Source: a virus. From it: a stretch of DNA of 64,000 nucleotides. The notes below the pieces were generated by a model, which was not told where the DNA came from, made no database searches, and saw only the letters and a list, made by a program, of their open reading frames with translations. Shown piece after piece: positions 1-64,000 of the stretch; within the stretch, counting starts at the first letter, position 1; each line of letters starts with the position of its first letter. The translations under genes and the position numbers were made by a program. The stretch is taken from positions 1 to 64,000 of IMG/VR virus record IMGVR_UViG_3300015242_000023. One strand, 5' to 3'.

Positions 1-692
1 AACGGCTCCGCGCTCTGCGGGGTAATATCGACCATGTCCTGGATTTCCTCGGCGCTGTGCAGACCGCGCAGCACGTCGGCGAACTTGTCGCGGCCACACC
101 AGCCTCGAGCGCGCCATTGCAGCATGCGTGCCGGGTGGTCGGTCCATGGGCCTGCCTTGCCCCACAACTTGGCGTGCATCGCGTCGTCGCGCGTGTAGGT
201 CTGGACGGTGGGCGTCTTTTCGCCTTTGCGCCACATCTTGCAAGTGGCGCTGACCGGGCCATCCTTGGCCCATTCCATCGTTTCCTCGACGTTCTCAAGG
301 AGACCGCTCGCCCGGATGAGAGCTAAAAGGCCATCACCATAGACGCTCGGCATGCCGTTGATCACCGCGATCGACTGCAGAGAAGCCATCGGCGTGAACC
401 CCACTTCAAGGCCGTGCATAATGGCAATCGCTACCTTGTCGGGCTCTGGCACGGGCTTGCCATCGACGAATACGATCTTCCCATAGGAATCCGTCCGGCA
501 ATAACTCTTCGGCGCCATGTTGGCCCGGCAGATAGCTCCGGCGATCGCAGTGATCTCCTGCCAGCTTTGCGGCACGATGGCATTCACGATAGTGCCGCGT
601 GCGCGAGGGGCGGGCAGATTATCGGTCGGTGCTTCTGCGGCAATTTTTCTGGTGGTGTTGTTCGTGTTCTTGGTGGTCGTTGTCGTGGCCAT
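1..692 (-). CDS. RecT-like single-strand annealing recombinase, partial (3' end off the window)
   Basis: The reading frame stays open from an ATG at 692, with GGAGAG just upstream, to the window edge, so the C-terminus is missing. After a Thr/Asn-rich start, the protein has a stretch around residues 65-110 reading HGLEVGFTPM, LQSIAVINGMPS and YGDGLLALI. This pattern is common in phage RecT-type annealing proteins, which pair single strands during phage recombination with a partner exonuclease. The upstream neighbours are small early genes on the same strand. Family assignment is by motif memory only; a different phage early protein of the same fold remains possible. The partner exonuclease, if present, would lie beyond the left edge. 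Confidence 0.6.
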   Translation of the reverse strand, partial: MATTTTTKNTNNTTRKIAAEAPTDNLPAPRARGTIVNAIVPQSWQEITAIAGAICRANMAPKSYCRTDSYGKIVFVDGKPVPEPDKVAIAIMHGLEVGFTPMASLQSIAVINGMPSVYGDGLLALIRASGLLENVEETMEWAKDGPVSATCKMWRKGEKTPTVQTYTRDDAMHAKLWGKAGPWTDHPARMLQWRARGWCGRDKFADVLRGLHSAEEIQDMVDITPQSAEP

Positions 693-701
693 GGGGCTCT
701 C

Positions 702-878
702 CTAATCTATCTGGATGCGATCAGCTTCGTATGTTGCGGATCCGACGAGATCGCGCACCCCTTCCGGATTTTGATCTGTGCCCGTAAAGCGGTTCTTCTC
801 CAGAACAGCATGGGCGACCGCCAAAGCGATTCTCATATTCAGGAAAACATCTCTCCTGATCGTGACGGTCTCTTTCAT
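702..878 (-). CDS. Small hypothetical protein, 58 aa
   Basis: Starts MKETVTIRRDVFLN and ends with an acidic/polar tail. Its ATG lies 1 nt from the stop of the preceding gene (TAAATG arrangement), and its stop sits 9 nt before the RecT-like start, which suggests translational coupling. No family recognised. Confidence 0.55.
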   Translation of the reverse strand: MKETVTIRRDVFLNMRIALAVAHAVLEKNRFTGTDQNPEGVRDLVGSATYEADRIQID

Positions 879-1625
879 TTAGCCCCTCACCACCGAGTTG
901 AATTCCTCATAGAGTTCGACGCCCGGAATCGTCAGATCGCAAGTGCCGTCCGGCTTCACCGCCGCCTTTACGGCAGCCCTGAGAAGCTGGTCGCTGGACA
1001 TGCAGAATTTCCGCGGGACCTTCTTTTCATCGATCACGCGGTGTTTCCATTCCCGCTTCAGCGACGACGTGGTGCCCAAGCTCGATCGGGTGCGGGTGAG
1101 CTCGGCCGGCCGCACCGCCGCCGCTTCCTTGGCTTCTTGGGCCTTCTGTGTGACCGCGCCAGCGAGTGCTTTCTCCTCCGCCGTCTCGGCATCGGCCCGC
1201 AAGCGCGTGGCCTCTTCCGCAGCAATCCGGGCCTGCTCCTTCAACTTGGCCTGCTCCTGGATATAGACCGCAGTGTCATAGTCTGTACGCTTGGCCAAGA
1301 GGCGCTTCTTGAGTTCGGAAATCGGCGCGCGCATGCCGCCGAAGTGACCGTCGATCACGCGCTCGGCAGCCAGGTACGGCGCCTTCTCATCAACCCGCGT
1401 CGCGTCCGCCACCTTGTCGAACTTGGTGCACTGCGCGACCATAGCCGACACCTTCTCCGCCGTATCCAGATCCTCCAGTTTTTCCGGCACGCGCCCCTCT
1501 GCGTCCAGCAACTCCGCCATCCGCTTCCGGAGATCCTTGACGATATCCTTCTCGTCCAGGTTCTCCTTGATCTGCTGCGCGGCGTCGATCCCCAGGCTAT
1601 TGTCGCCGATGCCTACCAAGCTCAT
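879..1625 (-). CDS. Coiled-coil early protein, 248 aa
   Basis: Begins MSLVGIGDNSLG with a ribosome binding site GGAG 6 nt upstream. The middle third (about residues 105-180) is Ala/Glu/Lys-rich and predicted to be a long helix or coiled coil. The protein sits directly upstream of the RecT-like gene in an apparent operon. Proteins of this shape often accompany phage recombination genes, but no catalytic motif is visible. Function unknown; an accessory role in recombination is inferred from position only. Confidence 0.75.
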   Translation of the reverse strand: MSLVGIGDNSLGIDAAQQIKENLDEKDIVKDLRKRMAELLDAEGRVPEKLEDLDTAEKVSAMVAQCTKFDKVADATRVDEKAPYLAAERVIDGHFGGMRAPISELKKRLLAKRTDYDTAVYIQEQAKLKEQARIAAEEATRLRADAETAEEKALAGAVTQKAQEAKEAAAVRPAELTRTRSSLGTTSSLKREWKHRVIDEKKVPRKFCMSSDQLLRAAVKAAVKPDGTCDLTIPGVELYEEFNSVVRG

Positions 1626-1649
1626 GTCAATCTCCTACGCTTAGATGGT

Positions 1650-1913
1650 TCAAAACGGAGTATCATCATCATTCTTGGGCGACACGGTAATGAACGTTCG
1701 CCAATCCAGGAGACGCTCAGGGGTGCTCTCGACGAACCCCTGAAGCCTCGCCAGTTCCTCGTTGATGCCGGAGAACCTCGCCTTTTCACTCCTAAGTCGC
1801 TGCGCCTCATCCCGAAACGAGGAAAGGGCTGAATCGAGCCGTGTATTGTCAGCACTGAGTTCTTCAACCCGCTCCAGCAACCGATTGAAAGCGTCCATCC
1901 CGTCCACGTCCAT
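1650..1913 (-). CDS. Small coiled-coil hypothetical protein, 87 aa
   Basis: MDVDGMDAFNRLL start; residues 8-60 are strongly heptad-like (LLERVEELSADN and similar), indicating a coiled coil. It ends in an acidic NDDDTPF tail. It lies between two same-strand small genes, 24 nt upstream of the 248-aa gene. An overlapping alternative frame on the same strand (to 2134) lacks the coiled-coil composition and was not chosen. Confidence 0.65.
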   Translation of the reverse strand: MDVDGMDAFNRLLERVEELSADNTRLDSALSSFRDEAQRLRSEKARFSGINEELARLQGFVESTPERLLDWRTFITVSPKNDDDTPF

Positions 1914-1925
1914 TTTGATCTCCTG

Positions 1926-2270
1926 TTAAAAGGGTACGCGACTTTTGAAGTGGTCGATCGCCTGGCTTGGCGACGCATCCGGAAGATCAGGCCGATGCAC
2001 CGTCGCATAGGCCGAGTGAGCGACCATAAATTCATAGTCCGCTTTGGTCGTGGCTTCGATACTGCGCAACTGGATGCCCTCAACTTCGATCGGTATCTGG
2101 TCGCCCATGAGAATGGCCCGCGGGTTCGTTTCATTGCGGACCAGCGCCTGCCATCGCGGCGAACGGTCTAACTCTTCACCATCGATCACCGGGGGGCCAC
2201 ACCACGTCATCACGCCGACGTAGGGACCCCCTTTCGCGAACTTTGCGCGCCAGTAGAAACGCTCGCTCAC
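1926..2270 (-). CDS. Hypothetical protein, 114 aa, GTG start
   Basis: The chosen start is the GTG at 2270, which overlaps the stop of the upstream gene in a GTGA arrangement. A longer frame to 2372 would run deep into the upstream gene. The product starts VSERFYWRAKFAKGG and has a mixed alpha/beta composition with no recognised motif. Part of the leftward early operon. Confidence 0.65.
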   Translation of the reverse strand: MSERFYWRAKFAKGGPYVGVMTWCGPPVIDGEELDRSPRWQALVRNETNPRAILMGDQIPIEVEGIQLRSIEATTKADYEFMVAHSAYATVHRPDLPDASPSQAIDHFKSRVPF

Positions 2271-2695
2271 CACGGCTCCTCGTAAGAGCCAGTGAGTAGG
2301 ACCATCTGGCCACCGTACTGCATGACATTCGCAGACACTTCGGCGCGATTGACGGGATTGTCGATCTGGCAATAGCAGATGATGTTATTCTTGACGTCTA
2401 AGCGCGCGACCCACTTCACCTCCACTTTGCGCGGCGGGGGCGGGAGGAGGTCGCCATTCATCTGGCCGTCAGGGTAGACACGACCGTCTTCGTCCCATAA
2501 CTGCGTATGACTATGAGGACCTGCAGATAGCCAGCCAAGAATGGGACGTGCTGAGACAGTTAAGACAGGCTGCATATGAGCGGGACAATCTGTGGCGACA
2601 ATCACCATCATCAGACCGTCGCGCGTCATCACCAGTGCGCGGCCCTTATCGTCCTTGGGATAGTGGCCAGATTCTATGTGTTCCTTGACGTTCAT
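2267..2695 (-). CDS. Hypothetical protein, 142 aa
   Basis: Start chosen at MNVKEHIESGHY because a strong GGAGGC ribosome binding site lies 4 nt upstream; an in-frame ATG further out at 2746 lacks one. The N-terminal half contains a DDKGRALVMTRDG segment, and a proline run PPPP sits near residue 92. Overlaps the next gene by 4 nt. No function recognised. Confidence 0.7.
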   Translation of the reverse strand: MNVKEHIESGHYPKDDKGRALVMTRDGLMMVIVATDCPAHMQPVLTVSARPILGWLSAGPHSHTQLWDEDGRVYPDGQMNGDLLPPPPRKVEVKWVARLDVKNNIICYCQIDNPVNRAEVSANVMQYGGQMVLLTGSYEEPW

Positions 2696-2755
2696 ATTGC
2701 CTCCAATCGCTTGCCTATCCGCCGCCCGATGAGCGGGCGACGTCAAGGGAAACGG

Positions 2756-3364
2756 TCAGTTGCAGGTGATGGAGTTCGTACCCGGCACCATGGTGCAGTT
2801 CGGCGGCGGAGCGTAGGCGGCCTGACGCACGGACACCGGAGCGACTGCGACCGGCCGAGGAACGGCCCTCTCACGTTCCTGGATGGTCTGGGCGCACTGC
2901 GGCTCGTTGGTGCGGGAAATGGCGTTCCGCACACCTTCGATGTCGCACATACGCTCCTTCGCCGCATCGGGCATACGGAGCGTGGTGGCAAGCATGATGG
3001 CCTCACGCTGCGCCTTGCAGTCCTTGCTCTCGCTCGTGAAGCTAGCGCTCACCAGCCAGATCGCGCCCGACCAGGCGACGCCGCAGTCATTGAACGTGCC
3101 GGTCGACGGCGCGTTGGTGCTGTTCATGATGAGCTGGGGCTGCGAAAGCAGACCAGAAGCCGAGGCCGCTGCAGAGGCAGCACCCGCCGCTCCTGCGCCG
3201 CCCAGCGCACCCGGCATGAAGATGGCGCCAACCGCCTCCGCCCCGGCAACCGCGCCGGACGTCGTGGTGTTCTTGCTCGTGGCCTTGGTGGTCTGTGCGT
3301 GACCAATGCCCGGGATTGCTATCAAGCACATGACAGCCAGCGCCCCGCTGATTAACTTCTTCAC
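2756..3364 (-). CDS. Secreted protein with signal peptide, 202 aa
   Basis: The N-terminus is a clear Sec signal peptide (MKKLISGALAVMCLIAIPG, likely cleaved after GHA, about residue 23). An Ala/Gly-rich low-complexity segment follows (residues 35-75), then a folded part with five or six cysteines and a Pro-rich C-terminus. It is probably exported to the periplasm or envelope. It shares this style with the next upstream gene, and the two may act together on the cell envelope. No domain recognised. Confidence 0.75.
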   Translation of the reverse strand: MKKLISGALAVMCLIAIPGIGHAQTTKATSKNTTTSGAVAGAEAVGAIFMPGALGGAGAAGAASAAASASGLLSQPQLIMNSTNAPSTGTFNDCGVAWSGAIWLVSASFTSESKDCKAQREAIMLATTLRMPDAAKERMCDIEGVRNAISRTNEPQCAQTIQERERAVPRPVAVAPVSVRQAAYAPPPNCTMVPGTNSITCN

Positions 3365-3399
3365 TGGAACTCTCCTATGGGTTTCTGTCTGGGTAGAGG

Positions 3400-3426
3400 G
3401 GTCGAGGCGCTACGAACGCCTCGACC
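3400..3426. terminator. Perfect 10-bp hairpin between two secreted-protein genes
   Basis: GGTCGAGGCG pairs perfectly with CGCCTCGACC around a 7-nt loop. It lies in the 70-nt gap after the stop at 3436 on the minus strand. There is no U-tract on either side, so it may be a weak or factor-dependent terminator, or an mRNA-stabilising hairpin, rather than a strong intrinsic terminator. Confidence 0.45.
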
Positions 3427-3435
3427 GGCCCCAAC

Positions 3436-3840
3436 CTAGAAGTGCAGTTTCACCGACGTCGTCTTGACCTTCTGGGTGGCAGACCCAGCGCCGATCGATT
3501 CCGACATGCCCCCACCGGAGCCAGCCGAGCCGCCGAGCCCGAGCGAGCCGCCGACGATCGTGGTGTTGTTGCCGGTGACATAGCCCTGGGTGACCTGCGA
3601 GCTGTTGCCCGTGGTCTTGGCCTTCACGTCGCCAGCGGCCACGCCGCTGTTGGTCACGCTGATGCCGGTCACGCCGAGCAGTGCCGTACCGCCGATGGCG
3701 CTCGTGCCGGACTGCGAGCCGCCCGCCGCCTCGGCCCCGGTCTGGCTCTTGGCCTGCTTGACCGTGAGCTTGCCGTCGAACGCGAAGGCCGGAGAGGCCA
3801 GCGCCGTCGATACGGCCAATGCAACGATGAACTTACGCAT
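3436..3840 (-). CDS. Secreted Gly/Ser/Thr-rich protein, 134 aa
   Basis: Start chosen at MRKFIVALAVSTALASPAFA, a canonical signal peptide with AFA cleavage at about residue 20 and a GGAGAC site upstream; a longer in-frame start would bury the signal sequence. The mature part is built of Gly, Ser, Thr and Val in alternating strands (GNNTTIVGGSLGLGG and similar), like small beta-rich surface or fibre proteins. Exported in the early leftward operon; role unknown. Confidence 0.75.
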   Translation of the reverse strand: MRKFIVALAVSTALASPAFAFDGKLTVKQAKSQTGAEAAGGSQSGTSAIGGTALLGVTGISVTNSGVAAGDVKAKTTGNSSQVTQGYVTGNNTTIVGGSLGLGGSAGSGGGMSESIGAGSATQKVKTTSVKLHF

Positions 3841-3923
3841 TTGAGACAGTCTCCTTGAATGCCCACACAAATTCAGGGCGGTTGTATCCCGGTCTCAGCA
3901 CCGTGCTGCTCGGGAATTCTGGA

Positions 3924-3980
3924 TTAGACCTTGTCTGCCAGTTCGCAGAGAAGGATCGCGAATTTGATGAGGAAGGTCAC
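3924..3980 (-). CDS. Tiny hydrophobic reading frame, 18 aa (uncertain)
   Basis: GTG start overlaps the stop of the 28-aa membrane peptide gene (GTGA). It encodes a short hydrophobic peptide, VTFLIKFAILLCELADKV. Tight coupling is the only support; it may be leftover reading frame. Confidence 0.25.
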   Translation of the reverse strand: MTFLIKFAILLCELADKV

Positions 3981-4063
3981 GGCCGGCTCCGCAGCCAATC
4001 GGAGACGGTGCTGGCCAGCAGGATCGCGGCCAGCAGGATGAGGATTGCCTCCATTTGGGTCAT
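3977..4063 (-). CDS. Single-span membrane peptide, 28 aa
   Basis: Overlaps the upstream gene by ATGA. The peptide is one hydrophobic helix (ILILLAAILLASTV, residues 6-19) with a basic C-terminus. Membrane micropeptides of this kind are common in phage early operons; role unknown. Confidence 0.45.
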   Translation of the reverse strand: MTQMEAILILLAAILLASTVSDWLRSRP

Positions 4064-4287
4064 GCCTGCCTCCATGCGTTGCTGACAGCGAGGAGGCGCA
4101 GGGCGAGACCGGTCAGGCGGGCAGTGGGAATGAACTTGGGCTTGAACCGGATCATGCCGACACCGTCATGCTGAATAAACTCCCAGTATTCGTGATGCGT
4201 ATAGGCATTCAGGATTGTTTGCCCTGGCTCCAGATGAACCGGGATTGCCTGCCCCGGCTCAATTCGCATCTTCGTCTGTCCCGCCAT
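4060..4287 (-). CDS. First gene of the leftward early operon, 75 aa
   Basis: Starts MAGQTKMRIEPGQ with AAGGGG 7-12 nt upstream, immediately behind the predicted leftward promoter. The protein is small, beta-rich and basic (KPKFIPTAR). As the first gene of an early leftward operon opposite a Cro-like gene it could be regulatory, but no DNA-binding motif is visible. Confidence 0.65.
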   Translation of the reverse strand: MAGQTKMRIEPGQAIPVHLEPGQTILNAYTHHEYWEFIQHDGVGMIRFKPKFIPTARLTGLALRLLAVSNAWRQA

Positions 4288-4306
4288 GATGATCCCCTTC
4301 GGCGCA

Positions 4307-4336
4307 TTAATACGCTCATCTGCTATTTTATGTCAA
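4307..4336 (-). promoter_or_regulatory. Leftward sigma70-type early promoter
   Basis: On the minus strand TTGACA (4331-4336) is followed after 18 nt by TATAAT-like TATTAA (4307-4312). The predicted start point at about 4300 leaves only a short leader before the ATG at 4287. The region also holds two copies of TGCTATTTT (4321 and 4345), which may be operator half-sites. Confidence 0.65.
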
Positions 4337-4343
4337 TGTCGAC

Positions 4344-4371
4344 TTGCTATTTTTTTTAGACGGCGTATTTT
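4344..4371 (+). promoter_or_regulatory. Rightward promoter for the Cro-like gene, probably leaderless transcript
   Basis: TTGCTA (4344-4349), 16-nt spacer, TATTTT (4366-4371). The ATG of the downstream gene is at 4379, where transcription would be expected to begin, and no ribosome binding site is present in between. This suggests a leaderless mRNA. Confidence 0.45.
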
Positions 4372-4378
4372 CTTCGCT

Positions 4379-4615
4379 ATGGACAATCCGATTGACACAT
4401 TGGTCCGCCGCATCGATGCCCATCTAAAGCGGACGGGCAAAAAAGCCACCAACTTCGGCATAGAAGTCCGGAGAAATCCCAGTTTGGTTCCTCGCCTCAG
4501 GAAGGGCATAGCGTCGGTTTCAACGATCATGGCGGTTGCCGAGTATCTGGATAAGATGGAAAAGGCAGAGCGCAGGAAGGCGCGAAAGACCGGGGGCAAG
4601 AATGGTCGACTTTGA
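4379..4615 (+). CDS. Cro-like small DNA-binding regulator, 78 aa
   Basis: Start chosen at MDNPIDTLVRRIDAHL, because upstream in-frame codons extend into the promoter. The region around residues 15-50 (KKATNFGIEVRRNPSLVPRLRKG) resembles the helix-turn-helix of small alphaproteobacterial Cro/CI-type regulators, where a FG..A...P..V..LR pattern is typical. The C-terminus is very basic. It is divergently placed from the leftward early operon, with promoter elements in between, and so probably sets the early transcription choice. The partner repressor is not identified. Confidence 0.65.
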   Translation: MDNPIDTLVRRIDAHLKRTGKKATNFGIEVRRNPSLVPRLRKGIASVSTIMAVAEYLDKMEKAERRKARKTGGKNGRL

Positions 4616-4916
4616 GACTGACGACGAAATGACCCAGCGTCTGTTTGATGACATGGGGGCATTCGTGAACGCTTGGGCCAACAAGAACTGCGACGGCATG
4701 CTGGCTGGCGAGACGGCGATCGGCGCCCTGCAGACGCATCTGGGCAACGTGATCGGCAATATCCCGTGCGCGCATTGTCGGGCGGTCCTGCTTGAAGACG
4801 TGATCCGCGAACTGGTGCGGGCGGCTGACGCCCCGCTTGTGGTCGCTGTCCATACCGACCCCGGCGCGGCTGCTGAGGCGGCCTTGGCGCTGATCGAGCC
4901 GCAAGGGCGGGCGTGA
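4602..4916 (+). CDS. Hypothetical acidic protein, 104 aa
   Basis: Start chosen at MVDFETDDEMTQRLFDDMG, which overlaps the regulator gene by 14 nt; the longer frame upstream is inside that gene. Contains a CAHC pair near residue 67 and a helical body. No domain recognised. Confidence 0.6.
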   Translation: MVDFETDDEMTQRLFDDMGAFVNAWANKNCDGMLAGETAIGALQTHLGNVIGNIPCAHCRAVLLEDVIRELVRAADAPLVVAVHTDPGAAAEAALALIEPQGRA

Positions 4917-5404
4917 TGCCGAGATGGCGCGAGCCTACTGCCAAAGACTATGACCGCCTGATAGCGTTCTTCGACGAACTCGGTCTCGCGGCCTTCCGGC
5001 CAATGCAGAGACAGTGCAAACGGGAGCGCAAGTCGCTGGTCATGCGGGAGAAGGCGCTGCGCCAACACCAGGATGTAGAATTCCAGCAACGTTTCCGGGG
5101 AGGGCGCGCGGCGGCTTTCCGGGACTGTGGCCGCGAGACGATCCGGCTGCAGAAGTTCCGGGAGAGCTTCCGAAAGGTGCCCCGGGCGTTACCGCCTATG
5201 ACGCCCGATCAGCTCCGCGAATACAAGCGCCTGCTCCACGAAGGCGCCAAGCGTCCCGACGCGCTCAACGTCATACTTTCCCCTCGCAATTCCTCCGGCG
5301 ACCACACTTCCCAGTCCACCGCCGGAGCCAAGCACCGTCCCCGGGTGCTGGTCGGGCCGCCTGCTTCCAACCCGGCAGGCGGCCCGAGAGACTTAGCCCC
5401 ATGA
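4916..5404 (+). CDS. Basic hypothetical protein, 162 aa
   Basis: The ATG shares one base with the upstream stop (TGATG). Very rich in Arg and Gln over residues 25-100, with a Pro/Ser-rich disordered tail. Could bind nucleic acid; function unknown. Confidence 0.55.
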   Translation: MPRWREPTAKDYDRLIAFFDELGLAAFRPMQRQCKRERKSLVMREKALRQHQDVEFQQRFRGGRAAAFRDCGRETIRLQKFRESFRKVPRALPPMTPDQLREYKRLLHEGAKRPDALNVILSPRNSSGDHTSQSTAGAKHRPRVLVGPPASNPAGGPRDLAP

Positions 5405-5622
5405 GACCGTTCCGCGTCGCCAAACCTCAGACCGAGGCACAGAAGCGAACCGATCTGGCGTCATGGAAGACGTTCGGCACCGCACTCGACCGCCGTAGAG
5501 GGCTGTTGTGTCAGACCTTCACCCCCGAAGGCGATTACGCCTGCCGAGCATATGGATCCTACTACCACAATGGTCTCCGCTATTGCGGGCATCACGCGCC
5601 CGCGGGCGCTGAACGTCGATAG
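5401..5622 (+). CDS. Small Cys/His-containing protein, 73 aa
   Basis: ATGA overlap with the upstream gene fixes the start at MRPFRVAKPQ. Three cysteines and paired histidines (CQTF, CRAY, YCGHH) could hold a metal ion. A longer frame in the same register begins inside the previous gene and was not chosen. Confidence 0.6.
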   Translation: MRPFRVAKPQTEAQKRTDLASWKTFGTALDRRRGLLCQTFTPEGDYACRAYGSYYHNGLRYCGHHAPAGAERR

Positions 5623-5657
5623 TTTTCAACAACCCCCAACATCAAGGAGCGGGGACC

Positions 5658-6278
5658 ATGGCAGAGCGTGCGCGTGCGAAGAAGAAGGCCGCCAAAGGAA
5701 CTGGCCGGGTGCCCAGTCGAGGCACCGTGGCAACGTTGCCCAAGAGCGCCAAGGCGAAGGGCAAGAAGAAGCCCGACATCGGCCATAACAGTGGCATGCA
5801 CAAGGTGCCCGATGAGGTCTATGACCGCCACCTGGCGAAGATCAATTCGAGCGAGAAGTCCATGCAGAAGGCCAAAGCCGAATATGACCAGGCCCGCGGC
5901 GTCCACCAATCGGCGTTCAAGGCAGCCAAGAACGACGGCTGCAATATCGACGCCATCCGCCTGGCGCGGAAGCTGGACAGCATGGACCACGGCGCCGTCG
6001 TCACCGACTATGCCGATGTCGGCCGCGTACTGAACCTGATGAAGTCGCCCCTGGGTTCTCAGCAGATGGATCTCTTCGGCTCCATCACCCCGCCTGAGCC
6101 GCCGGTGGATGCCGCGCTGCAGGGCCAGATGGCCGGCCGCAATGGCGAGCCCGCCCAGAACAACCCCCATACCCCGGGCACCGAGAATTTCACGATCTGG
6201 GCGGAGAATTGGGTCGCCGGCCAAGGCCAGCTCCAAGACGGCATCGGCAAGAGCGGCACCGACGCAACGAAGCACTGA
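5658..6278 (+). CDS. Conserved phage protein with IGHNSG motif, 206 aa
   Basis: Preceded by AAGGAG. The N-terminal 35 residues are Lys/Arg/Ala-rich and probably disordered. Then comes DIGHNSGMHKVPDEVYDRHL and a helical, likely coiled-coil domain (residues 55-120) with NIDAIRLARKLD. This combination recurs in phages of alphaproteobacteria. It overlaps the RuvC-like gene by one base, which hints at a DNA-transaction role, though none is shown. Confidence 0.7.
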   Translation: MAERARAKKKAAKGTGRVPSRGTVATLPKSAKAKGKKKPDIGHNSGMHKVPDEVYDRHLAKINSSEKSMQKAKAEYDQARGVHQSAFKAAKNDGCNIDAIRLARKLDSMDHGAVVTDYADVGRVLNLMKSPLGSQQMDLFGSITPPEPPVDAALQGQMAGRNGEPAQNNPHTPGTENFTIWAENWVAGQGQLQDGIGKSGTDATKH

Positions 6279-6781
6279 TGCCTTCGCTGCTTGCGCTGGA
6301 TTGCTCGACGCACGTCGGCTGGAGCCTTTGGGCTTCAGCCGAGAAGCCGGTCAAATTCGGCACATGGCACGCCCCAAAGACTTGGGCGGTCGATGCCTAT
6401 GGACGCCGGCTCAAAGCATTCCATGATTGGTTGTGCGATCATATCACCCGGTATCAGCCGGACATGTTGGCCTTTGAAAGCCCCGTTCTTCCTCGAGCCG
6501 GCATGAAGGACATGAAGACCACCGAGGACACCATGCGGCTTCTGATCGGGCTGGTAGCTGTGGCCGAATTGGTGGCGGAATTGCGCGGGCTGCGGTGCTT
6601 CGAGGTTCATGGCAGCACCGTCAAGGTAGCACTCGCCGGCACGTCGCGCTTCCCCAGCACAGAGAAGAACAGGATCATGGTGTCAGCAGCACATGCCCGC
6701 AACTTCATGGTGGCCGATGGACATCAAGCCGACTCCTGCGGCGTCGGTCTTGTGGTCTATGACATGCTGTCCGACTCTTAA
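6278..6781 (+). CDS. ruvC: RuvC-like Holliday junction resolvase, 167 aa
   Basis: RNase H-fold nuclease predicted to resolve branched DNA during replication, recombination or packaging. Visible motifs are ALDCS with catalytic Asp8 on strand 1, AFESP with Glu67, and HQADSCGVGL near the C-terminus with His149 and Asp152, which matches the two-residue end of the RuvC active site. The length is close to cellular RuvC. TGATG coupling to the upstream gene fixes the start at MPSLLALDCS. The DNA methyltransferase gene follows 14 nt later. Confidence 0.8.
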   Translation: MPSLLALDCSTHVGWSLWASAEKPVKFGTWHAPKTWAVDAYGRRLKAFHDWLCDHITRYQPDMLAFESPVLPRAGMKDMKTTEDTMRLLIGLVAVAELVAELRGLRCFEVHGSTVKVALAGTSRFPSTEKNRIMVSAAHARNFMVADGHQADSCGVGLVVYDMLSDS

Positions 6782-6795
6782 AGAGGTGCGGGGGA

Positions 6796-7962
6796 ATGAC
6801 AGTCAGAAATTTAACAGGCGAAGTCCGCGCGAAGTTGGCAGAGTTGCCGGACGAGAGCATCGACATCGTCGTGACATCGCCGCCTTACTGGGGTCTGCGT
6901 TCGTATTTGCCGGACGACCATCCCGACAAGCATATGGAGATCGGGCTCGAGCCGACGTTGGGCGCGCACTTGGATACCCTGGTGGCCGTCTTCCGCGAAA
7001 TGCGCCGGGTGATGAAGCCCGATGCGCCGTTCTGGCTCAACTATGGCGACTGCTACGCCACCGCGCCCAACGGTCGATCGGCCGCGGCAACGAAGGCAGC
7101 AGGCAAGGACGACCGCACGTTCCGAGATAAACCGTTCTCGACGGTGGGGCCGATTTATCAAGTCGATGACTCTCCGAGAAACCAAAGCCGCCGCGGGCGC
7201 GCGGGAAACCTCGGGAATGGCGGAGTCAACGGCGCCGGAATCCCCAACGGCCGCGTCGTCGCGGGCGGTTACCTGAAGTCCAAGGACCTGTGCCTGATCC
7301 CGTTCCGCCTCGCCATCGCCCTGCAGGAAGATGGCTGGTGGGTCCGCTCGCGCTGCATGTGGGGGAAGCCTAACGGCATGCCGGACAGCTCGGGAAAATA
7401 CCGGCCGAGCGTGGCGCACGAGGAAATCTTCCTGCTCAGCAAGAGCGGTGATCTGTTCTACGACGCCGAGGCTGTGAGCGCACCGGTGAGCGGGTCGACG
7501 CATGCCCGCGTGTCCCATAACGTCGCGGCGCAGATTGGCAGCACCAGAGCCAACGGCGGCCGGAAGACCAACGACAATATGAAGGCCGTCGTCCGCAAGC
7601 GCGCGGCGCCCGGCAAGGGCATCAAGAACAACGAGAGCATGGACGATGCGCTGTCGATCATGCCCGACACCCGCTACCTGCGCACCTACGAGCCCGAGGT
7701 CTGGCACATCGCAACTGCGGCCTATGCCGAGGCGCACTTCGCCACCTTCCCGCCCGCGCTGGTCGAACGCTGCCTGATGGCCGGATTGCCCAAAGGGCGC
7801 CGCTGCGTCGTGCTCGACCCTTTCGGCGGCGCCGGCACCGTCGGCCTAGTCGCCGATCGCATGGGCCACGACGCTATTCTGATCGATCTGAACCCCGATT
7901 ATACCGTCATGGCGCGGCACCGCGTGAAGGATGATGCGCCTCTCTTTGTGGAGCTGGCCTAG
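6796..7962 (+). CDS. DNA methyltransferase (N4-cytosine or N6-adenine, beta-class order), 388 aa
   Basis: The catalytic motif TSPPYW is at residues 27-32. The SAM-binding FGGAGT motif is near the C-terminus (about 341-347), followed by LIDLNPDY. This order (catalytic motif first) is the beta class, and SPPYW is common in N4-cytosine enzymes. The central region (about 110-290) is long and probably carries target recognition. AGAGG precedes the ATG. No restriction endonuclease lies beside it, so it is an orphan enzyme, likely protecting phage DNA from host restriction or marking it for packaging or regulation. It converges with the tail gene, leaving 3 nt between stops. Confidence 0.85.
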   Translation: MTVRNLTGEVRAKLAELPDESIDIVVTSPPYWGLRSYLPDDHPDKHMEIGLEPTLGAHLDTLVAVFREMRRVMKPDAPFWLNYGDCYATAPNGRSAAATKAAGKDDRTFRDKPFSTVGPIYQVDDSPRNQSRRGRAGNLGNGGVNGAGIPNGRVVAGGYLKSKDLCLIPFRLAIALQEDGWWVRSRCMWGKPNGMPDSSGKYRPSVAHEEIFLLSKSGDLFYDAEAVSAPVSGSTHARVSHNVAAQIGSTRANGGRKTNDNMKAVVRKRAAPGKGIKNNESMDDALSIMPDTRYLRTYEPEVWHIATAAYAEAHFATFPPALVERCLMAGLPKGRRCVVLDPFGGAGTVGLVADRMGHDAILIDLNPDYTVMARHRVKDDAPLFVELA

Positions 7963-7965
7963 GCC

Positions 7966-9288
7966 CTACTTCCGCACCCTGGTCCCAGATGCGCCATTGT
8001 AGGTCGCGACGTGGTTATCCTTGACCTCAGTGTTGCTGGGCGCCGGCACGTTGGCTGGCGCGTCCAAGATGAACTTGCTCAGACCCGAGCTCGGCAGACC
8101 GAAGTTGTTCACAGGGATATCCCCCGTGGACATCTCGTTGGCGTAGATCACCGTCCCATAGCCGGGGCCGTCCAACTTGAAGAGGCTCTGGCCTGTGTTC
8201 TCGCCATTGTTGAAGGCGCCCACCCGGAGCCCCTGCGGCGCATAGATGCCGTACTGACTGTTCTGGATGAACGAGCCCATGATGATGTTGTGGCTGTAGC
8301 CGGTGTTGATTCCGGACCCGCCGTTGCGGCTCATGTTCGGAGCGATGCCGAAGACGTTGGACATGATCGCCCCGCCTAGGCTCTGGGCCAGCATGCCGTC
8401 CTTGCGCATGTTTTCGGCGTGCAGGTTGATGTGGCTGAACTCAAACACCGCGCCTTCAAAAATGAAACCGTATTCGGCATAGCTCGTGTAGATGTTCTGG
8501 AGGGTCGGCTTGTAGATATCCATGGCCGTGCCGCCTTGGGCCCGGATGCGGAGGCAGGCGCCGGCCGGGGGCCGATCATAGCCGCCGCCGTACAGTTGGA
8601 AGTTCATCAGGACGAAACCGCGGTTGGCAACGCCGGTCACGCCTTCAAAGCGGAACATGTCCTGACCGCCGGCGCCCACCCAGTTGATCTGCGCCCAACT
8701 GCCGTCGATGCCCCACACCTCGCCGCCGTGTTCGGTCTGGCGGAAGACGATGGTCTGGTCGATGTCGATCACCGTGCCAGGCGCCAGCGTGATCACCGTC
8801 CGGGTCGATGCTGCGGCATTGGCCAGCGCCTGCAACTGTGGCGTGGTCGTGGGCTTAGGCAACATGCCGCCCATAATGTTGATCACCGTTCCCCCGCCGC
8901 CCGTGCCGGGGACGCCTTGGATGCCCTGATCGCCCTTGTCCCCCTTCGGACCAGCCGCTCCGGTAGCTCCGGGCGCGCCCTGAATGCCTTGCAGCCCCGC
9001 GTGGCCCTGAGCCCCCGCCGGTCCCGTCGGCCCCTGTGGGCCCGTTCCTGAGCCGCCAGTGCCGCTTCCTGCCGGACCCTGCGGTCCCTGTGGCCCGGTC
9101 ACTCCCTGTGGACCCTGCGGACCGGGAGGTCCCTGCGTGCCGCCGCCGGGCGGCGGCTCTACCTCGGGCGAGTCCACCGTGTAGGTCCCCAGATCATCCC
9201 ATCCGTCTCCCCGCAGAAAGAACAACATCGACGCCGTTTCCGTGTTCAGCACCGTCTTGCCGTTGATGATCAGCTTGACAGTGGTCAT
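7966..9288 (-). CDS. Tail fibre/spike protein: collagen-like stalk plus beta-helix, 440 aa
   Basis: Residues 1-45 form a small beta domain, residues about 50-134 are Gly-X-Y collagen-like repeats ([10 protein letters not shown] style, rich in Pro and Gln), and the remainder is a repeat-rich beta protein. The stretch from about 180 to 420 reads like right-handed beta-helix coils with many Asn/Gly turns. This is the layout of a host-binding spike or fibre. It lies apart from the main tail cluster, alone on the minus strand. The GPQ-type repeats differ from the Thr-rich repeats at 38 and 40 kb. Confidence 0.8.
8885..9145 (-). repeat. Collagen-coding Gly-X-Y repeat tract
   Basis: Tandem 9-nt units encoding Gly-Pro-Gln and related triplets in the stalk of the tail fibre gene. 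Internal repetition makes this a likely site of length variation. Confidence 0.7.
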
Positions 9289-9402
9289 CGGCGTAGCTCC
9301 TCGTTGGGGGCCTCACTATAACCTGTGCATGGCTCGGTGAATATCGGGGACAACCGACCAGGCACGAGGCCGTTGCGCGACCGAAGCAATAAGCATATTA
9401 TT

Positions 9403-9434
9403 GAAACAACAAACGGCCCCCGCGAGGGAGCCGT
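9403..9434 (-). terminator. Intrinsic terminator on the minus strand
   Basis: On the minus strand ACGGCTCCC pairs with GGGGGCCGT (9 bp, one G-T pair) around a TCGC loop and is followed by TTTGTTGTTT. It lies 115 nt upstream of the tail fibre gene, so it closes a transcript other than that gene: most likely the structured RNA to its right. Confidence 0.6.
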
Positions 9435-9590
9435 CTGAGTGCTGAAGGACCTTGACGGGTCCAGAAAGCAGTTGGGATGTAGCCGCATCCCGTGGAGCGA
9501 AGATAATCGCTCCCGGTGTCCGAGACAACCCAATCCGTCTGTTGGTTATTTGCGTCCGGCTATCTTTACCGAGGTGAAAGCCCTCGGGTT
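9404..9590 (-). ncRNA. Candidate structured non-coding RNA
   Basis: Reading the minus strand from about 9590 down, five stems follow one another: CCGAGG/CCTCGG (9569-9587), AACC-AA/TTGGTT (near 9527-9548), the perfect 7-bp GGAGCGA/TCGCTCC (9494-9513), GGGATG/CATCCC (9474-9491) and GGACC/GGTCC (9447-9462). They end in the intrinsic terminator at 9403-9434. No convincing protein lies here on either strand. The 5' end and promoter are not defined, and no known RNA family was recognised. Confidence 0.45.
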
Positions 9591-9809
9591 TGTCGGCCTT
9601 CCAGTGGTTGCCGTCCTGCACGCTGGATTATGCCATGGGGAGCGGGGATCTTCGGGTTCTGGGCCTACGGGCTTCCATGGGAGAAGTGGCGCAAGTGGAT
9701 CATGAGGGGCCTGCGGGTTGGGTGCCATGCCTTATCCACAGTCAGCTTGGGTTGCGGGCAATCACTAAATGCCCCGCTCCCAAGAAATCAATCATGGTCA
9801 GATTCATGA
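9591..9809. other. Stretch without a confident gene
   Basis: Between the structured RNA and the next plus-strand gene I see only short, weak reading frames. One, from ATG 9630, encodes a hydrophobic Trp-rich peptide but has no ribosome binding site. Any promoter for the minus-strand RNA should lie here; no clear consensus is visible. Confidence 0.4.
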
Positions 9810-9836
9810 GCATCCTCTCTTGGATAGAGAGGATGC
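9810..9836. other. Perfect 10-bp inverted repeat before plus-strand gene
   Basis: GCATCCTCTC and GAGAGGATGC flank a 7-nt loop, 17 nt before the ATG at 9854. There is no U-tract. It may be an operator or an mRNA leader hairpin regulating the downstream gene. Confidence 0.5.
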
Positions 9837-9853
9837 GGGCGGGAGCAATTGAA

Positions 9854-10201
9854 ATGGGCAGGTTTCATCGCAAGATAAGGATACTGGCGAAAACCGAATG
9901 GCCGGTATTTGTGCGAATGCACGAGACGGATAATCCCATACCTGTTGACCCGCGCTCGTTTTATCCGTGGGCATTGGCTCAACCAAAGCCAGAGCGGTAC
10001 AGGCTGTTCGCTGTGTTTCGGGAGTTCGTCATGTCCGAGCGATACTCGCGAACGGTGATGGCGGAAGGCGCGTATTACCATAGCCTTGATGGAGTCGTGA
10101 CGCGCCCGGTGCCTGATGTATCGATCAAGAATGCGCGTCGGAACATCGAAAATATCGACCAGTTTCGCGCAAGCAGGCCACTTGGAGGGAGCCATGGCTA
10201 A
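9854..10201 (+). CDS. Hypothetical protein, 115 aa
   Basis: Start chosen at MGRFHRKIRILAKTEW, which has GGGAG 8 nt upstream; earlier in-frame ATGs fall within the hairpin or lack a site. Basic N-terminus and aromatic-rich centre (SFYPWALAQPKPERYRLF). It heads the 9.8-12.3 kb rightward operon. No family recognised. Confidence 0.6.
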   Translation: MGRFHRKIRILAKTEWPVFVRMHETDNPIPVDPRSFYPWALAQPKPERYRLFAVFREFVMSERYSRTVMAEGAYYHSLDGVVTRPVPDVSIKNARRNIENIDQFRASRPLGGSHG

Positions 10202-10631
10202 AAACGAGAAGACGAGCGCGCGCGTTGCGAAGATCGCGGCCAAGGTACTGGCGGTGGACATCAATCAGTTTCCCGATCAACCGCACTCGCCGATCAATCC
10301 GGCGCATGTGGATGTCATGGTGCTAATTGGGCAGTCGCATTCGACGGGCTTGAAGTGGTCCGACATCCGCGCACTCGCCGCCTCGGCGCTCACCCAGACG
10401 CCGGACAAGCGCGATATCGAAGCCGCTCGAAAGTATCTCTACAACGACCTCGGATTCGATCCGCGCGACGGCGGAAAGGTTGGTCGAGCGACGCACAACG
10501 CAATGGGCGATCGCATCAAGCCGAGGAAGATTCTGCCGCCCAAGGCCAAGTGTGTCTTGTCGGCGCGCATCAAGTCGAAGCGCCCGAGCTCATGGCCGCC
10601 ATCGGCTAAACCGGGAAGGAACTCACCGTGA
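10194..10631 (+). CDS. Hypothetical basic protein, 145 aa
   Basis: Start at MAKNEKTSARVAKIAAK, with a strong GGAGGGAG upstream. Lys/Ala-rich start, then a globular part (LKWSDIRALAASALTQTPDKRDIEAA written in pieces along residues 60-90) and a basic tail. Could bind DNA; it precedes the replication-like gene. Confidence 0.6.
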   Translation: MAKNEKTSARVAKIAAKVLAVDINQFPDQPHSPINPAHVDVMVLIGQSHSTGLKWSDIRALAASALTQTPDKRDIEAARKYLYNDLGFDPRDGGKVGRATHNAMGDRIKPRKILPPKAKCVLSARIKSKRPSSWPPSAKPGRNSP

Positions 10632-10837
10632 CGCCCTATGATCTGATCGACATAGAGGTTTGGCTCCATCATGAAAGTCACGCAGGAAACGAGAACGCCG
10701 GCGCCTATCTGGTGTCCACGGATCACAAACACAAAACCTGGGTGCCCAAAGTGGCCTGCCAGTTGGAACTGACCAATGGCAACCGTGGTACGCTCACTCT
10801 GACAGAAAACTTGGCGGTCGAGCGAGGTTTGGTGTGA
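10628..10837 (+). CDS. Small hypothetical protein, 69 aa, GTG start
   Basis: GTGA overlap with the upstream stop. The product starts with VTPYDLIDIEVWLHHE and looks like a compact beta domain. Translationally coupled on both sides; no function recognised. Confidence 0.6.
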   Translation: MTPYDLIDIEVWLHHESHAGNENAGAYLVSTDHKHKTWVPKVACQLELTNGNRGTLTLTENLAVERGLV

Positions 10838-11718
10838 TGGCCAAGAATGCCCCAACACTATTTGCCGATGAAGAACTGGCCCCAATGCCGGAAAAGCTCT
10901 GCACCGATGCCCTGGCGGTGTGGAACGAGATTGCACCGGGCGCCAGTTGGCCAGAAGCCCGGTTCCTGACGCAATCCCGGCGGACGGCGATGCGGAGGGC
11001 CATAAAAGACTATGGCGGCTTGGTGGGCTGGAAAGAGCACTTAGCGAGGGCCGCGACCAGCGACTTCCTGACCGGGAAATCCCCCCGCGGCGAGCAGCAC
11101 AAGGACTGGCGCCCCGATCTGGACTGGTTCTTGAAACCGGCCAATGTGGTGAAAATCCTTGAAAACAAATTCAGCGGCAAAGGACCGGCCAAATCGTCGG
11201 TATTCGCGAACGCCAAGCCGCAGGGCATCGACTGGCGCGGGACGCTCGAAAGGTACAAGCCTCGAGGCTTCTGGCACAAGGACACGATGGGGCCGCGGCC
11301 AGAAGAGTCAGGCCCGCACAAGGTCCCAGCCGATATGATCGAGGCGTGGCGAAAGAAGCATGGCATCACGGGCGTGCAGGCCCCGACTGAGACCCGCGAG
11401 CAGCGGCTGGCGGCGTCGATCGCCACGTTCCGCCGTCTAGGGGATTACGCGCGGGCAAATGCGGCAGAGGAGCAACTGGCGGCGCTCCAGGGACGGCCGC
11501 CCGAGCTGGTCCCAGCTCCCGACGCTCGCAACCCTGATGTAGTACCTCCCAAGATGCCGTCTAATAAGGGTTATTCTGGCCACACTGCCAAAAACGGCGG
11601 AAATTATTCCAAATCTATGCAGCGATCCGAGGCCGAGATAACCCGCGCCATGGCCGCCGCTCAGGACGCGGCGTGGGAAGATATACCCGAGGGCGAAAAC
11701 TACGGGCGCGACGAGTGA
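10837..11718 (+). CDS. Replication-initiator/organiser-like protein, 293 aa
   Basis: The ATG overlaps the previous stop by one base (TGATG). A central segment (about residues 70-110) contains FLTGKSPRG, DWRPDLDWFLKP and ANVVKILE. The KADFDWFLKPANxxKILEG pattern is typical of the C-terminal region of phage replisome organiser (lambda O-like or DnaD-like) proteins. The C-terminus is Pro/Asn-rich and disordered. It would load the host helicase at the phage origin. No iteron array was seen in or near the gene. Confidence 0.55.
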   Translation: MAKNAPTLFADEELAPMPEKLCTDALAVWNEIAPGASWPEARFLTQSRRTAMRRAIKDYGGLVGWKEHLARAATSDFLTGKSPRGEQHKDWRPDLDWFLKPANVVKILENKFSGKGPAKSSVFANAKPQGIDWRGTLERYKPRGFWHKDTMGPRPEESGPHKVPADMIEAWRKKHGITGVQAPTETREQRLAASIATFRRLGDYARANAAEEQLAALQGRPPELVPAPDARNPDVVPPKMPSNKGYSGHTAKNGGNYSKSMQRSEAEITRAMAAAQDAAWEDIPEGENYGRDE

Positions 11719-12344
11719 AGCCGCTGGATCGCTCGATGTTTCAAGCCTACCGAATTAGCAGCCTGATCGACGGCAAGGTGTATATCGGCATCACGTCGCG
11801 CTCGCTAAAGGCGAGGTGGGCCGAGCATCTCTATGAATCGCGTCGGAATCGTTCTCGGATGACGGTAACTTGGGCGATCGCCAAGCACGGCGCCGACAAT
11901 TTCCGCATTGAGCCGATTTGTTGCGCGCGCTCATGGGATGACATATGCGCAGCCGAACAGGCGCTCATCGAGCAACATGGCTGCACCGCGCCCGCTGGTT
12001 ACAATCTGCGGAAAGGCGGCGATGGTGCCTTCGGCCGCAAGCCAACTGCCGAGGCCATAGAGCGATCGGCAGCAAAGCACCGTGGCCTTCCGTGCCATCC
12101 CAACACGCGATCTGCATCGTCGCGCACTCACAAGGGCGTCAAGAAATCCCCTGCGCATCGTGCTCGGATTGCTGCGGCCAGGCGAGGCATAGCCAGGAGC
12201 GAAGAGACTAAGGAAAAGCTGCGAGCCTATTGGGCCGCACGTAGGGCTGCGGGCGAGTTCAAAACGGCCAAGCCATACGCTCACGCCAAAATCCCGCTAG
12301 CGCTCAGCCAACATATCGCAGCGACCTACCGGCCGCGCTTCTAG
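11715..12344 (+). CDS. GIY-YIG homing endonuclease with NUMOD3 motifs, 209 aa
   Basis: Start taken as the GTG overlapping the upstream stop (GTGA). The N-terminus has the GIY-YIG pattern (AYRISSLIDGKVYIGIT), then a conserved Arg (LKARWAEHL) and Glu (AAEQALIEQHG). The C-terminal half carries NUMOD3-like DNA-binding repeats (SAAKHRGL, RIAAARRGIARSEETKEKLR). Enzymes of this kind cut intronless or empty sites and spread themselves. It forms the end of the operon, converging with the small minus operon. I see no intron around it, so it is free-standing. Confidence 0.85.
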   Translation: MKPLDRSMFQAYRISSLIDGKVYIGITSRSLKARWAEHLYESRRNRSRMTVTWAIAKHGADNFRIEPICCARSWDDICAAEQALIEQHGCTAPAGYNLRKGGDGAFGRKPTAEAIERSAAKHRGLPCHPNTRSASSRTHKGVKKSPAHRARIAAARRGIARSEETKEKLRAYWAARRAAGEFKTAKPYAHAKIPLALSQHIAATYRPRF

Positions 12345-12664
12345 GACCAGATACTATCCGCCAGATTATTCAGCCGCCGGGCTTCGGCGCGCACGAGCTC
12401 GGCGACTTCGACCATCACGGATTCGGGCAGGAGATTGTAGCCCGTCTCCCATCGCCGGATGTTGCGCCTGGTGACCTTGAGTGCGACCGCCATTTGGTTG
12501 TGCCATTCTTCGCCGAAGATGGCACGCCCGGCGATGGCGAACAGGGCGCGGCGGCCGTTGTTGTTGAGGCGAACCGACGTGTCCTTGGGAATGACCATGA
12601 TCTCCAGATGATCCGGCGTGTTGTCGAGCGGATCACCATAGGTGTGGTGCACAACTTTCGTCAC
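12341..12664 (-). CDS. Small helix-turn-helix protein, 107 aa, GTG start
   Basis: GTG overlaps the stop of the upstream membrane peptide gene (GTGA). A segment near residues 60-95 (MAVALKVTRRNIRRWETG) reads as a helix-turn-helix with a recognition helix, as in XRE-like regulators. It may regulate the divergent switch at 13.4 kb. A longer frame to 12853 runs through two other genes and was rejected. Confidence 0.6.
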   Translation of the reverse strand: MTKVVHHTYGDPLDNTPDHLEIMVIPKDTSVRLNNNGRRALFAIAGRAIFGEEWHNQMAVALKVTRRNIRRWETGYNLLPESVMVEVAELVRAEARRLNNLADSIWS

Positions 12665-12750
12665 AGCGCAGCCCAAGTGAGCGCCGTCCAGAAAGCCACC
12701 GATATCAGGCACACGATGAGAACCGTGAAGTAATTGCCCGGATATCCCAT
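12661..12750 (-). CDS. Single-span membrane peptide, 29 aa
   Basis: MGYPGNYFTVLIVCLISVAF begins a single transmembrane helix. GGGAGA lies about 7 nt upstream of this ATG. Sits between two coupled genes. Role unknown. Confidence 0.5.
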   Translation of the reverse strand: MGYPGNYFTVLIVCLISVAFWTALTWAAL

Positions 12751-12752
12751 GG

Positions 12753-12974
12753 TCATTCTCCCAACCCTGCGGCTTCGGCCTGGGCAAGCGCCTTCTGAGC
12801 GGCATCCTGCGCGATGAGCAGGCTCGCGAAGTTGGGAGGCTGACCAGTGACACGCCAATCTGCGATCAACGCGACGTAATTGGTCAGCGCGGCACGCATA
12901 GCGCGGGCTGCAGCCTCCGCTGCGTCTAGCTTGTGGGCTAGTTCCAGCATGTAGGCGTCATTTCCATTTCTCAT
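12753..12974 (-). CDS. Ala-rich helical protein, 73 aa
   Basis: Start at MRNGNDAYMLELAHKLD from an ATGA overlap with the upstream gene. Almost all helix, Ala-rich, with two helical arms separated by a short WRVTGQPPNF loop. Function unknown. Confidence 0.6.
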   Translation of the reverse strand: MRNGNDAYMLELAHKLDAAEAAARAMRAALTNYVALIADWRVTGQPPNFASLLIAQDAAQKALAQAEAAGLGE

Positions 12975-13111
12975 GACACGGTGATCCGGTAGACGTCGCC
13001 CTTGAACAGCGGGCGGTCGATCCGGACACGCCAGCCATCCCGGCGGTAAATGGCCCGGAGGCGGTTCGCCAAGGTGGCGGCTTCCAAGTAGGTGTTGCGT
13101 GTGAAGTTCAT
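12971..13111 (-). CDS. Small hypothetical protein, 46 aa
   Basis: MNFTRNTYLEAATLANRLR start with GGAG upstream; ATGA overlap at the end. Basic, with an Arg-rich middle. Unknown function. Confidence 0.5.
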   Translation of the reverse strand: MNFTRNTYLEAATLANRLRAIYRRDGWRVRIDRPLFKGDVYRITVS

Positions 13112-13137
13112 CAGATGCTCCTGTGGTTAGTCTTTTG

Positions 13138-13347
13138 TTAAGAGGGAAGGGCCTGTTGCCATGTCGGCATCGGCTTATTCCCATCGGGGAAACGGTTCGT
13201 CAGCCGCTTGTCGGCCACCGTAAATGTCCAACCTGGGACGATGCGCGCATTTATAGGCGGCATGTAGGTCACCCATCCCACCAAGTCGCCATCGGCCCAG
13301 ACTTCACGGTTGAAATCGTTCACAAAGCGGGTTTCTAAAATGGTCAT
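13138..13347 (-). CDS. First gene of the small leftward operon, 69 aa
   Basis: Begins MTILETRFVNDFNREVW. Small beta-rich protein directly downstream of the minus-strand promoter at 13.4 kb. No family recognised. Confidence 0.6.
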   Translation of the reverse strand: MTILETRFVNDFNREVWADGDLVGWVTYMPPINARIVPGWTFTVADKRLTNRFPDGNKPMPTWQQALPS

Positions 13348-13403
13348 TGCGGTGGCCCTTCTCTGCCTGTGCTGGTCGGGCCTGTGCCCGTCCTGTGGAT
13401 TGA

Positions 13404-13432
13404 GAAATACAGCTTGGTGAAATTATTGTCAA
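13404..13432 (-). promoter_or_regulatory. Leftward promoter of the second regulatory switch
   Basis: On the minus strand TTGACA (13427-13432), 17-nt spacer, TATTTC (13404-13409). Drives the small operon ending at 12341. Near-consensus -35 and optimal spacing. Confidence 0.65.
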
Positions 13433-13442
13433 CGGGGTCTTG

Positions 13443-13460
13443 CAATCTTTTTTAAGATTG
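13443..13460. promoter_or_regulatory. Operator-like palindrome
   Basis: Perfect inverted repeat CAATCTT-N4-AAGATTG, 16 nt before the ATG of the helix-turn-helix gene at 13476 and 10 nt from the -35 of the leftward promoter. A dimeric repressor here could control both directions. A clear rightward promoter was not found; weak TTGCAA (13440) and TGTAGG (13462) hexamers overlap the palindrome. Confidence 0.6.
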
Positions 13461-13475
13461 GTGTAGGTTGCCGCC

Positions 13476-13682
13476 ATGAAAGATCGAAACCTACTTCTCC
13501 GGCTTGAAGCCCAAGAGGGCGGCCCCGGCGCTGCGGCCCTGACCATCGGCATCAGCGGGCAGAGCTGGAGCAACTGGAAGAACAAGGCCCTTCCCAGTTA
13601 TGGGCGCCTTTTGGTGCATGTGGCGCTCAATCGGACGGGCCGGCGCCTGATACAGGATGCACTTGAGAGGAAAGAGCCATGA
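13476..13682 (+). CDS. Small helix-turn-helix regulator, 68 aa
   Basis: MKDRNLLLRLEAQEGGPG start, then AALTIGISGQSWSNWKNK, which reads as a helix-turn-helix with the recognition helix SGQSWSNWKNK. It lies just downstream of the palindromic operator and opposite the small leftward operon, the place of a Cro or autoregulator. Overlaps the next gene by ATGA. Confidence 0.65.
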   Translation: MKDRNLLLRLEAQEGGPGAAALTIGISGQSWSNWKNKALPSYGRLLVHVALNRTGRRLIQDALERKEP

Positions 13683-13900
13683 ACGCCCACGCCCACACGC
13701 TGCGCCGCATCGCCGATGGAGCATACAAATCCTATAAACAGGCCCAGACGGTGAGCGAAGCGGGTCGCCTCCTGACGCTGCGACGGCATCTGATCGATGC
13801 GGCCGACGAACTCGACCGGCTCACCGAGCTGGTGCGGGTGTGCTCAATGCAGACCGATCCAGCTTGGGCTGCAAATCTGGCGAAGGAGGGGTTGCGATGA
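13679..13900 (+). CDS. Small helical protein, 73 aa
   Basis: Start at MNAHAHTLRRIADGAYKSY from the ATGA overlap. Fully helical, with charge pattern suited to a coiled coil. Unknown function. Confidence 0.6.
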   Translation: MNAHAHTLRRIADGAYKSYKQAQTVSEAGRLLTLRRHLIDAADELDRLTELVRVCSMQTDPAWAANLAKEGLR

Positions 13901-14235
13901 AACACCTACGCGGTTTCATCAACGGGGCTTGGCCCGGAATCCTCGGCGGTCTGGTCGGTGGCGTTGTTGCCTTCTGTCTATCCAGTTGCCCAACCCGCGC
14001 TCAGACGATGTGCCAGAACCTCGGCGACGGCTTCACGTCCTGCACCAACGGCGCGAGCTCGCAGCGACTCGGCGAATTCGACTTCAATTCGGATGGCAGT
14101 TGGGGCATGCGCCTCGGCGGCGGGATGTATCTGGCCAATCCGCCCGCGAACCCGCGCGCCGATGCGCCAGCGGTTCCGATCATCCCCGAGCCGCAGCCCT
14201 TTGAAGTCTGGCGGCAGCGCGGAACCAGAAAGTGA
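13897..14235 (+). CDS. Membrane-anchored or exported protein, 112 aa
   Basis: Start at MKHLRGFINGAWPG from ATGA overlap. A hydrophobic segment (GILGGLVGGVVAFCLSSCPT, residues 14-33) is a membrane anchor or signal peptide. The rest is exported, with two Cys and a Pro-rich tail. Resembles small envelope proteins of phage accessory regions; function unknown. Confidence 0.6.
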   Translation: MKHLRGFINGAWPGILGGLVGGVVAFCLSSCPTRAQTMCQNLGDGFTSCTNGASSQRLGEFDFNSDGSWGMRLGGGMYLANPPANPRADAPAVPIIPEPQPFEVWRQRGTRK

Positions 14236-14516
14236 CGGGCATCCTCTGTCCCACATGCAACGGGCCCCATCACACGGTGACCAAAACCAACGCCTATGGG
14301 GAATTTTTTCGGCGCCTCAGACACTGCGCGGATTGCGATCTGGATTTCACGACCTACGAAGCTGCAGGGCGGCCGGGCGGCCGGTTCATGAAGGCAGTTC
14401 ACCTGCACCGGACACTCCAGGCTATGTCGCCGATTCGGCGTCAGATCGTAGAGAACCTAATCGAAGAACTAACGCCGGCTTCGGCTACGGTCATCAATTT
14501 TGGAGAGGAAGAATGA
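14232..14516 (+). CDS. NrdR-like zinc-ribbon protein, 94 aa, GTG start
   Basis: GTGA overlap fixes the start. Four cysteines in CPTC and CADC pairs frame the pattern GEFFRRLRHC and FTTYE, which is very close to the zinc ribbon of the ribonucleotide reductase repressor NrdR (FxxRRRxC...FTTxE). The ATP-cone domain of NrdR is absent: residues 45-94 are a short helical tail. So it is a zinc-ribbon protein of NrdR type, probably nucleic-acid binding, not a full NrdR. Confidence 0.65.
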   Translation: MTGILCPTCNGPHHTVTKTNAYGEFFRRLRHCADCDLDFTTYEAAGRPGGRFMKAVHLHRTLQAMSPIRRQIVENLIEELTPASATVINFGEEE

Positions 14517-14710
14517 GCCACATGCGCGTCTGGAGCAACGGAAGCACCCTCTATTTCGCTGGCCAATTCTCGGCCGACGATGCCGCGTTCATTGAGCCGT
14601 TGGCCTTCCAATATGGCATGTCTCGTCCTGAGCAAGCGCACCAGCAGGCCACTAAACTCGCATGGGCGTTCAAGAGCATTTGCGAGCGCGTTGCCAAGGA
14701 CACCAAATGA
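14513..14710 (+). CDS. Small hypothetical protein, 65 aa
   Basis: Start at MSHMRVWSNGSTLYFAG from ATGA overlap with the zinc-ribbon gene. Two beta strands then a helix with a cysteine. A longer frame upstream crosses two genes. Unknown function. Confidence 0.6.
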   Translation: MSHMRVWSNGSTLYFAGQFSADDAAFIEPLAFQYGMSRPEQAHQQATKLAWAFKSICERVAKDTK

Positions 14711-15978
14711 ACGACATCTTTCAGCCCCCCGCCTACAACGATACGCCGCTCAGCCAGCCACCGACGGACGGCCGTATACAGACGCCGCAGATGGGGGCCC
14801 AGCAACTAACCCAGATCGGGGCGAACGCGGCCAAAAACGGCCTAGTCGACGTGGCTCGCGTCGCATTCACGCGCGCCGTGAGAGAGGAGCGACGTGGCGA
14901 TACCCTGGCAAACTTGGCCAACGCACTGCGGCAGCTTTGGCGGTTCGACGAGGCCAACAAGATCATCGATGAAGCGCTTCAATTCGCGCCCCAGGACGGC
15001 CGGGTGTGGGGCATCAAGGGCGTCACCATGCTGGACCAGAACCGGTCAACGGACGCCATCGCCGCCTTTCGAAACTCGCTGATGTGGGGCGGCGCCGCTC
15101 CCTTTACCAAGTTCGGCTTGGCTGAGGCGCAGCTCCATGCCGGCGACTTCGACCGCGGCCTGAGGGGCTACGAATCCCGGTTTGAGATAAACTCGCCTCG
15201 CCTTCATGGCCTCCCCCGGTGGCAGGGAGAACCATTGGGCGACAAGGTGCTGCTGGTCGAGGCCGAACAAGGCTTTGGCGACACTTTCATGTTTAGCCGC
15301 TTCCTGCCTCGCATCCCAGGGAACTATATCTTCAGCGTCCAAGCGCAGGCAGTGAGTCTGTTCGGACCGGAGGCGAAGCGGCTGGGCGAAGCAGTGCGCG
15401 CTGATTACTGGTGCCCTCTCATGAGTCTACCGCTGATCGTCGGCACCGACATCACGCCCGCGCTGGCTTTCCGGCCTAACCGCATCCTGCCGCTGACGGC
15501 GCGCGGCAAATTCAACATCGGCATTGTCTGGGCATCCAAGGCAGGAGGGTCCGGCACTCCCGAAGAAATGCGCCACGGCCTGCAGAAGTCATGCCCGATC
15601 GAGGCCTTCCTTGATCTTTGCGACATCGACGGCGTCCAACTGCACAGCCTGCAGTACGATCAGGATGCCAGCCTGATGACGATGGACCTCGTTAACCAAC
15701 TTCCCCAATACGACTTCCGCGACCAGGCCGCGCACATGCTCAACATGGACCTGATCATCAGCGTGGACACCGCACCGCTGCATCTGGCCGGGACGCTCGG
15801 GCGTCCGTGCATCGCGCTGTTGAACGTGGTTGGAAGCTGGCAATGGGGTTCTGGAGATACCACGCCTTGGTACAAATCAGTCCGGATCGTGCGGCAGCCA
15901 AAGCCGTTTGACTGGTCCGGAGCGATGGCCAAAGCGAAGGATATCGTGGTCGAGATGATGGGGGAGCACAAGCCATGA
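14707..15978 (+). CDS. TPR-glycosyltransferase (GT9/GT41-like), 423 aa
   Basis: N-terminal third (about residues 40-160) has tetratricopeptide-type helices (LANALRQLWRFDEANKII, WGIKGVTMLDQNRSTDAI). The rest is a GT-B glycosyltransferase: LLVEAEQGFGDTFMFSRFL, FNIGIVWASKAGG, DLIISVDTAPLHLAGTLG and WGSGDTTPWYKSVRI. The SVDTAPLHLAG motif is shared by ADP-heptose:LPS heptosyltransferases (GT9) and TPR-linked relatives of O-GlcNAc transferase. It is likely cytoplasmic, transferring a sugar to protein or glycolipid. HldE and HldD, which make ADP-heptose, are encoded 0.4-3 kb downstream in the same coupled operon, so heptose is the likely sugar; this is inference. Confidence 0.75.
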   Translation: MNDIFQPPAYNDTPLSQPPTDGRIQTPQMGAQQLTQIGANAAKNGLVDVARVAFTRAVREERRGDTLANLANALRQLWRFDEANKIIDEALQFAPQDGRVWGIKGVTMLDQNRSTDAIAAFRNSLMWGGAAPFTKFGLAEAQLHAGDFDRGLRGYESRFEINSPRLHGLPRWQGEPLGDKVLLVEAEQGFGDTFMFSRFLPRIPGNYIFSVQAQAVSLFGPEAKRLGEAVRADYWCPLMSLPLIVGTDITPALAFRPNRILPLTARGKFNIGIVWASKAGGSGTPEEMRHGLQKSCPIEAFLDLCDIDGVQLHSLQYDQDASLMTMDLVNQLPQYDFRDQAAHMLNMDLIISVDTAPLHLAGTLGRPCIALLNVVGSWQWGSGDTTPWYKSVRIVRQPKPFDWSGAMAKAKDIVVEMMGEHKP

Positions 15979-16169
15979 CCGAGAATGAAGCCAAGACCAA
16001 GCATTGCTGCGGGCCAGAGGGCACTGGAAGCAAAGGGCCTCCAGACAACGACGGCACATGCGATCGTTACTGCATCGGCTCTGCCTGCATGGCATGGCGT
16101 GTGAAGAGACTCCCTGATGGCGATCAGTACGGCTTCTGCGGGCTCGTAGGTCTGGCAGGCAAGCCATGA
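15975..16169 (+). CDS. Cysteine-rich small protein, 64 aa
   Basis: ATGA overlap on both sides. Six cysteines in 64 residues (CCGP, CDRYC, CMAW, FCGL) suggest a metal site or disulfides. The GxGSKGPPDNDGTCDRYC segment has no recognised family. Confidence 0.6.
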   Translation: MTENEAKTKHCCGPEGTGSKGPPDNDGTCDRYCIGSACMAWRVKRLPDGDQYGFCGLVGLAGKP

Positions 16170-16381
16170 TCGGCGGCATCACCGAGCCGCCGCGCCGTTA
16201 TCTCGAACATGAATGGCATTGGCTTCACAGCGAGCGCGCATCCCGACCGGTGATCTCACAATGGATCAAGGGCGGTTGGTATAGCCCGGGTGAGCACGGC
16301 CCGATTTCCCCGCAGGAGATGTGGCGCCGCGGTTGGGCCTATCTGGGGCCTGTTCCAGTACCGCCAGGAGATTGGGGATGA
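16166..16381 (+). CDS. Small Trp-rich protein, 71 aa
   Basis: ATGA overlap. Seven tryptophans, many Pro, e.g. HEWHWLHSERASRP and WYSPGEHGPISPQEMW. Its stop overlaps the hldE start. Unknown function. Confidence 0.6.
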   Translation: MIGGITEPPRRYLEHEWHWLHSERASRPVISQWIKGGWYSPGEHGPISPQEMWRRGWAYLGPVPVPPGDWG

Positions 16382-17664
16382 TCGATTTCAGCAACGCGCG
16401 CGTCGCCGTCGTGGGCGACCTGATCGAGGACCATTGGATTTACGGCCGCGTCGATCGGCTGTCGCCCGAGGGGCCGTGGCCAGTGTTCCTGCCGGAGCGA
16501 ACGGTCGTGCAGATGGGCGGCGCGGCGAATGTGGCCGCCAACATGTACGCGCTGGGTGTGACGCCAGTGCAGATCGCCCCGAACCGAATGGCGATCAAGG
16601 AACGCTATGTCGTCGGCCGGCACCAGATGTTCCGCGTCGACCGGGAAAACACATCGAACATTTCGAGCCAGGAGATGATCCGCCTATTCATCGCTCTCAC
16701 GGAGGGCACCCAACAGCCGAATGTCGTGGTGCTGAGCGATTACGGGAAAGGCTGCTTTGGTGGCACCTTGGCGCAGTGCATCATTGAATGGTGCATGCCC
16801 CGCGGCATCGTCACCGTCGTCGATCCTAAGGGAACCGATTGGACCAAGTACGACGGTGCCACCGTCATTACGCCGAACTATGCCGAGTGGAAGGCCCATC
16901 AGCGCGGCGGCCGCGCGCGTCTGCTCGTGACCAAGGGTGAGCACGGCATAGAACTGCAGGGTGATGGCAGCGACGGCAGGCATTGGATCAACATCCCCGC
17001 TGCCGGCCCGAAGGTGGTCGATATCGTCGGCGCCGGCGACGTGGTCGTTGCTGCGCTCGCCCTGGCGTTGGGTGCAGGCTATTCCATGGAAGAAGCAGCC
17101 CGCATCGCCAACGCCGCAGCCGGTGTCGCCGTAGGCAAGCCCGGCACGTCTGTGTGCACGATCGACGAACTGAGAGGTGCTTGGGTAAGCGGGTGTAGCT
17201 CAGCGGTAGAGCAGCGGTCTCCAAAACCGACGACGGGGGTTCGAGTCCCTCCGCCCGCGCCACTCGTTGGAATCGCCAACGGCTGTTTCGACACCCTGCA
17301 TGCCGGCCACGTCGAGCTCCTGCAGAAGGCAAGGGCGCGCTGCGACCGACTGATAGTCGCCATCAATAGCGATGCATCGACGCGACACCTAAAGGGCCCT
17401 CTGCGGCCGGTAAATCCAATGGCTGTGCGCTGCGCCATGCTCCAGGCATTGGCATGCGTCGGTGAGGTCCGCGTCTACGATCAGGAGGAGGATCTGGTCG
17501 ACATCATCAAGGAGGTAGGGGCCTCGGTGATCTTCAAGGGCGTCGACTACGAGGGCCACCCCACCATCACCGGCAGCGATATCGCCCGCGTCGAGATCAT
17601 CAAGACCGAGTTCAAATCGTCCACCGCGCAGGAAGTCTGCAAGGCTCGAGGAGTTTGGTCTTGA
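16378..17664 (+). CDS. hldE: HldE: heptose-7-phosphate kinase / heptose-1-phosphate adenylyltransferase, 428 aa, with in-frame tRNA
   Basis: Bifunctional enzyme of ADP-heptose synthesis. Residues 1-268 are a PfkB/ribokinase-type kinase: QMGGAANVAANMYALG near 45-60 and the anion-hole motif DIVGAGD with GAGD at 218-221. Residues 297-428 are the nucleotidyltransferase: GCFDTLHAGH with HAGH at 308-311, then AINSDAS and GPLRPVNP. Compared with E. coli HldE (about 477 aa) the shortening is mainly in the linker. Residues 271-295 are encoded by a complete tRNA-Trp gene read in frame. No usable start codon lies between the tRNA and the HAGH motif, so both domains need one uninterrupted message. Start at 16378 by TGATG/ATGA coupling. 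Confidence 0.85.
   Translation: MIDFSNARVAVVGDLIEDHWIYGRVDRLSPEGPWPVFLPERTVVQMGGAANVAANMYALGVTPVQIAPNRMAIKERYVVGRHQMFRVDRENTSNISSQEMIRLFIALTEGTQQPNVVVLSDYGKGCFGGTLAQCIIEWCMPRGIVTVVDPKGTDWTKYDGATVITPNYAEWKAHQRGGRARLLVTKGEHGIELQGDGSDGRHWINIPAAGPKVVDIVGAGDVVVAALALALGAGYSMEEAARIANAAAGVAVGKPGTSVCTIDELRGAWVSGCSSAVEQRSPKPTTGVRVPPPAPLVGIANGCFDTLHAGHVELLQKARARCDRLIVAINSDASTRHLKGPLRPVNPMAVRCAMLQALACVGEVRVYDQEEDLVDIIKEVGASVIFKGVDYEGHPTITGSDIARVEIIKTEFKSSTAQEVCKARGVWS
17189..17262 (+). tRNA. tRNA-Trp (CCA anticodon), inside hldE
   Basis: Full cloverleaf. The acceptor stem GCGGGTG/CGCCCGC has 7 pairs including one T-G. The D arm is GCTC/GAGC. The anticodon stem is GCGGT/ACCGA, with one G-A mismatch at the outer pair, and its loop CTCCAAA holds anticodon CCA at 17221-17223. 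The T arm is GGGGG/CCCTC with loop TTCGAGT. The discriminator is G and CCA is encoded at 17260-17262. U33 is present. It lies on the same strand and in the reading frame of hldE, in the linker between its two domains. Confidence 0.9.
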
Positions 17665-17861
17665 ATCTGATGGAAGGACTGGCGCGACAGTTAGTGCGAG
17701 TTGCCAAGGCCCGGCGGCACTATGAGGACATCGGGCCGAGCGGCGCATTCGGGCTGATGATGATCGATCGAGCCCTTGAGATGGCATGTGTGGCTGCGGG
17801 CAGCAATGACATTGTCGAGATGATGCGCGCTCACGAGGACCTAAAAGGCATCAGCGAATGA
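17661..17861 (+). CDS. Small helical protein, 66 aa, TTG start
   Basis: The best start is the TTG at 17661: it overlaps the hldE stop (TTGA) and has GAGGAG 7 nt upstream, whereas the ATG at 17670 is 16 nt from that site. Product helical and mildly hydrophobic. Coupled to hldD by ATGA. Unknown function. Confidence 0.55.
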   Translation: MNLMEGLARQLVRVAKARRHYEDIGPSGAFGLMMIDRALEMACVAAGSNDIVEMMRAHEDLKGISE

Positions 17862-18661
17862 TCATTTGCACCGGAGTGTCCGGATTCATCGGACGCCATC
17901 TGACCAAAGCGCTCAATGCTGATTGGGTTCCGGGCCAAGTGCCTCTTTTGCGCGAGGCGGACGCGCTGATCCATCTCGGCGGCATATCCGATACCACATG
18001 CAAGGACGAGCAACGGCTGATCGAGGCGAATGTGAAGCTGACGTTGGAACTCGCCGACTCGGCCGCCGACGCTGGAATTCCGTTCATCTATGCGAGCAGC
18101 GCCAGCATTTACGGAAATGGACGCGGACCGCTCAATGCCTACGCCCGATCGAAGGCGGCGATTGATGCCTCCATGGCGAACCGATCGGACGAATGGTATG
18201 GGCTGCGGCTCTTCAATGTCTACGGCGACGGTGAGGGCAAGAAGGGCGACCAGGCCAGCATGGTCTACAAGGCCGTCTGGTCGCATCGGAATGGCAAGAC
18301 GCCCGAATTTTTCACACCGAAAGCGCGCCGCGATTATGTCCACGTCAGCGACGTCGTGAAGGTGATCCTGTGGTTCGTGCGCACTTGCCCACGGAGTGGC
18401 GTCTATGACGTCGGGACTGGCGAATCGACATCGATCAAGGAAGTCTGCGATCTGGCTCAAGACATATCGCCATTCATTAGACGGATGGCGGCGACCGAGA
18501 TGAGGGGAATGTACAAGCATCCGTCTCTCACCGAAATACCCGTGCCGTCGCACATGTTCTGCGCCTGCCAGATGGACACCAAGGCCGATCTCACCCGGCT
18601 GCGCAGCATCGGCTATGACGCACCGTTTCTGTCTCTCGAGGAAGGAATCAAACTGCTATGA
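17858..18661 (+). CDS. hldD: HldD-like ADP-heptose 6-epimerase (SDR family), 267 aa
   Basis: Extended short-chain dehydrogenase/epimerase. The NAD(P)-binding glycine motif is TGVSGFIG near residues 5-12, then ALIHLGGISDTT, the Ser region YASSASIYG, and the catalytic pair in NAYARSK. LRLFNVYGDGE and DYVHVSDVV follow, as in HldD, which turns ADP-D-glycero-heptose into ADP-L-glycero-heptose. About 40 residues shorter than E. coli HldD. Its place two genes after hldE supports the call, although a related UDP-sugar epimerase is possible. Start from ATGA overlap. Confidence 0.75.
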   Translation: MIICTGVSGFIGRHLTKALNADWVPGQVPLLREADALIHLGGISDTTCKDEQRLIEANVKLTLELADSAADAGIPFIYASSASIYGNGRGPLNAYARSKAAIDASMANRSDEWYGLRLFNVYGDGEGKKGDQASMVYKAVWSHRNGKTPEFFTPKARRDYVHVSDVVKVILWFVRTCPRSGVYDVGTGESTSIKEVCDLAQDISPFIRRMAATEMRGMYKHPSLTEIPVPSHMFCACQMDTKADLTRLRSIGYDAPFLSLEEGIKLL

Positions 18662-18831
18662 AATCGTCCGGAACTGTCATGGGCGGCATGCGCCTGCCCA
18701 AGGATCTGGCAGCCCACCGCAGCAGCAAGCTCATCAAGAGCGCCATCGGTTCCTCCCGAGTGAAGCGCGAATCGCAGATCAAGGACGCCATCGCCATCGA
18801 TTTCACGAAGCGACCGAAGGTGAAGAAATGA
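18658..18831 (+). CDS. Small basic protein, 57 aa
   Basis: ATGA overlaps with both neighbours. Very basic (MKSSGTVMGGMRLPKDLAAH start, KRPKVKK end). Could bind nucleic acid; unknown. Confidence 0.55.
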   Translation: MKSSGTVMGGMRLPKDLAAHRSSKLIKSAIGSSRVKRESQIKDAIAIDFTKRPKVKK

Positions 18832-18941
18832 CCGACCGCAAACCGAGACGAGTGCCGTGGGTGAAGGATTGGCTGCTGTTTGTAGCACTTCCAGTTGGGA
18901 CCATCTTGATCATCGCCATCGTCCACAGCGTGCTGAAATGA
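18828..18941 (+). CDS. Single-span membrane protein, 37 aa
   Basis: MTDRKPRRVPWVKDW followed by a hydrophobic helix (LLFVALPVGTILIIAIVHSV). ATGA overlap at both ends. The positively charged N-terminus suggests an N-in orientation. Unknown role. Confidence 0.55.
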   Translation: MTDRKPRRVPWVKDWLLFVALPVGTILIIAIVHSVLK

Positions 18942-19756
18942 ACTACCCCCCGCCCACTGACGTTCGCATCCTGGAAGGCGAGGAGGAGGCCAAGACCATC
19001 GCCTATGTCCGCAACCTCATCGCGCAGAAGCCCAAGGTTCGCGACGTCTCCCACTGGGAACGCGGGTGGAAGCAAAATCTCGATGCGTACATGGCGTCGC
19101 GCGATCCAGACGATCTGATGCCAATGTACATCCGCCCGGCCCTGCCGCTGCGCTGCAATGGTCACTTCGTCATGCCAGATGATCCATTCTGCGAATGGAA
19201 GTGGTATCGGAAGTTCCTCGAATATATCTCTGACCGATGGCTCGCCGACAGCGGCAACATTTTAGAAATCGGCTGCGGATCTGGGCACAATCTCGCATGG
19301 CTCAAGACGCGCTATCCCGAAAAGAGCATATTCGGCTGGGATTGGTCCCCCAGCGCCGTGGCGATCGCAGACGCGGTATCCGACGGGGGTTCCAAGTTCA
19401 ATATGCTCCAGCCGCCACCTGCTACCCCGCTCATCCTGAGCACCACCACCATTCTGACCGTCGGCGCGATGGAGCAGACCGGCACAGGATGGGGACCTCT
19501 CCTCGCATGGCTGCTCGTCACCAAGCCCAAGCGCGTCGTCCATATCGAACCGGTGCTGGACTTTTATGACCCCGGCGACCCAGTGGATCAGACGGCGATT
19601 GAAGCCCATATCGCCCGCGGTTTCTGGACCGGATATCTCGAGACTCTCATTGAGCTCGCGGACGAAGGGTGCATTGAGATCGAGGACATGGAGCGATCCT
19701 GGTTTGGGTCGCTCTTAACTGAAGGATATAGCCAGATCGTGTGGAAGCCGCTGTGA
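18938..19756 (+). CDS. SAM-dependent methyltransferase, 272 aa
   Basis: Start at MNYPPPTDVRILEG from ATGA overlap. Class I methyltransferase: motif I ILEIGCGSGHNLAWL near residues 108-122, then IFGWDWSPSAVAIAD and ILSTTTILTVGAMEQTG as motif IV region. The N-terminal 90 residues are family-specific. Sits in the sugar operon between hldD and a second glycosyltransferase, so a small-molecule, sugar or protein substrate is likelier than DNA; this is inferred from context. Confidence 0.75.
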   Translation: MNYPPPTDVRILEGEEEAKTIAYVRNLIAQKPKVRDVSHWERGWKQNLDAYMASRDPDDLMPMYIRPALPLRCNGHFVMPDDPFCEWKWYRKFLEYISDRWLADSGNILEIGCGSGHNLAWLKTRYPEKSIFGWDWSPSAVAIADAVSDGGSKFNMLQPPPATPLILSTTTILTVGAMEQTGTGWGPLLAWLLVTKPKRVVHIEPVLDFYDPGDPVDQTAIEAHIARGFWTGYLETLIELADEGCIEIEDMERSWFGSLLTEGYSQIVWKPL

Positions 19757-19953
19757 GTGAGCGAATTACCTTCACAATGACGGACGGCACGGTGCGTGAG
19801 TTCAAGCATCTCGGACGGCCCGGAGGCTCATATACGGTTCGCCTGACTTTCGAGGGGGAATTCGCCATCGTCACAGATGAATGGGGGGACAGAACGGTTA
19901 TTCCGGCCCACCTCATCTCAGAGATCAAAGAGACCGAAGGGCGGCGTTGGTGA
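19753..19953 (+). CDS. Small beta-rich protein, 66 aa, GTG start
   Basis: GTGA overlaps at both ends. VSERITFTMTDGTVREF start; strand-rich with one turn, like small SH3-type folds. Unknown function. Confidence 0.55.
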   Translation: MSERITFTMTDGTVREFKHLGRPGGSYTVRLTFEGEFAIVTDEWGDRTVIPAHLISEIKETEGRRW

Positions 19954-20675
19954 AAACCATCATCTACCAGCAGGTCTTCCTCCGCGATGCCGCCCAAGCC
20001 CGTCTATTCGGCGTCAGCCACGCCCTAATCCGCAGGCTCAACCCCGATGCCCACACCCTGGTCATCGACAACGGCAGCGAGATAGACCCGTGGGAATACG
20101 CCCAGCCAGATCTCTACTTTCGCTTCCCAGAGCGAATCGGCCATTTCTTCCACGACTTCCATGGGATGCCTGACGGATCGGTGCCGCGCGACGGACCAGG
20201 GCGAGCTCACTGCATGGCGATGCAGATCGCAATGGAAGCGGGATACGATCGGGCGGTCTACATCGAAGCCGATGCCCTCTTTGCCAAGCCCGTCGAGTGG
20301 GGCTTCGCGCAGATGACGACGCCAGTCGCCTGCCAGCCTGCGTGCATGTATTACAAACTGGATTGGCACGTCGTCTGGTTTCGGGACCTGAAATGGCTGA
20401 AGACTTTCGACTTTCCCGGGCGATACGATTGGCAAAACCGCACGGGAGAGCCCGGCGGCGAACCGGCCGGCGAAGTCATCTGGCACCAGATCCTAGGCGA
20501 CAACGTAGCCTCGCTGCCCGTCCGCGGGACACGCGGCGAATCAATCAGCCTCGACGAGAACAACTATTGGATGTTCTATCCGGATGGCTGCGATTTGGTG
20601 ACCCACGTCAGTACAGCAACCTGCGCGCACTTCCTCAAGATGAACGGCCATCCGGACCTAGCCGACCGCCTATAG
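19950..20675 (+). CDS. Glycosyltransferase-like protein (GT-A type), 241 aa, GTG start
   Basis: Start at the GTG of VKTIIYQQVFLRDAAQAR, overlapping the upstream stop. The pattern of an N-terminal nucleotide-sugar fold (LVIDNGSEIDPWEY), then AMEAGYDRAVYIEADALF with an acidic EAD in place of a DxD metal motif, fits a GT-A glycosyltransferase. Last gene of the rightward sugar operon; converges on the tail collar gene with overlapping stops. Confidence 0.55.
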   Translation: MKTIIYQQVFLRDAAQARLFGVSHALIRRLNPDAHTLVIDNGSEIDPWEYAQPDLYFRFPERIGHFFHDFHGMPDGSVPRDGPGRAHCMAMQIAMEAGYDRAVYIEADALFAKPVEWGFAQMTTPVACQPACMYYKLDWHVVWFRDLKWLKTFDFPGRYDWQNRTGEPGGEPAGEVIWHQILGDNVASLPVRGTRGESISLDENNYWMFYPDGCDLVTHVSTATCAHFLKMNGHPDLADRL

Positions 20676-21851
20676 CGCGATGATCTTGCTCATCACCATG
20701 GTCGGCTGAACCGTGGATATGTTGTTTACTCCGTTCGAGGTCACGCCGAATGCGTGAGTGTGATTGTTTGTAGCCGCTTGGAAATCTCCACCATTATTGA
20801 CGCCAGAATTGCTGTTGCCGACGTTTGTGGTGCTCGTGCCAGTAACGGTGATGAAGATACCATTCGACTGCAATCCACCCGTGGCGCCCGCAGTCGCACT
20901 GGCCATAGAATTAAGCCTATCTGCACTCGCGACACCTCCATTCGTATCCATGCCAGCGACGATCATGCCGCGCAGGTCCGGAAGGGCAATCGTCTTGTTC
21001 GCGGCAAAGTCCGCTGCCGCGTTGGCGCCGCGCCCTCCCGACACCGCAGCCTGGCCATTCGCCCACGAGTTCCACAGCAAGGTGTAAAGAGGCAGTGTGT
21101 CGACGTTGGCGCGTCCAGTGGCAGCGGATGCCGCGCTGCCGATAGTCGTGCCATTGGCGAAGACATAACCCGTGGGCACAGTCGTCCCGATATAGTCGAA
21201 GACCAAGCCGGTGATCGGCGCCGCCGTCCGTTGCACGGTGGCATCCGGAAAGATGAAACCGCCCGTCGTGCTCGTAATGAGTCCACTGGCGCTGATTGGC
21301 CCGCTCGCACTGATTGATCCCGTCACCCCAAGAGCCCCAGTTGGGCTGGTCGCGCTCACGGTGGTCCAAGTCAAGCCGCCAGTAGCGCCCAACACACCAG
21401 TGGCGTTGTACTGGATTTGTCCGGTCGCGCCGGCCGCGATCGCCGGTTCAGTGATCGACTTGCGCATGCCGCTTGCGCTGCCATCACATGACACGATGAC
21501 GGAGAGCCCTGCCGCCACGGTGATCGTGGAACCGCCTGCTCCGGACTTGATGCCTACCGTCTGACCGCCTGCGGTGCCGTTCAGGAATACCCACTGGCCG
21601 CCGACGCCAGACGGGACGACGTAGGTGATGGTGCCGGTGGGAGTGCCCGAGATCAGCAGCGACAATGGCCGGTACTGGGTTGCGGTCAGCGCCGTGTCGC
21701 CCGACAGGCCGGTAGAGTTCAGAAGGGACGAGCCGCCGAAAGCCGTATCGATTTGGGACCAGTCCGTGTTTACAGGGGTCTCCCACGAATTTACGAAATC
21801 TCCGTGCGCAGGCTGCTCCAGACTCTTATTTTGAGTGAACGTTGAAACCAT
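20670..21851 (-). CDS. Tail fibre protein with tail-collar domain, 393 aa
   Basis: Residues 1-100 start QNKSLEQPAHGDFVNSWETP, like the attachment part of collar-type fibres. The region at about 215-310 has GYVFANGTTI, LPDLRGMIVAG and later NNHTHAFG and VQPTMVMSKIIAL. This is the signature of phage tail-collar (PF07484-type) fibre tips. Predicted to mediate host contact. First gene at the distal end of the minus virion cluster. Confidence 0.85.
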   Translation of the reverse strand: MVSTFTQNKSLEQPAHGDFVNSWETPVNTDWSQIDTAFGGSSLLNSTGLSGDTALTATQYRPLSLLISGTPTGTITYVVPSGVGGQWVFLNGTAGGQTVGIKSGAGGSTITVAAGLSVIVSCDGSASGMRKSITEPAIAAGATGQIQYNATGVLGATGGLTWTTVSATSPTGALGVTGSISASGPISASGLITSTTGGFIFPDATVQRTAAPITGLVFDYIGTTVPTGYVFANGTTIGSAASAATGRANVDTLPLYTLLWNSWANGQAAVSGGRGANAAADFAANKTIALPDLRGMIVAGMDTNGGVASADRLNSMASATAGATGGLQSNGIFITVTGTSTTNVGNSNSGVNNGGDFQAATNNHTHAFGVTSNGVNNISTVQPTMVMSKIIAL

Positions 21852-22529
21852 CTAGCCCTCCGGCAACAGGCGATTATTCTTTGATCGATTCTCTGCTCCC
21901 GGTAGTACCTGAAGATTCCACGGGACGTGCAACCCTCGGAAGTTTCGGCCGCGCAATGGATGAATGTGATCAACGTGGTGCTCGATGCCGGTCTGCGTTT
22001 CTAGCGCCACAGCGACCTCGTAAAATTCAGAAATCTGGGCGAGATGAATCGCCGTCAGCCATGGCGGTTGTGCTGCGCGGCGAGCGCCTTGATATTTACG
22101 AGATTTCAATCGGCCCGGCACGGGGTTCGCTTGATATGAGTTGCGATTTCTAGCCCTTATCTTGTCAGCGTTTGCAGCGTAATAAAGGCGGTCCCAGTCT
22201 GGCCTTTTTGCCCGCCACGCCTTTGTGGCAGCCACAGCCTTCTCGGGATTCTTTTTGAGCCATTTCTTATAGGCCGCCCGATATTTTTCTCGGTTATTTG
22301 CTCTATAGGCGTTTGCGATAGGCCGCACTCGCCCCGGATTGGCGATGGCATCCTTGCGCGCCCACTCCCGTCCATAAGCCCTGACCTTTTCTTGGTTCTT
22401 GGCTTTCCATGCTGCCATCGTCGCGCCACTGCATGCGCAGCATTGATCACGATAGCCGTCAGCCGTTCCTTTTCTGCGCCAAAAGGCAGAAAATTCCTTA
22501 GTCTCGCCGCAGGTTGAGCACGTCTTCAT
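21852..22529 (-). CDS. HNH homing endonuclease, 225 aa
   Basis: N-terminal CSTCGETKEF and CCACS zinc knuckle. A central array of helical AT-hook-like basic units follows (NREKYRAAYKKWLKKNPEKA in parts, residues 75-140). The C-terminal HNH core is EHHVDHIHPL, HVPWNLQVLPGAENRSK. Inserted between the tail collar and ejection genes, 6 nt from the upstream gene. A free-standing mobile endonuclease. Confidence 0.85.
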   Translation of the reverse strand: MKTCSTCGETKEFSAFWRRKGTADGYRDQCCACSGATMAAWKAKNQEKVRAYGREWARKDAIANPGRVRPIANAYRANNREKYRAAYKKWLKKNPEKAVAATKAWRAKRPDWDRLYYAANADKIRARNRNSYQANPVPGRLKSRKYQGARRAAQPPWLTAIHLAQISEFYEVAVALETQTGIEHHVDHIHPLRGRNFRGLHVPWNLQVLPGAENRSKNNRLLPEG

Positions 22530-22535
22530 TTCACC

Positions 22536-25500
22536 TCAGATAGCCCTTCCCGCGACCGCAAGCGCGCGGGCAATCATATTATCGTGGGCACCAAGCAGTT
22601 CCTTGGTCTTGGCTTGGTCACCACGCCGAGCCTTCGCCACCAACTCGGTCAAATGCTGTGCCGCCCGCGCGTGATTCACGACCGCCCCGCCGCTCGCGCG
22701 CCCTTCGCGCTTCTTTTTTCCGGTCTCAAGGCCCGGCTGGGCGAAGTAGGGCGAATTTTCAAAGGCACCGTTCACCCGCGCTAGCCACGTTGCATCACCC
22801 ACATTTTCAGCACCGTGGCGTAGCATGCGCATGCCAATCTGCGGGTCGACGATACCGGCGGCGTACATCTGGTTGATGTTGTTGATGCCGCGGGCCTTCA
22901 GGTTACGCGCCAGTGTAGAGGCGAAGTGCGTGCCGACGGCGCCGGCTACGGTGGACAATCCAGCGTCGGATCCCATCAGCAGGCCGCCCAGAAGCCCCAG
23001 TCCGCCGCCGCTAATTCCAGGCATCATCGATTGCGCTGGCATCGGCGCCATGCGCTGTTCCATGAGTTTCAAGCGGTGTGCGGTGTCCGAACCGGGGATG
23101 CCGGACTGCATGCGCGCGCGCGTCTGGGTCTGTCGAGAGATGTCATCTGACAACTGAGACATGATCTTGAGTTGATCGGGCTGGAAGAGTTCTGGCAGCG
23201 ATGCGCTGTAGCCTTCGATCAGTTTCTTGAAATGCGGCCCGAAATTACCGGTCGCGCCGGCTGAAGCCTCGGCCTGTTTCATCATGTGGTCGACGGCGAG
23301 TTTCTTCAGACCCTCGATCACGCCAGGGTCCCCGGCCGCCTCTTTCACCAGATGCCGAAGCTGCAATGGGCCGGTCTGCTTGTTGCCGAGTACATTGCCC
23401 ATGATTTGGGTCGCGTGGTCCGCGTTCGCCGCGCCTACGAATTTGGACGCCAAAGCCGATTGAGAATTCGCCAAGTTGCTGAACTGCCCAGAGAACCCCG
23501 GCTCAACCTCGTCGATCGCGCGCAGCGACTGCTTGTACTTGTTCGTCCACGACGCCAGCGCCTTGGGGTTCAACTGGCCGTCCTTCATGATGTCACGCAA
23601 CGACATGACAGCGGCATCCTTGACCGCCTGCAGCATCTCCGGGCTATCGTTGGCAGCCTTCAGCACCTCGCGAGTGATGGCGTAGCCGTCCTGGCCGCCC
23701 GGGAATGCCGCCCGCGGCACGGCCGAATCACGCACGTTCCATGCTTCGCCGTTCTTGCCGGCCTGAAGCAATTTGCCCACAGAACCCTGGCGATAGGTCT
23801 CGCCGAGGTATTTCTGGGCGTCGTTGGCCGCCTTCAGTGCCGCAACGGCGGCGGGGCCCATCTGTTCAGTTCCCGGTACTGCTCCACCGCCTGGAGCTCC
23901 TCCACCAGGCCCTGCGCCCGCGCCTTGCGCTCCAGGTGCTGGAGAAATTCCGCCCGTTCCGCCGGGGCCATCGGCTCCAGCACCTGTCGCAACACCTTGC
24001 CCTTCGCTAGCCTGTCGGGCTGCCTGCCACTCATCTCGTTGTCGTTCGAGGGCACTCTGGAGAGTTCCATTCGGGTCCATCTGTCCTTTGGCGACAGCCT
24101 CCGCTTCTGCTTTCGATCGGTTGGTGACGGCGTTCTCCAAGTCTCCCCAGATCGCGCCCTTCAATGCCTTCAAGCGGCCAAGTTCGCGCGTCGCCTTCGG
24201 ATCCGACTTGGCGGCCGCAAGCGCCTCGTTGACGTCTGTCATGTAGGATCGAAGGTCGCTGAACTTGACCTCGTCCGGCATTTCCTTCGCCAACGTGGTG
24301 AAGGCGTCGTCGGGCTTCTTGGTCTCATAACCGGGCTTGTGCTTGGTGACGTCGCTGGCCTTCTTCTTCAGGCCGGGGATCAACAGTGTCTGGTCGCCGA
24401 ATTGCTCCTCGAGCAGGTCATAGAGCGCCGTCCGCGCCTGCTCGGCGGTCTTCCGACCTTCCTGCAGCGGCTTGCGCACGCCAGCGCCGACCTCATCCGG
24501 GTGGACGCCAGATGGGAGCGCCTGATCGACCTGATCCTCTAGGTCACGCAGGTACTGGCCGAATTTCGCCTGTGGCTCGAGACCGGTCGCCGCCGGATCG
24601 ACGGTGCTGCGCAGGGCCTTCTCGCGCGCAGCACCGCGGGCCGCGTCCTGGCCCATGATCTGCTGCCGCGCGCCCTCGTTCGCCATCGTGGTGACGAGCT
24701 CGCCGCTGGCCAGTTCCCGGTTTCCCGAGGCCTCAGCGATCCGCGGCGTGGCGCCTGGCTCCGATCTCTGCCAGTCCGGCATATCTTCATAGGTCTTCAG
24801 GGCATTATCGTAGGCCTCGCGCACCGCAGTGCCGGCCGTCCCAGCAGGAGCACCAACCTTGATGTCCTTGGCTATCTGGGCCGATGCGCGCTGACGGGCT
24901 TCTTCCTTCGTGATGGGCGGCAGGAATTTACGCCGCGCCGATATGCCGGTTTCAGCCGCTACCGGGCCCAGCATCGACGCGCCGGCGATCACGAATGGGT
25001 TGTCGGTGTGATGCGCCGCAGCCTCTCCGGAGACTCCGCCGATACCTCCCACAATGGCAGGACGAGCCGCTGCAGCCAGCCCAAGGCCCTTCTCCGTCAA
25101 AGTGGGGGCCTCCAGGCCAATCCTGGGGACAGCCCTAGTCGCGGTCCCCGCCATGGCACCGCTCGGGAGCGCAGCCTCGGTGAAGGCCCGTCCGACCTTG
25201 CCCGCTGTGGTCGTGGGTTCATATTCGCCCACCACGGGCTTCACATAGCGGTCATATATCTCACCGCCGCTCATCGGCTGCCATTCGCCGGCCTGGCGCT
25301 TGGCTTCCGCATTTTCCTTGATCCCTTTGAGTATTTCCCGCCATGAGCGCTTGTCCCAAATCGATCGGACGCCAGCCTGTCCCAAGTCGAGCATATCCAC
25401 GACATCGCCGGCGAGGCCCAGCCCAGGGAGATGCGTGGCACCCTTCAAGACTGAAGTGCCTAAATTCTTGGCCGTTCCGGCAATCCAACTGTCATCCGGC

Positions 25501-25613
25501 TTATTGCCCAGAACACCGCCTTGACCCGGTCTATCGATTGTCTCGAAATCGTCAGCCATCCCTGATGGCGCGTAGGGCTGGAAATCGTCGGCGATCTTTG
25601 GAGGGTCTGCCAT
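22536..25613 (-). CDS. Large internal virion/ejection protein, 1025 aa
   Basis: Long, mostly helical protein with Pro-rich start (MADPPKIADDFQPYAPS). A central Gly/Pro-rich hinge (residues about 545-585) is followed by a helical C-terminal half. It ends with REGRASGGAVVNHARAAQHL, a motif often seen at the C-terminus of podophage internal proteins. Coupled by TGATG to the 1786-aa protein upstream, and the pair occupy the position of the T7 gp15/gp16 ejection proteins. No enzymatic motif recognised. A membrane or DNA-ejection role is inferred from position. Confidence 0.65.
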   Translation of the reverse strand: MADPPKIADDFQPYAPSGMADDFETIDRPGQGGVLGNKPDDSWIAGTAKNLGTSVLKGATHLPGLGLAGDVVDMLDLGQAGVRSIWDKRSWREILKGIKENAEAKRQAGEWQPMSGGEIYDRYVKPVVGEYEPTTTAGKVGRAFTEAALPSGAMAGTATRAVPRIGLEAPTLTEKGLGLAAAARPAIVGGIGGVSGEAAAHHTDNPFVIAGASMLGPVAAETGISARRKFLPPITKEEARQRASAQIAKDIKVGAPAGTAGTAVREAYDNALKTYEDMPDWQRSEPGATPRIAEASGNRELASGELVTTMANEGARQQIMGQDAARGAAREKALRSTVDPAATGLEPQAKFGQYLRDLEDQVDQALPSGVHPDEVGAGVRKPLQEGRKTAEQARTALYDLLEEQFGDQTLLIPGLKKKASDVTKHKPGYETKKPDDAFTTLAKEMPDEVKFSDLRSYMTDVNEALAAAKSDPKATRELGRLKALKGAIWGDLENAVTNRSKAEAEAVAKGQMDPNGTLQSALERQRDEWQAARQASEGQGVATGAGADGPGGTGGISPAPGAQGAGAGPGGGAPGGGAVPGTEQMGPAAVAALKAANDAQKYLGETYRQGSVGKLLQAGKNGEAWNVRDSAVPRAAFPGGQDGYAITREVLKAANDSPEMLQAVKDAAVMSLRDIMKDGQLNPKALASWTNKYKQSLRAIDEVEPGFSGQFSNLANSQSALASKFVGAANADHATQIMGNVLGNKQTGPLQLRHLVKEAAGDPGVIEGLKKLAVDHMMKQAEASAGATGNFGPHFKKLIEGYSASLPELFQPDQLKIMSQLSDDISRQTQTRARMQSGIPGSDTAHRLKLMEQRMAPMPAQSMMPGISGGGLGLLGGLLMGSDAGLSTVAGAVGTHFASTLARNLKARGINNINQMYAAGIVDPQIGMRMLRHGAENVGDATWLARVNGAFENSPYFAQPGLETGKKKREGRASGGAVVNHARAAQHLTELVAKARRGDQAKTKELLGAHDNMIARALAVAGRAI

Positions 25614-28600
25614 CAGGGTTTCTTCCCGATCAGGGTGCCATCAGCGGCATAGACGTTCCTGGTGGTCGGATCATACCATTGCCCGGTGCTCTGGCTCTGC
25701 TGAATGTCCTTGATGCCGCTCAGCGCGCTAGGCACCTCGCCGAGCTTCGGCGCTGATGGCTTGGCTTGCGCCTTGGGCTCCTGCGCTTGGATGTACCACA
25801 GATTCTCGGGCTTGCTCAGATGCTCGAGAACGGCACCGCGGTAGTCCTTCGTCGGCGACACACCTTCAAGAGCCTTCGGCAGACCAATCTCAACGTCAGC
25901 CCGCTTTTCCATCAGGCCAAGCATGGCCTTGATTGCCTCAGGCAGCATGTTGACGCCAGGCGTCGCCGTCTCGATCGCGCGTAGGAACGATTCCTGGCCA
26001 GCACCCGGATACGAGCTCGACTTGATCGACCCGGCGATAGCGTAAGCGAGCTTGTTGGCCTCCTCCACCTTGCTGGGATCGCTGACGACGCTTTGTACGA
26101 GACCAGGATCCACACCCAACTGCGTCAGGGTCGATCCCATCTTGCCCAACGCCTGCCCGTAGGGGCCGGTTGATGTGACCGCTTTGCCTTCCTTGTCGAA
26201 CAGCGTGTTGCGCAGGGACTGCACCAATTGCTTGGACGTGCGGCCATCCTGTGCGCGCGCATAGACCTCATCGGCGACCTTCTGGTTCCGGTCCGTGACG
26301 TCCATTTGCCATTTCTTCTCGGCGGCAGCCTCCTTGGACCCAGGCACGTTCTGCACGACCCCCTTTGGATCGGTCAGAACGCCGCTCGACCGTCGCTCTT
26401 GCTCAAGCTGCTGGGCGCGTTCCATGGCGGTGGACTGGCCCTGTGCATTGCCGCGCTCGGCGGCTGCCTCAGCTCGGTTGCGCCAGAATTGCGGATCATT
26501 CTGGTCTGTAATCGGAGGCGGCTCATCGGCCGACGAGGACATCGCGGGATCAAGTGGACCGCCGCCCTGTTTGGCGATGCGGCCGCCATGCTTGCGCGCA
26601 GTGACGGGGCCGATCGACTGTCGGATGGTCCCCATCTTGCGCTGGATCTCTTCATATTGCGCCCGCTTTTCTGGCGGCAGTTCCCGCGGATGACTGAATT
26701 TGCCCAAAATGGCCACGCTCTGGCGCTCGAGCGCATCCAATTGCGCGGCCGGATTCATCTGGCTGCCCGTGCCGACAGCCGAGGCCTCTGCCGTGCGCAG
26801 GCCCATGGCGGATTGGGTGAGCTTGTCCACCGGGATCGTCTTCATGCCATCCAGCGATATCGCCTGCCCCATCCGCATACGTTCCGTAGCCTGATCGCGC
26901 TGCTGCTCATAGCGGCTGCGCTCGCCTGGATCGAGGCTGGTATTGGCCATATACTGCCAGTACCAAGGGACATCCTGTGGTCGCGCTTGCGCGATAAAGG
27001 CCTGGGCTGCCGGCGGCAACGTCTTGAAATAGTCGGTGGCTGATCCCTGCGACGGCGTCGCGCCTGTGCCCTTGGTCCCCAGCAAATCGTACATCCGGCC
27101 TGTGAGAGCCGACAGGTTCTTGTCAAACTGCTCTGTCGAGGCCTGCGGATTGCTGCCCACGAAATTGGCTTTCTGCCGGCTGACCAGATTGAGGGCCGCC
27201 ATGATCTTCTCAAGCTGCTGGGTATCAGCCTGCTGCTTGCTGATGTCGATGCCCTGCTGTTTGAAGCCCATGGCCGGATAGGCTTGCGCAGCCGCGGCGA
27301 GCCCGGTGCCGACGGAGCCCGCCAGAGTCCTTGAGGGTGAGGCCAGCATGTTGCCCAAGAAGGTCAGACCGGTCATCACGGGCCGCTCATTGCGGTCCAT
27401 CCATCCGCCCTTGTCGAAGAACCCAGGCGATCCGCCGGGCTGGGAATTCCGGGCATCGGCCGTAGATTGCAGGCCGAGTGCAGCCGCTTGATCAGGCGGC
27501 GCAGCGGCCAGACCGGTCTGAGGCGGTTCCGGAGCGGCTGGGGGAGGCGGCACGGGGGCAGCAGCCGGTGGCGCGGCTGCCGGAGGCGGCGCGACCGGAG
27601 GGGGCGTGGCGGGCTGCGGAGGGGCTGTAGCGAGGCCCTGCGGGGCGCCAGCGGCTTCATCCGGCGACGGGGAAGCTAGGCCACGCGGGTTGATCAGCTC
27701 GTCGATCTCATCGGGCGAGAGCGCTCCGCCCGCGTCCTTATGGATGCGACCACCGGTGGCCAACCCAAGCTGGTTCAAGGTCCGGGCGGTCAGGTCGACA
27801 TCGACGTCAGCATCGTTGGTCGGTTCTGACCCGGAATCGACCCCAGATTGACCCGCTTCCGGTTCGGTATCGTTGGCCGCCCTCAGCGCGCGCATGGCCG
27901 ACGATGCCGGCTGCGTATCGGTCTCGTAACCCATGTGGGCGTTGAATTTCTTGACATAGTCCGGAACTGAGGTGCCCAGCACGTCGCGGTCGTTGCCGGC
28001 CACTTTCACGGGCCGCCCGGAGAACCAGACAGACGCCGCATCCTGCGGACTGCCATGCTGGACCATGGCGCTGCCAAAGACATTGTCGAACACCGTGTCC
28101 TGCACTTCGGGCGAATTCAGGAACTGATGTGGCGTCATGGCGGTGCCGGTCACCTTCTTCGTCCAGGCGGGGATGTTGCTGCCCATCACCTGGTAGGCGC
28201 CCCAGGGGCGGTCGCCGTTCTTGCTGGGAGGGCCGATCGCATCGTATCGACCGCTGCTCTCAATGCTCTTGATGGCGTTCCGCGCCCGCAGGACAAGGGA
28301 GCGGAATTCGTCCACGGGACCGCCTGCCGCGCGCCGCGGCCGGCCGCCACGGTTCATATTGTCGGCGGCAGTGCCGAGAAGACCGCCCGCCAAGCCGCCC
28401 AGCATGGTGCCCACGCCAGGAATGATCGAACCGATTGCCGCGCCGGCCATCGATCCGACGGCCGAGCCCATCCCCTTACCCTTGGCGCCCCCACCGCCGC
28501 CGCCACTTTGGGGACGAGACGCAGGCCCTTGCGCCTGCATATTCACTCCCTTGGCGACCTCGTCATCCTCGAGCGGGATGTCTATGGCGTTGACGTCGCC

Positions 28601-30973
28601 ATATAGCCCCAGGCCGCCGCCACCCGCCGCCCGCTTAGCGCGGCCGCCGCGCCTCAAGGCCAGTGCGGATCCATAAGTGCCCACGGCATCAAGCGCCGCA
28701 GCGTCTCCGACACCCCGCATGGCCGCGTCGGCCGCGCCGTTATCCGCCCATGCGTCCCACTTGTCCGATATCCAGTCGTAGGCGTCCTTACCTGACTTGT
28801 AGAGCTCCTTCCCGCTCTTCAATGCGCTGGCGACGCTCCCGATGGTATTTACATCGCGCGACAGTCCGCTTGATCCCGATGCGGCCGGAGCCTGAGACGC
28901 CGCGGTGGCCATCTGGAGTGGCCGTCCCGTGGCAGGCTTCGTCCCCAGGCCGCCGCTCGAACCGGCCACCTCGCGCCCCTTCTGGCCGGGCATTGTCTCG
29001 TAGAGGCTTTTCTGCAGCGCCAGAATGTCCCCCATTGTGCCCAATCCACCGCCGCCGGCGCGATGCGCGCGACCGCCGGCCCAATACGTGCCGCCATCGT
29101 CACCCCCGACGCCAGCCGCCGCCGAGCCGCCCACGCCTGCATCACTGGACGCGCTGCCGCCTACACCACCTGAACCGCTGACGCCGCCCGATGTGCCGTC
29201 GCCTGCGTTGCCTGCCGTGCCGCTGTCATTGCCGGTAGCGGCATTGGCGCTCCCAGCATCCATCATGTTGGCCAGACCGACCGGACCAGTCGAAAGGCCG
29301 ATGCCCGGTTTCGGTGTCTCCCCCTTTGCAAGCGGGTCGACCGGCTTCAGCGGATCGAATGGCGCGCTGCCAAGTCCCGTCCCGGGCAGCGGCACCGGCA
29401 TAGGGGGACTGGCGACAGGATTGCCGCCCATATTGGGCAGCCCTGGGATGCCGCCAGCAGCGAAACCCTGATGCGCGTTGTCGACCGAGACTGATCCGCC
29501 ATCTGCCGTCGCGAGGCCGCCAAAGGCTTTGGTCGCGCGCTCATAGTCGACAGTCTTATAGCCATGGCTCTCGCCCACGGCCTCGGGCCGCACCTTCTCG
29601 ACGTCCTGCGCAAGGAAGCCGATATGGGTTTCGCCCTGTCCCTTGTACTTGAACCGGACGATCGGAATGCCGTCCTTGGTGTGGCCAAGAACCTTGATCT
29701 CATGCTTCAGGTCCTTGTCGGAAAAATATGGCTGCGGTTGAAACGCACCGGACGTCGTGGCGCTCTGACTGCCAGATTGCGCACCCGTGCCCATGGCGAT
29801 GTTCGCCAAGAACTGGGCCGTCTGGAACGGGTAGCCTTGCTGCTGCAGGAACTGGTTATACTGCGCGCTGAGATCGGCCTGTTGAGTCTGCTGCGCGACC
29901 GTTCCGGCGCCGAGCTGCGCCTGCGACTGTGAAAGATCGTTCTGCAGCGCCTGCGTCCCGAACTGATTGTAGAGTTGCGCGGCATTCGATCCGATCCCGT
30001 AATTGGCCTGGGCGAGGCCAAGGCCCTGTCCATAGCCCTGCTGACCCATCTGGCCCTGGAACTGCCCGAGGCCCAAGCCCTGCCCGTAGACCTGCTGGCC
30101 GATACCGGCAATCTGCCCAGCGCCCTGTTGAAGCGCCGCACGGTTAGCCTGCTCGGCACCAAGATTGACGCCCTGCTGCTGCTGGGCAGTCCCAAGCGCC
30201 TGTTGGTAATTCTGATTGTAAAGGTTGGACGCTACTTGCCCGGTGGCCAGACCCTGTTGCCGCTGCAGGTTGGCCATCGCGATACCGGTGCGATCACCAC
30301 CATAGGATCCGCTCAGGATCGAGTTGCCAATGAGATCTTGGCGATCCATTGCCTGCTGCTGCTGCAGGTTGCCCAAGGTCGACTGAACCACGGCCTCGTT
30401 GTAGGGGTTCATGTACTGGCCGATCTGGCCTTGGAGATTTTGCGGATCGACCGACTGGGTGCCCGCCATCGCCAGGCCAGTAGCACCCATGTTGTAGGGC
30501 TGCGCTTGCCCGGCGCCCTGCTGTGCCGTGTTGAGCGCGGTCTGGTTCATATCGCCCCAGCCTTGCGCCGAGGCTAGCCCCGGCTGAGCTGAATTGACGG
30601 CCGTGTTGAGCGCGCCGTTCGCGCGCGCAAAGGTAGGGTCAATCCAGTTCCGGGCCCCCGTGATCTGATTGATCGCGCTCCCTTGCGTGTCATTGACCGG
30701 CGCCACGAACTGACCGCCGTACTCCTGAAACGGCCGATCAGCCGTCTGCTCTGCCCTCGCATTCACGGCATTGTAGCGAGCCATCACTTCGGGAGGGATG
30801 GTCATCGTCGTCATGCTGTTCTGATTCGACTGGCCGCTGCCGCCCTTGCCGCCGTTCAGGATATGGCGGCTGGCGATCGATGGACCGTCATGGGTCAGGA
30901 CGCCAATGAAGCCATGGCCGTCGTCCCATGGCTGATCATCGAATAGATAGGCGGTGTGGAAGGCAACGCGCAC
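25613..30973 (-). CDS. Giant virion protein with S74 chaperone-like and lytic transglycosylase domains, 1786 aa
   Basis: Residues about 60-400 are Gln/Gly/Ala-rich with repeated QGLGLGQ-type units. At about 416-480 SDKDLKHEIK to GFLAQDVEKV matches the peptidase S74 intramolecular chaperone, normally found at protein C-termini. At about 880-990 AIKSIESSGRYDAIG, GAYQVMGSNIPAW and ASVWFSGRP resemble a soluble lytic transglycosylase/lysozyme. Between and after lie Gly-rich linkers with repeated GGRAxR segments and a Pro-rich hinge near 1130-1170. It probably enters or crosses the cell envelope during DNA ejection, locally cutting peptidoglycan. GTG start 1 nt after the upstream stop. Confidence 0.75.
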   Translation of the reverse strand: MRVAFHTAYLFDDQPWDDGHGFIGVLTHDGPSIASRHILNGGKGGSGQSNQNSMTTMTIPPEVMARYNAVNARAEQTADRPFQEYGGQFVAPVNDTQGSAINQITGARNWIDPTFARANGALNTAVNSAQPGLASAQGWGDMNQTALNTAQQGAGQAQPYNMGATGLAMAGTQSVDPQNLQGQIGQYMNPYNEAVVQSTLGNLQQQQAMDRQDLIGNSILSGSYGGDRTGIAMANLQRQQGLATGQVASNLYNQNYQQALGTAQQQQGVNLGAEQANRAALQQGAGQIAGIGQQVYGQGLGLGQFQGQMGQQGYGQGLGLAQANYGIGSNAAQLYNQFGTQALQNDLSQSQAQLGAGTVAQQTQQADLSAQYNQFLQQQGYPFQTAQFLANIAMGTGAQSGSQSATTSGAFQPQPYFSDKDLKHEIKVLGHTKDGIPIVRFKYKGQGETHIGFLAQDVEKVRPEAVGESHGYKTVDYERATKAFGGLATADGGSVSVDNAHQGFAAGGIPGLPNMGGNPVASPPMPVPLPGTGLGSAPFDPLKPVDPLAKGETPKPGIGLSTGPVGLANMMDAGSANAATGNDSGTAGNAGDGTSGGVSGSGGVGGSASSDAGVGGSAAAGVGGDDGGTYWAGGRAHRAGGGGLGTMGDILALQKSLYETMPGQKGREVAGSSGGLGTKPATGRPLQMATAASQAPAASGSSGLSRDVNTIGSVASALKSGKELYKSGKDAYDWISDKWDAWADNGAADAAMRGVGDAAALDAVGTYGSALALRRGGRAKRAAGGGGLGLYGDVNAIDIPLEDDEVAKGVNMQAQGPASRPQSGGGGGGAKGKGMGSAVGSMAGAAIGSIIPGVGTMLGGLAGGLLGTAADNMNRGGRPRRAAGGPVDEFRSLVLRARNAIKSIESSGRYDAIGPPSKNGDRPWGAYQVMGSNIPAWTKKVTGTAMTPHQFLNSPEVQDTVFDNVFGSAMVQHGSPQDAASVWFSGRPVKVAGNDRDVLGTSVPDYVKKFNAHMGYETDTQPASSAMRALRAANDTEPEAGQSGVDSGSEPTNDADVDVDLTARTLNQLGLATGGRIHKDAGGALSPDEIDELINPRGLASPSPDEAAGAPQGLATAPPQPATPPPVAPPPAAAPPAAAPVPPPPAAPEPPQTGLAAAPPDQAAALGLQSTADARNSQPGGSPGFFDKGGWMDRNERPVMTGLTFLGNMLASPSRTLAGSVGTGLAAAAQAYPAMGFKQQGIDISKQQADTQQLEKIMAALNLVSRQKANFVGSNPQASTEQFDKNLSALTGRMYDLLGTKGTGATPSQGSATDYFKTLPPAAQAFIAQARPQDVPWYWQYMANTSLDPGERSRYEQQRDQATERMRMGQAISLDGMKTIPVDKLTQSAMGLRTAEASAVGTGSQMNPAAQLDALERQSVAILGKFSHPRELPPEKRAQYEEIQRKMGTIRQSIGPVTARKHGGRIAKQGGGPLDPAMSSSADEPPPITDQNDPQFWRNRAEAAAERGNAQGQSTAMERAQQLEQERRSSGVLTDPKGVVQNVPGSKEAAAEKKWQMDVTDRNQKVADEVYARAQDGRTSKQLVQSLRNTLFDKEGKAVTSTGPYGQALGKMGSTLTQLGVDPGLVQSVVSDPSKVEEANKLAYAIAGSIKSSSYPGAGQESFLRAIETATPGVNMLPEAIKAMLGLMEKRADVEIGLPKALEGVSPTKDYRGAVLEHLSKPENLWYIQAQEPKAQAKPSAPKLGEVPSALSGIKDIQQSQSTGQWYDPTTRNVYAADGTLIGKKP

Positions 30974-30974
30974 G

Positions 30975-31484
30975 TTATGGTCCCGTCGTTCCTCCCGTCA
31001 TCTCCTCATGCGGATTGTATAGCCAATAGGAGCCGGCTGGCTTGCCAAGCACCCTCTCGTACATTCTTACCTTCGCGGCAGTGCGGTCGTTGCTCAGCAC
31101 GCCGATCATTAATTTCATGTCTAGGCGCTGGGCCGTCCACTTCGCGAATTCGATCAGGCGCCGCGCCCTGCCCCCCTTGACTGCGCGGAAATCAGGATGG
31201 ACGAATATGGACCGTTCTTCAACGTATTGCGTCCGGCCGCTCCACGGCGGACCGATGCGCATCAGGATCGTGCCCTCGAGTTCGCCGTTCTCTCCGTCGA
31301 TCACCCCCATGATCCCGTTATGGAGGTTCAGCGACTCGTAGATCGTCTGCAGCGCGACGCCCTCCTCATAGTCGAGCAGCGCGCCTTCAGCCGCCGCCAG
31401 GCGAGCGATGCGCATCACAGCGTCAAGATCCTCCGGCTTGCCCACCCGGACCACGACTTCGCGAACCTGTGAACCGTCAGGCAT
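30975..31484 (-). CDS. GNAT-family acetyltransferase, 169 aa
   Basis: REVVVRVGKPEDLDAVMRIA start, then GIMGVIDGENGELEGTILMR, RSIFVHPDFRAVKGGRARRL (the acetyl-CoA loop with RxxGxGxxL-like GGRARRL) and LMIGVLSNDRTAAKVRMYER. These are the ordered parts of a GNAT fold. Such genes recur in virion clusters of podophages. The substrate is unknown; it may be a virion protein or host factor. TGATG overlap with the small upstream gene. Confidence 0.8.
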   Translation of the reverse strand: MPDGSQVREVVVRVGKPEDLDAVMRIARLAAAEGALLDYEEGVALQTIYESLNLHNGIMGVIDGENGELEGTILMRIGPPWSGRTQYVEERSIFVHPDFRAVKGGRARRLIEFAKWTAQRLDMKLMIGVLSNDRTAAKVRMYERVLGKPAGSYWLYNPHEEMTGGTTGP

Positions 31485-31672
31485 CAGTCAACCGTCCCGC
31501 CGCGCCAATGCCATGGGAATTGATCGCCATATTGCGGCTGCCACGGCTGCGACGTCTGCGGCCCAGGGAAAGTCTGCGGCGACAGATAATGGACAGAGTT
31601 CGGATTGACCGGCAGACGCCGCTCAATCGCGTCCAGCTTCTCCATCAACTGCTTGAACTGCTCGTCGGTCAT
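31484..31672 (-). CDS. Small protein with coiled-coil start, 62 aa
   Basis: Start at MTDEQFKQLMEKLDAIERRL, a short amphipathic helix, then a Pro/Gln/Trp-rich tail. A longer in-frame start is inside the upstream gene. Probably virion associated by position. Confidence 0.6.
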   Translation of the reverse strand: MTDEQFKQLMEKLDAIERRLPVNPNSVHYLSPQTFPGPQTSQPWQPQYGDQFPWHWRGGTVD

Positions 31673-31674
31673 GG

Positions 31675-32355
31675 TCAGTCCTTCTTGGGCGGAGGAAGTT
31701 TGCGCAGCGTCTTCACGAGCTCGGCGCGGAAGTGCGGAACCCACGCATCCAAGATCGCATGGCCGGTCGCAAGATCACCGTTGCCGAACATCCGAACGTC
31801 GCCATCGGAGTAAACATGCTCTCCGCCGGCCGCAACGATCGGCACGCCGCGCGCAGTACCGACTGCCTCACCGCCATCCGCATGCGGCTTCGGCACGTCA
31901 TAGGGCATTGCCTCCTGGTCATAGGGCGCGCCCTTCGGCGAACCGTATGGCGTCGAACCGACACCCATCGGCATCCCAGCGCCGGCCTTCTTCTTGCCGT
32001 AGAACGTCTGAGCGAACAGTTTGGGCAGGTTCTTGGCGATTTTGAACCCCGCCATGGTATTACCTTCGCCGAGCCCGGACACGATGTCGGCCGGCAGCAC
32101 ATAGGCGCCGTCAGGGACGTGCATTGGGAGGTGGTCAGTTCGTCCGGCGACGCTACTCATGATCGGGCCGGAGTGGTGCATGGTCGCCTTGGCGGCGATC
32201 GGCTTGGCCGGTCCGCCCTCAGCGCGCCGCTTGCGGTTATCCCGCGCCATGCGCATCGCTGCGGCAACCGCTTGGTCCTGCGGGCGACCAGCATTCATCA
32301 TTTCGACGATGTTCGAACTCTTCGTGGCGTTGCTCGTTCCCGGTGTCAGCGGCAT
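31675..32355 (-). CDS. Phage structural or accessory protein, 226 aa
   Basis: Has a helical basic start (MNAGRPQDQAVAAAMRMARD), RAEGGPAKP, then HVPDGAYVLPADIVSGLGEGNT and DGGEAVGTARGVPIVAAGGE, HAILDAWVPHFRAELVKTLR. The GGE..S..DV.....G....H..LD..V...R pattern recurs in small virion-cluster proteins of related podophages. Function unknown. Confidence 0.65.
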   Translation of the reverse strand: MPLTPGTSNATKSSNIVEMMNAGRPQDQAVAAAMRMARDNRKRRAEGGPAKPIAAKATMHHSGPIMSSVAGRTDHLPMHVPDGAYVLPADIVSGLGEGNTMAGFKIAKNLPKLFAQTFYGKKKAGAGMPMGVGSTPYGSPKGAPYDQEAMPYDVPKPHADGGEAVGTARGVPIVAAGGEHVYSDGDVRMFGNGDLATGHAILDAWVPHFRAELVKTLRKLPPPKKD

Positions 32356-32357
32356 TC

Positions 32358-32741
32358 TTAAACCCGAGCGTAGAAGAAGGCGGCCTTCTGTGCCGCCCCT
32401 GGCTTATACACAAGACCGTTGGCAAAGACCATGTTCACAGCTTGGAAACCCGTGGCCGCTGGAACTACAGACACCTGAGCCGTAGCAGAGGCCGTGGCGA
32501 TCGATGATGCATCGTAGAGCCCTCCCGTAGCGCCAGCCACGACCACAGACACACCGGTCACGCGCACGAACCCTGGGACAATGAGAGTATCGATCGAGAG
32601 CTGTCCCGATGGATTGCTCGGGACCTGTGCGCTCAGCGCGTTGGCGATCGTATTCGCCGCCTGTACTGCATTCTGCAACGACGTCACGATGTCGGTGACA
32701 GAGTTGCCGATGCTGGAATTTTGGGTGGTGGGCAATGCCAT
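32358..32741 (-). CDS. Small virion protein, 127 aa
   Basis: Ala/Ser/Val-rich, beta-type sequence (MALPTTQNSSIGNSVTDIV start). Sits between the tail tube gene and the 226-aa gene. Composition similar to the proteins at 44.1 and 44.9 kb. Likely a minor structural protein. Confidence 0.55.
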   Translation of the reverse strand: MALPTTQNSSIGNSVTDIVTSLQNAVQAANTIANALSAQVPSNPSGQLSIDTLIVPGFVRVTGVSVVVAGATGGLYDASSIATASATAQVSVVPAATGFQAVNMVFANGLVYKPGAAQKAAFFYARV

Positions 32742-34874
32742 TTACAAAAACTTCCCATCTGGTTGGAAGCGATAGCGCATATTTCCAAGTCGCCAGAAGG
32801 TGCCAATGTCGACATTCTCAAACTTCATTGCCACCAAGCGCCCGCGGAATCGCGGGGTGATATAGCGCACTGCTGTTGACAGGGTGAACGGTCCGTAGGT
32901 GCGCGGGTTTTGGTCAGTGGGATATTCAACGACATAGAATGTCAAAAGCACCTCGGCGTTGGTCGCCGGCGGGTAGCCCCACTTCATGTCCGGCCAGACC
33001 TGGTCGACGAACATCAGAACGTCGGCCTCGCTCAGCACGAAATATCCGGTGGTGAAAGACGCCAACAGCGGTTGCCCATCGGCGTCGTTCGACGTCTCAT
33101 GCTGTTGGATGTAGTTGGTCGTGGGATCAGCGCCGACAGGAGGCCCGACTACCGACTGGTTGATCCAGGCTGACCGCGGCAGTTGCCCGATATCCCACGA
33201 CGTGTCGCCCAGTGTCACGTTCATCTTGACGTAGGAGTCGACCTCACCGTTTCCGTCGGCGCTGGCAAAGAACCACTCTATTTCGTTGAAGTTGGAATTC
33301 GTCGCGCAGCGGATCAGGCCTTCCGAACCTGGGAACAGACGCGGGAAGATGTAATCCCATACCGGGCATTGCACTGGCTGCACACCGCCGGCATAGGTGT
33401 AGAACTGCGATGGTCCCATCCAATAAACGACGCCGCCGATCGTGCCGGTCGCCTTCTGGGCAATCAGGCCGCAACCAACACCGACTTCGTTGAACGAATA
33501 GACCGATCGCGAGACGTTGCCGGGGCCGATGTACTGCATCACCCATAGGCCTAGATCGGTCCACAGCAACCCCTGCGTCGACACCTGCATGCCGCCCACG
33601 ATCTTGGAGCCGCGGGGGATGCGGAACTGGCCAGCCTGGTTCGTCACCTGGCCGATCCATTGGAAGAAGTTGTCGACGTCGCACCAGCGCACCAGTAGCG
33701 GATCCGGCACGCCCGTGACCGTCGTGCCGTAAGCCACGATCTGCCGCTGCGGCATAGCCACGAACATGCCAGCGCTCGAGGATGGCCCAGCCCATATCGC
33801 TGTCGCATTGATCAGATTCAGCGACGGCGACCAGTAGAAGATTGGGCCGCCCATCTCGGTGTCGTTGTCGGGACTGCCAAATGTCGTGAGCGTGGGCAGC
33901 GACAGCAAGACCTCGCCGAAATTGTCCAGGTTCCAATCACGCGTGGCGATCTGAGTACCTGTCGAGGGCGTGGGCGACGTGCCGCTGCCATAGCCTCCCT
34001 CACCATATCCGCCTACACCATATCCAACTCCCGGCGGGTTCGGTGCGAACGACAGATAGTAGTTGTAGCGCGCGCTACCGCCGTTGATGGCTTTGGTTTC
34101 GGTAGAATTCGCTGTCTCGCGCCCGAAGATGCGGAATGTGTTTTGGTCGATGACGGCTTGCACAATAGCATTGCCCGACAACGTGACGCCGCCGACTGTG
34201 GTCTCAACCATCACTGGATACGTGTCTCCGATGATATAGCCATGATTATTGAGCGAAACATCAATGATCGCCGAACCGCTAGTGGCGTTGAAAACTGCGA
34301 CTGCACCACCGTTGGAAACGTTGACAGGCGGCATCACCGGGTTGCCCAGCGCATCTCGCATTGTGACATCGTAGGTGGTCGCACTGAACGGCAGCGTCAG
34401 ATATGACCCGTAGAGGATCATGCTTCCCACTGCTATATGCGTGGCGATGAAGACCGTATCGAACTCGGTGGTCGTGATGCTGTTGTCGATGATTCTGGCG
34501 AAGGTGCTTGCCGTCGACAGCGTCACATTCGGCGGTACGTTGTCCTGCTGAACCCGCGGTGTGATGTCGGTGAGTTGGCCACCTGTGATGAAACCAAGGA
34601 ACGATACGCCCGTCGAATTGCTGATGTCGGTGCCGACTGCCAAGCGCTTCACCGCCTGGGTATCCTCCCACGCCCACAGGGCACGCGGCGTCGCCGGCAT
34701 CGCATTCGGATAGTAGCGCGTCCAACCGCCCAGTTTTTGGATCAGCGCCGGTTGATTGGGATTGGGATCTGGCATGTACCGGATGAGCTGGGACACGCTT
34801 ATAGCTGCAGTGTTCAGCGCCGGCGTCCGGTTCACATCCACCGAAGGCAGGAGTGTCAGTGGCGCGTGCGGCAC
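32742..34874 (-). CDS. Tail tube/stabilisation protein (gp12- or gp10-like), 710 aa, GTG start
   Basis: Large beta-rich protein with LGGWTRYYPNA, ALWAWEDTQAVKRLAVG, WCDVDNFFQWIG, FRIPRGSKIVGGMQVS, TDLGLWVMQYIG and VYWMGPSQFYTY. Such repeated aromatic strand units are typical of podovirus tail tubular protein B or P22-like DNA stabilisation proteins. It follows an adaptor-like gene. It forms or caps the short tail. Confidence 0.7.
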   Translation of the reverse strand: MPHAPLTLLPSVDVNRTPALNTAAISVSQLIRYMPDPNPNQPALIQKLGGWTRYYPNAMPATPRALWAWEDTQAVKRLAVGTDISNSTGVSFLGFITGGQLTDITPRVQQDNVPPNVTLSTASTFARIIDNSITTTEFDTVFIATHIAVGSMILYGSYLTLPFSATTYDVTMRDALGNPVMPPVNVSNGGAVAVFNATSGSAIIDVSLNNHGYIIGDTYPVMVETTVGGVTLSGNAIVQAVIDQNTFRIFGRETANSTETKAINGGSARYNYYLSFAPNPPGVGYGVGGYGEGGYGSGTSPTPSTGTQIATRDWNLDNFGEVLLSLPTLTTFGSPDNDTEMGGPIFYWSPSLNLINATAIWAGPSSSAGMFVAMPQRQIVAYGTTVTGVPDPLLVRWCDVDNFFQWIGQVTNQAGQFRIPRGSKIVGGMQVSTQGLLWTDLGLWVMQYIGPGNVSRSVYSFNEVGVGCGLIAQKATGTIGGVVYWMGPSQFYTYAGGVQPVQCPVWDYIFPRLFPGSEGLIRCATNSNFNEIEWFFASADGNGEVDSYVKMNVTLGDTSWDIGQLPRSAWINQSVVGPPVGADPTTNYIQQHETSNDADGQPLLASFTTGYFVLSEADVLMFVDQVWPDMKWGYPPATNAEVLLTFYVVEYPTDQNPRTYGPFTLSTAVRYITPRFRGRLVAMKFENVDIGTFWRLGNMRYRFQPDGKFL

Positions 34875-34877
34875 GTC

Positions 34878-35615
34878 CTATCCCCTAGTGGGAGAGGCAA
34901 CCGGAGTCGGCGACATGGACGTCCAGCCCGGCCCAGCAAATTTTTTGCGAGTCTCTTCTGCAATAGCAGTGGCTAGGTGGCGGTCATATTGTTTCTGCCA
35001 AGACACCGCGATCTCAGGATCATCCATCATGCCCGCACGGCCAAAATTGCGTTGGTATCCTGAAATGAACACCATCGACGCAGCCAACATCAGGTCCGGC
35101 ACGTTCATCGAAATCCAAGTCGACGTATTGCCAGAGGACAGCGATGCGGGACGAATCGTACCGATGATCTCGACGCTATAGCCTACATCCGGCCATGGAC
35201 CGAAGATGACCGTCGTGTCGTTGCTCTGGGTCTGATTGAACGGGGCGAACAGCGTAGGCATGGCAGCGCCAGTGGCGCTCCCCCACTCGAAATCCAGCCG
35301 CTCCTTGGTGGTCGGCAGACACGGGTTGCGGCTGCCTGTGCCCACAGTGGCGCCCGCCGGCGTGATGACGTTGATCTGCTGTAGCGTCACGAGCCCTTCG
35401 CTGGCCGGGATGACCAGCGCCCGATTGTTGGGCGTCAGGGTCTGGCTGGGCAGCGCCGATACCGTCGAGAGTAGGTCGAGATCGCGGTAGATGGCGAGCT
35501 CGGCCCAATCTATCGCCGATGGCAGATTGGCGACATAGTCGACGTTGGTTTCCTCGACCACAGCCAAGCGGGCGAGTTCCGTCGTATATTGCGCGTAGGT
35601 TAGCCCGGCCACCAT
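34878..35615 (-). CDS. Head-tail adaptor-like protein, 245 aa
   Basis: LTYAQYTTELARLAVV, FEWGSATGAAMP and SVEIIGTIRPASLSSGNTSTW, then a helical end (DPEIAVSWQKQYDRHLATA). This resembles small tail-tube or adaptor proteins that sit below the portal. It is one of two such genes in the window, the other being at 41.5 kb. Confidence 0.55.
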   Translation of the reverse strand: MVAGLTYAQYTTELARLAVVEETNVDYVANLPSAIDWAELAIYRDLDLLSTVSALPSQTLTPNNRALVIPASEGLVTLQQINVITPAGATVGTGSRNPCLPTTKERLDFEWGSATGAAMPTLFAPFNQTQSNDTTVIFGPWPDVGYSVEIIGTIRPASLSSGNTSTWISMNVPDLMLAASMVFISGYQRNFGRAGMMDDPEIAVSWQKQYDRHLATAIAEETRKKFAGPGWTSMSPTPVASPTRG

Positions 35616-35630
35616 TCCGGCACTGTAACC

Positions 35631-35831
35631 TTAGGCCGGGTCCTGGTCCAACTGCGCGGTCAGGGCGTCGAGCTTGGCGTTGATGGCCTGCCATTGCGCG
35701 TCGGTGGGATCGGTTGAGCTCTCCGAAGCCGCCGTGATCTCATCGATCAGGTCTTTGACATCGAGGCCCGCGCGAATAGCGCCCGGTAGGATGCCAATCG
35801 CCTGAACGAGAATGGGGACGATACCAATCAT
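35631..35831 (-). CDS. Small membrane or helical protein, 66 aa
   Basis: A hydrophobic N-terminal segment (MIGIVPILVQAIGILPGAIR), then a coiled coil (WQAINAKLDALTAQLD). Lies next to a lipoprotein and holin-like gene, so could belong to the lysis cassette. Confidence 0.55.
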   Translation of the reverse strand: MIGIVPILVQAIGILPGAIRAGLDVKDLIDEITAASESSTDPTDAQWQAINAKLDALTAQLDQDPA

Positions 35832-35833
35832 GA

Positions 35834-36205
35834 TCAGTTCCTTTTGTACAAGGTGACGATCTCTTTGAACGAGTCGACGGCGTTGCCTGCTGCGGTCACA
35901 GCAAGCTGCGCAGTATTACCCTTCACCGCCGGATCGCGCACGGTGTTCTCGGCCGAATCAAGCGCCGAGCGCGCCGCCAGGTTGGCTTTGCGCATGGCCT
36001 CGACTGCTCCTTGGCTTGAGCAGAGCGCGGGCGACGTCGGGCGGCCGCAGCGGGGGAGCTTGTTGTACTCGACGGCACCGGTCAGCACCGCTGCATAGGC
36101 GAGCTTGGCTTGGTAAACCGAGGTCGCTGCAGAGCCGCTGCCCTGATCCGGGGTGGTGCACGCCACAAGGAAAAGCAACGCGCCGACAAGAAGTAATCTG
36201 ATCAT
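35834..36205 (-). CDS. Lipoprotein, 123 aa
   Basis: Start at MIRLLLVGALLFLVACTT: a lipoprotein signal with lipobox LVAC at residues 13-16; a longer frame would bury it. The mature part is helical and Ala-rich with two cysteines. Being in the holin-endolysin neighbourhood, it could be an outer-membrane spanin component (o-spanin), though it is longer than usual and not Pro-rich. Confidence 0.65.
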   Translation of the reverse strand: MIRLLLVGALLFLVACTTPDQGSGSAATSVYQAKLAYAAVLTGAVEYNKLPRCGRPTSPALCSSQGAVEAMRKANLAARSALDSAENTVRDPAVKGNTAQLAVTAAGNAVDSFKEIVTLYKRN

Positions 36206-36215
36206 GGGGTCCTCC

Positions 36216-36632
36216 TTAGACCTTGGTGCCCAGTTTGGCGTCTGCCTCATTCTGGGTTTCGCTCACAATGTTGGGATGTGCCGGCGATGACGCTGCTGCA
36301 GCCAAGGCGCCGTTCGCAGTATCTTTGATGACGACCGTGGCCACCTCGGGAGTTGCCTCGGCAATCTTCACCTTGGTCAAGCTGGATACTTGGCTCAAGG
36401 CAGCCGTCGCCGCCTGAGGCGACAGTTCGGTAATACTCTCGATCTTGGCCTTTGGGCTGAGGATCTTAAGCAAGAATGGCACGATCAGGATCGGTGTCAG
36501 GATGGTTGCCGTACTGAGGATGGCTTCGATCGTGGTATTGTCGACGTTGAAGACGGTTGCCAAGAGCTTGGCGATAGGGCCCGATCCGGCGAGAAGCGCC
36601 AGCAGAGCCGCGTTAAGTTGATCCTTGGTCAT
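36216..36632 (-). CDS. Candidate holin, 138 aa
   Basis: One strong hydrophobic helix (ATILTPILIVPFLLKIL, residues 43-59) and an amphipathic N-terminal helix, then an Ala/Val-rich cytoplasmic or periplasmic tail. Overlaps the endolysin stop by 4 nt, the usual place for a holin. Not matched to a named family. Confidence 0.55.
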   Translation of the reverse strand: MTKDQLNAALLALLAGSGPIAKLLATVFNVDNTTIEAILSTATILTPILIVPFLLKILSPKAKIESITELSPQAATAALSQVSSLTKVKIAEATPEVATVVIKDTANGALAAAASSPAHPNIVSETQNEADAKLGTKV

Positions 36633-37408
36633 GTGAGTCCTAAAGCAGCCTTGGTGAGGGGACCGACAAAACCATCCGGTTCCAGGCCGCGTTCGCTCTG
36701 GATGGCCTTCACTGCCGCTTCAGTTTTGGGGCCAAACACCCCGTCAACAGGATCAAAGCCTAAGGCAAGCTGAAGCGCCATCACATCGCGCCCGCTCATG
36801 CCGCGGCGCAGAGTTGCGCTGGACGGCGCCGCTTCGGTTGACGTCACATAGTGTGCGCGGGCGGCACTGATTTTGTCGGCATAATAATCGACCTGCCCGG
36901 GGCCATTGTAGAGCAGGGCGAATGTCCGATCGTCATGGTTGCGGAGCGCTTTCAGCATCACCGGGTTGTTGCGCACGAAGCCAATGAACGCCGCCATATC
37001 CGCGTCGTCATCATCCTTGATGGCCTCGACGAACATCTGAACCGTTGGAAAGCCGACCACCTTGTGATTGAAGCCCATGATCTGGAACAGGCCCCAGGAT
37101 GCGCTCTTCAGAGCTGCGGTTTCATTCAAAGCCACAGCCTCAGCCATGCGGTCGTACTCGCGCGCGCCGCCTTTGTAGAGCGACTTGTTCCAAGTCGGCG
37201 ACGAGATATTGGGATGGCTCTGGTCATACTGCCCATTGGTGAAATTGTGGAACCACTGGGCCTCGAATAGGATTTGCGGGCGACCGTCCGGCAGATCCTT
37301 GCGGCCGCCACTCTCAACCTCCGCAATTGCAAGGATATCCGAGGCCGTGACGCCCCCGCCGAGTTCATTGACGATTTTCTGAGCTTTACCGCGAGAGAAT
37401 ATGGCCAT
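36629..37408 (-). CDS. Endolysin: N-acetylmuramidase plus peptidoglycan-binding domain, 259 aa
   Basis: Residues about 20-185 match the DUF3380 N-acetylmuramidase: ILAIAEVESGG with the likely catalytic Glu, GRPQILFEAQWFHNFT, AALKSASWGLFQIMGFNHK and FIGFVRNNPVMLKALR. Residues about 200-259 are a PG_binding_1 domain (LRRGMSGRDVMALQLALGFD, DGVFGPKTEAAVKAIQ). No signal peptide, so release would depend on the holin. Cleaves cell-wall glycan at the end of infection. Confidence 0.9.
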   Translation of the reverse strand: MAIFSRGKAQKIVNELGGGVTASDILAIAEVESGGRKDLPDGRPQILFEAQWFHNFTNGQYDQSHPNISSPTWNKSLYKGGAREYDRMAEAVALNETAALKSASWGLFQIMGFNHKVVGFPTVQMFVEAIKDDDDADMAAFIGFVRNNPVMLKALRNHDDRTFALLYNGPGQVDYYADKISAARAHYVTSTEAAPSSATLRRGMSGRDVMALQLALGFDPVDGVFGPKTEAAVKAIQSERGLEPDGFVGPLTKAALGLT

Positions 37409-37417
37409 GATCTCTTT

Positions 37418-37759
37418 TTATCCCCCATTGAGCGATTGATACGCCTGCATGAAGGCAGCTTTGGCCTGAGTTGCTGTACGTCCGGCCATTATAGACGCGG
37501 CCAGAAGCACGGCCTTCAATTTCTTATCCAGATTGTCAGAGTTGGCATTGTCGATCACTGGCGGGGGCACGAAGGGAAGTGCTGTAAAAATGCCGTCGAC
37601 AAACATAATGCCGCCATTTGGCGCGTTCGCCAATCCGCGTAGGATAGTGGACTGAATTGGAGATATCTGGAAAGACGCACCACCATCAGGTGGCGTTGGT
37701 GATCCCCCATCGCTCAGCATGACGATCAGACCGCTTGCATCGGTGCATATCGTAATCAT
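37418..37759 (-). CDS. Fibre-associated small protein, 113 aa
   Basis: [19 protein letters not shown] start; beta-rich front and a helical, Ala/Thr-rich end ([18 protein letters not shown]). ATGA overlap with the collagen-like gene upstream suggests it is a partner, perhaps an assembly factor or tip protein. Confidence 0.55.
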
Positions 37760-38628
37760 GGCAGCAACAACACTGTTATGGAGCTTGCCCGATTGGCGAC
37801 GCCAGATGAGTTGGCTGTCGTCATAAGAAGGCCATTTATGGACGTTTGATCTCGCACCCGGAGAGTGAAAGTCATGGCGCCGGTCAGAGACACCGCAGCT
37901 ACGATGGTGACCACGGAAGTGAAAGAAGCGCCCGCCGTCACGACGCGCGTATTGGCGATATAGGTTGATCCATCAAATATGGCGACCTCGATATTCGCCC
38001 CACTTGCGGTATCTAAAACGCTGGCGACGCCAGTGATAATCGCCGTCCGCCCAGATGCGCCGATTGATCCTGTATTCGGGCCATTAAAGAAATTGGCTGT
38101 GTTGTTCAGATTGACATCGGCGCCCAAGAACGTCGTAGCGGCGGATACTCCTGTCGGTCCTGTTGCACCCGTCGCGCCTGTGGGACCAGTGCCACCTGTT
38201 GATCCAGTTGGACCAGTCGCACCGGTCGCGCCCGTAGCAGCAGATCCGGTTGCGCCAGTTGCACCTGTCGATCCTGTGATGCTTGATCCGGTAGGCCCTG
38301 TAGCTCCAGTTCTTCCTGTCGGACCGATTGGCCCCGATGCGCCCGTGACGCTTGCACCAGTCGCACCCGTTGGTCCTGTTGGTCCAGCAGATCCCGTCGC
38401 TCCTGTCACTCCTGACGGGCCTGCGCCTGTGGCGCCTGTGGCACCCGTTGGTCCTGTTGCGCCTGTCGCACCGGTTGGACTTCCCGCGCCCGTGGCGATG
38501 TACTGCGCGATCTGACCCAGCGACAATCGGACAGAGACGCCTGCCTGCACAGCCTCAACCTGCTCCGTGCCGGTCGTCGGGGTGACGCCGGCAGGGAGAT
38601 TGGGGATTTGGGCATAAGAAATCGCCAT
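37756..38628 (-). CDS. Thr-rich collagen-like fibre protein, 290 aa
   Basis: Start at [20 protein letters not shown]; a longer frame upstream is not supported. Residues 1-48 form a small attachment domain shared with the protein at 39,365-40,654 ([20 protein letters not shown] against [20 protein letters not shown]). Residues about 50-160 are Gly-X-Thr repeats ([12 protein letters not shown]). The C-terminal 130 residues form a beta head domain ([19 protein letters not shown]). A triple-helix stalk with a knob: a tail or head fibre. Thr at the Y position is a possible O-glycosylation site. Confidence 0.8.
38145..38490 (-). repeat. Thr-rich collagen repeat-coding tract
   Basis: Tandem 9-nt units coding Gly-Ala-Thr and Gly-Pro-Thr. 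Highly repetitive at the nucleotide level. Confidence 0.75.
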
Positions 38629-38630
38629 GA

Positions 38631-39364
38631 TCAGAGGTTCATGTAGAAGTTGGTGAGGTTTGTGATCTCCGTGCCGGTCAGAGCGGTCTTGCCGGTCATC
38701 CAGACTCCACAATCGGAATTGATGCTCTCAGCACCTGATTGAGCCACACCGTAGTTCCATGTCGTGGCACCATAATTCGGCACGGCGGCCGGAAATGTTG
38801 TGCCCGCAATCGACAGAGATGATCCATCAACATAGACTGCATTCCCTCCCGCATCCCACAGCATGTAAATCGCATGCTCAGCCGTGTCACCGATGACGTT
38901 GGCCCGACTGAAACAGGGTTGCGTCGTGGCATCAACCGAGCAGCAGCCATTACCAAAGAACACTGACGTTCCACCGCCTGTGCCTTGATAGGCTGCGATG
39001 GCGCCACCGCCAGCAGCACCAGGCCATCCCTTGCCTATAATGCCACGATCTCCGCTCGCGCTGAGACAAGCTCCATACCAGAAGGCCCACATGGTCCCGC
39101 CGGCGCCCCATGCCGGCTGCGAGAGATTGATCTGCTTGCTGGTCGCATCGATCCGCATCGTCGGCATGCCGCCTAATGTCGCCCCAGCGTTGATCACCCC
39201 AACGATGCTCGGCGTCCCGCCGGCTGCTCCGCTGTTGGGGATCGCCGTAAGAACCGTCGCAAGGTATGTCGCATTGCGCGCATCCAACCAGACTTCCGAC
39301 GCTATCGACGACGGATTAAAACCGCTGGCGGGTCGACGCGTGTAGAAGCGATTGGGCGAGAACA

Positions 39365-39365
<1 letters not shown>
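38631..39365 (-). CDS. Lectin/LamG-like virion protein, 244 aa
   Basis: [15 protein letters not shown] start; then repeated Gly/Trp strands ([54 protein letters not shown]). The WLDA..N start and VYVDG end suit a concanavalin A-like jelly-roll found on phage fibres. It lies between the two Thr-rich collagen-like genes and may bind host surface sugars. Confidence 0.6.
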
Positions 39366-40654
<1,289 letters not shown>

Positions 40655-40657
40655 GGC

Positions 40658-40987
40658 TTAAAGGCTTTCTTTCCTGCGTCGCCATCCCTTTGCCATGGCC
40701 ATCGCGATGCGCATTTTCTCAACGTAGGCCGGATCGCTCCATCGGATCAGCATCTCGGCAGATCGGCGCGCTCTGTTCTCAGCGCTCTGAACTCCCTTCC
40801 TTCGTGCCGCTATTCCTCTTTTTGCACGAATCGGATGGGACCTATGAAACTTTCGCAGACTTTCAGCCGCCATACCCTTGGCGCGCTCACTGCGCGGGAT
40901 GCCGAAATTATTCGGCTTTTTGCCAAGCTTGGCGGCGCGCATCTTGCGGCGCGTAGCGAGCGAGAATTTGAGGCCGAGCGTCGTCAT
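40658..40987 (-). CDS. NUMOD3-type remnant of a homing endonuclease, 109 aa
   Basis: Start at MTTLGLKFSLATRRKMRAAK, overlapping the upstream stop by one base (TAATG). Basic throughout with two NUMOD3-like segments (SLATRRKMRAAKLGKKP and NRARRSAEMLIRWSDPAYVE) that in homing endonucleases bind DNA. No GIY-YIG or HNH catalytic domain is present. Either a degenerate mobile element or a free DNA-binding module. Confidence 0.6.
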   Translation of the reverse strand: MTTLGLKFSLATRRKMRAAKLGKKPNNFGIPRSERAKGMAAESLRKFHRSHPIRAKRGIAARRKGVQSAENRARRSAEMLIRWSDPAYVEKMRIAMAMAKGWRRRKESL

Positions 40988-41217
40988 TAGGATAGCGGCC
41001 CGGTCTTGGGCACCGTCAGGAATCCCCACGGCAATCCAGGATCGGCATTGCCCGGTGCGTTGGGATCTGTCCCCGGTTCTTGGTTGAGGCCGCCGCTGGG
41101 CTCTCCTGTCGTCTGCGTCACGCGAATCTGTCCGTCTTGCGTGGTGCGCACGTCTCCCAGGATCACGGGGATGCCGGTGATCGGATCGATCACGTTTTGG
41201 CCGCTGGTGACGCGCAT
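40987..41217 (-). CDS. Small virion-region protein, 76 aa
   Basis: MRVTSGQNVIDPITGIPVIL start, then Gly/Pro/Asn-rich tail. ATG overlaps the stop of the upstream gene. Function unknown. Confidence 0.6.
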   Translation of the reverse strand: MRVTSGQNVIDPITGIPVILGDVRTTQDGQIRVTQTTGEPSGGLNQEPGTDPNAPGNADPGLPWGFLTVPKTGPLS

Positions 41218-41489
41218 CAGCTTTCATCCAACGCAAACGGCTCGACGCGCGAATTGAGGATCGGCGTCGGATCAGCCGGAAGCATGATCGCCTTCAACTG
41301 CGCTTGCGGTTTGTCATTGCACCGGTTGCACACAAGAAGCCGCTGGTTCACCAGCGATGTCCCAGCATATTGAAACTGCCAATGAAGGTTGACGTGATTG
41401 TACCAAAGGCCGCAGCGATCGCAGACGGCGAATGCTTGCGGACGACTGGCGCTTGTTCGTGCGCGACCTGATAGCGAAGCGTAGCCCAT
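41217..41489 (-). CDS. Zinc-ribbon virion-region protein, 90 aa
   Basis: Four cysteines in CDRCGLWYN and CNRCNDKPQ, the zinc-ribbon layout seen in small proteins of podophage tail clusters. The knuckle is flanked by a Trp-rich hairpin (HWQFQYAGTS). Probably a structural or assembly factor. Confidence 0.65.
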   Translation of the reverse strand: MGYASLSGRARTSASRPQAFAVCDRCGLWYNHVNLHWQFQYAGTSLVNQRLLVCNRCNDKPQAQLKAIMLPADPTPILNSRVEPFALDES

Positions 41490-41498
41490 CGCATCCTC

Positions 41499-42194
41499 CT
41501 ATGGTCTGTAGTAGCCCGAGAGTTGGGGCGACACATACATGGCAGCATTCTCTGTGTCTTGCTTCGCCGCTCGCGCATATGACTTATCGGCGAACGGCTG
41601 CAGCGCCGGAATCAATTGCGGGTTCCACAGCCGCGCCAGATTGAGTGCCATACCATCGGCAAAAGCGTTGAACCAACGATAGGGAATGTCGACGGTCTGC
41701 CCCGAAGTGAACTCGGCATCCTGCACCTGCGTCACGCGATAATAGGTGAGGTAGGTGGCGCTGGTTCCATCGGGAACCTGCCACAGCGTCACTGTCGGCG
41801 AGATCAGGCGATCAAGCCAAAAAACTGTCGTCAGGCCCTGCGAATCCTTGTTCGGATATGACGCATATTCTGATCTCGATACCGGCGTGATGATGCGGTC
41901 AATCGGATCGCTCAGACCGTTGTCGATGGTCATATAGGCGTCGAGGATCATGATCGTCTTGGCATCGACGGCGTAGGTCGCCTGCCCTTGAACGAGCGTG
42001 GTCTGTACTCGATCGACCTTCCACAGGTTCGGCGTCTCGTTTGCCCAGTCGGCTAATAGCAGATTCGCGGCCGTGCGCGCACTCTGCCAATGCTCAGTCA
42101 CCAACGACGGCCCGCGCAATTGGGCCAACATGAAAGCATAGAGCGTCAACTCACCCAAACTTGGCGCGTAGACGTACGTTCCGGAACTGGGCAT
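41499..42194 (-). CDS. Tail accessory/adaptor-like protein, 231 aa
   Basis: MPSSGTYVYAPSLGELTLYA, ANLLLADWANETPNLWKVD, TLVQGQATYAVDAKTIMILD, and IDRIITPVSRSEYASYPNKD. This pattern is frequent in a podophage tail-accessory family next to the portal or tubular proteins. It is a second adaptor-like gene besides that at 34.9 kb. Confidence 0.6.
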   Translation of the reverse strand: MPSSGTYVYAPSLGELTLYAFMLAQLRGPSLVTEHWQSARTAANLLLADWANETPNLWKVDRVQTTLVQGQATYAVDAKTIMILDAYMTIDNGLSDPIDRIITPVSRSEYASYPNKDSQGLTTVFWLDRLISPTVTLWQVPDGTSATYLTYYRVTQVQDAEFTSGQTVDIPYRWFNAFADGMALNLARLWNPQLIPALQPFADKSYARAAKQDTENAAMYVSPQLSGYYRP

Positions 42195-42195
42195 C

Positions 42196-44106
42196 TTACG
42201 CCACCAACTTCACGCCCGACTTCTCGCGAGAGAAGCGGAGATTTTCGAGGACGCGCGTGCGCATCTCCATCGGCATCTTGTTCTCAGCCAAAAGCCGCTC
42301 GCAGGCCTCGGCCGCCTCGTTGTAGTGGCCCGACCAGTAGGCGCTGACGGCGAGCTCGTCGAGCAGCCCGTATTCATAGATCCACGCTTCCATGAACAAC
42401 GCGCCGGCGGGCATCGGTACACCCAACGCCGCCTTGGCGCCTTCATAAGCCTCCTGATAGCGGGCCTTCGTGCGCAGGAAACGGCTGAGATCGTGCAGCG
42501 CCTCAGCCCGGTGCGGGAACGATGCATGTGCCGCGGCGAAGGCCGCAATCACCTCGTCATCCGGCTTATCCAGAGCGACTAGGTAGCGCGCCGAGAACAG
42601 CAGGCCGACATAGATCTCTTCCTCCCAGTGGCCCAGCGTGGCGCGCTTCTGGAATGCATCGATTGCCTCTTCAGGCATCCCCGCGTCCTTGTAGGACATG
42701 CCCAGATAGAACTGGTACCGGGCGAGCAGAAGCGGATCCGTCTCGCCGGCCAGCGCCTTCTGGATCGCCTCGACGTCGCGCTTGAACACGTCCTTGTCCT
42801 TCCGCCGGGCGCCGTCTGATCCAACGCGGATCGTGATGCCGGTCATGTGCGCCTGGGTCTTGGCGTCGTCTGCGTGCAGAAATTCATGGACCACGCCGCG
42901 GTAGCGCCATGGCAGCAGGTTGCTCACCATCTGCGGCCGGGCATAGCGGATCGGCGAATAGTCGATATCGACAGTGACGCTGTCGGCCTCAAGACGCGGA
43001 ATGATGGCACCATCCGGCATTACCAGCACATCATCGGCGTCCATGATCAGCGAATAATCCGCCTTGTCCCGGGCCAGTTCCAGCGCGTGGCTACGGTTGG
43101 TGGCGAAATCGACCCAAGCATGTTCGTGGAGATCGCCCGGTATGCCCGCCATCACCCGCCGGATCACATCCTGCGTGCCGTCGGTCGAACCGGTGTCAAC
43201 GATTGTCCAATGATCAATCTCACCCATGACCGACATCAAGCAACGCTCAATGATCGTGGCCTCGTTCTTCACGATCATGCAGAGGCCGATGGTCTGGCCG
43301 GCGCGGAGATACTTGCCGGCATTCGCGCGGGCACGAAGATAGGTCGTGTCGACCGGTGCGCGGTGCTTCAGGGTGCGCATGATCTCCTCGCTGAGCGGCA
43401 GGCCGGCGTGATCGCGGTCAACCCATCCCTGGAGAATGGCAGCCAAGTTCGGCGGCTCATCCCAGCCCAGTTGCTCGCGGATCTTTGCGGCAGACGCCAG
43501 CCGGTCTTGGCGGGTTGCCGCGAACAGCGTCCACCACAGGCGCATATCGCGCATCCGAGGATTGGAATGGCCAGGGCGACAAACGAAGTGTAGCGCCGGG
43601 TTTGGCACCAATGGTTGGCCGGTCGTGAACGAGTACGTTTCGGCGATCGCGGTATCGGCGAACCAGAACGGGAAGCGCTCGTCGAGGAACCCGGCCTGCT
43701 CGATCCATTTGCGATGGCACATCAGAACCGTCGCTTGGTTCGGGCTGTTGCTCTCCGTCCACGCCAAGACGCCAATGCGCGGATCGGTCGATGCGAAATG
43801 CTGGGCGCAGATGACATCCCAGTGCGGGGTGGCGATGATCCCGTCGTCTGGAAGCGCGATCACGACCTCGGCATCTGTCAGCGCCAGGCAGCGGTTCCAA
43901 CATGCGCCGGGGCCGAGCGGCCGCGGGGCGATACTGAGGTTCACCTTGCCGTGGAACTGATAGAACGGCGTCAGCTTATCGTCGTCGTCGCAAGCGATCA
44001 GGAACTCAAGATCGTGCTGCCCGCTCGCCAGCATGCGGGCCGAGCCGATCACAGCAGCAACCCGCTCCGGGTGGCCCCGCGTGGCGATTATGACGGCGAA
44101 TTTCAT
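42196..44106 (-). CDS. Tandem GT2 glycosyltransferase with TPR-like tail, 636 aa
   Basis: Two glycosyltransferase family 2 modules in one chain. The first (residues 1-235) has FAVIIATRGHPERVAAVIGS, IACDDDD, ALPDDGIIATPHWD and FLDERFPFWFAD. The second (about 275-430) has LCMIVKNEATIIERCL, TIVDTGSTDGTQDV and the metal motif SLIMDADDVLV. The last 180 residues are tetratricopeptide-like helices. No membrane helices: a soluble enzyme. It lies inside the virion cluster near the Thr-rich collagen fibres and tail genes, so modification of virion proteins or of host surface glycan is plausible. Confidence 0.8.
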   Translation of the reverse strand: MKFAVIIATRGHPERVAAVIGSARMLASGQHDLEFLIACDDDDKLTPFYQFHGKVNLSIAPRPLGPGACWNRCLALTDAEVVIALPDDGIIATPHWDVICAQHFASTDPRIGVLAWTESNSPNQATVLMCHRKWIEQAGFLDERFPFWFADTAIAETYSFTTGQPLVPNPALHFVCRPGHSNPRMRDMRLWWTLFAATRQDRLASAAKIREQLGWDEPPNLAAILQGWVDRDHAGLPLSEEIMRTLKHRAPVDTTYLRARANAGKYLRAGQTIGLCMIVKNEATIIERCLMSVMGEIDHWTIVDTGSTDGTQDVIRRVMAGIPGDLHEHAWVDFATNRSHALELARDKADYSLIMDADDVLVMPDGAIIPRLEADSVTVDIDYSPIRYARPQMVSNLLPWRYRGVVHEFLHADDAKTQAHMTGITIRVGSDGARRKDKDVFKRDVEAIQKALAGETDPLLLARYQFYLGMSYKDAGMPEEAIDAFQKRATLGHWEEEIYVGLLFSARYLVALDKPDDEVIAAFAAAHASFPHRAEALHDLSRFLRTKARYQEAYEGAKAALGVPMPAGALFMEAWIYEYGLLDELAVSAYWSGHYNEAAEACERLLAENKMPMEMRTRVLENLRFSREKSGVKLVA

Positions 44107-44115
44107 TGGCCCCTC

Positions 44116-44451
44116 CTATCCGGGGCCGACCCCAGCCTGAACGAAGGTGGCCGTGAGCGATCCCGTTCCGCTGGCTGTACGAATCCGAGCATACAGCGGA
44201 ACGAAGGGAAGTTGCACGAGAGCGCTGCCGGTTGCACCCACCGCGCCTGTGGACGACCACGTCATGCTGGCGACGGGAACCGCAAAGCCGCTCTGGTTGT
44301 TGGGGTCGTCGAGCGACACCTGAAGATCGTAATTGATCGAGCCGGTGGCCGATATCTGGATAACGACGGACGGATAGGCCCATTCATCCAATCGAACCAT
44401 GCCGCTGGTGGCGCCGGTCGCCGCCGCCAGGGTGATGCTCTGAGGCTTCAT
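44116..44451 (-). CDS. Small virion protein, 111 aa
   Basis: Beta-type Ala/Gly/Ser/Thr-rich sequence (MKPQSITLAAATGATSGMV start; YARIRTASGTGSLTATFVQ). Same style as the 175-aa protein at 44.9 kb. Likely a structural protein. Confidence 0.6.
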   Translation of the reverse strand: MKPQSITLAAATGATSGMVRLDEWAYPSVVIQISATGSINYDLQVSLDDPNNQSGFAVPVASMTWSSTGAVGATGSALVQLPFVPLYARIRTASGTGSLTATFVQAGVGPG

Positions 44452-44510
44452 CTCCTACTCCCATTCTGGGCGGCAGCCCGCAAAGGGGAGAGGCGCGCCC
44501 TCCTCGATTT

Positions 44511-44894
44511 CTAGCTGATGTCCTCGGTCTTGTGACCGCGCGGGCTCGAGCCGGCGGCGGCCGAGCTCATCGGCGAGAAGTTGGAACCGGCGCGACCGCC
44601 GGATGCCCGCACCGAACGGCCCGCGCTCTTGGCGATGCTGCCCTGGACAGGACCGATGTGCTTGGCGTGCCCCATGTGCTTGCCGGTCTCGTGGTGCTTC
44701 ACACCCCCGCCCGACTTGCGCTTGGCGCGCCCGCCGCGCTTCTTCTCCTCGGCCGCGTCCTGGATCTTCGGCGCGTTGTTGTAGCGCTGCGGCTTGGCGT
44801 TCTCCTCCGCCTTATAGTCCGCCCGCGGACTGCCGAAGTCCTTCTCGCTGCCCTCGGCGGCGCCGCCATTCTTCCGTGCACTGCGACCCTTCAT
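44511..44894 (-). CDS. Basic Gly-rich protein with GGRAKR motif, 127 aa
   Basis: Very rich in Lys, Arg, Gly, Ser and His; no folded domain visible. Contains KRGGRAKRKSGGGVKHHE, sharing its motif with several other proteins of this phage. Possibly DNA-binding or packaged inside the capsid. Confidence 0.6.
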   Translation of the reverse strand: MKGRSARKNGGAAEGSEKDFGSPRADYKAEENAKPQRYNNAPKIQDAAEEKKRGGRAKRKSGGGVKHHETGKHMGHAKHIGPVQGSIAKSAGRSVRASGGRAGSNFSPMSSAAAGSSPRGHKTEDIS

Positions 44895-44905
44895 GGTGCG
44901 CTCTC

Positions 44906-45433
44906 CTAGTTTGCGTCGTCGCTGGTAGGGACCTGCGAATAGATGATCGTCACCTGAGCATACGGAGCCCCGGTCGGGGCCGTGCCGCTCATCGCGATAC
45001 TGGCCGCCACAGTGCCTATCTGCAAGTCCGCACTGCCGGTGACGCTCTGGTTTGTCATTGCGGCCAACTGCGCCGCCGTGAAGGTCGGGCGCGTGCGGCC
45101 GGTGGCCGTCATGCTGACGTTGCTGGCATAGGTCGTGGCGCCCGCAGTGGCACCGACCGACAGCGTAGCGCCCACGCCGGCGCCAAAGCCCGTCAGGGTG
45201 TCCACGATGATGTCGATGATGTTGGCCCGGCCGCCGCCCAGGCTAGCCGATGGCAGATACAGGGTCGCAGAGACCGTCCCGGTGCTGCCGCTGGCGCCCG
45301 CGAGCGTCATCGACTGCTGCAGGACAACAGGTCCCTGGTTGAAGGGATAGCTCGTCGGCGGCGAGCCGGTCGCCCCAACTGCATCTTTGTTGGGACCGAC
45401 CAGCAGGGGGCCGGAGAGAGTGCTCTTGGCCAT
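44906..45433 (-). CDS. Virion protein, 175 aa
   Basis: MAKSTLSGPLLVGPNKDAVG start, then Gly/Ala/Thr/Ser-rich beta pattern, ending VTIIYSQVPTSDDAN. Proteins that start STLSGPL... close to the capsid gene are common minor head proteins. One-base overlap with the HNH gene. Confidence 0.6.
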   Translation of the reverse strand: MAKSTLSGPLLVGPNKDAVGATGSPPTSYPFNQGPVVLQQSMTLAGASGSTGTVSATLYLPSASLGGGRANIIDIIVDTLTGFGAGVGATLSVGATAGATTYASNVSMTATGRTRPTFTAAQLAAMTNQSVTGSADLQIGTVAASIAMSGTAPTGAPYAQVTIIYSQVPTSDDAN

Positions 45434-46125
45434 CAGGCGCGCTCCTTGACGACAGTGAGGGGCGCCGCGCCAGCGCGACCATTGTGGCGGTCCAGATAGC
45501 GAATGGCGGACAGAAGACGATCGCGATCCTCGCCGAGCTTACCAAGACCAGTATTGCACGCCACGCACAGTAGGCCGCGAAGCGTTCCCGTCGTGTGATC
45601 GTGGTCGACGGCGAGCGCCTTCAGCTTGCCGCTGCGCATCTCTGTTTCGGGCTGCTGACAAATGGCACAGACGCCGCCTTGCGCTACAAGCATTGCACCG
45701 TATTCGGCCAGCGTGATGCCGAACATCTTGAGGAGATCGAGTTCCTTGGCGCGATCAGGATTGGCCTTACGCCACGCCTTACCATAGGCCGAACGGCCTT
45801 CCTTGGTGCGGTGATCGAACCCGTTGGCGCCGGCGACGAGCATCAGATTAGTGACGCGACAGTTGTGTCTATTCTTGTCGCGGAAGGTGAGTTTGCCCGT
45901 CGGCAATTCGCCGTAGTGGACAGCCCATGCAATGCGCTGCGCCGTGAAATCCCAGCCATCAATGCTGATCATCCGATGGCCGTTGGATGCCAACTCAATC
46001 CCCACTTCGCGCCCTTCTTCGCATCCCCCACCCACACGCGACATCCGCCAGAAGAATCGTCCTTCTTCGGCGTCGTATCGGATGAGATCGCGAATGCGAT
46101 CTGCGGTGATGCTGTGTGTCTTCAT
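45433..46125 (-). CDS. HNH (endonuclease VII-like) homing endonuclease, 230 aa
   Basis: N-terminal part reads like the HNH/AP2-type homing endonucleases (FFWRMSRVGGG, MISIDGWDFTAQRIAWAVHY). The C-terminal 90 residues match the recombination endonuclease VII family: CAICQQPE, LAVDHDHTTGTLRGLLC and ACNTGLGKL. Sits between the capsid gene and a small head gene: a free-standing mobile element in an essential region. Confidence 0.85.
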   Translation of the reverse strand: MKTHSITADRIRDLIRYDAEEGRFFWRMSRVGGGCEEGREVGIELASNGHRMISIDGWDFTAQRIAWAVHYGELPTGKLTFRDKNRHNCRVTNLMLVAGANGFDHRTKEGRSAYGKAWRKANPDRAKELDLLKMFGITLAEYGAMLVAQGGVCAICQQPETEMRSGKLKALAVDHDHTTGTLRGLLCVACNTGLGKLGEDRDRLLSAIRYLDRHNGRAGAAPLTVVKERA

Positions 46126-46146
46126 GGGACTGACTATGCCTTGCCC

Positions 46147-47061
46147 TCACGAAGTGGGGAAGATGCCGTAGATAGCACGGGGGTTATAATACCCAAAGCT
46201 GTACCGAGCATACCCCTTCACGAGGAGGTTGTCCGTGGTGAAGTCGACCTGCATGTCGGTCTCGAAGGGGATGCGATCCATGTATGAGAGGCCGTCGATG
46301 TTGGTGAGGAGGAACCACGCGAAGGCCGAGGTCAGGTAGTCGTTCGTCATGTACGACTCGGGCAGGCCGCCCGCGGTCGTGTGGATGGCGTTGACGTCGT
46401 TGTCGGCGGTGCCGGGCCGCAACTCGGTCTTCAGCAGGCGGATGGCAACGGGCTCGAGCTGCGGCGGGATCAGCAGCTTGCGCGCCCGGGCGTACATCTT
46501 GAGGCCGGCCTGGTCGCGGAAGTTGGTGCGGACCGAGATCATCGAGTTGAGCAGCGTGGCCTCGTTCAGGCCCACTTGCGTCGTCGGCGTGTTGGCGTAG
46601 GTGCCGCCGTCGATCGGATGGGCCGGCGAGCACAGCGCCACGCCGTCGCCGCCGATCGCGTTGATGTAGGTGGTCGCGGTGTTGAGGAGGTTCGCGCCGA
46701 AGATTTCCTTGGTCTGCTGGAAGCTCTCGAGCAGGCCGAGATTGGCGGGATGGAACTGGGTCTTGTAGAGGTTGTCGTCGATGGCCTTGCGGGTCATCGC
46801 ATAGCCAAGAGCAATCTCGGTGTGCTCCTGGTTGTAGACGTACCGCTCGCCGGCCTGGTTGTCGAAAGAGGTCTGGCCGCCTTCGGTCTTGAGCTGCGCC
46901 AGCCCTAGGTAACGCATTTCGGCGGTGCGCTCCAACGCCATGTTGGATGTGTGCCGCGTGTAGATGCGATCGTACTGGGGCGGGATCTGTTCGTACTTCC
47001 CGGTCACCCCACGGAGGCCGGGGAGGAGCAGATCCTTGATCTGGGCGAGATTGACGGCCAT
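46147..47061 (-). CDS. Major capsid protein, Mu gpT-like, 304 aa
   Basis: Likely major head protein: DRIYTRHTSNMALERTAEMR, YVYNQEHTEIALGYAMTRKA, FGANLLNTATTYINAIGGDG, VALCSPAHPIDGGTYANTP and FETDMQVDFTTDNLLVKGYA. The order of a helical start, AMTRKAIDD..Y, the SxxHP loop and a terminal strand is typical of Mu-like gpT capsid proteins. About 300 aa, the usual size. Follows a decoration-type gene and has scaffold and portal genes behind it. Confidence 0.8.
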   Translation of the reverse strand: MAVNLAQIKDLLLPGLRGVTGKYEQIPPQYDRIYTRHTSNMALERTAEMRYLGLAQLKTEGGQTSFDNQAGERYVYNQEHTEIALGYAMTRKAIDDNLYKTQFHPANLGLLESFQQTKEIFGANLLNTATTYINAIGGDGVALCSPAHPIDGGTYANTPTTQVGLNEATLLNSMISVRTNFRDQAGLKMYARARKLLIPPQLEPVAIRLLKTELRPGTADNDVNAIHTTAGGLPESYMTNDYLTSAFAWFLLTNIDGLSYMDRIPFETDMQVDFTTDNLLVKGYARYSFGYYNPRAIYGIFPTS

Positions 47062-47073
47062 GGATCCTGCTCC

Positions 47074-47703
47074 TTAGCTGATGCCGGTCGGGCCGGCGCC
47101 GTTCGCGCGCAGCCACTCGTTGTTGAACCCGACGATCACGTCATTGCTAGCCGTGGTCGGATCGGCGCCGTCGGCGCCCGGCGGGAACGTCAGCAGGGCG
47201 GTCACGATGAACGGGAATGTCACCGTCGTGCCCAGCGAGTTGAGGTAGGCGCCGGATCGGCCATTCGCCGTGTTGCCCGTGCCGATCGCATACTGCGCAT
47301 ACTGGCCGACGGGCGAGGACGTGAACGCCGACAGCGTGCCGGTGATGTTGAAGTTGGTGCTGAAGCCCTGGACCTGGAAGCGGGCGTTCGGATCGTCGAC
47401 GACCTGGGCGGTCACATCACCCGTCGCATCGGAGCCGGGCCAGTAGTTGCCCCACACCGTGCGCTTCTGGCTCGTCGACAGATAGTTGCACCCGTTGAAG
47501 ACGCCGTCGATCCGGACCGTGCCCGGCACGCCGCGCGTGATGTAGCCGTTTGCCGTGCTGATCACCGGATTGACCGGGTCGCCGGAAAAGAGGGCGAAGG
47601 TGTTGGACGACGCGATGAGCCGCTGCGTTTCGGCGAAGGTGGGGGCACCGCCCGCACCACCCTGATATTGCTGGAACCCATTTGGGTTGAATGTATTCGC
47701 CAT
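47074..47703 (-). CDS. Capsid decoration/stabilising protein, 209 aa
   Basis: MANTFNPNGFQQYQGGAGGA start; Gly/Thr/Asn-rich beta sequence (VWGNYWPGSDATGDVTAQVV, FQVQGFSTNFNITGT). Directly upstream of the capsid gene in the position of head decoration proteins. First gene behind the predicted promoter near 47.8 kb. Confidence 0.65.
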   Translation of the reverse strand: MANTFNPNGFQQYQGGAGGAPTFAETQRLIASSNTFALFSGDPVNPVISTANGYITRGVPGTVRIDGVFNGCNYLSTSQKRTVWGNYWPGSDATGDVTAQVVDDPNARFQVQGFSTNFNITGTLSAFTSSPVGQYAQYAIGTGNTANGRSGAYLNSLGTTVTFPFIVTALLTFPPGADGADPTTASNDVIVGFNNEWLRANGAGPTGIS

Positions 47704-47807
47704 GGCTGACGACCTCTCCTTGCGGAGGGTTCCATCATCAGCGCGCCGGGGCGACTACAGGAACAGGAAAACTTGGGGCTGCTTCCACCGAGGAAGCGAG
47801 TGGCCGC

Positions 47808-47837
47808 AAGATAGTCACATAATTTATGTGGCGTAAA
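47808..47837 (-). promoter_or_regulatory. Candidate capsid-operon promoter
   Basis: On the minus strand TTTACG (47832-47837), 18-nt spacer, TATCTT (47808-47813), about 105 nt upstream of the decoration gene. The spacer contains a 15-bp palindrome. Because a strong terminator lies further upstream, the capsid operon needs its own promoter. Confidence 0.45.
47816..47830. promoter_or_regulatory. 15-bp operator-like palindrome
   Basis: CACATAA-T-TTATGTG, a perfect inverted repeat, between the -35 and -10 of the candidate promoter. Suits a dimeric regulator controlling capsid expression. Confidence 0.5.
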
Positions 47838-47878
47838 GCGGAGCCTGTGGAGAAGTGCTGCGGGCCAGGCTTGATACT

Positions 47879-47954
47879 GGCTGCCGGGAGGCGGAATTGA
47901 ACCGACGACCTGAACCCTGGCGGGGTCCCGCTCTACCGACTGAGCTATCCCGAT
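47879..47954 (-). pseudogene. Degenerate tRNA-Gly(GCC)-like sequence
   Basis: All cloverleaf parts have canonical lengths: acceptor ATCGGGA/TCCCGGC, D arm GCTC/GAGC, anticodon arm GGACC/GGTTC with loop CCGCCAG, T arm GTCGG/CCGCC with TTCAATT. The defects are C instead of U at position 33, an A-C pair at the end of the acceptor, a T-C mismatch in the T stem, and GCC in place of the encoded CCA. Anticodon would be GCC. Possibly a decayed tRNA or an attachment-site remnant. Confidence 0.6.
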
Positions 47955-48060
47955 CGCTCAAGAAACCTGCAGTTTTGGCGCCACCTACTCACGGCAGGTT
48001 ATCCGTCTTGAGCCGCGTGTCCTTCCACGCCGCCACAGCCCGCGCACAATACCCCAAAGG

Positions 48061-48089
48061 AAAACCCCGCCGCAACTGGTGCGACGGGG
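48061..48089 (-). terminator. Strong intrinsic terminator on the minus strand
   Basis: CCCCGTCGCA pairs with TGCGGCGGGG (10 bp, one T-G pair) around CCAGT and is followed by TTTT. It separates the packaging/scaffold operon (48.1-60.9 kb) from the capsid/tail operon. Confidence 0.75.
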
Positions 48090-48141
48090 CGGGAAATCTC
48101 TTGCAGCCGGCCCCCTCAAGGGCCACGGAGCAACGCTATCG

Positions 48142-48786
48142 CTATTCCTTCGGCACCGCAATCGGCTCGTAGGTGTGGCTGATTTTCGGATCGGCGCCGA
48201 GGCGCGCGCCGTCGTTGCGCTGAAACGTCGTGCCGGCCGCCGGCGCGCCCAGGCGCTGACGATTGATCTCCAGACGCTCCATCGCCTTGCGCTTCTCGCG
48301 GATGCGCTGGGCATCGGTCACGATGCGTGGGCACTCCATCAGGATCTGGCCGCCTCGCTCGATCAGTTCGAAATGGCCGCGGGTGGGCATGAGTTCCGGA
48401 TGGCGAGCCGCTGGCACCGCGCGCCAACCTGCCATCTCGAGCGCCACCATCTCGCCCGGGTTCTCGGCGCCGAGCACGGTGCGCGTCTTCCACTGGTATT
48501 CCCAGCCGTCGGGCTCGATACCCCGCGGCAATTGGAAGTCGTCGTGGAAGTCCGTGTCCTGACCGGCGGTGCGTTCGAGAATTTCGCGGCCCTCGCGTTC
48601 GGCCCTTTCCCGGCTGGTCTCAGGGCGAAGTTCACTGCGCTGATCATCGCGCGGCGGTGCTGCGGCGGCGCGATCGGGTGCCGCTGTGGCGATTGCGTTG
48701 TCCTTGCTGAAATCCACATCCGGCGTCTCTTCCTGTCGCTGTGACTGTCGACGGCGGCGCGGCCGTGCTGGTGCTGATGTTTCCAT
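48142..48786 (-). CDS. Head-cluster protein, 214 aa
   Basis: Start at METSAPARPRRRRQSQRQE with GGAGGAGAAGC upstream; a longer frame to 49197 lies in the scaffold gene. Arg-rich disordered N-terminus, then a folded part with WEYQWKTRTVLGAENPGEMV, MAGWRAVPAARHPELMP and GGQILMECPRIVTDAQRIRE. Found between scaffold and capsid; its role is unknown but a head-assembly factor is likely. Confidence 0.65.
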   Translation of the reverse strand: METSAPARPRRRRQSQRQEETPDVDFSKDNAIATAAPDRAAAAPPRDDQRSELRPETSRERAEREGREILERTAGQDTDFHDDFQLPRGIEPDGWEYQWKTRTVLGAENPGEMVALEMAGWRAVPAARHPELMPTRGHFELIERGGQILMECPRIVTDAQRIREKRKAMERLEINRQRLGAPAAGTTFQRNDGARLGADPKISHTYEPIAVPKE

Positions 48787-48800
48787 GATGCTTCTCCTCC

Positions 48801-49730
48801 TCAGTGCGGCTTGCCGATTTTGCCCTCTTTGATCAGGGCCTGCTTCGCCAGCCAATACTCTTCTGGCGTCTGCTTGTTGTTGCGGGCGATCTCCGCCTCG
48901 TCCGGCGTCAGGGTCGCGAAACGACCCGTCTTGGTGCTGCTCGATCCGTTGCCGCTGCGGGATGGCGGCGCCGCCGGTGGAGCTGCGGACGAAACTTGGC
49001 GACCACCGGTGGCTTGCGATGCCTCCGATGCAGCGCCGTTGGTTGCGACAGCCTGAATGCCCAATGTGCGGTTGACCGATTCGAAATACTCGTCGGTCTC
49101 CGCCGTCAAGCCATCCGTCTCGGCGAGGTTGTGAGCCGCCAGCATGCGGCGGTACTTGTTTTGGTCGCGGGCATATTCGGGATGTGCCCGCACCCACGCT
49201 GCGGCGCGCGGGGCGCCGTTGGTGTCCATGAAGTGCGCCAGGCTTTCGACAGGATCGGAACGCCGAGTTGGCACCGGATCGGCCGGCGGCGGCCGTGTCT
49301 CGACGTCGATCTTCTTCGCCTTCAGATTCGCGATGTCGGCCGTCATCGTCGTGAACTGCTCTTGCAGATCGGCGGCGATCTCCCAGTTCTGCGCGTTCTG
49401 CGCCTCAATCAGGCGCGTCTTGACCAAGTCCTTTTCGCGGCCGGTCGATTCGATTGCGTCATCGATCAACTGGATCTGCGTGTTGTGGACGGTGGTGCGC
49501 GCTTCGCGAGCGGTGCCCTCAGCTTGAGTAGCCCGATGGGTCGCGTCGGCCGCACGCTGGTTCGCCTCGGCGAGCTTCTTCTTGAGCTCGGCGACGCCTT
49601 CTTCGTTGCCGCGTTCGACATCCTTGATGTCGTTCTCTTCGGCGACCAACGGTTCTGCGGTGCCCTCGTCGCCCTGCTTCTTCTGCAGCTCGTCGACCTT
49701 GTCCAGGTCGACCTGTACTTCGTCTGCCAT
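48801..49730 (-). CDS. Scaffolding-like protein, 309 aa
   Basis: Acidic, Glu/Gln/Ala-rich helical protein with long coiled coil (VAELKKKLAEANQRAADA, residues 48-130) and a Pro/Ser-rich disordered C-terminus ending in a helical basic tail. Placed just before the head genes. This is the typical composition and position of a capsid scaffold. Confidence 0.7.
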   Translation of the reverse strand: MADEVQVDLDKVDELQKKQGDEGTAEPLVAEENDIKDVERGNEEGVAELKKKLAEANQRAADATHRATQAEGTAREARTTVHNTQIQLIDDAIESTGREKDLVKTRLIEAQNAQNWEIAADLQEQFTTMTADIANLKAKKIDVETRPPPADPVPTRRSDPVESLAHFMDTNGAPRAAAWVRAHPEYARDQNKYRRMLAAHNLAETDGLTAETDEYFESVNRTLGIQAVATNGAASEASQATGGRQVSSAAPPAAPPSRSGNGSSSTKTGRFATLTPDEAEIARNNKQTPEEYWLAKQALIKEGKIGKPH

Positions 49731-49742
49731 GGGTTTCCTCCG

Positions 49743-50141
49743 TTACCAGATCAAATCTGGCTGGTCGATCACCATCCGGACCGCGGTGTCGGTGACCAAG
49801 CGGCACTTCACGCTGCCCAACGCCATCGGGAATCCATCGGATGGACGGATAGCCACCCAATCGTAGAGCACGGGCCGCACGTTGGAAAACCAGCCCTTCT
49901 CCGGGTCCGGCGCAAAGGCCGTCTCGCCCATCATCACGATCAGGCACGCCTTGCCCTGGAACTGCTCCTCGTCCCGGTATTTGTCGGGCAGGTGGATGCC
50001 GGCTTTCGTCTGCGCCGGCCGGTCATAGATGGCGACCAGCACTTGGTTGTTCATGCACTTGGCCCGATCCAGGAAGGGCTTCAGCTTGTTCAGCAACACG
50101 TCTTTGGGGTCCGTTTCATGGACCATTGCCATTGGCGGCAT
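49743..50141 (-). CDS. GroES-like co-chaperonin, 132 aa
   Basis: Contains AIYDRPAQTKAGIHLPDKYR and FQGKACLIVMMG, followed by VLYDWVAIRPSDG and VKCRLVTDTAVRMVID. This order of mobile loop with Gly, a core Gly-x-V strand and ending with C/D...RxVID matches the GroES/T4 gp31 fold. Phage versions help host GroEL fold the capsid protein. Start by GGAG before ATG at 50141; lies between scaffold and portal genes. Confidence 0.75.
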   Translation of the reverse strand: MPPMAMVHETDPKDVLLNKLKPFLDRAKCMNNQVLVAIYDRPAQTKAGIHLPDKYRDEEQFQGKACLIVMMGETAFAPDPEKGWFSNVRPVLYDWVAIRPSDGFPMALGSVKCRLVTDTAVRMVIDQPDLIW

Positions 50142-50142
50142 C

Positions 50143-50337
50143 TCATCTCCTCATGAGTTCAGTTTTGGCTTGGTCGATCAGATCGAGGGCCAGCCTAAGC
50201 CCAGCGATCTCGCCCGCCTTCCGGCGGTACTCCTTGCCCGACAACTTGCCGGCGGCAATCTGTTCCTTGATCTCTTCCACAGCGGCCTCGACCCGCTTGC
50301 GGGTGGCCTGGTCGAGAGCTTCGTTGAAAGTGGCCAT
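50143..50337 (-). CDS. Small helical protein, 64 aa
   Basis: MATFNEALDQATRKRVEAAV, entirely helical with charged heptads and a basic end. Present beside the co-chaperonin in head clusters of this type. Function unknown. Confidence 0.6.
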   Translation of the reverse strand: MATFNEALDQATRKRVEAAVEEIKEQIAAGKLSGKEYRRKAGEIAGLRLALDLIDQAKTELMRR

Positions 50338-50344
50338 TCAAAAA

Positions 50345-50953
50345 TTAGGCGGTTGGTTCGGGGGCGACAGCCGCGGGAGGAGCCGCAAACCCGTCGCCCC
50401 CTGTTCGCGTCAGGGCCAAGCCAGACTCTGCCGCGCATCCCGTCTCCCGTTTTAAGAGATTATATTTCTGCTGCCGATCACTCTGGGCTGCCCGACGCTC
50501 GGGTGTCCATTTCTTGCCGGCCAGACTTAGTGCGGCCCGCTGCTCGGCAGTCAGATTCCGGTTCCGCTTGGCCAAACTCATTTTGGCGCGAGCTTCTGGC
50601 GTGTGCTTCCGGCCCGGCCGGTCTGTTTTACTGGCCGCTATCCTCTTTCGGCATTCAAGAGAGTGCTTCCATCCGGAAACGCCTTCTCCTCCCTCTGTCA
50701 TATTGCAAAGATCGGCGAGCGGATAAAAGGCGATCCTTCCCTGCTCCATCGTGAACGCTGCTTCTTCGGTGAGATTTTGGGCGACAATCCGCACATCTAC
50801 TGCCATGCCCAGCGCGATCAACTCCGATTGTATTGCGCGATGGTGTCGGCTGCGCCCGCGCATTCTCCAAGCGCGTCGGCCGTTGCCCTTTCCCACGTAG
50901 AAGCAGGCGTCGGTATCGGGGCGCCAGTGCTCGTAGACGTAGAAACTATCCAT
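50345..50953 (-). CDS. GIY-YIG homing endonuclease with NUMOD3 repeats, 202 aa
   Basis: Opens with FYVYEHWRPDTDACFYVGKG, the GIY-YIG core (YVY...YVGKG), then RHHRAIQSELIALGM and the catalytic Glu region EEAAFTMEQGRIAF. The C-terminal half has NUMOD3-like repeats (HTPEARAKMSLAKRNRN and LTAEQRAALSLAGKKWTPE). The last 20 residues are Pro/Ala-rich (GFAAPPAAVAPEPTA). A second GIY-YIG element besides that at 11.7 kb, inserted between structural genes. Confidence 0.85.
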   Translation of the reverse strand: MDSFYVYEHWRPDTDACFYVGKGNGRRAWRMRGRSRHHRAIQSELIALGMAVDVRIVAQNLTEEAAFTMEQGRIAFYPLADLCNMTEGGEGVSGWKHSLECRKRIAASKTDRPGRKHTPEARAKMSLAKRNRNLTAEQRAALSLAGKKWTPERRAAQSDRQQKYNLLKRETGCAAESGLALTRTGGDGFAAPPAAVAPEPTA

Positions 50954-50977
50954 GGCGGCGCATGGCTTCCGATCTGG

Positions 50978-51838
50978 TCACCCTACGCGCTCCTGTAACT
51001 TGATCTTCTGCAGCCGGCCCTCACCGCTGCCGGCGCCTGCCGTCATGCCACCGCTGGCGCGCTTGCTGCGCTTCTGGAGCGCGATCTTTTCGAGACGGCC
51101 CTCACCCCCGCCTGCACCATAGTGCATCACCGGGCCGCCATCCTTGCGTCCCATGGGCATCGGCGGACCTCCTGGCGGCATCGGCGGCGGCCCACCCGGA
51201 GGCGGACCACCAGCCATCGGTCCGGGAGGAGGCATTGGCGGCGGCATCGGCTTGATCGGTCCCTGCGGGCCTTGCTGCATCGGATCGGGCTTCGGCCCAC
51301 CGCCGGCGATCACGATGTTGATCGTCGCAGCCTTGCCGCCGTTCTTGCGCGCAGCACGACCGCCCTTCTTGTAGCCGCCCGTGTGATACGAGCCAAAAGC
51401 CGCCTTGTTCGCGCCGGCCGTGTCGATCGTGCTCTCAGCGCCGGGCGTGTCGGCTCGGCCTCCATCGGCGCGCTTGCTGCGCCACGTCGCATAGTTGCGC
51501 GCATATTGGTCCTTCTCCGAATTGCTCATGGCATCGGAGTCTGATGTTAATTTTGCAGCAACAGTCTTTACGGTATCCCCGTAGGCTTTTGATCCGACGC
51601 GCACCTTGCGATCGGCCCGCTGCGGCCCGCGGTCCTTCTGGATCGCGACAGGACCGCCGTGGTTTCGGTAGATGCGGGGACGGACCGGGCGCGCTCCGGT
51701 CTTGCGATCGGCGTTCAGGGCCTCGGTGGGCTCCCACGAGCTGCCGTCCACGCGCTTGTGCGGATCATTGCTCGTGCTCGTCAGACGAATTGCCTTGGCC
51801 CGCATGTCTGCGCGGGCCTTTTTGCTCATCTCTGACAT
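50978..51838 (-). CDS. Basic disordered head-cluster protein with GGRAARKNGG motif, 286 aa
   Basis: Helical basic N-terminus (MSEMSKKARADMRAKAIRLT), then long low-complexity regions: Gly/Pro/Met-rich (residues 195-235) and KKGGRAARKNGGKAAT plus RKDGGPV and SKRASGGMTAGAG. Same Gly-rich basic motif seen in the ejection proteins and the 127-aa protein. Possibly a capsid-internal or DNA-binding protein. Confidence 0.6.
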   Translation of the reverse strand: MSEMSKKARADMRAKAIRLTSTSNDPHKRVDGSSWEPTEALNADRKTGARPVRPRIYRNHGGPVAIQKDRGPQRADRKVRVGSKAYGDTVKTVAAKLTSDSDAMSNSEKDQYARNYATWRSKRADGGRADTPGAESTIDTAGANKAAFGSYHTGGYKKGGRAARKNGGKAATINIVIAGGGPKPDPMQQGPQGPIKPMPPPMPPPGPMAGGPPPGGPPPMPPGGPPMPMGRKDGGPVMHYGAGGGEGRLEKIALQKRSKRASGGMTAGAGSGEGRLQKIKLQERVG

Positions 51839-51897
51839 GCGACGGTGCTCCGCTCAGGTTGAGGGAGCACCGTTTTATCACCGCATAACGGATAAGG

Positions 51898-52131
51898 CTA
51901 CTTGTGCTTGGCGGCGCTGTGCGTGCTGTGGGCGGCCTTCGTGCTCTCTTTGATCTCAGCCGCAGACGGCCCCTTCGTCGATGCGGCGCCCAAGCCCTTG
52001 TGATCGTCGATCCAGTCGACCAATGCCTGTAAGTGCTCGCCCATTTCCTGCTGATGACCGGCGCCGCCGCCCTTCAGGGTTTCGGCATAGGCGCGCACTG
52101 CTTCAAGATGCGGGGTGATATCGTGGTTCAT
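51898..52131 (-). CDS. Small helical protein, 77 aa
   Basis: Start at MNHDITPHLEAVRAYAETLK with GGAGGCC upstream. Helical, His-rich, with a Lys/Ala/Ser/His-rich tail (AAHSTHSAAKHK). Function unknown. Confidence 0.6.
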   Translation of the reverse strand: MNHDITPHLEAVRAYAETLKGGGAGHQQEMGEHLQALVDWIDDHKGLGAASTKGPSAAEIKESTKAAHSTHSAAKHK

Positions 52132-52174
52132 CGGATGGCCTCCGGTTGTGGATATCTGGCAACGACGCCGAGGC

Positions 52175-52675
52175 TCAGCGGTTGCCGATGGCCAGGGCCC
52201 GTTCAATGATCGACTTTGAGCGCGCTGGCGCCGTCGTCTTTCCCTTCAGCCAGCGCTTGAAAGCATCCACCGACATGCATTCCACGGAGCCGATCCGGGC
52301 CTTACCCTTCCCGTCCGAGAACGCGCTCACGTAGTCGGCGACGGCTTCCTTCTCCGAGCGATAGCCGAGGAGCGCCTTGTGCTCGTCGAACTTCCCCGTT
52401 CGATGATCCCGTTGATTGATGACCACCACGAGGTGGCTGTCAGATATTGGACCGAGATAGACATCGACGTGATCACCATCAGCCCCGGTGGTGCCTCGGA
52501 TATATCCATAGTCGGCGGGCAGACGAGCGGACCATTTCTTGCCGTTGCCATCGACGCCACTCCTTGTGCTGCCTTTCGTGTTCTCGATCGAAATCGGGAT
52601 GCCCTGAAACGATACGCGCTCCTTGGCGTAGTTCCCGGCCTCTTTCTGGCCGTCGGTTGGACGATGGTTGATCAT
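52175..52675 (-). CDS. Inorganic pyrophosphatase-like domain protein of polyvalent-protein type, 166 aa
   Basis: A single domain with IENTKGSTRSGVDGNGKKWS, YGYIRGTTGADGDHVDVYLG and VVVINQRDHRTGKFDEHKAL. The YGYIRG..GADGDHVDVY segment resembles the InPase-like domain described in phage polyvalent proteins. Whether it hydrolyses pyrophosphate is unknown. The overlap with the portal gene (ATGA) puts it in the head operon, where such a domain may modify or be injected with DNA. Confidence 0.6.
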   Translation of the reverse strand: MINHRPTDGQKEAGNYAKERVSFQGIPISIENTKGSTRSGVDGNGKKWSARLPADYGYIRGTTGADGDHVDVYLGPISDSHLVVVINQRDHRTGKFDEHKALLGYRSEKEAVADYVSAFSDGKGKARIGSVECMSVDAFKRWLKGKTTAPARSKSIIERALAIGNR

Positions 52676-55026
52676 ATTCCGGGCGGCTGGGGCATCTGCA
52701 TGCCGAGCCCTTGCGCCTTCTTCGCCCGATGCTCCTGCTGCTTCTCCACGACCGCCTCGTAGGTAGGCTTCAGCAGCGGCGCGACCAGGGCCGCGCTGTC
52801 CGGATGAACCGAAAGCCGTTCGGCCACGTCGGTCAACTGAATGGCGGCGTCGAGCGTGCCCGCTTCTTCGTCCGCATCCTGCTTCCGCGCAGCCAAGTCG
52901 CCCTTGATTTGCTCGCTAGCCGCCTTGATTTGGGTGTTCTGGTGCTCGAGCTGCAGCTTGCCAGTCGCAAGCCCCGTCTCGCTCTCGGCCTTCTTGGCCC
53001 CGGTCTGCGCCGTCAACATCGTGGCATCAGCCTTCTTAGTCTCGTTGGCGAGCTTCTTCTGCTCCAATTCCAACTCAGGCGGGGGCTTACGCAGCGCGCT
53101 CTCCGGCATCATCATGCTATCCGGGTTGGAATAACCCAGCCCGCGAAGCTGCGCCTTCACCTTGACGATGGGGTCAAGAACGCCAGGGTTGGCCGCCGAC
53201 ACTGCGTCGAGCGCCGCCAACTTGATCAGCCGCTGCAGATGGCTGGCCGTGTTCGGATCGGACCGCGGCACAAGCAGGCAGTCATTCACCGCCTTCTCAA
53301 AGGTCTTCTGGTCCCACTTCCGGGCCGGCTTTTTGTTGCACTGCCAGAATGAGCCAGGGTGCAGCCGGAACTGCCGCGCAATCGCCTGCAGCTCGCGCGC
53401 CTGGGCGGCATGGTTGCGCTTGTGTACCGCGCTCAGGAGCTTCTGGGCCTGCTCAACCATCGCCAACATGGTCCCCACCGGGATGTCGGCGCGGCCCTCG
53501 GCGACCTGGACCTGCCCGCTCTGGCCGGCACGCTGGGCCGCCGACACGATGTCCTGCTGCAACTGGAACAGCGCCGCCATGCCGTCGGTCTTGTAGGGCA
53601 GCGGCATCACAGCCTGGTTGATGGGCTGGCCGCCGGTATCGATCGGCGCGCCGCCGCCTGGCGGGATACGGAAGATCAGCGAGTTCTGCCGCCCTGCTGT
53701 CTTGGCGTAGAGGAACCCCGGGAAGTTCGCGAACATGCCCATGTCCAGCATCTCGCGCCACGCTGCGGTCGCCGCATTGGTCATGTTGCCCATGATGTGC
53801 AGCAGGCCGATCGGATAGAAGCCGAAGCCCGGCACGAACGTGTAGTCGATGAACGTTTGCGACACGTTCGACATCGGCAGTTCGTCATCACCCTCAGGCT
53901 CGTCATAGTCCCGCACGATCGACATCACCTTGCGGCTCGAGACGTCGATGGTGATGCGCCACGGTACCGGCAACCCGCTGGGCTTGCCTTTCCACTTATG
54001 CTCAAAGCCCTGAATGTCGTATTCGCAATAGCATTCGTAGATCTCGCGGTCGCGATCCTCCGGCCGGAACGTCGTGGTCGCGATGCCCTGCTGCTCTTTC
54101 TTCTCGTTCTTCAGCGCATCGGGCTTCGGCGGGTTCGGATCGCCTAAGTCGACGTCGGCATAGGCACCAAGGATCTGCATCCGCCTCACCACCGATGGCC
54201 GCTGCATCATCCGGTGCGTGGCGCGGATCGTATTGCCGATGTCGGTCGCCGAGTTGTTGACGATGAAGTCCTCGGTATCGACCCGCTCGCTCACTGGCCG
54301 GTTGCGCATCGGGCAGAAGTAGACCTTCTTGATCCCCAACCCGCTGAAACCCTGCTCAAGCGCCATACGATCGGTGTCCGGGTAATACTCCGTCGCTACC
54401 GTCGTCAGGAAGTGGTTGAAATCATTTTCGTAGTCGTCGGCGAGCTCATCTCGCTCATTGCTGCCGTTGTTGTCGTCATCGGCGATCTTGCACGGCCCGT
54501 CGACCGGCAGCATCTCGCCACGGAAGTTGGCCTGGTACTGCAGCACCGCCTCAAGCATCACCGGATGGCGCACGCGGCTCATGCCCTCGACGGCGGCACC
54601 GTCGGCACTGTCGCCCGCATTCGGCGTCTCGAGCTTCAAGCCCAACATCTTCATCGCGTCGGCGCGCTGGTCGATCCAGTCCTGGCGGCTTTGGATGTCG
54701 TCATCGATCCCGCGCAAGAGATCATCGGCGATGATGCCCAATTCCATCTCGTTGATGCGTCCAACCAGATTGTCGAACCACTTCGGCGGCCCAAGATCCT
54801 CGTCGGGGTCGTCGATGAACCCGCCGTCCGTGCTGATCGTGATCGAACCATCAGAATGCTCCACCCGCAGGACGTTGCCGTCCTTGTCGGTGATCGGATT
54901 GTCGCCGTCGGGGTTCTCTACGATCCGGACTTCAACCGGAAGGTCATCGTTGGCACCGTCTGGCTCATCCTGATTGACCAGACGAAGATTGTGCCCCGAG
55001 GCAAGGCCAGCCGCCATGTCGCTCAC
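52672..55026 (-). CDS. Portal protein, 784 aa
   Basis: Long portal of the podophage type: acidic N-terminus, RHPVMLEAVLQYQANFRGEM, DGPCKIADDDNN, DRMALEQGFSGLGIKKVYFC, NNSATDIGNTIRATHRMMQR, FIDYTFVPGFGFYPIGLLHI, AATAAWREMLDMGMFANFPG and IPVGTMLAMVEQAQKLLSAV. The C-terminus (about 660-784) is a long coiled coil (LANETKKADATMLTAQTGA), usual for the portal barrel. Forms the dodecameric DNA gate. Neighbours are terminase upstream and scaffold downstream. Confidence 0.85.
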   Translation of the reverse strand: MSDMAAGLASGHNLRLVNQDEPDGANDDLPVEVRIVENPDGDNPITDKDGNVLRVEHSDGSITISTDGGFIDDPDEDLGPPKWFDNLVGRINEMELGIIADDLLRGIDDDIQSRQDWIDQRADAMKMLGLKLETPNAGDSADGAAVEGMSRVRHPVMLEAVLQYQANFRGEMLPVDGPCKIADDDNNGSNERDELADDYENDFNHFLTTVATEYYPDTDRMALEQGFSGLGIKKVYFCPMRNRPVSERVDTEDFIVNNSATDIGNTIRATHRMMQRPSVVRRMQILGAYADVDLGDPNPPKPDALKNEKKEQQGIATTTFRPEDRDREIYECYCEYDIQGFEHKWKGKPSGLPVPWRITIDVSSRKVMSIVRDYDEPEGDDELPMSNVSQTFIDYTFVPGFGFYPIGLLHIMGNMTNAATAAWREMLDMGMFANFPGFLYAKTAGRQNSLIFRIPPGGGAPIDTGGQPINQAVMPLPYKTDGMAALFQLQQDIVSAAQRAGQSGQVQVAEGRADIPVGTMLAMVEQAQKLLSAVHKRNHAAQARELQAIARQFRLHPGSFWQCNKKPARKWDQKTFEKAVNDCLLVPRSDPNTASHLQRLIKLAALDAVSAANPGVLDPIVKVKAQLRGLGYSNPDSMMMPESALRKPPPELELEQKKLANETKKADATMLTAQTGAKKAESETGLATGKLQLEHQNTQIKAASEQIKGDLAARKQDADEEAGTLDAAIQLTDVAERLSVHPDSAALVAPLLKPTYEAVVEKQQEHRAKKAQGLGMQMPQPPGI

Positions 55027-55286
55027 ACCTCAATGGTGACGAAGTCAAGCTCCTCTCCGAATAGGCGCAAGGCTTCTTTGGCAGCTAGGGTATCCGTTTC
55101 CGCGACCAAACGGTAGTGCCGCTGCTGATGGGGCACCACCCAGGGCGCCGTCAGCACCCGCGCATCGTAGTAGTAGAGCGCTCCATTGCCCCGATCACGC
55201 TCAAGGCAGCGCCCTTCCCGCTCAAGGTGAACCTGAGCCGGCGTCACCTTTGCGCGGCGGCGGTAGGCCGTCAAAGGCCAGCCCAT
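55023..55286 (-). CDS. Small hypothetical protein, 87 aa
   Basis: Start at MGWPLTAYRRRAKVTPAQ; it overlaps the upstream gene by 16 nt and the portal gene by 4 nt. Beta-rich with KEALRLFGEELDFVTIEV end. Unknown function. Confidence 0.6.
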   Translation of the reverse strand: MGWPLTAYRRRAKVTPAQVHLEREGRCLERDRGNGALYYYDARVLTAPWVVPHQQRHYRLVAETDTLAAKEALRLFGEELDFVTIEV

Positions 55287-55450
55287 TCGGCAACGCGCTC
55301 CTTCACTTCCTCGTAGGAGCAGTCCCACGCCGTAGCCATCGCGTGGAGCGTCTCCTCACCGATGACTAGGCGCGTAGGCTTGACGGCGAGTTTCTGGCCG
55401 CTTTTTGCGATGTCCTCGCGCAACTGCAGTAGGGCCTCCATGAGCGTCAT
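55271..55450 (-). CDS. Small helical protein, 59 aa
   Basis: Start at MTLMEALLQLREDIAKSG from ATGA overlap with the upstream gene. LVIGEETLHAMATAWD and YEEVKERVAEWAG suggest an all-helix fold; possibly a terminase- or portal-associated factor. Confidence 0.6.
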   Translation of the reverse strand: MTLMEALLQLREDIAKSGQKLAVKPTRLVIGEETLHAMATAWDCSYEEVKERVAEWAGL

Positions 55451-55638
55451 GCAGTCGGTTTGTCCACAGGGGGCGGCGATGCAGCCAACTGCTGAGCGAT
55501 GTCGCATCTCAGCCAGCCGCCGCGCAGCAGCGACTCATTGCACGCCTTCGTCGCCGCCGGCCCGAAGTTCCATGGCGTGATCAGATGCGCATGGTCCCGC
55601 AGGAAGCGCTCGCGCAGGAAGGTCTCTACGCTGATCAT
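55447..55638 (-). CDS. Small hypothetical protein, 63 aa
   Basis: MISVETFLRERFLRDHAHLI start; ATGA overlaps at both ends; Pro-rich end. No family. Confidence 0.6.
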   Translation of the reverse strand: MISVETFLRERFLRDHAHLITPWNFGPAATKACNESLLRGGWLRCDIAQQLAASPPPVDKPTA

Positions 55639-55892
55639 TTGGCCAGCCCGCTGTTGGCGATCGCCCGCTCGAGGTCAGACGCCAACTGCATGGCCGTGCG
55701 CTTCAGCGTGTCATAACGGTTCGGCTCCGAGAAGTCGTGCCGGACGTTCAGGTGAAGCTGACGAGTTGAAAGATCGCGAAGCATAGCCGCAGCCTTTCCG
55801 AATTCGGCCATGACAATCCTGTCGCCGGCATCATAGGCCACCTGGAGATCGGATGGCACGGTCTCGTGGTAGGGGCGCATCACAACGGCCAT
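55635..55892 (-). CDS. Small hypothetical protein, 85 aa
   Basis: The ATG at 55892 shares its first base with the upstream stop (TGATG). MAVVMRPYHETVPSDLQVAY start, then a helix AEFGKAAAMLRDLSTRQLHL. Ends at an ATGA overlap. Unknown function. Confidence 0.6.
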   Translation of the reverse strand: MAVVMRPYHETVPSDLQVAYDAGDRIVMAEFGKAAAMLRDLSTRQLHLNVRHDFSEPNRYDTLKRTAMQLASDLERAIANSGLAK

Positions 55893-56113
55893 CACTGCCT
55901 CCCGAGCTCGCCGCGCAGCGCCTTGGCAACCTGCGGAGGATCATATGCTTCGATCGCCGCCATCGCCTGTCTGCGACGCGCCTCCCAGGCCGGCGCCAGA
56001 ACACCCGCGTCCAACTGAATGCCCATGCCGCAGACTTCCATATGCGGATCAACATTGTCCGCAGCGCAGATGGCCCGGGCGACACGCTCAACCTGTTCGG
56101 CACGATCGATCAC
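55892..56113 (-). CDS. Small phage protein, 73 aa, GTG start
   Basis: The conserved-looking part begins VIDRAEQVERVARAICAADN, so I take the GTG at 56113. The frame stays open up to an ATG at 56680 with a GAGG 9 nt before it, which would give 262 aa. In that longer part codon third positions are much less GC-rich than elsewhere, and a zinc-ribbon gene occupies the other strand. PAWEARRRQAMAAIEAYDPP near the end matches a common small phage protein type (CGMG...PAWE). The short form is preferred. Confidence 0.55.
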   Translation of the reverse strand: MIDRAEQVERVARAICAADNVDPHMEVCGMGIQLDAGVLAPAWEARRRQAMAAIEAYDPPQVAKALRGELGRQ

Positions 56114-56157
56114 TGGAAGCGTCTGCAAAGAAGAAACTAAAGCTTGAGCTTGTGCGA

Positions 56158-56361
56158 GTGACCACGGCCGAACTTCTGCAGGTCGCACAGGCGATAGCGG
56201 CGCATTCTCAACGTCTCGATCAGTTGGCGGACAGGGTAGTGACCGAGCGCGCAGCATCGCGCGGAATATCGCCGGAATCGCCCGAGGAATATCGTAAGCG
56301 CCATCTCCTAAGTAGTGCACTTCTAGAACCTCCGAAGCCGCCTCGATCATCAGAAGAGTAA
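56158..56361 (+). CDS. Possible antisense small protein, 67 aa, GTG start (uncertain)
   Basis: VTTAELLQVAQAIAAHSQRL to the stop; helical and polar, with a Pro/Ser/Glu-rich tail, ending 28 nt before the zinc-ribbon gene on the same strand. No good ribosome binding site for the GTG at 56158 (or 56152). Supported only by its neighbour and protein-like composition. Confidence 0.35.
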   Translation: MTTAELLQVAQAIAAHSQRLDQLADRVVTERAASRGISPESPEEYRKRHLLSSALLEPPKPPRSSEE

Positions 56362-56389
56362 CTTCGATTTCCTCGGGGGGAGAAAGCGA

Positions 56390-56620
56390 ATGTATGAGGA
56401 CAGTGACGACTTCCCAATCAAGTGCCCGCACTGCAAGCACGAGTTTTTCGAGAAAGTCGGAAGCATAAAGGGCCGCCGGCAGAGCATCTGCCTCGGTCCC
56501 AGATGCGGGAAGCGGATCGCCCATCCAGCAGAACAGTTTGCGTTCATTCTGAGCGATGAGGGATGCGATGCCAGAGGTGACTATAGCGGGCGCTTTATGC
56601 GTCTCACAAAGCTCCAGTAG
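56390..56620 (+). CDS. Antisense zinc-ribbon protein, 76 aa
   Basis: FPIKCPHCKHEFFEKVGSIK, then CLGPRCGKRIAHP: two Cys pairs spaced as a zinc ribbon with the E..G..K....C...CGK pattern of small alphaproteobacterial zinc-ribbon proteins. A perfect GGGGAG lies 8 nt before the ATG. Third codon positions are about two-thirds G/C, more coding-like than the opposite frame. It lies against the direction of the packaging operon, so it may be an independent insertion with its own transcript, or antisense to the minus frame. Confidence 0.6.
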   Translation: MYEDSDDFPIKCPHCKHEFFEKVGSIKGRRQSICLGPRCGKRIAHPAEQFAFILSDEGCDARGDYSGRFMRLTKLQ

Positions 56621-56726
56621 TTCGTCCATCGCCTCTGAAAAAAGGCGAGGACTATGGGTATCACGCTCAATCTGTTCCATTGGCCAATACCTCGTCTTTG
56701 TCGAGAACGGATATACACGTCGGCTC

Positions 56727-59504
56727 CTAACCTGGGTACAGCGGGCCTGGTGGTTTGCCCTTGTGCTGCATCTGCTCCTCAGCCTCGGCCATCCGCTCCT
56801 CCCCACGCACCAAGATCCCTGTGTCGCGAAGGTAGCGAAGCGCCTGCGATGTCGTGTCCGTCAAATCATCCCGTCGCGCATTCGGAAATGTACCACATTC
56901 TGCAATCACCGCCTCGGCGAACGGCCGGTCCGGCGCATAGACCATCCGCTCCTCAAAGATGTTCTGGACCGAATATAGCCTCGCCACCTTGCTGTTCTTG
57001 GTGTAGCCGCCGCCGGCGATCGGCCGCATCACCCGGATCCCGTAGTTCGCCCTGGTCGCGAACAGTCTCCGCAGCTCCTGAGCAACCGAAATGCCCGCCG
57101 CCTTGTCCTCGATCAGCAGTACGTCGACCTTGAACTGCTGGCACGTCTTATGGACACGGTTCACCAAGTCGTGGATCTCAAGATGGTCGCTCCACGAATG
57201 GCACAGCATCACCCGGTTGGATGTCTCGACGTAGGCCCGCTGGAACACGCCCGGCGCCGTCTGCACATGCTGGGCCACGACATCTCCTTGGAAGACGCCC
57301 CACACTGTCAACGCCGACGGGTCGTTCAGCGTGTTCTCGGTGTAGGCCGTGTCCAAGCTGGCCACGAGATATTCCATCGGCGGGTACTGGAGCTGATACC
57401 GCGGTTGCTGCGTCACCGGGTCCAGCTCTTCCCCGCCAGGCGGCCACAACTGCCACCAGTCACGCTTGATGATGCCGCCGCCGGCCGGCTCAGGACGTTG
57501 CTCTAATTGGCCCGCTGCACGCCACGCTTTCAGGCTACGCTCAAGAGCCTTCACCTCAGCCTCAGGGAAGCGCTCAGGGAAGAGCAATTCGCCCTCTTTG
57601 GTGCGCGGATCATTCCAACCGATCGACGTGACGAACGAGCGCGTTTTCTCGTAGTGCATTGGGAGGCAGAGATGCTGCCATCTCTCGGGCTCTTTGGCGA
57701 GAATATGCCCAGACAAATCTAGTTCGCCTAGGCGCTGTTGTACGGCGACGATTGCACCAGTCCTCGGATCATTCAGACGCGTCGACATAGCGCCATCCCA
57801 CCAGTCCTCGTTTGTCGATTGGATGATCGCTTCTGATAGAACCTCACGAGCGTTGTTCGCGTCATCCACAATTATGACGGAAGCGCCCTCGCCTGTGACT
57901 CCGGCTTCAACCGCAGTGATCAGCGATTCGCCGCCTTCGCTGTTGCTGAAGCGAACCTTTTGGTCCTGCTCCGGCAGGATGTGAAAGCGATCACCCCACT
58001 TGCGGCGATACCACGTTGACTTCATCAACCGGCGCCGTTTCACGCTGTCTCTGATCGCAAGCGAATAGGCGTATGACGCATGAAGGAAGGGAACACCTGG
58101 GCCGCTCGTGGGACCGCGAAACGATTGCGCCCACACCCAGGCCGGAAACGCCACAGAGACGATCGAAGAATTATGGACCGCAAAACCATTGGCGACGAAG
58201 CTGTGATCTTCATCAACTGTCAGGCAGATGCACTCTGCAGTCCCTGCGTCTTCGATATTCTCCACCACATCGCCGACAACAAGATGGTCAAAGTCGAAAC
58301 GGCGACGTCGCGCGAATGCCAAGCGGTCGTTTTTCTTGTGATGAATGTCGATGAGATTTGCGAATCGCCAGCAATTATCCTGATCGGAAATAGACAGCGA
58401 ATAGGATGTGTACGTATCCCCTTGTATCTTGGTCTTAATGGCCGACGTTTTCTGGCGAAGAATAGAATCAATTCCCAAGCGCAACAGAAGCGTCTGCATT
58501 TGGAGCAAGAAAGCCTTGTTTACGCTGTCACATCCAATGTGGAGATCATCCCGCTGTGAGCCGTTTCTTTTAGCTCCTTTAAATGAGACAAATCCATCGC
58601 AGGCCCAAAATGCACCGATGAAGTGTTGCGCAATTTCATTTGTCCCCTCAAGGACAGCCTGCGGAATCATCTTGGTGTAGGAATTTCCTCCCCACAGCTT
58701 ATGTCTTTCCATGAACTTACGAACGGGACCGACATCATTCTTATTCGGCCGCCTCATTGTTCCCGGGAGCGCACGCAGAGCAATGCGGCGCAAAATACCG
58801 CCCGTCTTTGCCATTTCATAGGCTTGATCAGTTCCCTGAAATCCCGCTGCGCTTATCACCAAGTGAATGTCAGTGGCCTCAATATCATCCGCCACTGTGA
58901 TGTTCGGTGTCCCCTGACAATTTCCGTCTCCAATCAAATAGCCCAATAGTCTCGCCACTTCCGGCGTGATGGAGGGCGATCCGCTAGAGCCCCTTTGTGG
59001 GATCAATCCAATTACATCTTCTTTGGAAATACTCTGAAGTTCAGTCCATCCCATTGGAGTGAGGAAGGGATGATCTGGCGCGGCAACAATCTCACGACCG
59101 CGCCTCGTTTTAAGATGGAGGACGGGAATCACCCCCTGCTTGTGTATCTCCGTCACACGACGAAAGCGCGCCAAGTGAGTAAGGACATGCTCCCCTTCGC
59201 GGACATGCCTCAATTCAACGAGACCACGCTCATAGGTGGAAACAAGAGTGTCCGCCGATACGGGTTTGCCCATTCTTGGCGGGATATTTATCAGCAGCCG
59301 TTTGATCTCGCCATCAGCTACGGCCTCGAGATGTTCGGCCAAGGCATCAATCACCCAACCATGCACGTACGGCGCCGGGTCGATGAACCTCCAAGCGTAT
59401 CGCAGGAAGGTCGCCAAGCTCTCCTCGCACTCGACACGCTCCAGCTCGTTCAAATGCCAGTCGGCGTCGATCCGCGAGCCTTCGTATTCAATCAGAGTCG
59501 GCAT
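56727..59504 (-). CDS. terL: Terminase large subunit interrupted by an intein, 925 aa (560 aa after splicing)
   Basis: Packaging ATPase and nuclease. Residues 1-80 are the N-extein ending NIPPRMGK. Residues 81-445 are the intein. The C-extein restarts SSIVSVAFPAWVWAQ, so that splicing rebuilds the Walker A motif PPRMGKSS. Walker B is VIIVDDAN near 543. The C-terminal nuclease has SLDTAYTENT near 714 and LLIEDKAAG near 797, the acidic residues of the RNase H-like site. Without splicing the ATPase loop is broken, so activity depends on protein splicing. Start at 59504 overlaps the upstream stop by one base. Confidence 0.9.
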   Translation of the reverse strand: MPTLIEYEGSRIDADWHLNELERVECEESLATFLRYAWRFIDPAPYVHGWVIDALAEHLEAVADGEIKRLLINIPPRMGKPVSADTLVSTYERGLVELRHVREGEHVLTHLARFRRVTEIHKQGVIPVLHLKTRRGREIVAAPDHPFLTPMGWTELQSISKEDVIGLIPQRGSSGSPSITPEVARLLGYLIGDGNCQGTPNITVADDIEATDIHLVISAAGFQGTDQAYEMAKTGGILRRIALRALPGTMRRPNKNDVGPVRKFMERHKLWGGNSYTKMIPQAVLEGTNEIAQHFIGAFWACDGFVSFKGAKRNGSQRDDLHIGCDSVNKAFLLQMQTLLLRLGIDSILRQKTSAIKTKIQGDTYTSYSLSISDQDNCWRFANLIDIHHKKNDRLAFARRRRFDFDHLVVGDVVENIEDAGTAECICLTVDEDHSFVANGFAVHNSSIVSVAFPAWVWAQSFRGPTSGPGVPFLHASYAYSLAIRDSVKRRRLMKSTWYRRKWGDRFHILPEQDQKVRFSNSEGGESLITAVEAGVTGEGASVIIVDDANNAREVLSEAIIQSTNEDWWDGAMSTRLNDPRTGAIVAVQQRLGELDLSGHILAKEPERWQHLCLPMHYEKTRSFVTSIGWNDPRTKEGELLFPERFPEAEVKALERSLKAWRAAGQLEQRPEPAGGGIIKRDWWQLWPPGGEELDPVTQQPRYQLQYPPMEYLVASLDTAYTENTLNDPSALTVWGVFQGDVVAQHVQTAPGVFQRAYVETSNRVMLCHSWSDHLEIHDLVNRVHKTCQQFKVDVLLIEDKAAGISVAQELRRLFATRANYGIRVMRPIAGGGYTKNSKVARLYSVQNIFEERMVYAPDRPFAEAVIAECGTFPNARRDDLTDTTSQALRYLRDTGILVRGEERMAEAEEQMQHKGKPPGPLYPG
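58170..59264 (-). mobile_element. Class-3-like intein with LAGLIDADG endonuclease in TerL Walker A
   Basis: Residues 81-445 (365 aa). Block A is PVSADTLVSTYERG with Pro as the first residue instead of Cys/Ser. Block B is APDHPFLTPMGW, with His and Trp153. Block F/G is CICLTVDEDHSFVANG ending FAVHN, with Cys427 where class 1 inteins have Asp. The first C-extein residue is Ser446. The homing endonuclease domain shows two LAGLIDADG motifs, LLGYLIGDGNC (about 187-196) and FIGAFWACDGFVS (about 295-307), so it may home into intein-free terminase genes. Confidence 0.85.
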
Positions 59505-59833
59505 TAGGTTCCGAGCCCAGCCGCTTCCATGCGGTCCACGTATTCGTCAATTGAAACAGGACCGCCCACTATCAGTTCAAACTGTCTGCCATGGATGGCT
59601 ATCGATTGGAGGTCCAACAGTTGGCCATCCGGCACAAATATCGAATAGGGACGTGTCTCTCTTTCCCATCCACCAGGATGGCCCTTGACTAAAAACCCAC
59701 ACCGATGCGGATCATATTGAGTGAGCCGCCATTTGCGCACCAGTGAATCACGCCGCGCGGACGCAGCGGACGGGAGGATGATTAATGCGGCAGAGCCGAG
59801 GATTACTTTGCGCCGTCTCATGTTGCCCTTCAT
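59504..59833 (-). CDS. Exported protein, 109 aa
   Basis: MKGNMRRRKVILGSAALIIL: a basic start and hydrophobic helix, signal peptide with ASA cleavage near residue 25. The mature part has RKWRLTQYDPHRCGFLVKGH and one Cys. Lies between the terminase and small genes; function unknown. Confidence 0.6.
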   Translation of the reverse strand: MKGNMRRRKVILGSAALIILPSAASARRDSLVRKWRLTQYDPHRCGFLVKGHPGGWERETRPYSIFVPDGQLLDLQSIAIHGRQFELIVGGPVSIDEYVDRMEAAGLGT

Positions 59834-60240
59834 GTGCCGAGCGGTCGCTTGGGCGTCTGCGCGTTCTTCCGCAGGAACTGCTCCTGAAACGCCAGCGCGG
59901 CCTTTTGCGTTGGGAGGAGTCTATGGTCATCGACAAGGCCGGCATCAACCGCCTTCTGTGTCCGTTGATATGCCTCATTCAACGCCATCCCAGGATCGTT
60001 CTTCCGCGCCAAGCGCGCCGTGATGATATCGGCCTCGGTCTTGGTGTGGGATAGCCACTGCGCGACGTCCGATTTGACGTGAAATACCGTAGTGATCACG
60101 AATTCTTTGATCTGCAGTATCTGCTCCGGTCGTTGGTCCTTGATATCCTGCATGATGGCCCAGACATGCGCGCGCCGCGACACCTGCAGCACCCACATCA
60201 CGAAGCGCCGCCGACGCTCTTTGGCCCACGCGCGAATCAT
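59830..60240 (-). CDS. Hypothetical helical protein, 136 aa
   Basis: MIRAWAKERRRRFVMWVLQV start, Arg-rich amphipathic helix, then a long helical body (SDVAQWLSHTKTEADIITAR). Overlaps both neighbours by 4 nt. Its place just upstream of terL suggests packaging, but no motif was recognised. Confidence 0.6.
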   Translation of the reverse strand: MIRAWAKERRRRFVMWVLQVSRRAHVWAIMQDIKDQRPEQILQIKEFVITTVFHVKSDVAQWLSHTKTEADIITARLARKNDPGMALNEAYQRTQKAVDAGLVDDHRLLPTQKAALAFQEQFLRKNAQTPKRPLGT

Positions 60241-60476
60241 GGCTTCGCCTCGGTCAGGTATTCTTCGATCTTCCTGGCTTCCTCAACCAGCATCCCAGCA
60301 GATGTGGCGATGTTTCGGAAAGCATCAATCGCCATGGCCATCGCTTGGACGCGCAGACGCAGCCCGTCGTCAGCCAGTACTGCATGCAGGGAGCGAGTCT
60401 CGCTGGCTGTCAACGCGAGCTCTGTTCCATCTTCCATGGCACGCGCGACAAGCTCGCGCAATTCTTCCTTGGTCAT
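60237..60476 (-). CDS. Small helical protein, 79 aa
   Basis: Start at MTKEELRELVARAMEDGTEL from ATGA overlap with the upstream gene. Helical throughout. Unknown function. Confidence 0.6.
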   Translation of the reverse strand: MTKEELRELVARAMEDGTELALTASETRSLHAVLADDGLRLRVQAMAMAIDAFRNIATSAGMLVEEARKIEEYLTEAKP

Positions 60477-60658
60477 GATTTCTCCATCGCCTCTGCCAAC
60501 AGGATGCGGATCGTCGCCGTTCGCGACATGAGACCCCGCCGATGCCATTCCTCATCAATGCGCTCCAGCATGCTCTTGCGCAGGCGTATGAGACGGCCGA
60601 CTGGCTTGTTTCGATAACCAGCGGGCGGCTTTGAGAAGTGGGGATTGACGTGCTTCAT
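60473..60658 (-). CDS. Small basic, possibly ribbon-helix-helix protein, 61 aa
   Basis: PPAGYRNKPVGRLIRLRKSM then LERIDEEWHRRGLMSRTATI and RILLAEAMEKS: the strand followed by two helices with SRTATIRILLAEAM resembles ribbon-helix-helix regulators. ATGA overlap at both ends. Confidence 0.6.
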   Translation of the reverse strand: MKHVNPHFSKPPAGYRNKPVGRLIRLRKSMLERIDEEWHRRGLMSRTATIRILLAEAMEKS

Positions 60659-60969
60659 TTCGGAACCCGTTCTTCCAAGATCGATATGACCAAGGCGTTG
60701 CGCGTCATGCTTCGGCGCGCGACCTCGCTGTCAAGGCGTGCCAGCAATGCGGGCGGGATGCGGACCGGCAACGGGACGGTTTCCGGTCCCTTTGGGCGTC
60801 CCATCTTTCGCAGCCCCTCTGCCACAGGGTCATCGACAACTCGCACGCTGGCGGTTGCCAGCGTCAGGTCTCGTTCGACGCGAGCGGCCTTGGGGCGGGT
60901 AGACATAGCCAGGGGACGCCGCGCAGCCTTCGCCTCACGCAATGCCCTGATCTGGTCGAGTTTGTTCAT
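60655..60969 (-). CDS. Ribbon-helix-helix regulator, 104 aa
   Basis: Basic disordered first 60 residues, then VPLPVRIPPALLARLDSEVA and RRSMTRNALVISILEERV, the strand-helix-helix pattern of Arc/CopG-like DNA-binding proteins. First gene behind the extended -10 promoter at 61.0 kb. It probably regulates the packaging operon or itself. Confidence 0.7.
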   Translation of the reverse strand: MNKLDQIRALREAKAARRPLAMSTRPKAARVERDLTLATASVRVVDDPVAEGLRKMGRPKGPETVPLPVRIPPALLARLDSEVARRSMTRNALVISILEERVPK

Positions 60970-61008
60970 GGCTGCGGCAGGATACGCGCTCTGTGACTTT
61001 CTGCAATA

Positions 61009-61017
61009 ATTATATCA
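61009..61017 (-). promoter_or_regulatory. Extended -10 promoter for the packaging operon
   Basis: On the minus strand TGATATAAT, a perfect extended -10 (TGn-TATAAT). There is no good -35, which extended -10 promoters can do without. The first gene of the minus operon starts at 60969. Confidence 0.6.
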
Positions 61018-61065
61018 CCCGGAACCTGCATCTCATAGGCGCGTTCATCCAACGGAGGCGCGCCC

Positions 61066-61266
61066 ATGGTCGAATCCGTCATCCTGCTGCTGATCTATAT
61101 CGCCGTTGTCGTCGGCCTGGTCTGGCTGGTGATATGGGTCTTGGAGCAGCTCGGCGTCGCCCTGCCGGCGCCTGTGGTCAAGGTCCTGTGGGTGATCGCC
61201 GTGCTGATCATCCTGCTGCTGCTCTGGCGGGTCGTCGGGCACGGCCTCAATCTGAGGCTGCCTTAA
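61066..61266 (+). CDS. Two-span membrane protein, 66 aa
   Basis: CGGAGG before the ATG. MVESVILLLIYIAVVVGLVW gives one transmembrane helix, VLWVIAVLIILLLLWRVVGH the second, with a short loop between. Holin-like size, yet far from the endolysin and divergent from the packaging operon. Its stop overlaps the convergent gene's stop. Confidence 0.65.
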   Translation: MVESVILLLIYIAVVVGLVWLVIWVLEQLGVALPAPVVKVLWVIAVLIILLLLWRVVGHGLNLRLP

Positions 61267-61661
61267 ACGCCCACATCCTCGTTGGGTTCGATCGTCACGA
61301 AGTGCCGCCCCAGCCCGTGCGCGGCGATGTAGCCCTTCCAATCCGGCGGGATCATCTCCTGGCTGAGCGTGAGCTTGAACATCAACACCATCATGCTGGA
61401 CAACTCGAGCACCGTGATATCGGCCGTCGGTCGGAACTCCACCGTCACCCCGGCACCGTCGCGCAGCCAGATCGGCTTGACTGGGCCTGAACTGCCGGGC
61501 GGCGGAGGGCTGAGTTCGGAGACGCCCACGGCGTTTGGATCAACCATCTGATTCTCCTTGGAAAATTCATCGTTCAGCATATCCGCCACGCGCTTCTCAA
61601 AATCTTCTCGAGCTTGCGCAAACAAAGCGACGTTGTGCGGGTGCTGATATCCCGTTGTCAT
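61263..61661 (-). CDS. Hypothetical protein, 132 aa
   Basis: MTTGYQHPHNVALFAQARED start; helical front, Pro-rich linker (PPPPGSSGPVKPIW), then a beta/helix end (AADITVLELSSMMVLMFKLT-like). Coupled by ATGA to the small terminase. Function unknown. Confidence 0.6.
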   Translation of the reverse strand: MTTGYQHPHNVALFAQAREDFEKRVADMLNDEFSKENQMVDPNAVGVSELSPPPPGSSGPVKPIWLRDGAGVTVEFRPTADITVLELSSMMVLMFKLTLSQEMIPPDWKGYIAAHGLGRHFVTIEPNEDVGV

Positions 61662-62152
61662 TCGGCCGTCTCCACTTCTTTGGCCTTTGCCTTCAATAGC
61701 ATGGCCTTGAACTGCTCGCGCTGCTTGATACCAAGTGATGCCACATCGACCACCACAGTGCCCGTAATCGCTTGGATCGGGCCGCCGTTGGGGCCGCTGA
61801 TCTCACGCTGATGGACGTCCCGCCATTCATTGCGTCGGCGATTTTTGAGCCAGAATATTTGGGCGGTGACATTGCCCTTCTGCGCCTCGCGATAGAGGCT
61901 GGATGCCACGTTCATGTCTGCGGGCAGCTTCCCGCGCCTTATGGCCTCCCGAAATTCAGGATACTGCTTCTGCCACGTGTAGAATGTGTTGAGGCCGATA
62001 TCGAGCAGCTCGCACATCTCAACGTCGGTGAAGCCGGCCAATCCCCCGCGCCATGCGCGCTTCAGTATTTGGGGGGTGAACAGCGTCGGACGGCCGCGGC
62101 CGCGCTTGGGCGGCACGACGATCTCCTGGGGCTGTTTCTTAACTCTCGGCAT
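61658..62152 (-). CDS. terS: Terminase small subunit, 164 aa
   Basis: RGRPTLFTPQILKRAWRGGL then GFTDVEMCELLDIGLNTFYT and WQKQYPEFREAIRRGKLPAD form the helix-turn-helix of phage TerS proteins that recognises the packaging site. SLYREAQKGNVTAQIFWLKN and RRRNEWRDVHQREI follow, the typical oligomerisation core. The large subunit is 2.2 kb further along, separated by small regulators, a membrane protein and a promoter. Confidence 0.8.
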   Translation of the reverse strand: MPRVKKQPQEIVVPPKRGRGRPTLFTPQILKRAWRGGLAGFTDVEMCELLDIGLNTFYTWQKQYPEFREAIRRGKLPADMNVASSLYREAQKGNVTAQIFWLKNRRRNEWRDVHQREISGPNGGPIQAITGTVVVDVASLGIKQREQFKAMLLKAKAKEVETAE

Positions 62153-62432
62153 CGTTCATCTCGACTGCATTCGCGTGCCAGTAACTGCCGTCTGGATTGA
62201 GTTTGGGGACAGTCTCGTCAATCAGGATGGGCTGGATATACCACGGCATCTCGTACAGGCGGCCGCAGGGCATGCAACGAATCGCATACACGAACATTCC
62301 GTCGACGTGATGATGCGCCCCGCATAGGCAGTGGAAGTCCATGCAGACATCAGTCCCCTTCCACTGCATGAAGGAATATGGGGCGGACGGCGCGACTTGG
62401 ACGTCAGGGGGCTGTTTCTTGGCGCGGGGCAT
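62139..62432 (-). CDS. Zinc-ribbon-like protein, 97 aa
   Basis: Start at MPRAKKQPPDVQVAPSAPYS; its first 8 residues nearly repeat the TerS N-terminus (MPRVKKQP). CLCGAHHHVDG and CMPCGRLYEMP give a metal-binding knuckle. Overlaps the TerS start by 14 nt. Function unknown. Confidence 0.65.
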   Translation of the reverse strand: MPRAKKQPPDVQVAPSAPYSFMQWKGTDVCMDFHCLCGAHHHVDGMFVYAIRCMPCGRLYEMPWYIQPILIDETVPKLNPDGSYWHANAVEMNDAES

Positions 62433-62638
62433 CAGACATACCCTACCAAGTCGTCGCAAGCCGTGGCGGCGTAATATTCCGTCAGCAGGCGGTGCCTAAC
62501 CTGCTTCGGATGCCGCGGATGATTTTCGTCATGGACACGAAAGATCGGGCACTCGCAGATAGCGTAGCCGCAGATACCGCAAGGATGGCCGTATTTGGCC
62601 AACTCATTCGCCTCCAAATCGGCCCTGGTCTCAGCCAT
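62432..62638 (-). CDS. Small Cys/His protein, 68 aa
   Basis: HPCGICGYAICECPIFRVHD: four cysteines close together with His, a probable zinc site. TGATG overlap with the following gene, helical start. Unknown function. Confidence 0.6.
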   Translation of the reverse strand: MAETRADLEANELAKYGHPCGICGYAICECPIFRVHDENHPRHPKQVRHRLLTEYYAATACDDLVGYV

Positions 62639-62924
62639 GGTGAAACGGCCTGTAGTTGCGATCCCAGTGGAACTGCGCCGCCAGGCGGGCGCGGGGCGTC
62701 GGGCAGTCCGTTTCGTGCTGGGCGACCTTCTGCGCAGCCCACAGGCCCAATATCCGGAAGGTCATCAGCACCCGGATCGGCCGGCCATGTTCGTCCTGGC
62801 CATCAAGGTACGTGGTCGGGATCACCGGGGCGTCGATGTGCGCCTCGCGCTCGTGGTCGATCGTCCGGCGCAGCATGCCGCGCGCCCAGACCCGCGACTT
62901 ACGCATGCCCAGCATATGCGTCAT
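62631..62924 (-). CDS. Hypothetical basic protein, 97 aa
   Basis: MTHMLGMRKSRVWARGMLRR, basic, then a beta region with PTTYLDGQDEHGRPIRVLMT. Overlaps both neighbours. Unknown function. Confidence 0.55.
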   Translation of the reverse strand: MTHMLGMRKSRVWARGMLRRTIDHEREAHIDAPVIPTTYLDGQDEHGRPIRVLMTFRILGLWAAQKVAQHETDCPTPRARLAAQFHWDRNYRPFHHG

Positions 62925-63187
62925 CGACGATCACCTTGGCTTTCCCATGCTTCCTTGCTGACGTGCTGACCACAGCAGGGACATTCATGGTCTGAAGCGA
63001 CGGCGACGTAGCCTATGGGAGGAGAACTCCCAGGAGGATCATCCTCTTCACTATAACCAAGGGTTTGGGCATATAGGCTCACAAGACGAACGCCCGATGC
63101 GACGAACATTCGGGCATGTTTTTGTGCAGCCTCTAACGTCGTCTTAACGCCGAAAGTGGCTCGATCTTGGGTGATGATATCGGCCAT
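62921..63187 (-). CDS. Small protein with terminal zinc knuckle, 88 aa
   Basis: MADIITQDRATFGVKTTLEA start, helical middle, and HECPCCGQHVSKEAWESQ end holding a CxxC knuckle. Unknown function. Confidence 0.6.
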   Translation of the reverse strand: MADIITQDRATFGVKTTLEAAQKHARMFVASGVRLVSLYAQTLGYSEEDDPPGSSPPIGYVAVASDHECPCCGQHVSKEAWESQGDRR

Positions 63188-63417
63188 TATTCCGGCTCGT
63201 GCTTGGTGTGCTGGAACTTCCCTTTGATCTTGGCGTGGAAGACGCCGCCGGGGGACTTCGCCCCAAGCATCTCCTGGTGCAAATCGGCAGAAACGCCATC
63301 GTACTGGTAGACGGCGCCGCCTGATGCAAACTGGACGAACAACTTGTCATCCTGGTGATGCATCGCCTTGATGTTGCTGGAGTTTTCGACCGGCTTCAGT
63401 TCAGGTAGCTTGCTCAT
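63187..63417 (-). CDS. KTSC-domain protein, 76 aa
   Basis: Start at MSKLPELKPVENSSNIKAMH; SSNIKAMHHQDDKLFVQFAS and GAVYQYDGVSADLHQEMLGA match the KTSC domain, a small beta-helix unit found alone in phages. Longer in-frame start rejected. Proposed to bind RNA or act with other phage proteins; no activity is known. Confidence 0.8.
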   Translation of the reverse strand: MSKLPELKPVENSSNIKAMHHQDDKLFVQFASGGAVYQYDGVSADLHQEMLGAKSPGGVFHAKIKGKFQHTKHEPE

Positions 63418-63650
63418 TGTGCTCCTCCTTCTGCCCCCATCGGGGCCGCGGCGATCACTTGGCTTAGCGACCGCAACGTCTTCATCAGCAAAAACATGCG
63501 AACCGCGCTGGCCGGGATGGGACTTTCGCCCTTTAACCAGCGGTAAAGCGAGCTCTCGGCCACCCCGCACAGGTCAGCGACCTCCCGATTCGGGATGTCC
63601 AATTCATCCAGCAGGAGGCGGAAGTGGCGAGGCGACAAGTCTAGGTCCAT
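63414..63650 (-). CDS. Helix-turn-helix regulator, 78 aa
   Basis: Start at MDLDLSPRHFRLLLDELDIP. IPNREVADLCGVAESSLYRW then LKGESPIPASAVRMFLLM is a complete XRE-type helix-turn-helix. Coupled to the KTSC gene. Likely a transcription regulator of the right-hand genes. Confidence 0.75.
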   Translation of the reverse strand: MDLDLSPRHFRLLLDELDIPNREVADLCGVAESSLYRWLKGESPIPASAVRMFLLMKTLRSLSQVIAAAPMGAEGGAQ

Positions 63651-63684
63651 TTCGGCGACTAGCGTAGCGCGACTACGTTGCGTG

Positions 63685-63975
63685 TCAACCTTGGTCCCCC
63701 ACCCTCGCCAGCAGCGCTCTTGCGATCTGCACCATGCGCTCGTCGTGGACGCAGAGGCTGTAGACGGCCTTGAACGCCGCGAAGCGCTCTGGCGGCGTCC
63801 TGGCATCATCGTGCCTCCGGGCTGCTCTATCGAGCTCGCGCGCCCATTCTATGGCTTCGGTGTCAGGTGGGACGAGGGGTGGAGGGCGCGAAGGTTGTCC
63901 AAAGACATCCAAGAATTCACGTTCGGAGCAACCATGGAACAGGTCGCCAAAGACCATCTTTGCATCATCCGTCAT
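63685..63975 (-). CDS. Hypothetical helical protein, 96 aa
   Basis: Start at MTDDAKMVFGDLFHGCSERE, chosen for the GGAG 6 nt upstream rather than MEHPM further out. Helical with FGQPSRPPPLVPPDTEAIEW in the middle and FKAVYSLCVHDERMVQIARA near the end. Rightmost gene. Function unknown. Confidence 0.6.
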   Translation of the reverse strand: MTDDAKMVFGDLFHGCSEREFLDVFGQPSRPPPLVPPDTEAIEWARELDRAARRHDDARTPPERFAAFKAVYSLCVHDERMVQIARALLARVGDQG

Positions 63976-64000
63976 GGGGTGCTCCAACGCTGCGCGTTGT

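Follow-up and report, generated by a model that had tools for sequence, protein, structure and literature searches.

Small RNAs with a promoter and a terminator of their own are already known from phages. The OOP RNA of lambda is a very short transcript that begins at a dedicated promoter and stops at a dedicated terminator hairpin (pO-oop-tO), and the oop-pO sequence bears a LexA site (PMC5869508, PMC3985674). It lies beside the replication genes, runs against the transcript by which they are expressed, and overlaps a cII-like gene at the 3' end of that gene. RNA I of ColE1, a 108-nt RNA of three stem-loops, makes a kissing-loop contact with RNA II, the sense RNA that it overlaps (PMC9978351). 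For the phage-encoded small RNAs VpdS, DicF, 24B_1, and STnc6030, both transcripts and functions have been shown (PMC12197685). Here, we describe a further candidate, at positions 9404-9493, known from sequence alone. The best reading of this locus is a predicted orphan phage small RNA that is probably antisense to the leader of a replication operon. Because phage small RNAs of such build are already on record, the interest of this one is modest until a transcript is shown, and at present it stands as a reasonable candidate that brings no new principle. If true, it would supply one more, independent example in which a small RNA controls the replication module, here in a non-model phage, and it would indicate that such control can be phage specific and fast evolving and, hence, escape homology-based RNA searches.

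The window, that is, the whole stretch of DNA analyzed, comprises 64,000 nucleotides (positions 1 to 64,000) of the IMG/VR phage record IMGVR_UViG_3300015242_000023, which has 69,807 bases in all. The leftward structural module of this phage (~20-60 kb) has relatives in many contigs and in GenBank MW202675, mostly at ~45-80% protein identity. In searches with the replication, fiber, and portal proteins, from which this comparison of the arms was made, the relatives of the left arm (1-20 kb) in the collections searched were contigs of the same phage only, bar weak matches to replication-protein domains. The stretch of interest, 9404-9590, sits within this left arm, in an intergenic space of ~560 bases. 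On one side is the leftward tail fiber gene (7966-9288, minus strand) with its collagen-like repeats; it lies downstream on the same strand, just as the original prediction had placed it. On the other side are rightward overlapping ORFs (9854-10201, 10194-10631, 10628-10837, and 10834-11718, plus strand), which have ribosome-binding sites and matches to PHROG 19658, 345, and 10469, and from whose overlaps we infer a single rightward replication operon. The protein encoded at 10834-11718 matches replication-initiation and helicase-loader families in PHROGs. The first ORF, 9854-10201, displays a weak coding bias and was retained because it has a ribosome-binding site and overlaps the next gene. 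Directly 3' of the replication-initiator-like gene lies a GIY-YIG homing endonuclease gene (11727-12344). Between 9289 and ~9850, a coding signal is absent in every frame, in keeping with the earlier claim that 9404-9590 holds no plausible protein.

That prediction had also described consecutive stems on the minus strand leading to an intrinsic terminator. Five hairpins are indeed present if the terminator is counted, but they are not strictly consecutive, as ~55 nt of weakly structured sequence separate H1 from H3. H1 (9569-9587, minus strand) is a perfect 6-bp palindrome that probably falls outside the transcript, and H3 (9494-9513) is a perfect 7-bp palindrome, GGAGCGA-N6-TCGCTCC. These are followed on the minus strand by H4 (9474-9491), a perfect 6-bp stem that closes the loop CGGCUA and lies at the RNA's predicted 5' end; by H5 (9440-9470), with 5+4 bp around an internal loop and an apical loop CGUCAA; and by the terminator H6 (9410-9437). 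The minimum free energy of 9404-9590 on this strand is -81.2 kcal/mol versus -60.0 +/- 4.2 in dinucleotide shuffles (n=200; z -5.1, none as low), which makes it the second by folding z among 1,484 windows of the phage genome, and it folds better on the minus than on the plus strand. The count of perfect hairpins taken alone is not exceptional here and, being not distinctive for 9404-9590, was dropped as a significance test. The excess structure is concentrated in 9404-9513. The segment 9404-9493 by itself has a folding energy of -43.2 kcal/mol (z -4.3), below that of every shuffle, and even when the terminator is removed (9438-9493) a z of -3.1 is retained on the minus strand, with the plus strand folding equally well (z -4.0). 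By comparison, the part upstream of H3 (9514-9590) is barely better than its shuffles (z -1.25).

The terminator claimed earlier for the minus strand is borne out by H6, which combines a 12-bp stem containing two G-U pairs, a 4-nt loop, and the tail TTGTTTCAAT. It is the strongest terminator-like site in 5-15 kb and the second strongest intergenic one genome-wide, and both its G-U pairs and its T-tract favor the minus strand. The nearest called minus-strand gene upstream is 2.9 kb away, so that H6 serves no upstream gene, as is expected of a terminator that belongs to a small-RNA gene. Such a terminator would also keep transcription of the small RNA out of the fiber gene.

Promoters were called by a sigma-70 weight-matrix scan, using an approximate E. 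coli-style matrix that may not be that of the host; many of its top-scoring sites fall inside genes, and several others just upstream of genes. By this matrix, the best promoter-like site of the region lies on the minus strand at 9500-9528 and ranks 8 of ~140,000 positions. It has the form TTGTCT-N17-TATCTT, with the -35 element at 9528-9523, a 17-bp spacer, and the -10 element at 9505-9500, and a consensus-based promoter search, at its threshold, returned no promoter in the region. The predicted start, A9493, is 6 nt past the -10 box and two bases ahead of the H4 stem, at the very beginning of the folded unit. The loop of H3 overlaps the -10 box. Since only nine distinct intergenic perfect palindromes of >=7 bp, H3 included, occur in 12 kb, we estimate the chance of this overlap at ~2%, and H3 is probably an operator around the -10 box rather than an RNA hairpin. 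An opposing promoter-like site (9373-9401, plus strand; -35 TTGCGC, N17, -10 TATTAT at 9396-9401; rank 50) is the best plus-strand site upstream of the replication ORFs, with a predicted start at ~9408; chance alone would place ~0.2 such sites on this strand of the intergenic space. Its -10 box is enclosed by a 6-bp palindrome (9387-9403), so that palindromes surround both opposed -10 boxes. A third site precedes the fiber gene (minus strand, rank 46), with -35 TATTCA, 17 bp, and -10 TATAGT at 9320-9315, just before the ribosome-binding site, and may drive that gene without any upstream RNA. Elsewhere in the intergenic space, a perfect 11-bp palindrome (9810-9836, GCATCCTCTCT-N5-AGAGAGGATGC) stands just before ORF 9854 and is a possible operator.

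Because H3 coincides with the promoter-like site and the sequence farther upstream is not clearly more structured than its shuffles, the RNA is best taken to consist of H4, H5, and H6, that is, ~90 nt at 9404-9493 on the minus strand, with its 5' end set by the promoter-like site. Thus, the discrete structured RNA of the original prediction remains the best reading in view of the folding z, the terminator, and the non-coding status, although as a unit that is probably ~90 nt long and not one of five hairpins. That a discrete small non-coding RNA exists at this spot appears to us somewhat likelier than its absence. Under the mechanism we propose, it would be transcribed from ~9493 to ~9404 under a sigma-70-type promoter of its own, and the -10 box of this promoter would lie inside H3, the probable operator. 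The rightward transcript would begin at ~9408 and extend into the replication operon (9854-11718), and the small RNA would be perfectly complementary to the first ~85 nt of its leader. The replication operon would then be dampened, either because the two RNAs pair or because the opposing polymerases collide, in the manner of lambda OOP/pO and of RNA I. The fold, the terminator, the lack of coding signal, and the position of the locus are direct observations, and the promoters, the transcript ends, and the antisense action are predictions. Taken as a whole, the proposal of a ~90-nt RNA with its own promoter acting antisense on the operon leader is tentative, and we would put it at somewhat less than an even chance. 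A more specific version, in which the antisense RNA would be phage specific, have no sequence relationship to either OOP or RNA I, and tune the replication operon via loop-loop contacts, with both opposed promoters in operator palindromes, is doubtful as a joint claim.

The predicted RNA would resemble lambda OOP in being very short, in having both a promoter and a terminator hairpin to itself, and in its position beside replication genes, opposed to the transcript that would feed them. A regulatory element at the promoter would be a further point of likeness, with a palindrome around the -10 box here and a LexA site in oop-pO. The H3 palindrome is unlike both the E. coli LexA box and the direct-repeat LexA box of alphaproteobacteria. 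No sequence similarity to OOP was found in the 9404-9493 RNA, and the overlap differs too: the predicted RNA would overlap the 5' leader of the operon, whereas OOP overlaps the 3' end of a gene. With RNA I it would share a size of ~100 nt and the three stem-loops; however, it has no Rfam match, and its proposed sense partner is an operon leader and not a primer. Like VpdS, DicF, 24B_1, and STnc6030, it is phage encoded and non-coding, although predicted rather than demonstrated. Unlike STnc6030, which lies antisense to a tailspike gene, the RNA described here is not antisense to the fiber gene.

Homology searches are consistent with an orphan. Rfam covariance models gave no match to 9404-9590, and none of the 50,697 phage and 72,556 plasmid records searched by blastn yielded a meaningful one. 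Degenerate patterns run against IMG/VR and genome contigs retrieved either the same phage or matches unsupported by the covariance model; three of the pattern matches were inspected, and these had no model match, look like chance, and are apparently inside genes. A covariance model built from the single sequence found no match in 57 related records, many of them fragments, and none in 591 kb from longer relatives and the remainder of the record. The sole match anywhere searched was an identical one in a contig of the same phage (3300012924_000016). No covarying homologues, as would mark a conserved family, were recovered from these collections, which are incomplete, with a model whose single-sequence origin limits its reach.

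Several other explanations draw on the same observations. The original prediction had spoken of a regulatory or decoy RNA, and it is the regulatory role, in its antisense form, that we prefer; trans action of the ~90-nt unit (9404-9493) on mRNAs of the host or the phage, or a role as a protein-binding decoy, is kept as an unlikely rival. The evidence of promoter, fold, and terminator applies to it equally, and almost every base of the unit is paired save for short loops and linkers, an arrangement that suits loop recognition or protein binding. Nevertheless, the starts of the phage genes hold no significant target, with the best duplex energy inside the shuffled range, and Rfam contains nothing similar. 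We regard as quite improbable a longer structured RNA of 190-350 nt, which would start upstream of H1 and form pseudoknots between a 5' linker and the hairpin loops. Although the linker UAGCCG is the exact complement of the H4 loop, its neighbors in the linker are able to pair with loop bases of H3 and H5, and weaker minus-strand promoter-like sites occur at 9627-9632 and 9764-9769, we estimate that ~6% of cases would show a 6-nt match to one or other of three loops. Such an RNA is also at odds with the poor folding of the part upstream once H3 is left out and with the coincidence of H3 with the best promoter-like site.

The palindromes themselves (9387-9403, 9494-9513, 9569-9587, and 9810-9836) could instead point to a regulatory or replication-origin region operating at the DNA level, in which they would bind proteins and the terminator would merely stop stray leftward transcription. 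The adjoining replication operon and the good folding on both strands agree with this; yet the G-U pairs and the T-tract of the terminator favor the minus strand, and we found neither iteron-like direct repeats nor a clear GC-skew switch, making this explanation very improbable in our estimation. As for the earlier suggestion that the RNA is a leader of the fiber gene upon read-through, it is rendered less likely by the strength of the terminator and by the fiber promoter-like site at 9315-9320. Its attenuator version, in which the linker CAACAGACGG would pair with the 3' arm of the terminator such that the latter is bypassed, is the least probable of the rivals. The fiber gene is the next gene on the strand, and a 10-bp alternative helix can indeed form between 9544-9535 and 9416-9407, but a helix of this length has an estimated ~15% likelihood of arising by chance somewhere in 187 nt, and one of its arms lies outside the ~90-nt transcript that we prefer.

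Some features elsewhere in the phage were also recorded. The most structured minus-strand window of the genome is 51701-51887 (z -5.6), which contains plus-strand terminator-like hairpins at 51797-51818 and 51842-51873, with the 3 kb upstream free of called plus-strand genes; it may be a further small RNA or a terminator acting in both directions. A tRNA gene (17189-17259, plus strand) lies inside ORF 16321-17664, the two halves of which look like the kinase domain and the nucleotidyltransferase domain of an HldE-like protein of heptose synthesis. Near-identical 248-aa proteins are encoded at both ends of the record (879-1625 and record positions 68453-69199), along with a second similar neighbor gene, which suggests a duplication or a diverged end redundancy. 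The terminase large-subunit ORF (56727-59504) encodes 925 aa, relatives align over ~485 aa, and the additional residues, which end in ...VHN before S, have the look of an intein. In IMG/VR, at least 583 sequences are related to the major capsid protein (gene at 46147-47061), and this capsid type is therefore very common in environmental samples.

Follow-up and report, generated by a model that had tools for sequence, protein, structure and literature searches.

A complete tRNA-Trp gene in frame within an hldE-like gene of an uncultured tailed phage

Results

The window, the whole stretch of DNA analyzed here (64,000 nt), covers the first 64 kb of a virus record of 69,807 bases. It carries an hldE-like ORF of 428 codons (16378-17664, plus strand; ORF calling, Pfam and NCBIfam) that encodes a kinase domain, a tRNA-coded hinge and an adenylyltransferase domain. 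The ORF starts with an ATG at 16378, which has AGGAG 8 nt upstream and overlaps the stop codon of the preceding gene (ATGA), and it runs uninterrupted across a tRNA-Trp(CCA) gene with an encoded CCA (17189-17262, plus strand) to the TGA at 17664. The hldE-like gene sits in a sugar gene cluster with overlapping starts. Upstream lies a gene for a protein with TPR and glycosyltransferase family 9 (heptosyltransferase) matches (14662-15978, plus strand; PF01075, 2.4e-07), and downstream a nucleotide-sugar epimerase gene (17858-18661, plus strand; PF01370, 1.6e-26; phrog_540), whose start overlaps the stop of the preceding ORF (ATGA). The heptosyltransferase-like gene on one side and the epimerase gene on the other suggest a cluster for the probable synthesis and transfer of a heptose-like sugar. 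Scans for promoter and terminator signals around the tRNA-hldE region stayed at chance level.

ARAGORN called a tRNA-Trp(cca) at exactly 17189-17262 on the plus strand, and the Rfam tRNA model (RF00005) matched the same positions over its full length (66.8 bits, E 2.4e-12; gathering score 29). This confirmed the complete tRNA-Trp(CCA) that a sequence-only reading of the DNA had placed on the coding strand of hldE. Besides a cloverleaf above the gathering score, it has a seven-pair acceptor stem and the CCA anticodon, discriminator G73 and encoded CCA of isotype Trp. G27 and A43 are unpaired, which leaves a four-pair anticodon stem instead of the usual (non-obligatory) five pairs. The missing pair does not exclude the gene from the tRNA-Trp class, because pair 27-43 is absent in 5 of 11 phage tRNA-Trp (the one in the window included) vs. 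33 of 192 other tRNAs in a small, unplanned comparison. The G1 acceptor end is present in other phage tRNA-Trp too. The closest tRNAs in the phage collection are tRNA-Trp of alphaproteobacterial phages, the best being that of Ruegeria phage RpAliso (87.7%); between the two, a pair of acceptor base pairs has changed on both sides with pairing preserved. The folding energy of the tRNA alone was ordinary relative to shuffled sequences (z -0.33), which is no argument against a tRNA. A second tRNA gene in the window, tRNA-Gly(GCC) (47882-47954, minus strand; 46 bits, no CCA, acceptor end unpaired), is located beside the major capsid gene, between structural genes.

The first base of the tRNA falls on the second position of codon 271, codons 272-295 (GCSSAVEQRSPKPTTGVRVPPPAP) consist wholly of tRNA sequence, and the CCA of the tRNA is read as Pro295. 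In-frame translation of the tRNA within HldE, previously assigned to residues 271-295, therefore stands, with the tRNA beginning inside codon 271. Among the three sense frames of the tRNA, that of the ORF is the single stop-free one. Past the tRNA, an in-frame ATG, GTG or TTG comes no earlier than residue 348, which lies downstream of the HxGH motif (308-311), as expected from the earlier statement that no usable start follows the tRNA. On this ground we rejected a separate downstream adenylyltransferase gene; the second domain therefore needs read-through of the tRNA, barring a non-standard start. Phage tRNAs crossed by an open frame are not uncommon as such: of 203 in the loci retrieved, 4, the window tRNA included, had a frame that stayed open for 80 codons or more to each side. 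Among these four, the window tRNA alone is shown to be flanked by known domains of a single enzyme.

Residues 1-268 (16378-17181, plus strand) make up a heptose-7-phosphate-kinase-like (PfkB) domain (TIGR02198, 1.3e-67; Foldseek), and residues 297-420 (17266-17637, plus strand) a heptose-1-phosphate-adenylyltransferase-like domain with the HxGH motif (TIGR02199, 1.7e-30; PF01467, 1.6e-16). The rfaE_dom_I match ends at residue 268 (profile position 313 of 315) and the rfaE_dom_II match begins at residue 297 (profile position 13); PfkB and CTP_transf_like both scored over the Pfam cut-offs. Motif residues that are invariant in the aligned relatives are retained in both domains, and the adenylyltransferase domain keeps its third-position G+C. 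With motifs kept and Pfam and NCBIfam matches on each side, the domains flanking the tRNA are intact, as the sequence-only reading had described them. The top Foldseek match was B. cenocepacia HldA (4e8y, E 1.8e-24), which the sequence search also ranked first. The protein thus has the bifunctional layout of HldE, a PfkB kinase and an HxGH nucleotidyltransferase domain in one chain, and PF01467 matched once in the whole record, so that no second copy of the nucleotidyltransferase domain was found there. We call it HldE-like because the whole-protein NCBIfam match (NF008454; 1.7e-81, 274 bits) lies below the equivalog cut-off of 521 bits. An AlphaFold2 model (alignment with 41 viral relatives; mean pLDDT 86) has two confident domains with a disordered tRNA-coded hinge between them, and pLDDT fell below 50 at residues 276-291 alone. 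The tRNA-coded segment is predicted to form a helix end and then a disordered hinge. Given an intact in-frame tRNA, two intact domains and no start after the tRNA, one transcript must serve both products, in agreement with the earlier proposal.

The virus is a tailed phage according to family matches for portal, terminase, capsid, tail fibre and endolysin, and its source is environmental DNA alone. The nearest terminases come from phages from metagenomes; among named phages, they are those of a Manatee Spring Caudoviricetes record and Roseobacter phages CRP-901/902. A contig of 36,697 bases (IMGVR_UViG_3300012924_000016) is 100% identical to the window over 13,284 bases, the tRNA-in-hldE arrangement included, and a further contig of the same metagenome matches another part of the record at 100% identity over 8.8 kb. 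A check for a stop or frameshift at the tRNA was negative: the hldE-like ORF is undisturbed in either of two contigs. Two near-duplicate stretches (881-1640 and record positions 68455-69214; 93.8% over 760 bases) were noticed near both record ends, in an exonuclease-like gene region. The terminase ORF (56727-59504, minus strand; 925 aa) is much longer than most relatives (matches of ∼530 codons, spanning the whole query) and likely contains an intein or similar insert.

We compared linker length, measured from the end of the kinase to the NGCFD strand, in 79 fused HldE proteins, nearly all viral. Two viral HldE loci (L063 and L066, near 4001-5113) were left out of the count, as a stop-to-stop read gave a 7-codon frame at the match start. 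The linker measured 10-14 residues in 74 of the 79 proteins; four had bacterial-type linkers of 36-45 residues, and no other linker in the comparison held a tRNA-like insert. The window linker has 38 residues (13 + 25); without 25 codons (75 nt) it would have 13, like those of L013-L019. The closest HldE homologue of the window protein has ∼41% identity, and in a tree the window protein is on a long branch among proteins with long linkers (L005 and L010) and with 13-residue linkers (L013, L015, and L017). The simplest history would be a 75-nt in-frame insertion of the tRNA into an already fused, compact viral HldE. Alternatively, the tRNA may have replaced a longer bacterial-type linker, since the window protein has no close homologue and is placed in the tree among both linker types. 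The sequence-only reading had the tRNA replacing the linker of cellular HldE, which is not the best reading of a 13-aa viral linker with 25 codons added. Survival of the frame through the insertion would be only mild evidence of selection, since by reasoning an insert of random phase and length keeps the frame about 1 time in 9 (1/3 × 1/3).

Searches for further cases found no tRNA in the 59 HldE loci of viral relatives scanned with ARAGORN. A pattern combining the T-arm with NGCFD matched this virus alone among 2.9 million viral contigs, and its nine matches in 84,980 prokaryotic genomes included no tRNA before a nucleotidyltransferase domain; the pattern is exact, so that variant T-arms or NGVFD proteins would escape it. 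A second, alignment-based scan of the viral contigs returned the same relatives and nothing closer. HldE was not found in 50 records with related terminases, nor the epimerase in the related-terminase records searched, which in both cases are mostly short fragments. Similar phage tRNAs lay under an annotated CDS in 0 of a 60-row spread sample, a weak result as pipelines often drop a CDS over tRNAs. In a 735-kb uncultured phage (L089, LR756501.1), a six-tRNA array including tRNA-Trp is present ∼2 kb from an HldE-like kinase on the opposite strand, probably by coincidence. A partial literature search found no earlier report of an intact in-frame tRNA inside an ORF.

In E. coli, overexpression of a tRNA-Trp(CCA) with the C27A change, which leaves 27-43 unpaired, raised UGA readthrough ∼2.5-fold, and a tRNA-Thr derivative is helped in reading stop codons by a G27-A43 mismatch of natural origin (PMC13092985). 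By analogy, the four-pair anticodon stem might let the window tRNA-Trp read UGA. TGA is a normal stop in the phage (24 of 46 ORFs), and reading on in frame past TGA stops gives extensions (median 41 codons) that do not exceed those past TAG or TAA; genome-wide UGA recoding was rejected as unsupported on these two counts. Three TGA-ending genes on the minus strand (22536-25613, 46147-47061, and 50978-51838) are followed 6-24 nt later, in the same frame, by homing-type endonuclease ORFs (21852-22529, 45433-46125, and 50345-50953, respectively). Readthrough would join each gene to its endonuclease; the layout is possibly due to chance, in-frame neighbours being common in the genome.

Discussion

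We consider an in-frame tRNA insertion into the HldE hinge, with unregulated dual use of the transcript, to be the best explanation of this locus, and we favor it with modest confidence. A tRNA-Trp gene of phage type, 74 nt with one further nucleotide, would have entered a compact viral HldE that was already fused, within its 13-residue hinge. The frame would have stayed open by virtue of the one stop-free sense frame in the tRNA and an insert length that is a multiple of three, and the tRNA-coded peptide would serve as a longer flexible hinge. A canonical tRNA within a transcript is a substrate of RNase P. Ribosomes reading through the sugar-cluster transcript would produce full-length HldE; alternatively, RNase P and 3' processing would excise the tRNA-Trp and leave a non-stop kinase message. 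Translating ribosomes would unfold the tRNA and RNase P would cut at 17189, so that any single RNA molecule would yield either full-length HldE or tRNA-Trp. Full-length message might be kept scarce by RNase P cleavage. The tRNA, the ORF with its domains, the linker lengths and the recurrence of the sequence in a second contig are observed, and from them we infer the insertion event, the production of both products and their mutual exclusivity. A more specific form of this proposal is tentative: a functional tRNA-Trp would be excised from an mRNA that, when left uncut, encodes a working two-domain enzyme with a tRNA-coded hinge, competition between ribosomes and RNase P would set the balance, and the tRNA might also read UGA.

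Other explanations differ in which product they dispense with. The tRNA may be a working gene of recent insertion and full-length HldE dispensable, the open frame being a leftover and the tRNA (perhaps with the kinase) the sole product. RNase P is efficient on canonical tRNAs, the arrangement was found in no other virus, and HldE was not found in the 50 mostly fragmentary related-terminase records, so that it may be dispensable. However, the second domain retains its active-site motifs and third-position G+C, and neither contig has a stop or frameshift; we regard this explanation as unlikely. Still less probable is the converse, a tRNA that is no longer processed or charged and is kept as a protein hinge alone. 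Translation through the region would presumably compete with tRNA folding, and the unpaired G27-A43 in the anticodon stem would fit a relic, but the high covariance-model score and encoded CCA argue against one, and both the unpaired 27-43 and the G1 acceptor end occur in other phage tRNA-Trp. The sequence-only reading had suggested a switch between tRNA supply and ADP-heptose synthesis; in a regulated form of it, ribosome traffic or RNase P access would decide the outcome. The position of the tRNA makes the products mutually exclusive per transcript, as a switch would have it; with no promoter or terminator signal above chance nearby and the arrangement in no other virus searched, regulation of this kind was not upheld and appears highly improbable.

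We give very little credence to the tRNA as an attachment or fusion junction (an attP-like site or a gene fusion). Archaeal "suicidal" integrases do carry an in-frame translated tRNA-derived att site (PMC8371274), but neither a tyrosine nor a serine recombinase domain (PF00589 and PF00239) was found in the 69.8-kb record, the tRNA-bearing gene is not an integrase, and tRNA-free fused HldE is common in viruses. The earlier idea that the tRNA marks a recombination junction at which two genes were fused fails on the same evidence, fused HldE without a tRNA being usual in the retrieved viral relatives, and fusion at the tRNA was rejected in view of their compact 10-14 aa linkers. Among the retrieved viral relatives the tRNA-free fused form is the rule, which speaks against fusion at the tRNA, although cyanophages have split genes. 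An assembly chimera is scarcely credible. The sequence is all metagenomic, yet two contigs of different lengths are 100% identical over 13.3 kb, which makes a one-off or random chimera unlikely, with the limit that the samples are possibly related or contain the same population.

Rickettsia palindromic elements are structured DNA inserted in frame at tolerant sites of protein genes. The in-frame insertion is alike here, although those elements are repetitive and the insert in the window is a tRNA gene. Domain order, motifs and sequence are shared with bacterial HldE (RfaE) and compact viral fused HldE, and the short-linker layout of the latter, which had no tRNA in the scanned loci, resembles the window protein minus the tRNA. 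The window protein differs from HldE in a kinase that is shorter at two places and in scores under the NCBIfam equivalog cut-offs. The tRNA-Trp of Ruegeria phage RpAliso and of Caulobacter phages have the same isotype, an encoded CCA and up to 87.7% identity to that of the window. As here, the archaeal suicidal integrases (SSV1, pTN3, and pT26-2) place in-frame tRNA-derived sequence in a viral or plasmid gene (PMC8371274). In those systems a partial tRNA gene is the att site of a recombinase, whereas in the window the tRNA gene is complete, CCA included, and lies in the gene of a sugar enzyme, and no recombinase was found; with PF00589 absent from the record and a kinase plus nucleotidyltransferase as the protein, it does not belong to that class. 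Phage tRNA-dependent lysogeny gives a tRNA gene a role beyond codon supply and requires an integrase; its tRNA is not described within a coding gene, unlike that of the window (PMC10865867).

Should both products be made, genes of this kind would be lost under annotation rules that remove an ORF wherever it covers a tRNA, which calls for caution. How translation and RNase P compete for a single RNA would be directly measurable. The locus would also be a clear natural case of an entire tRNA gene that is protein-coding in the same orientation, and it would show how a compact genome can gain a tRNA without extra intergenic sequence.
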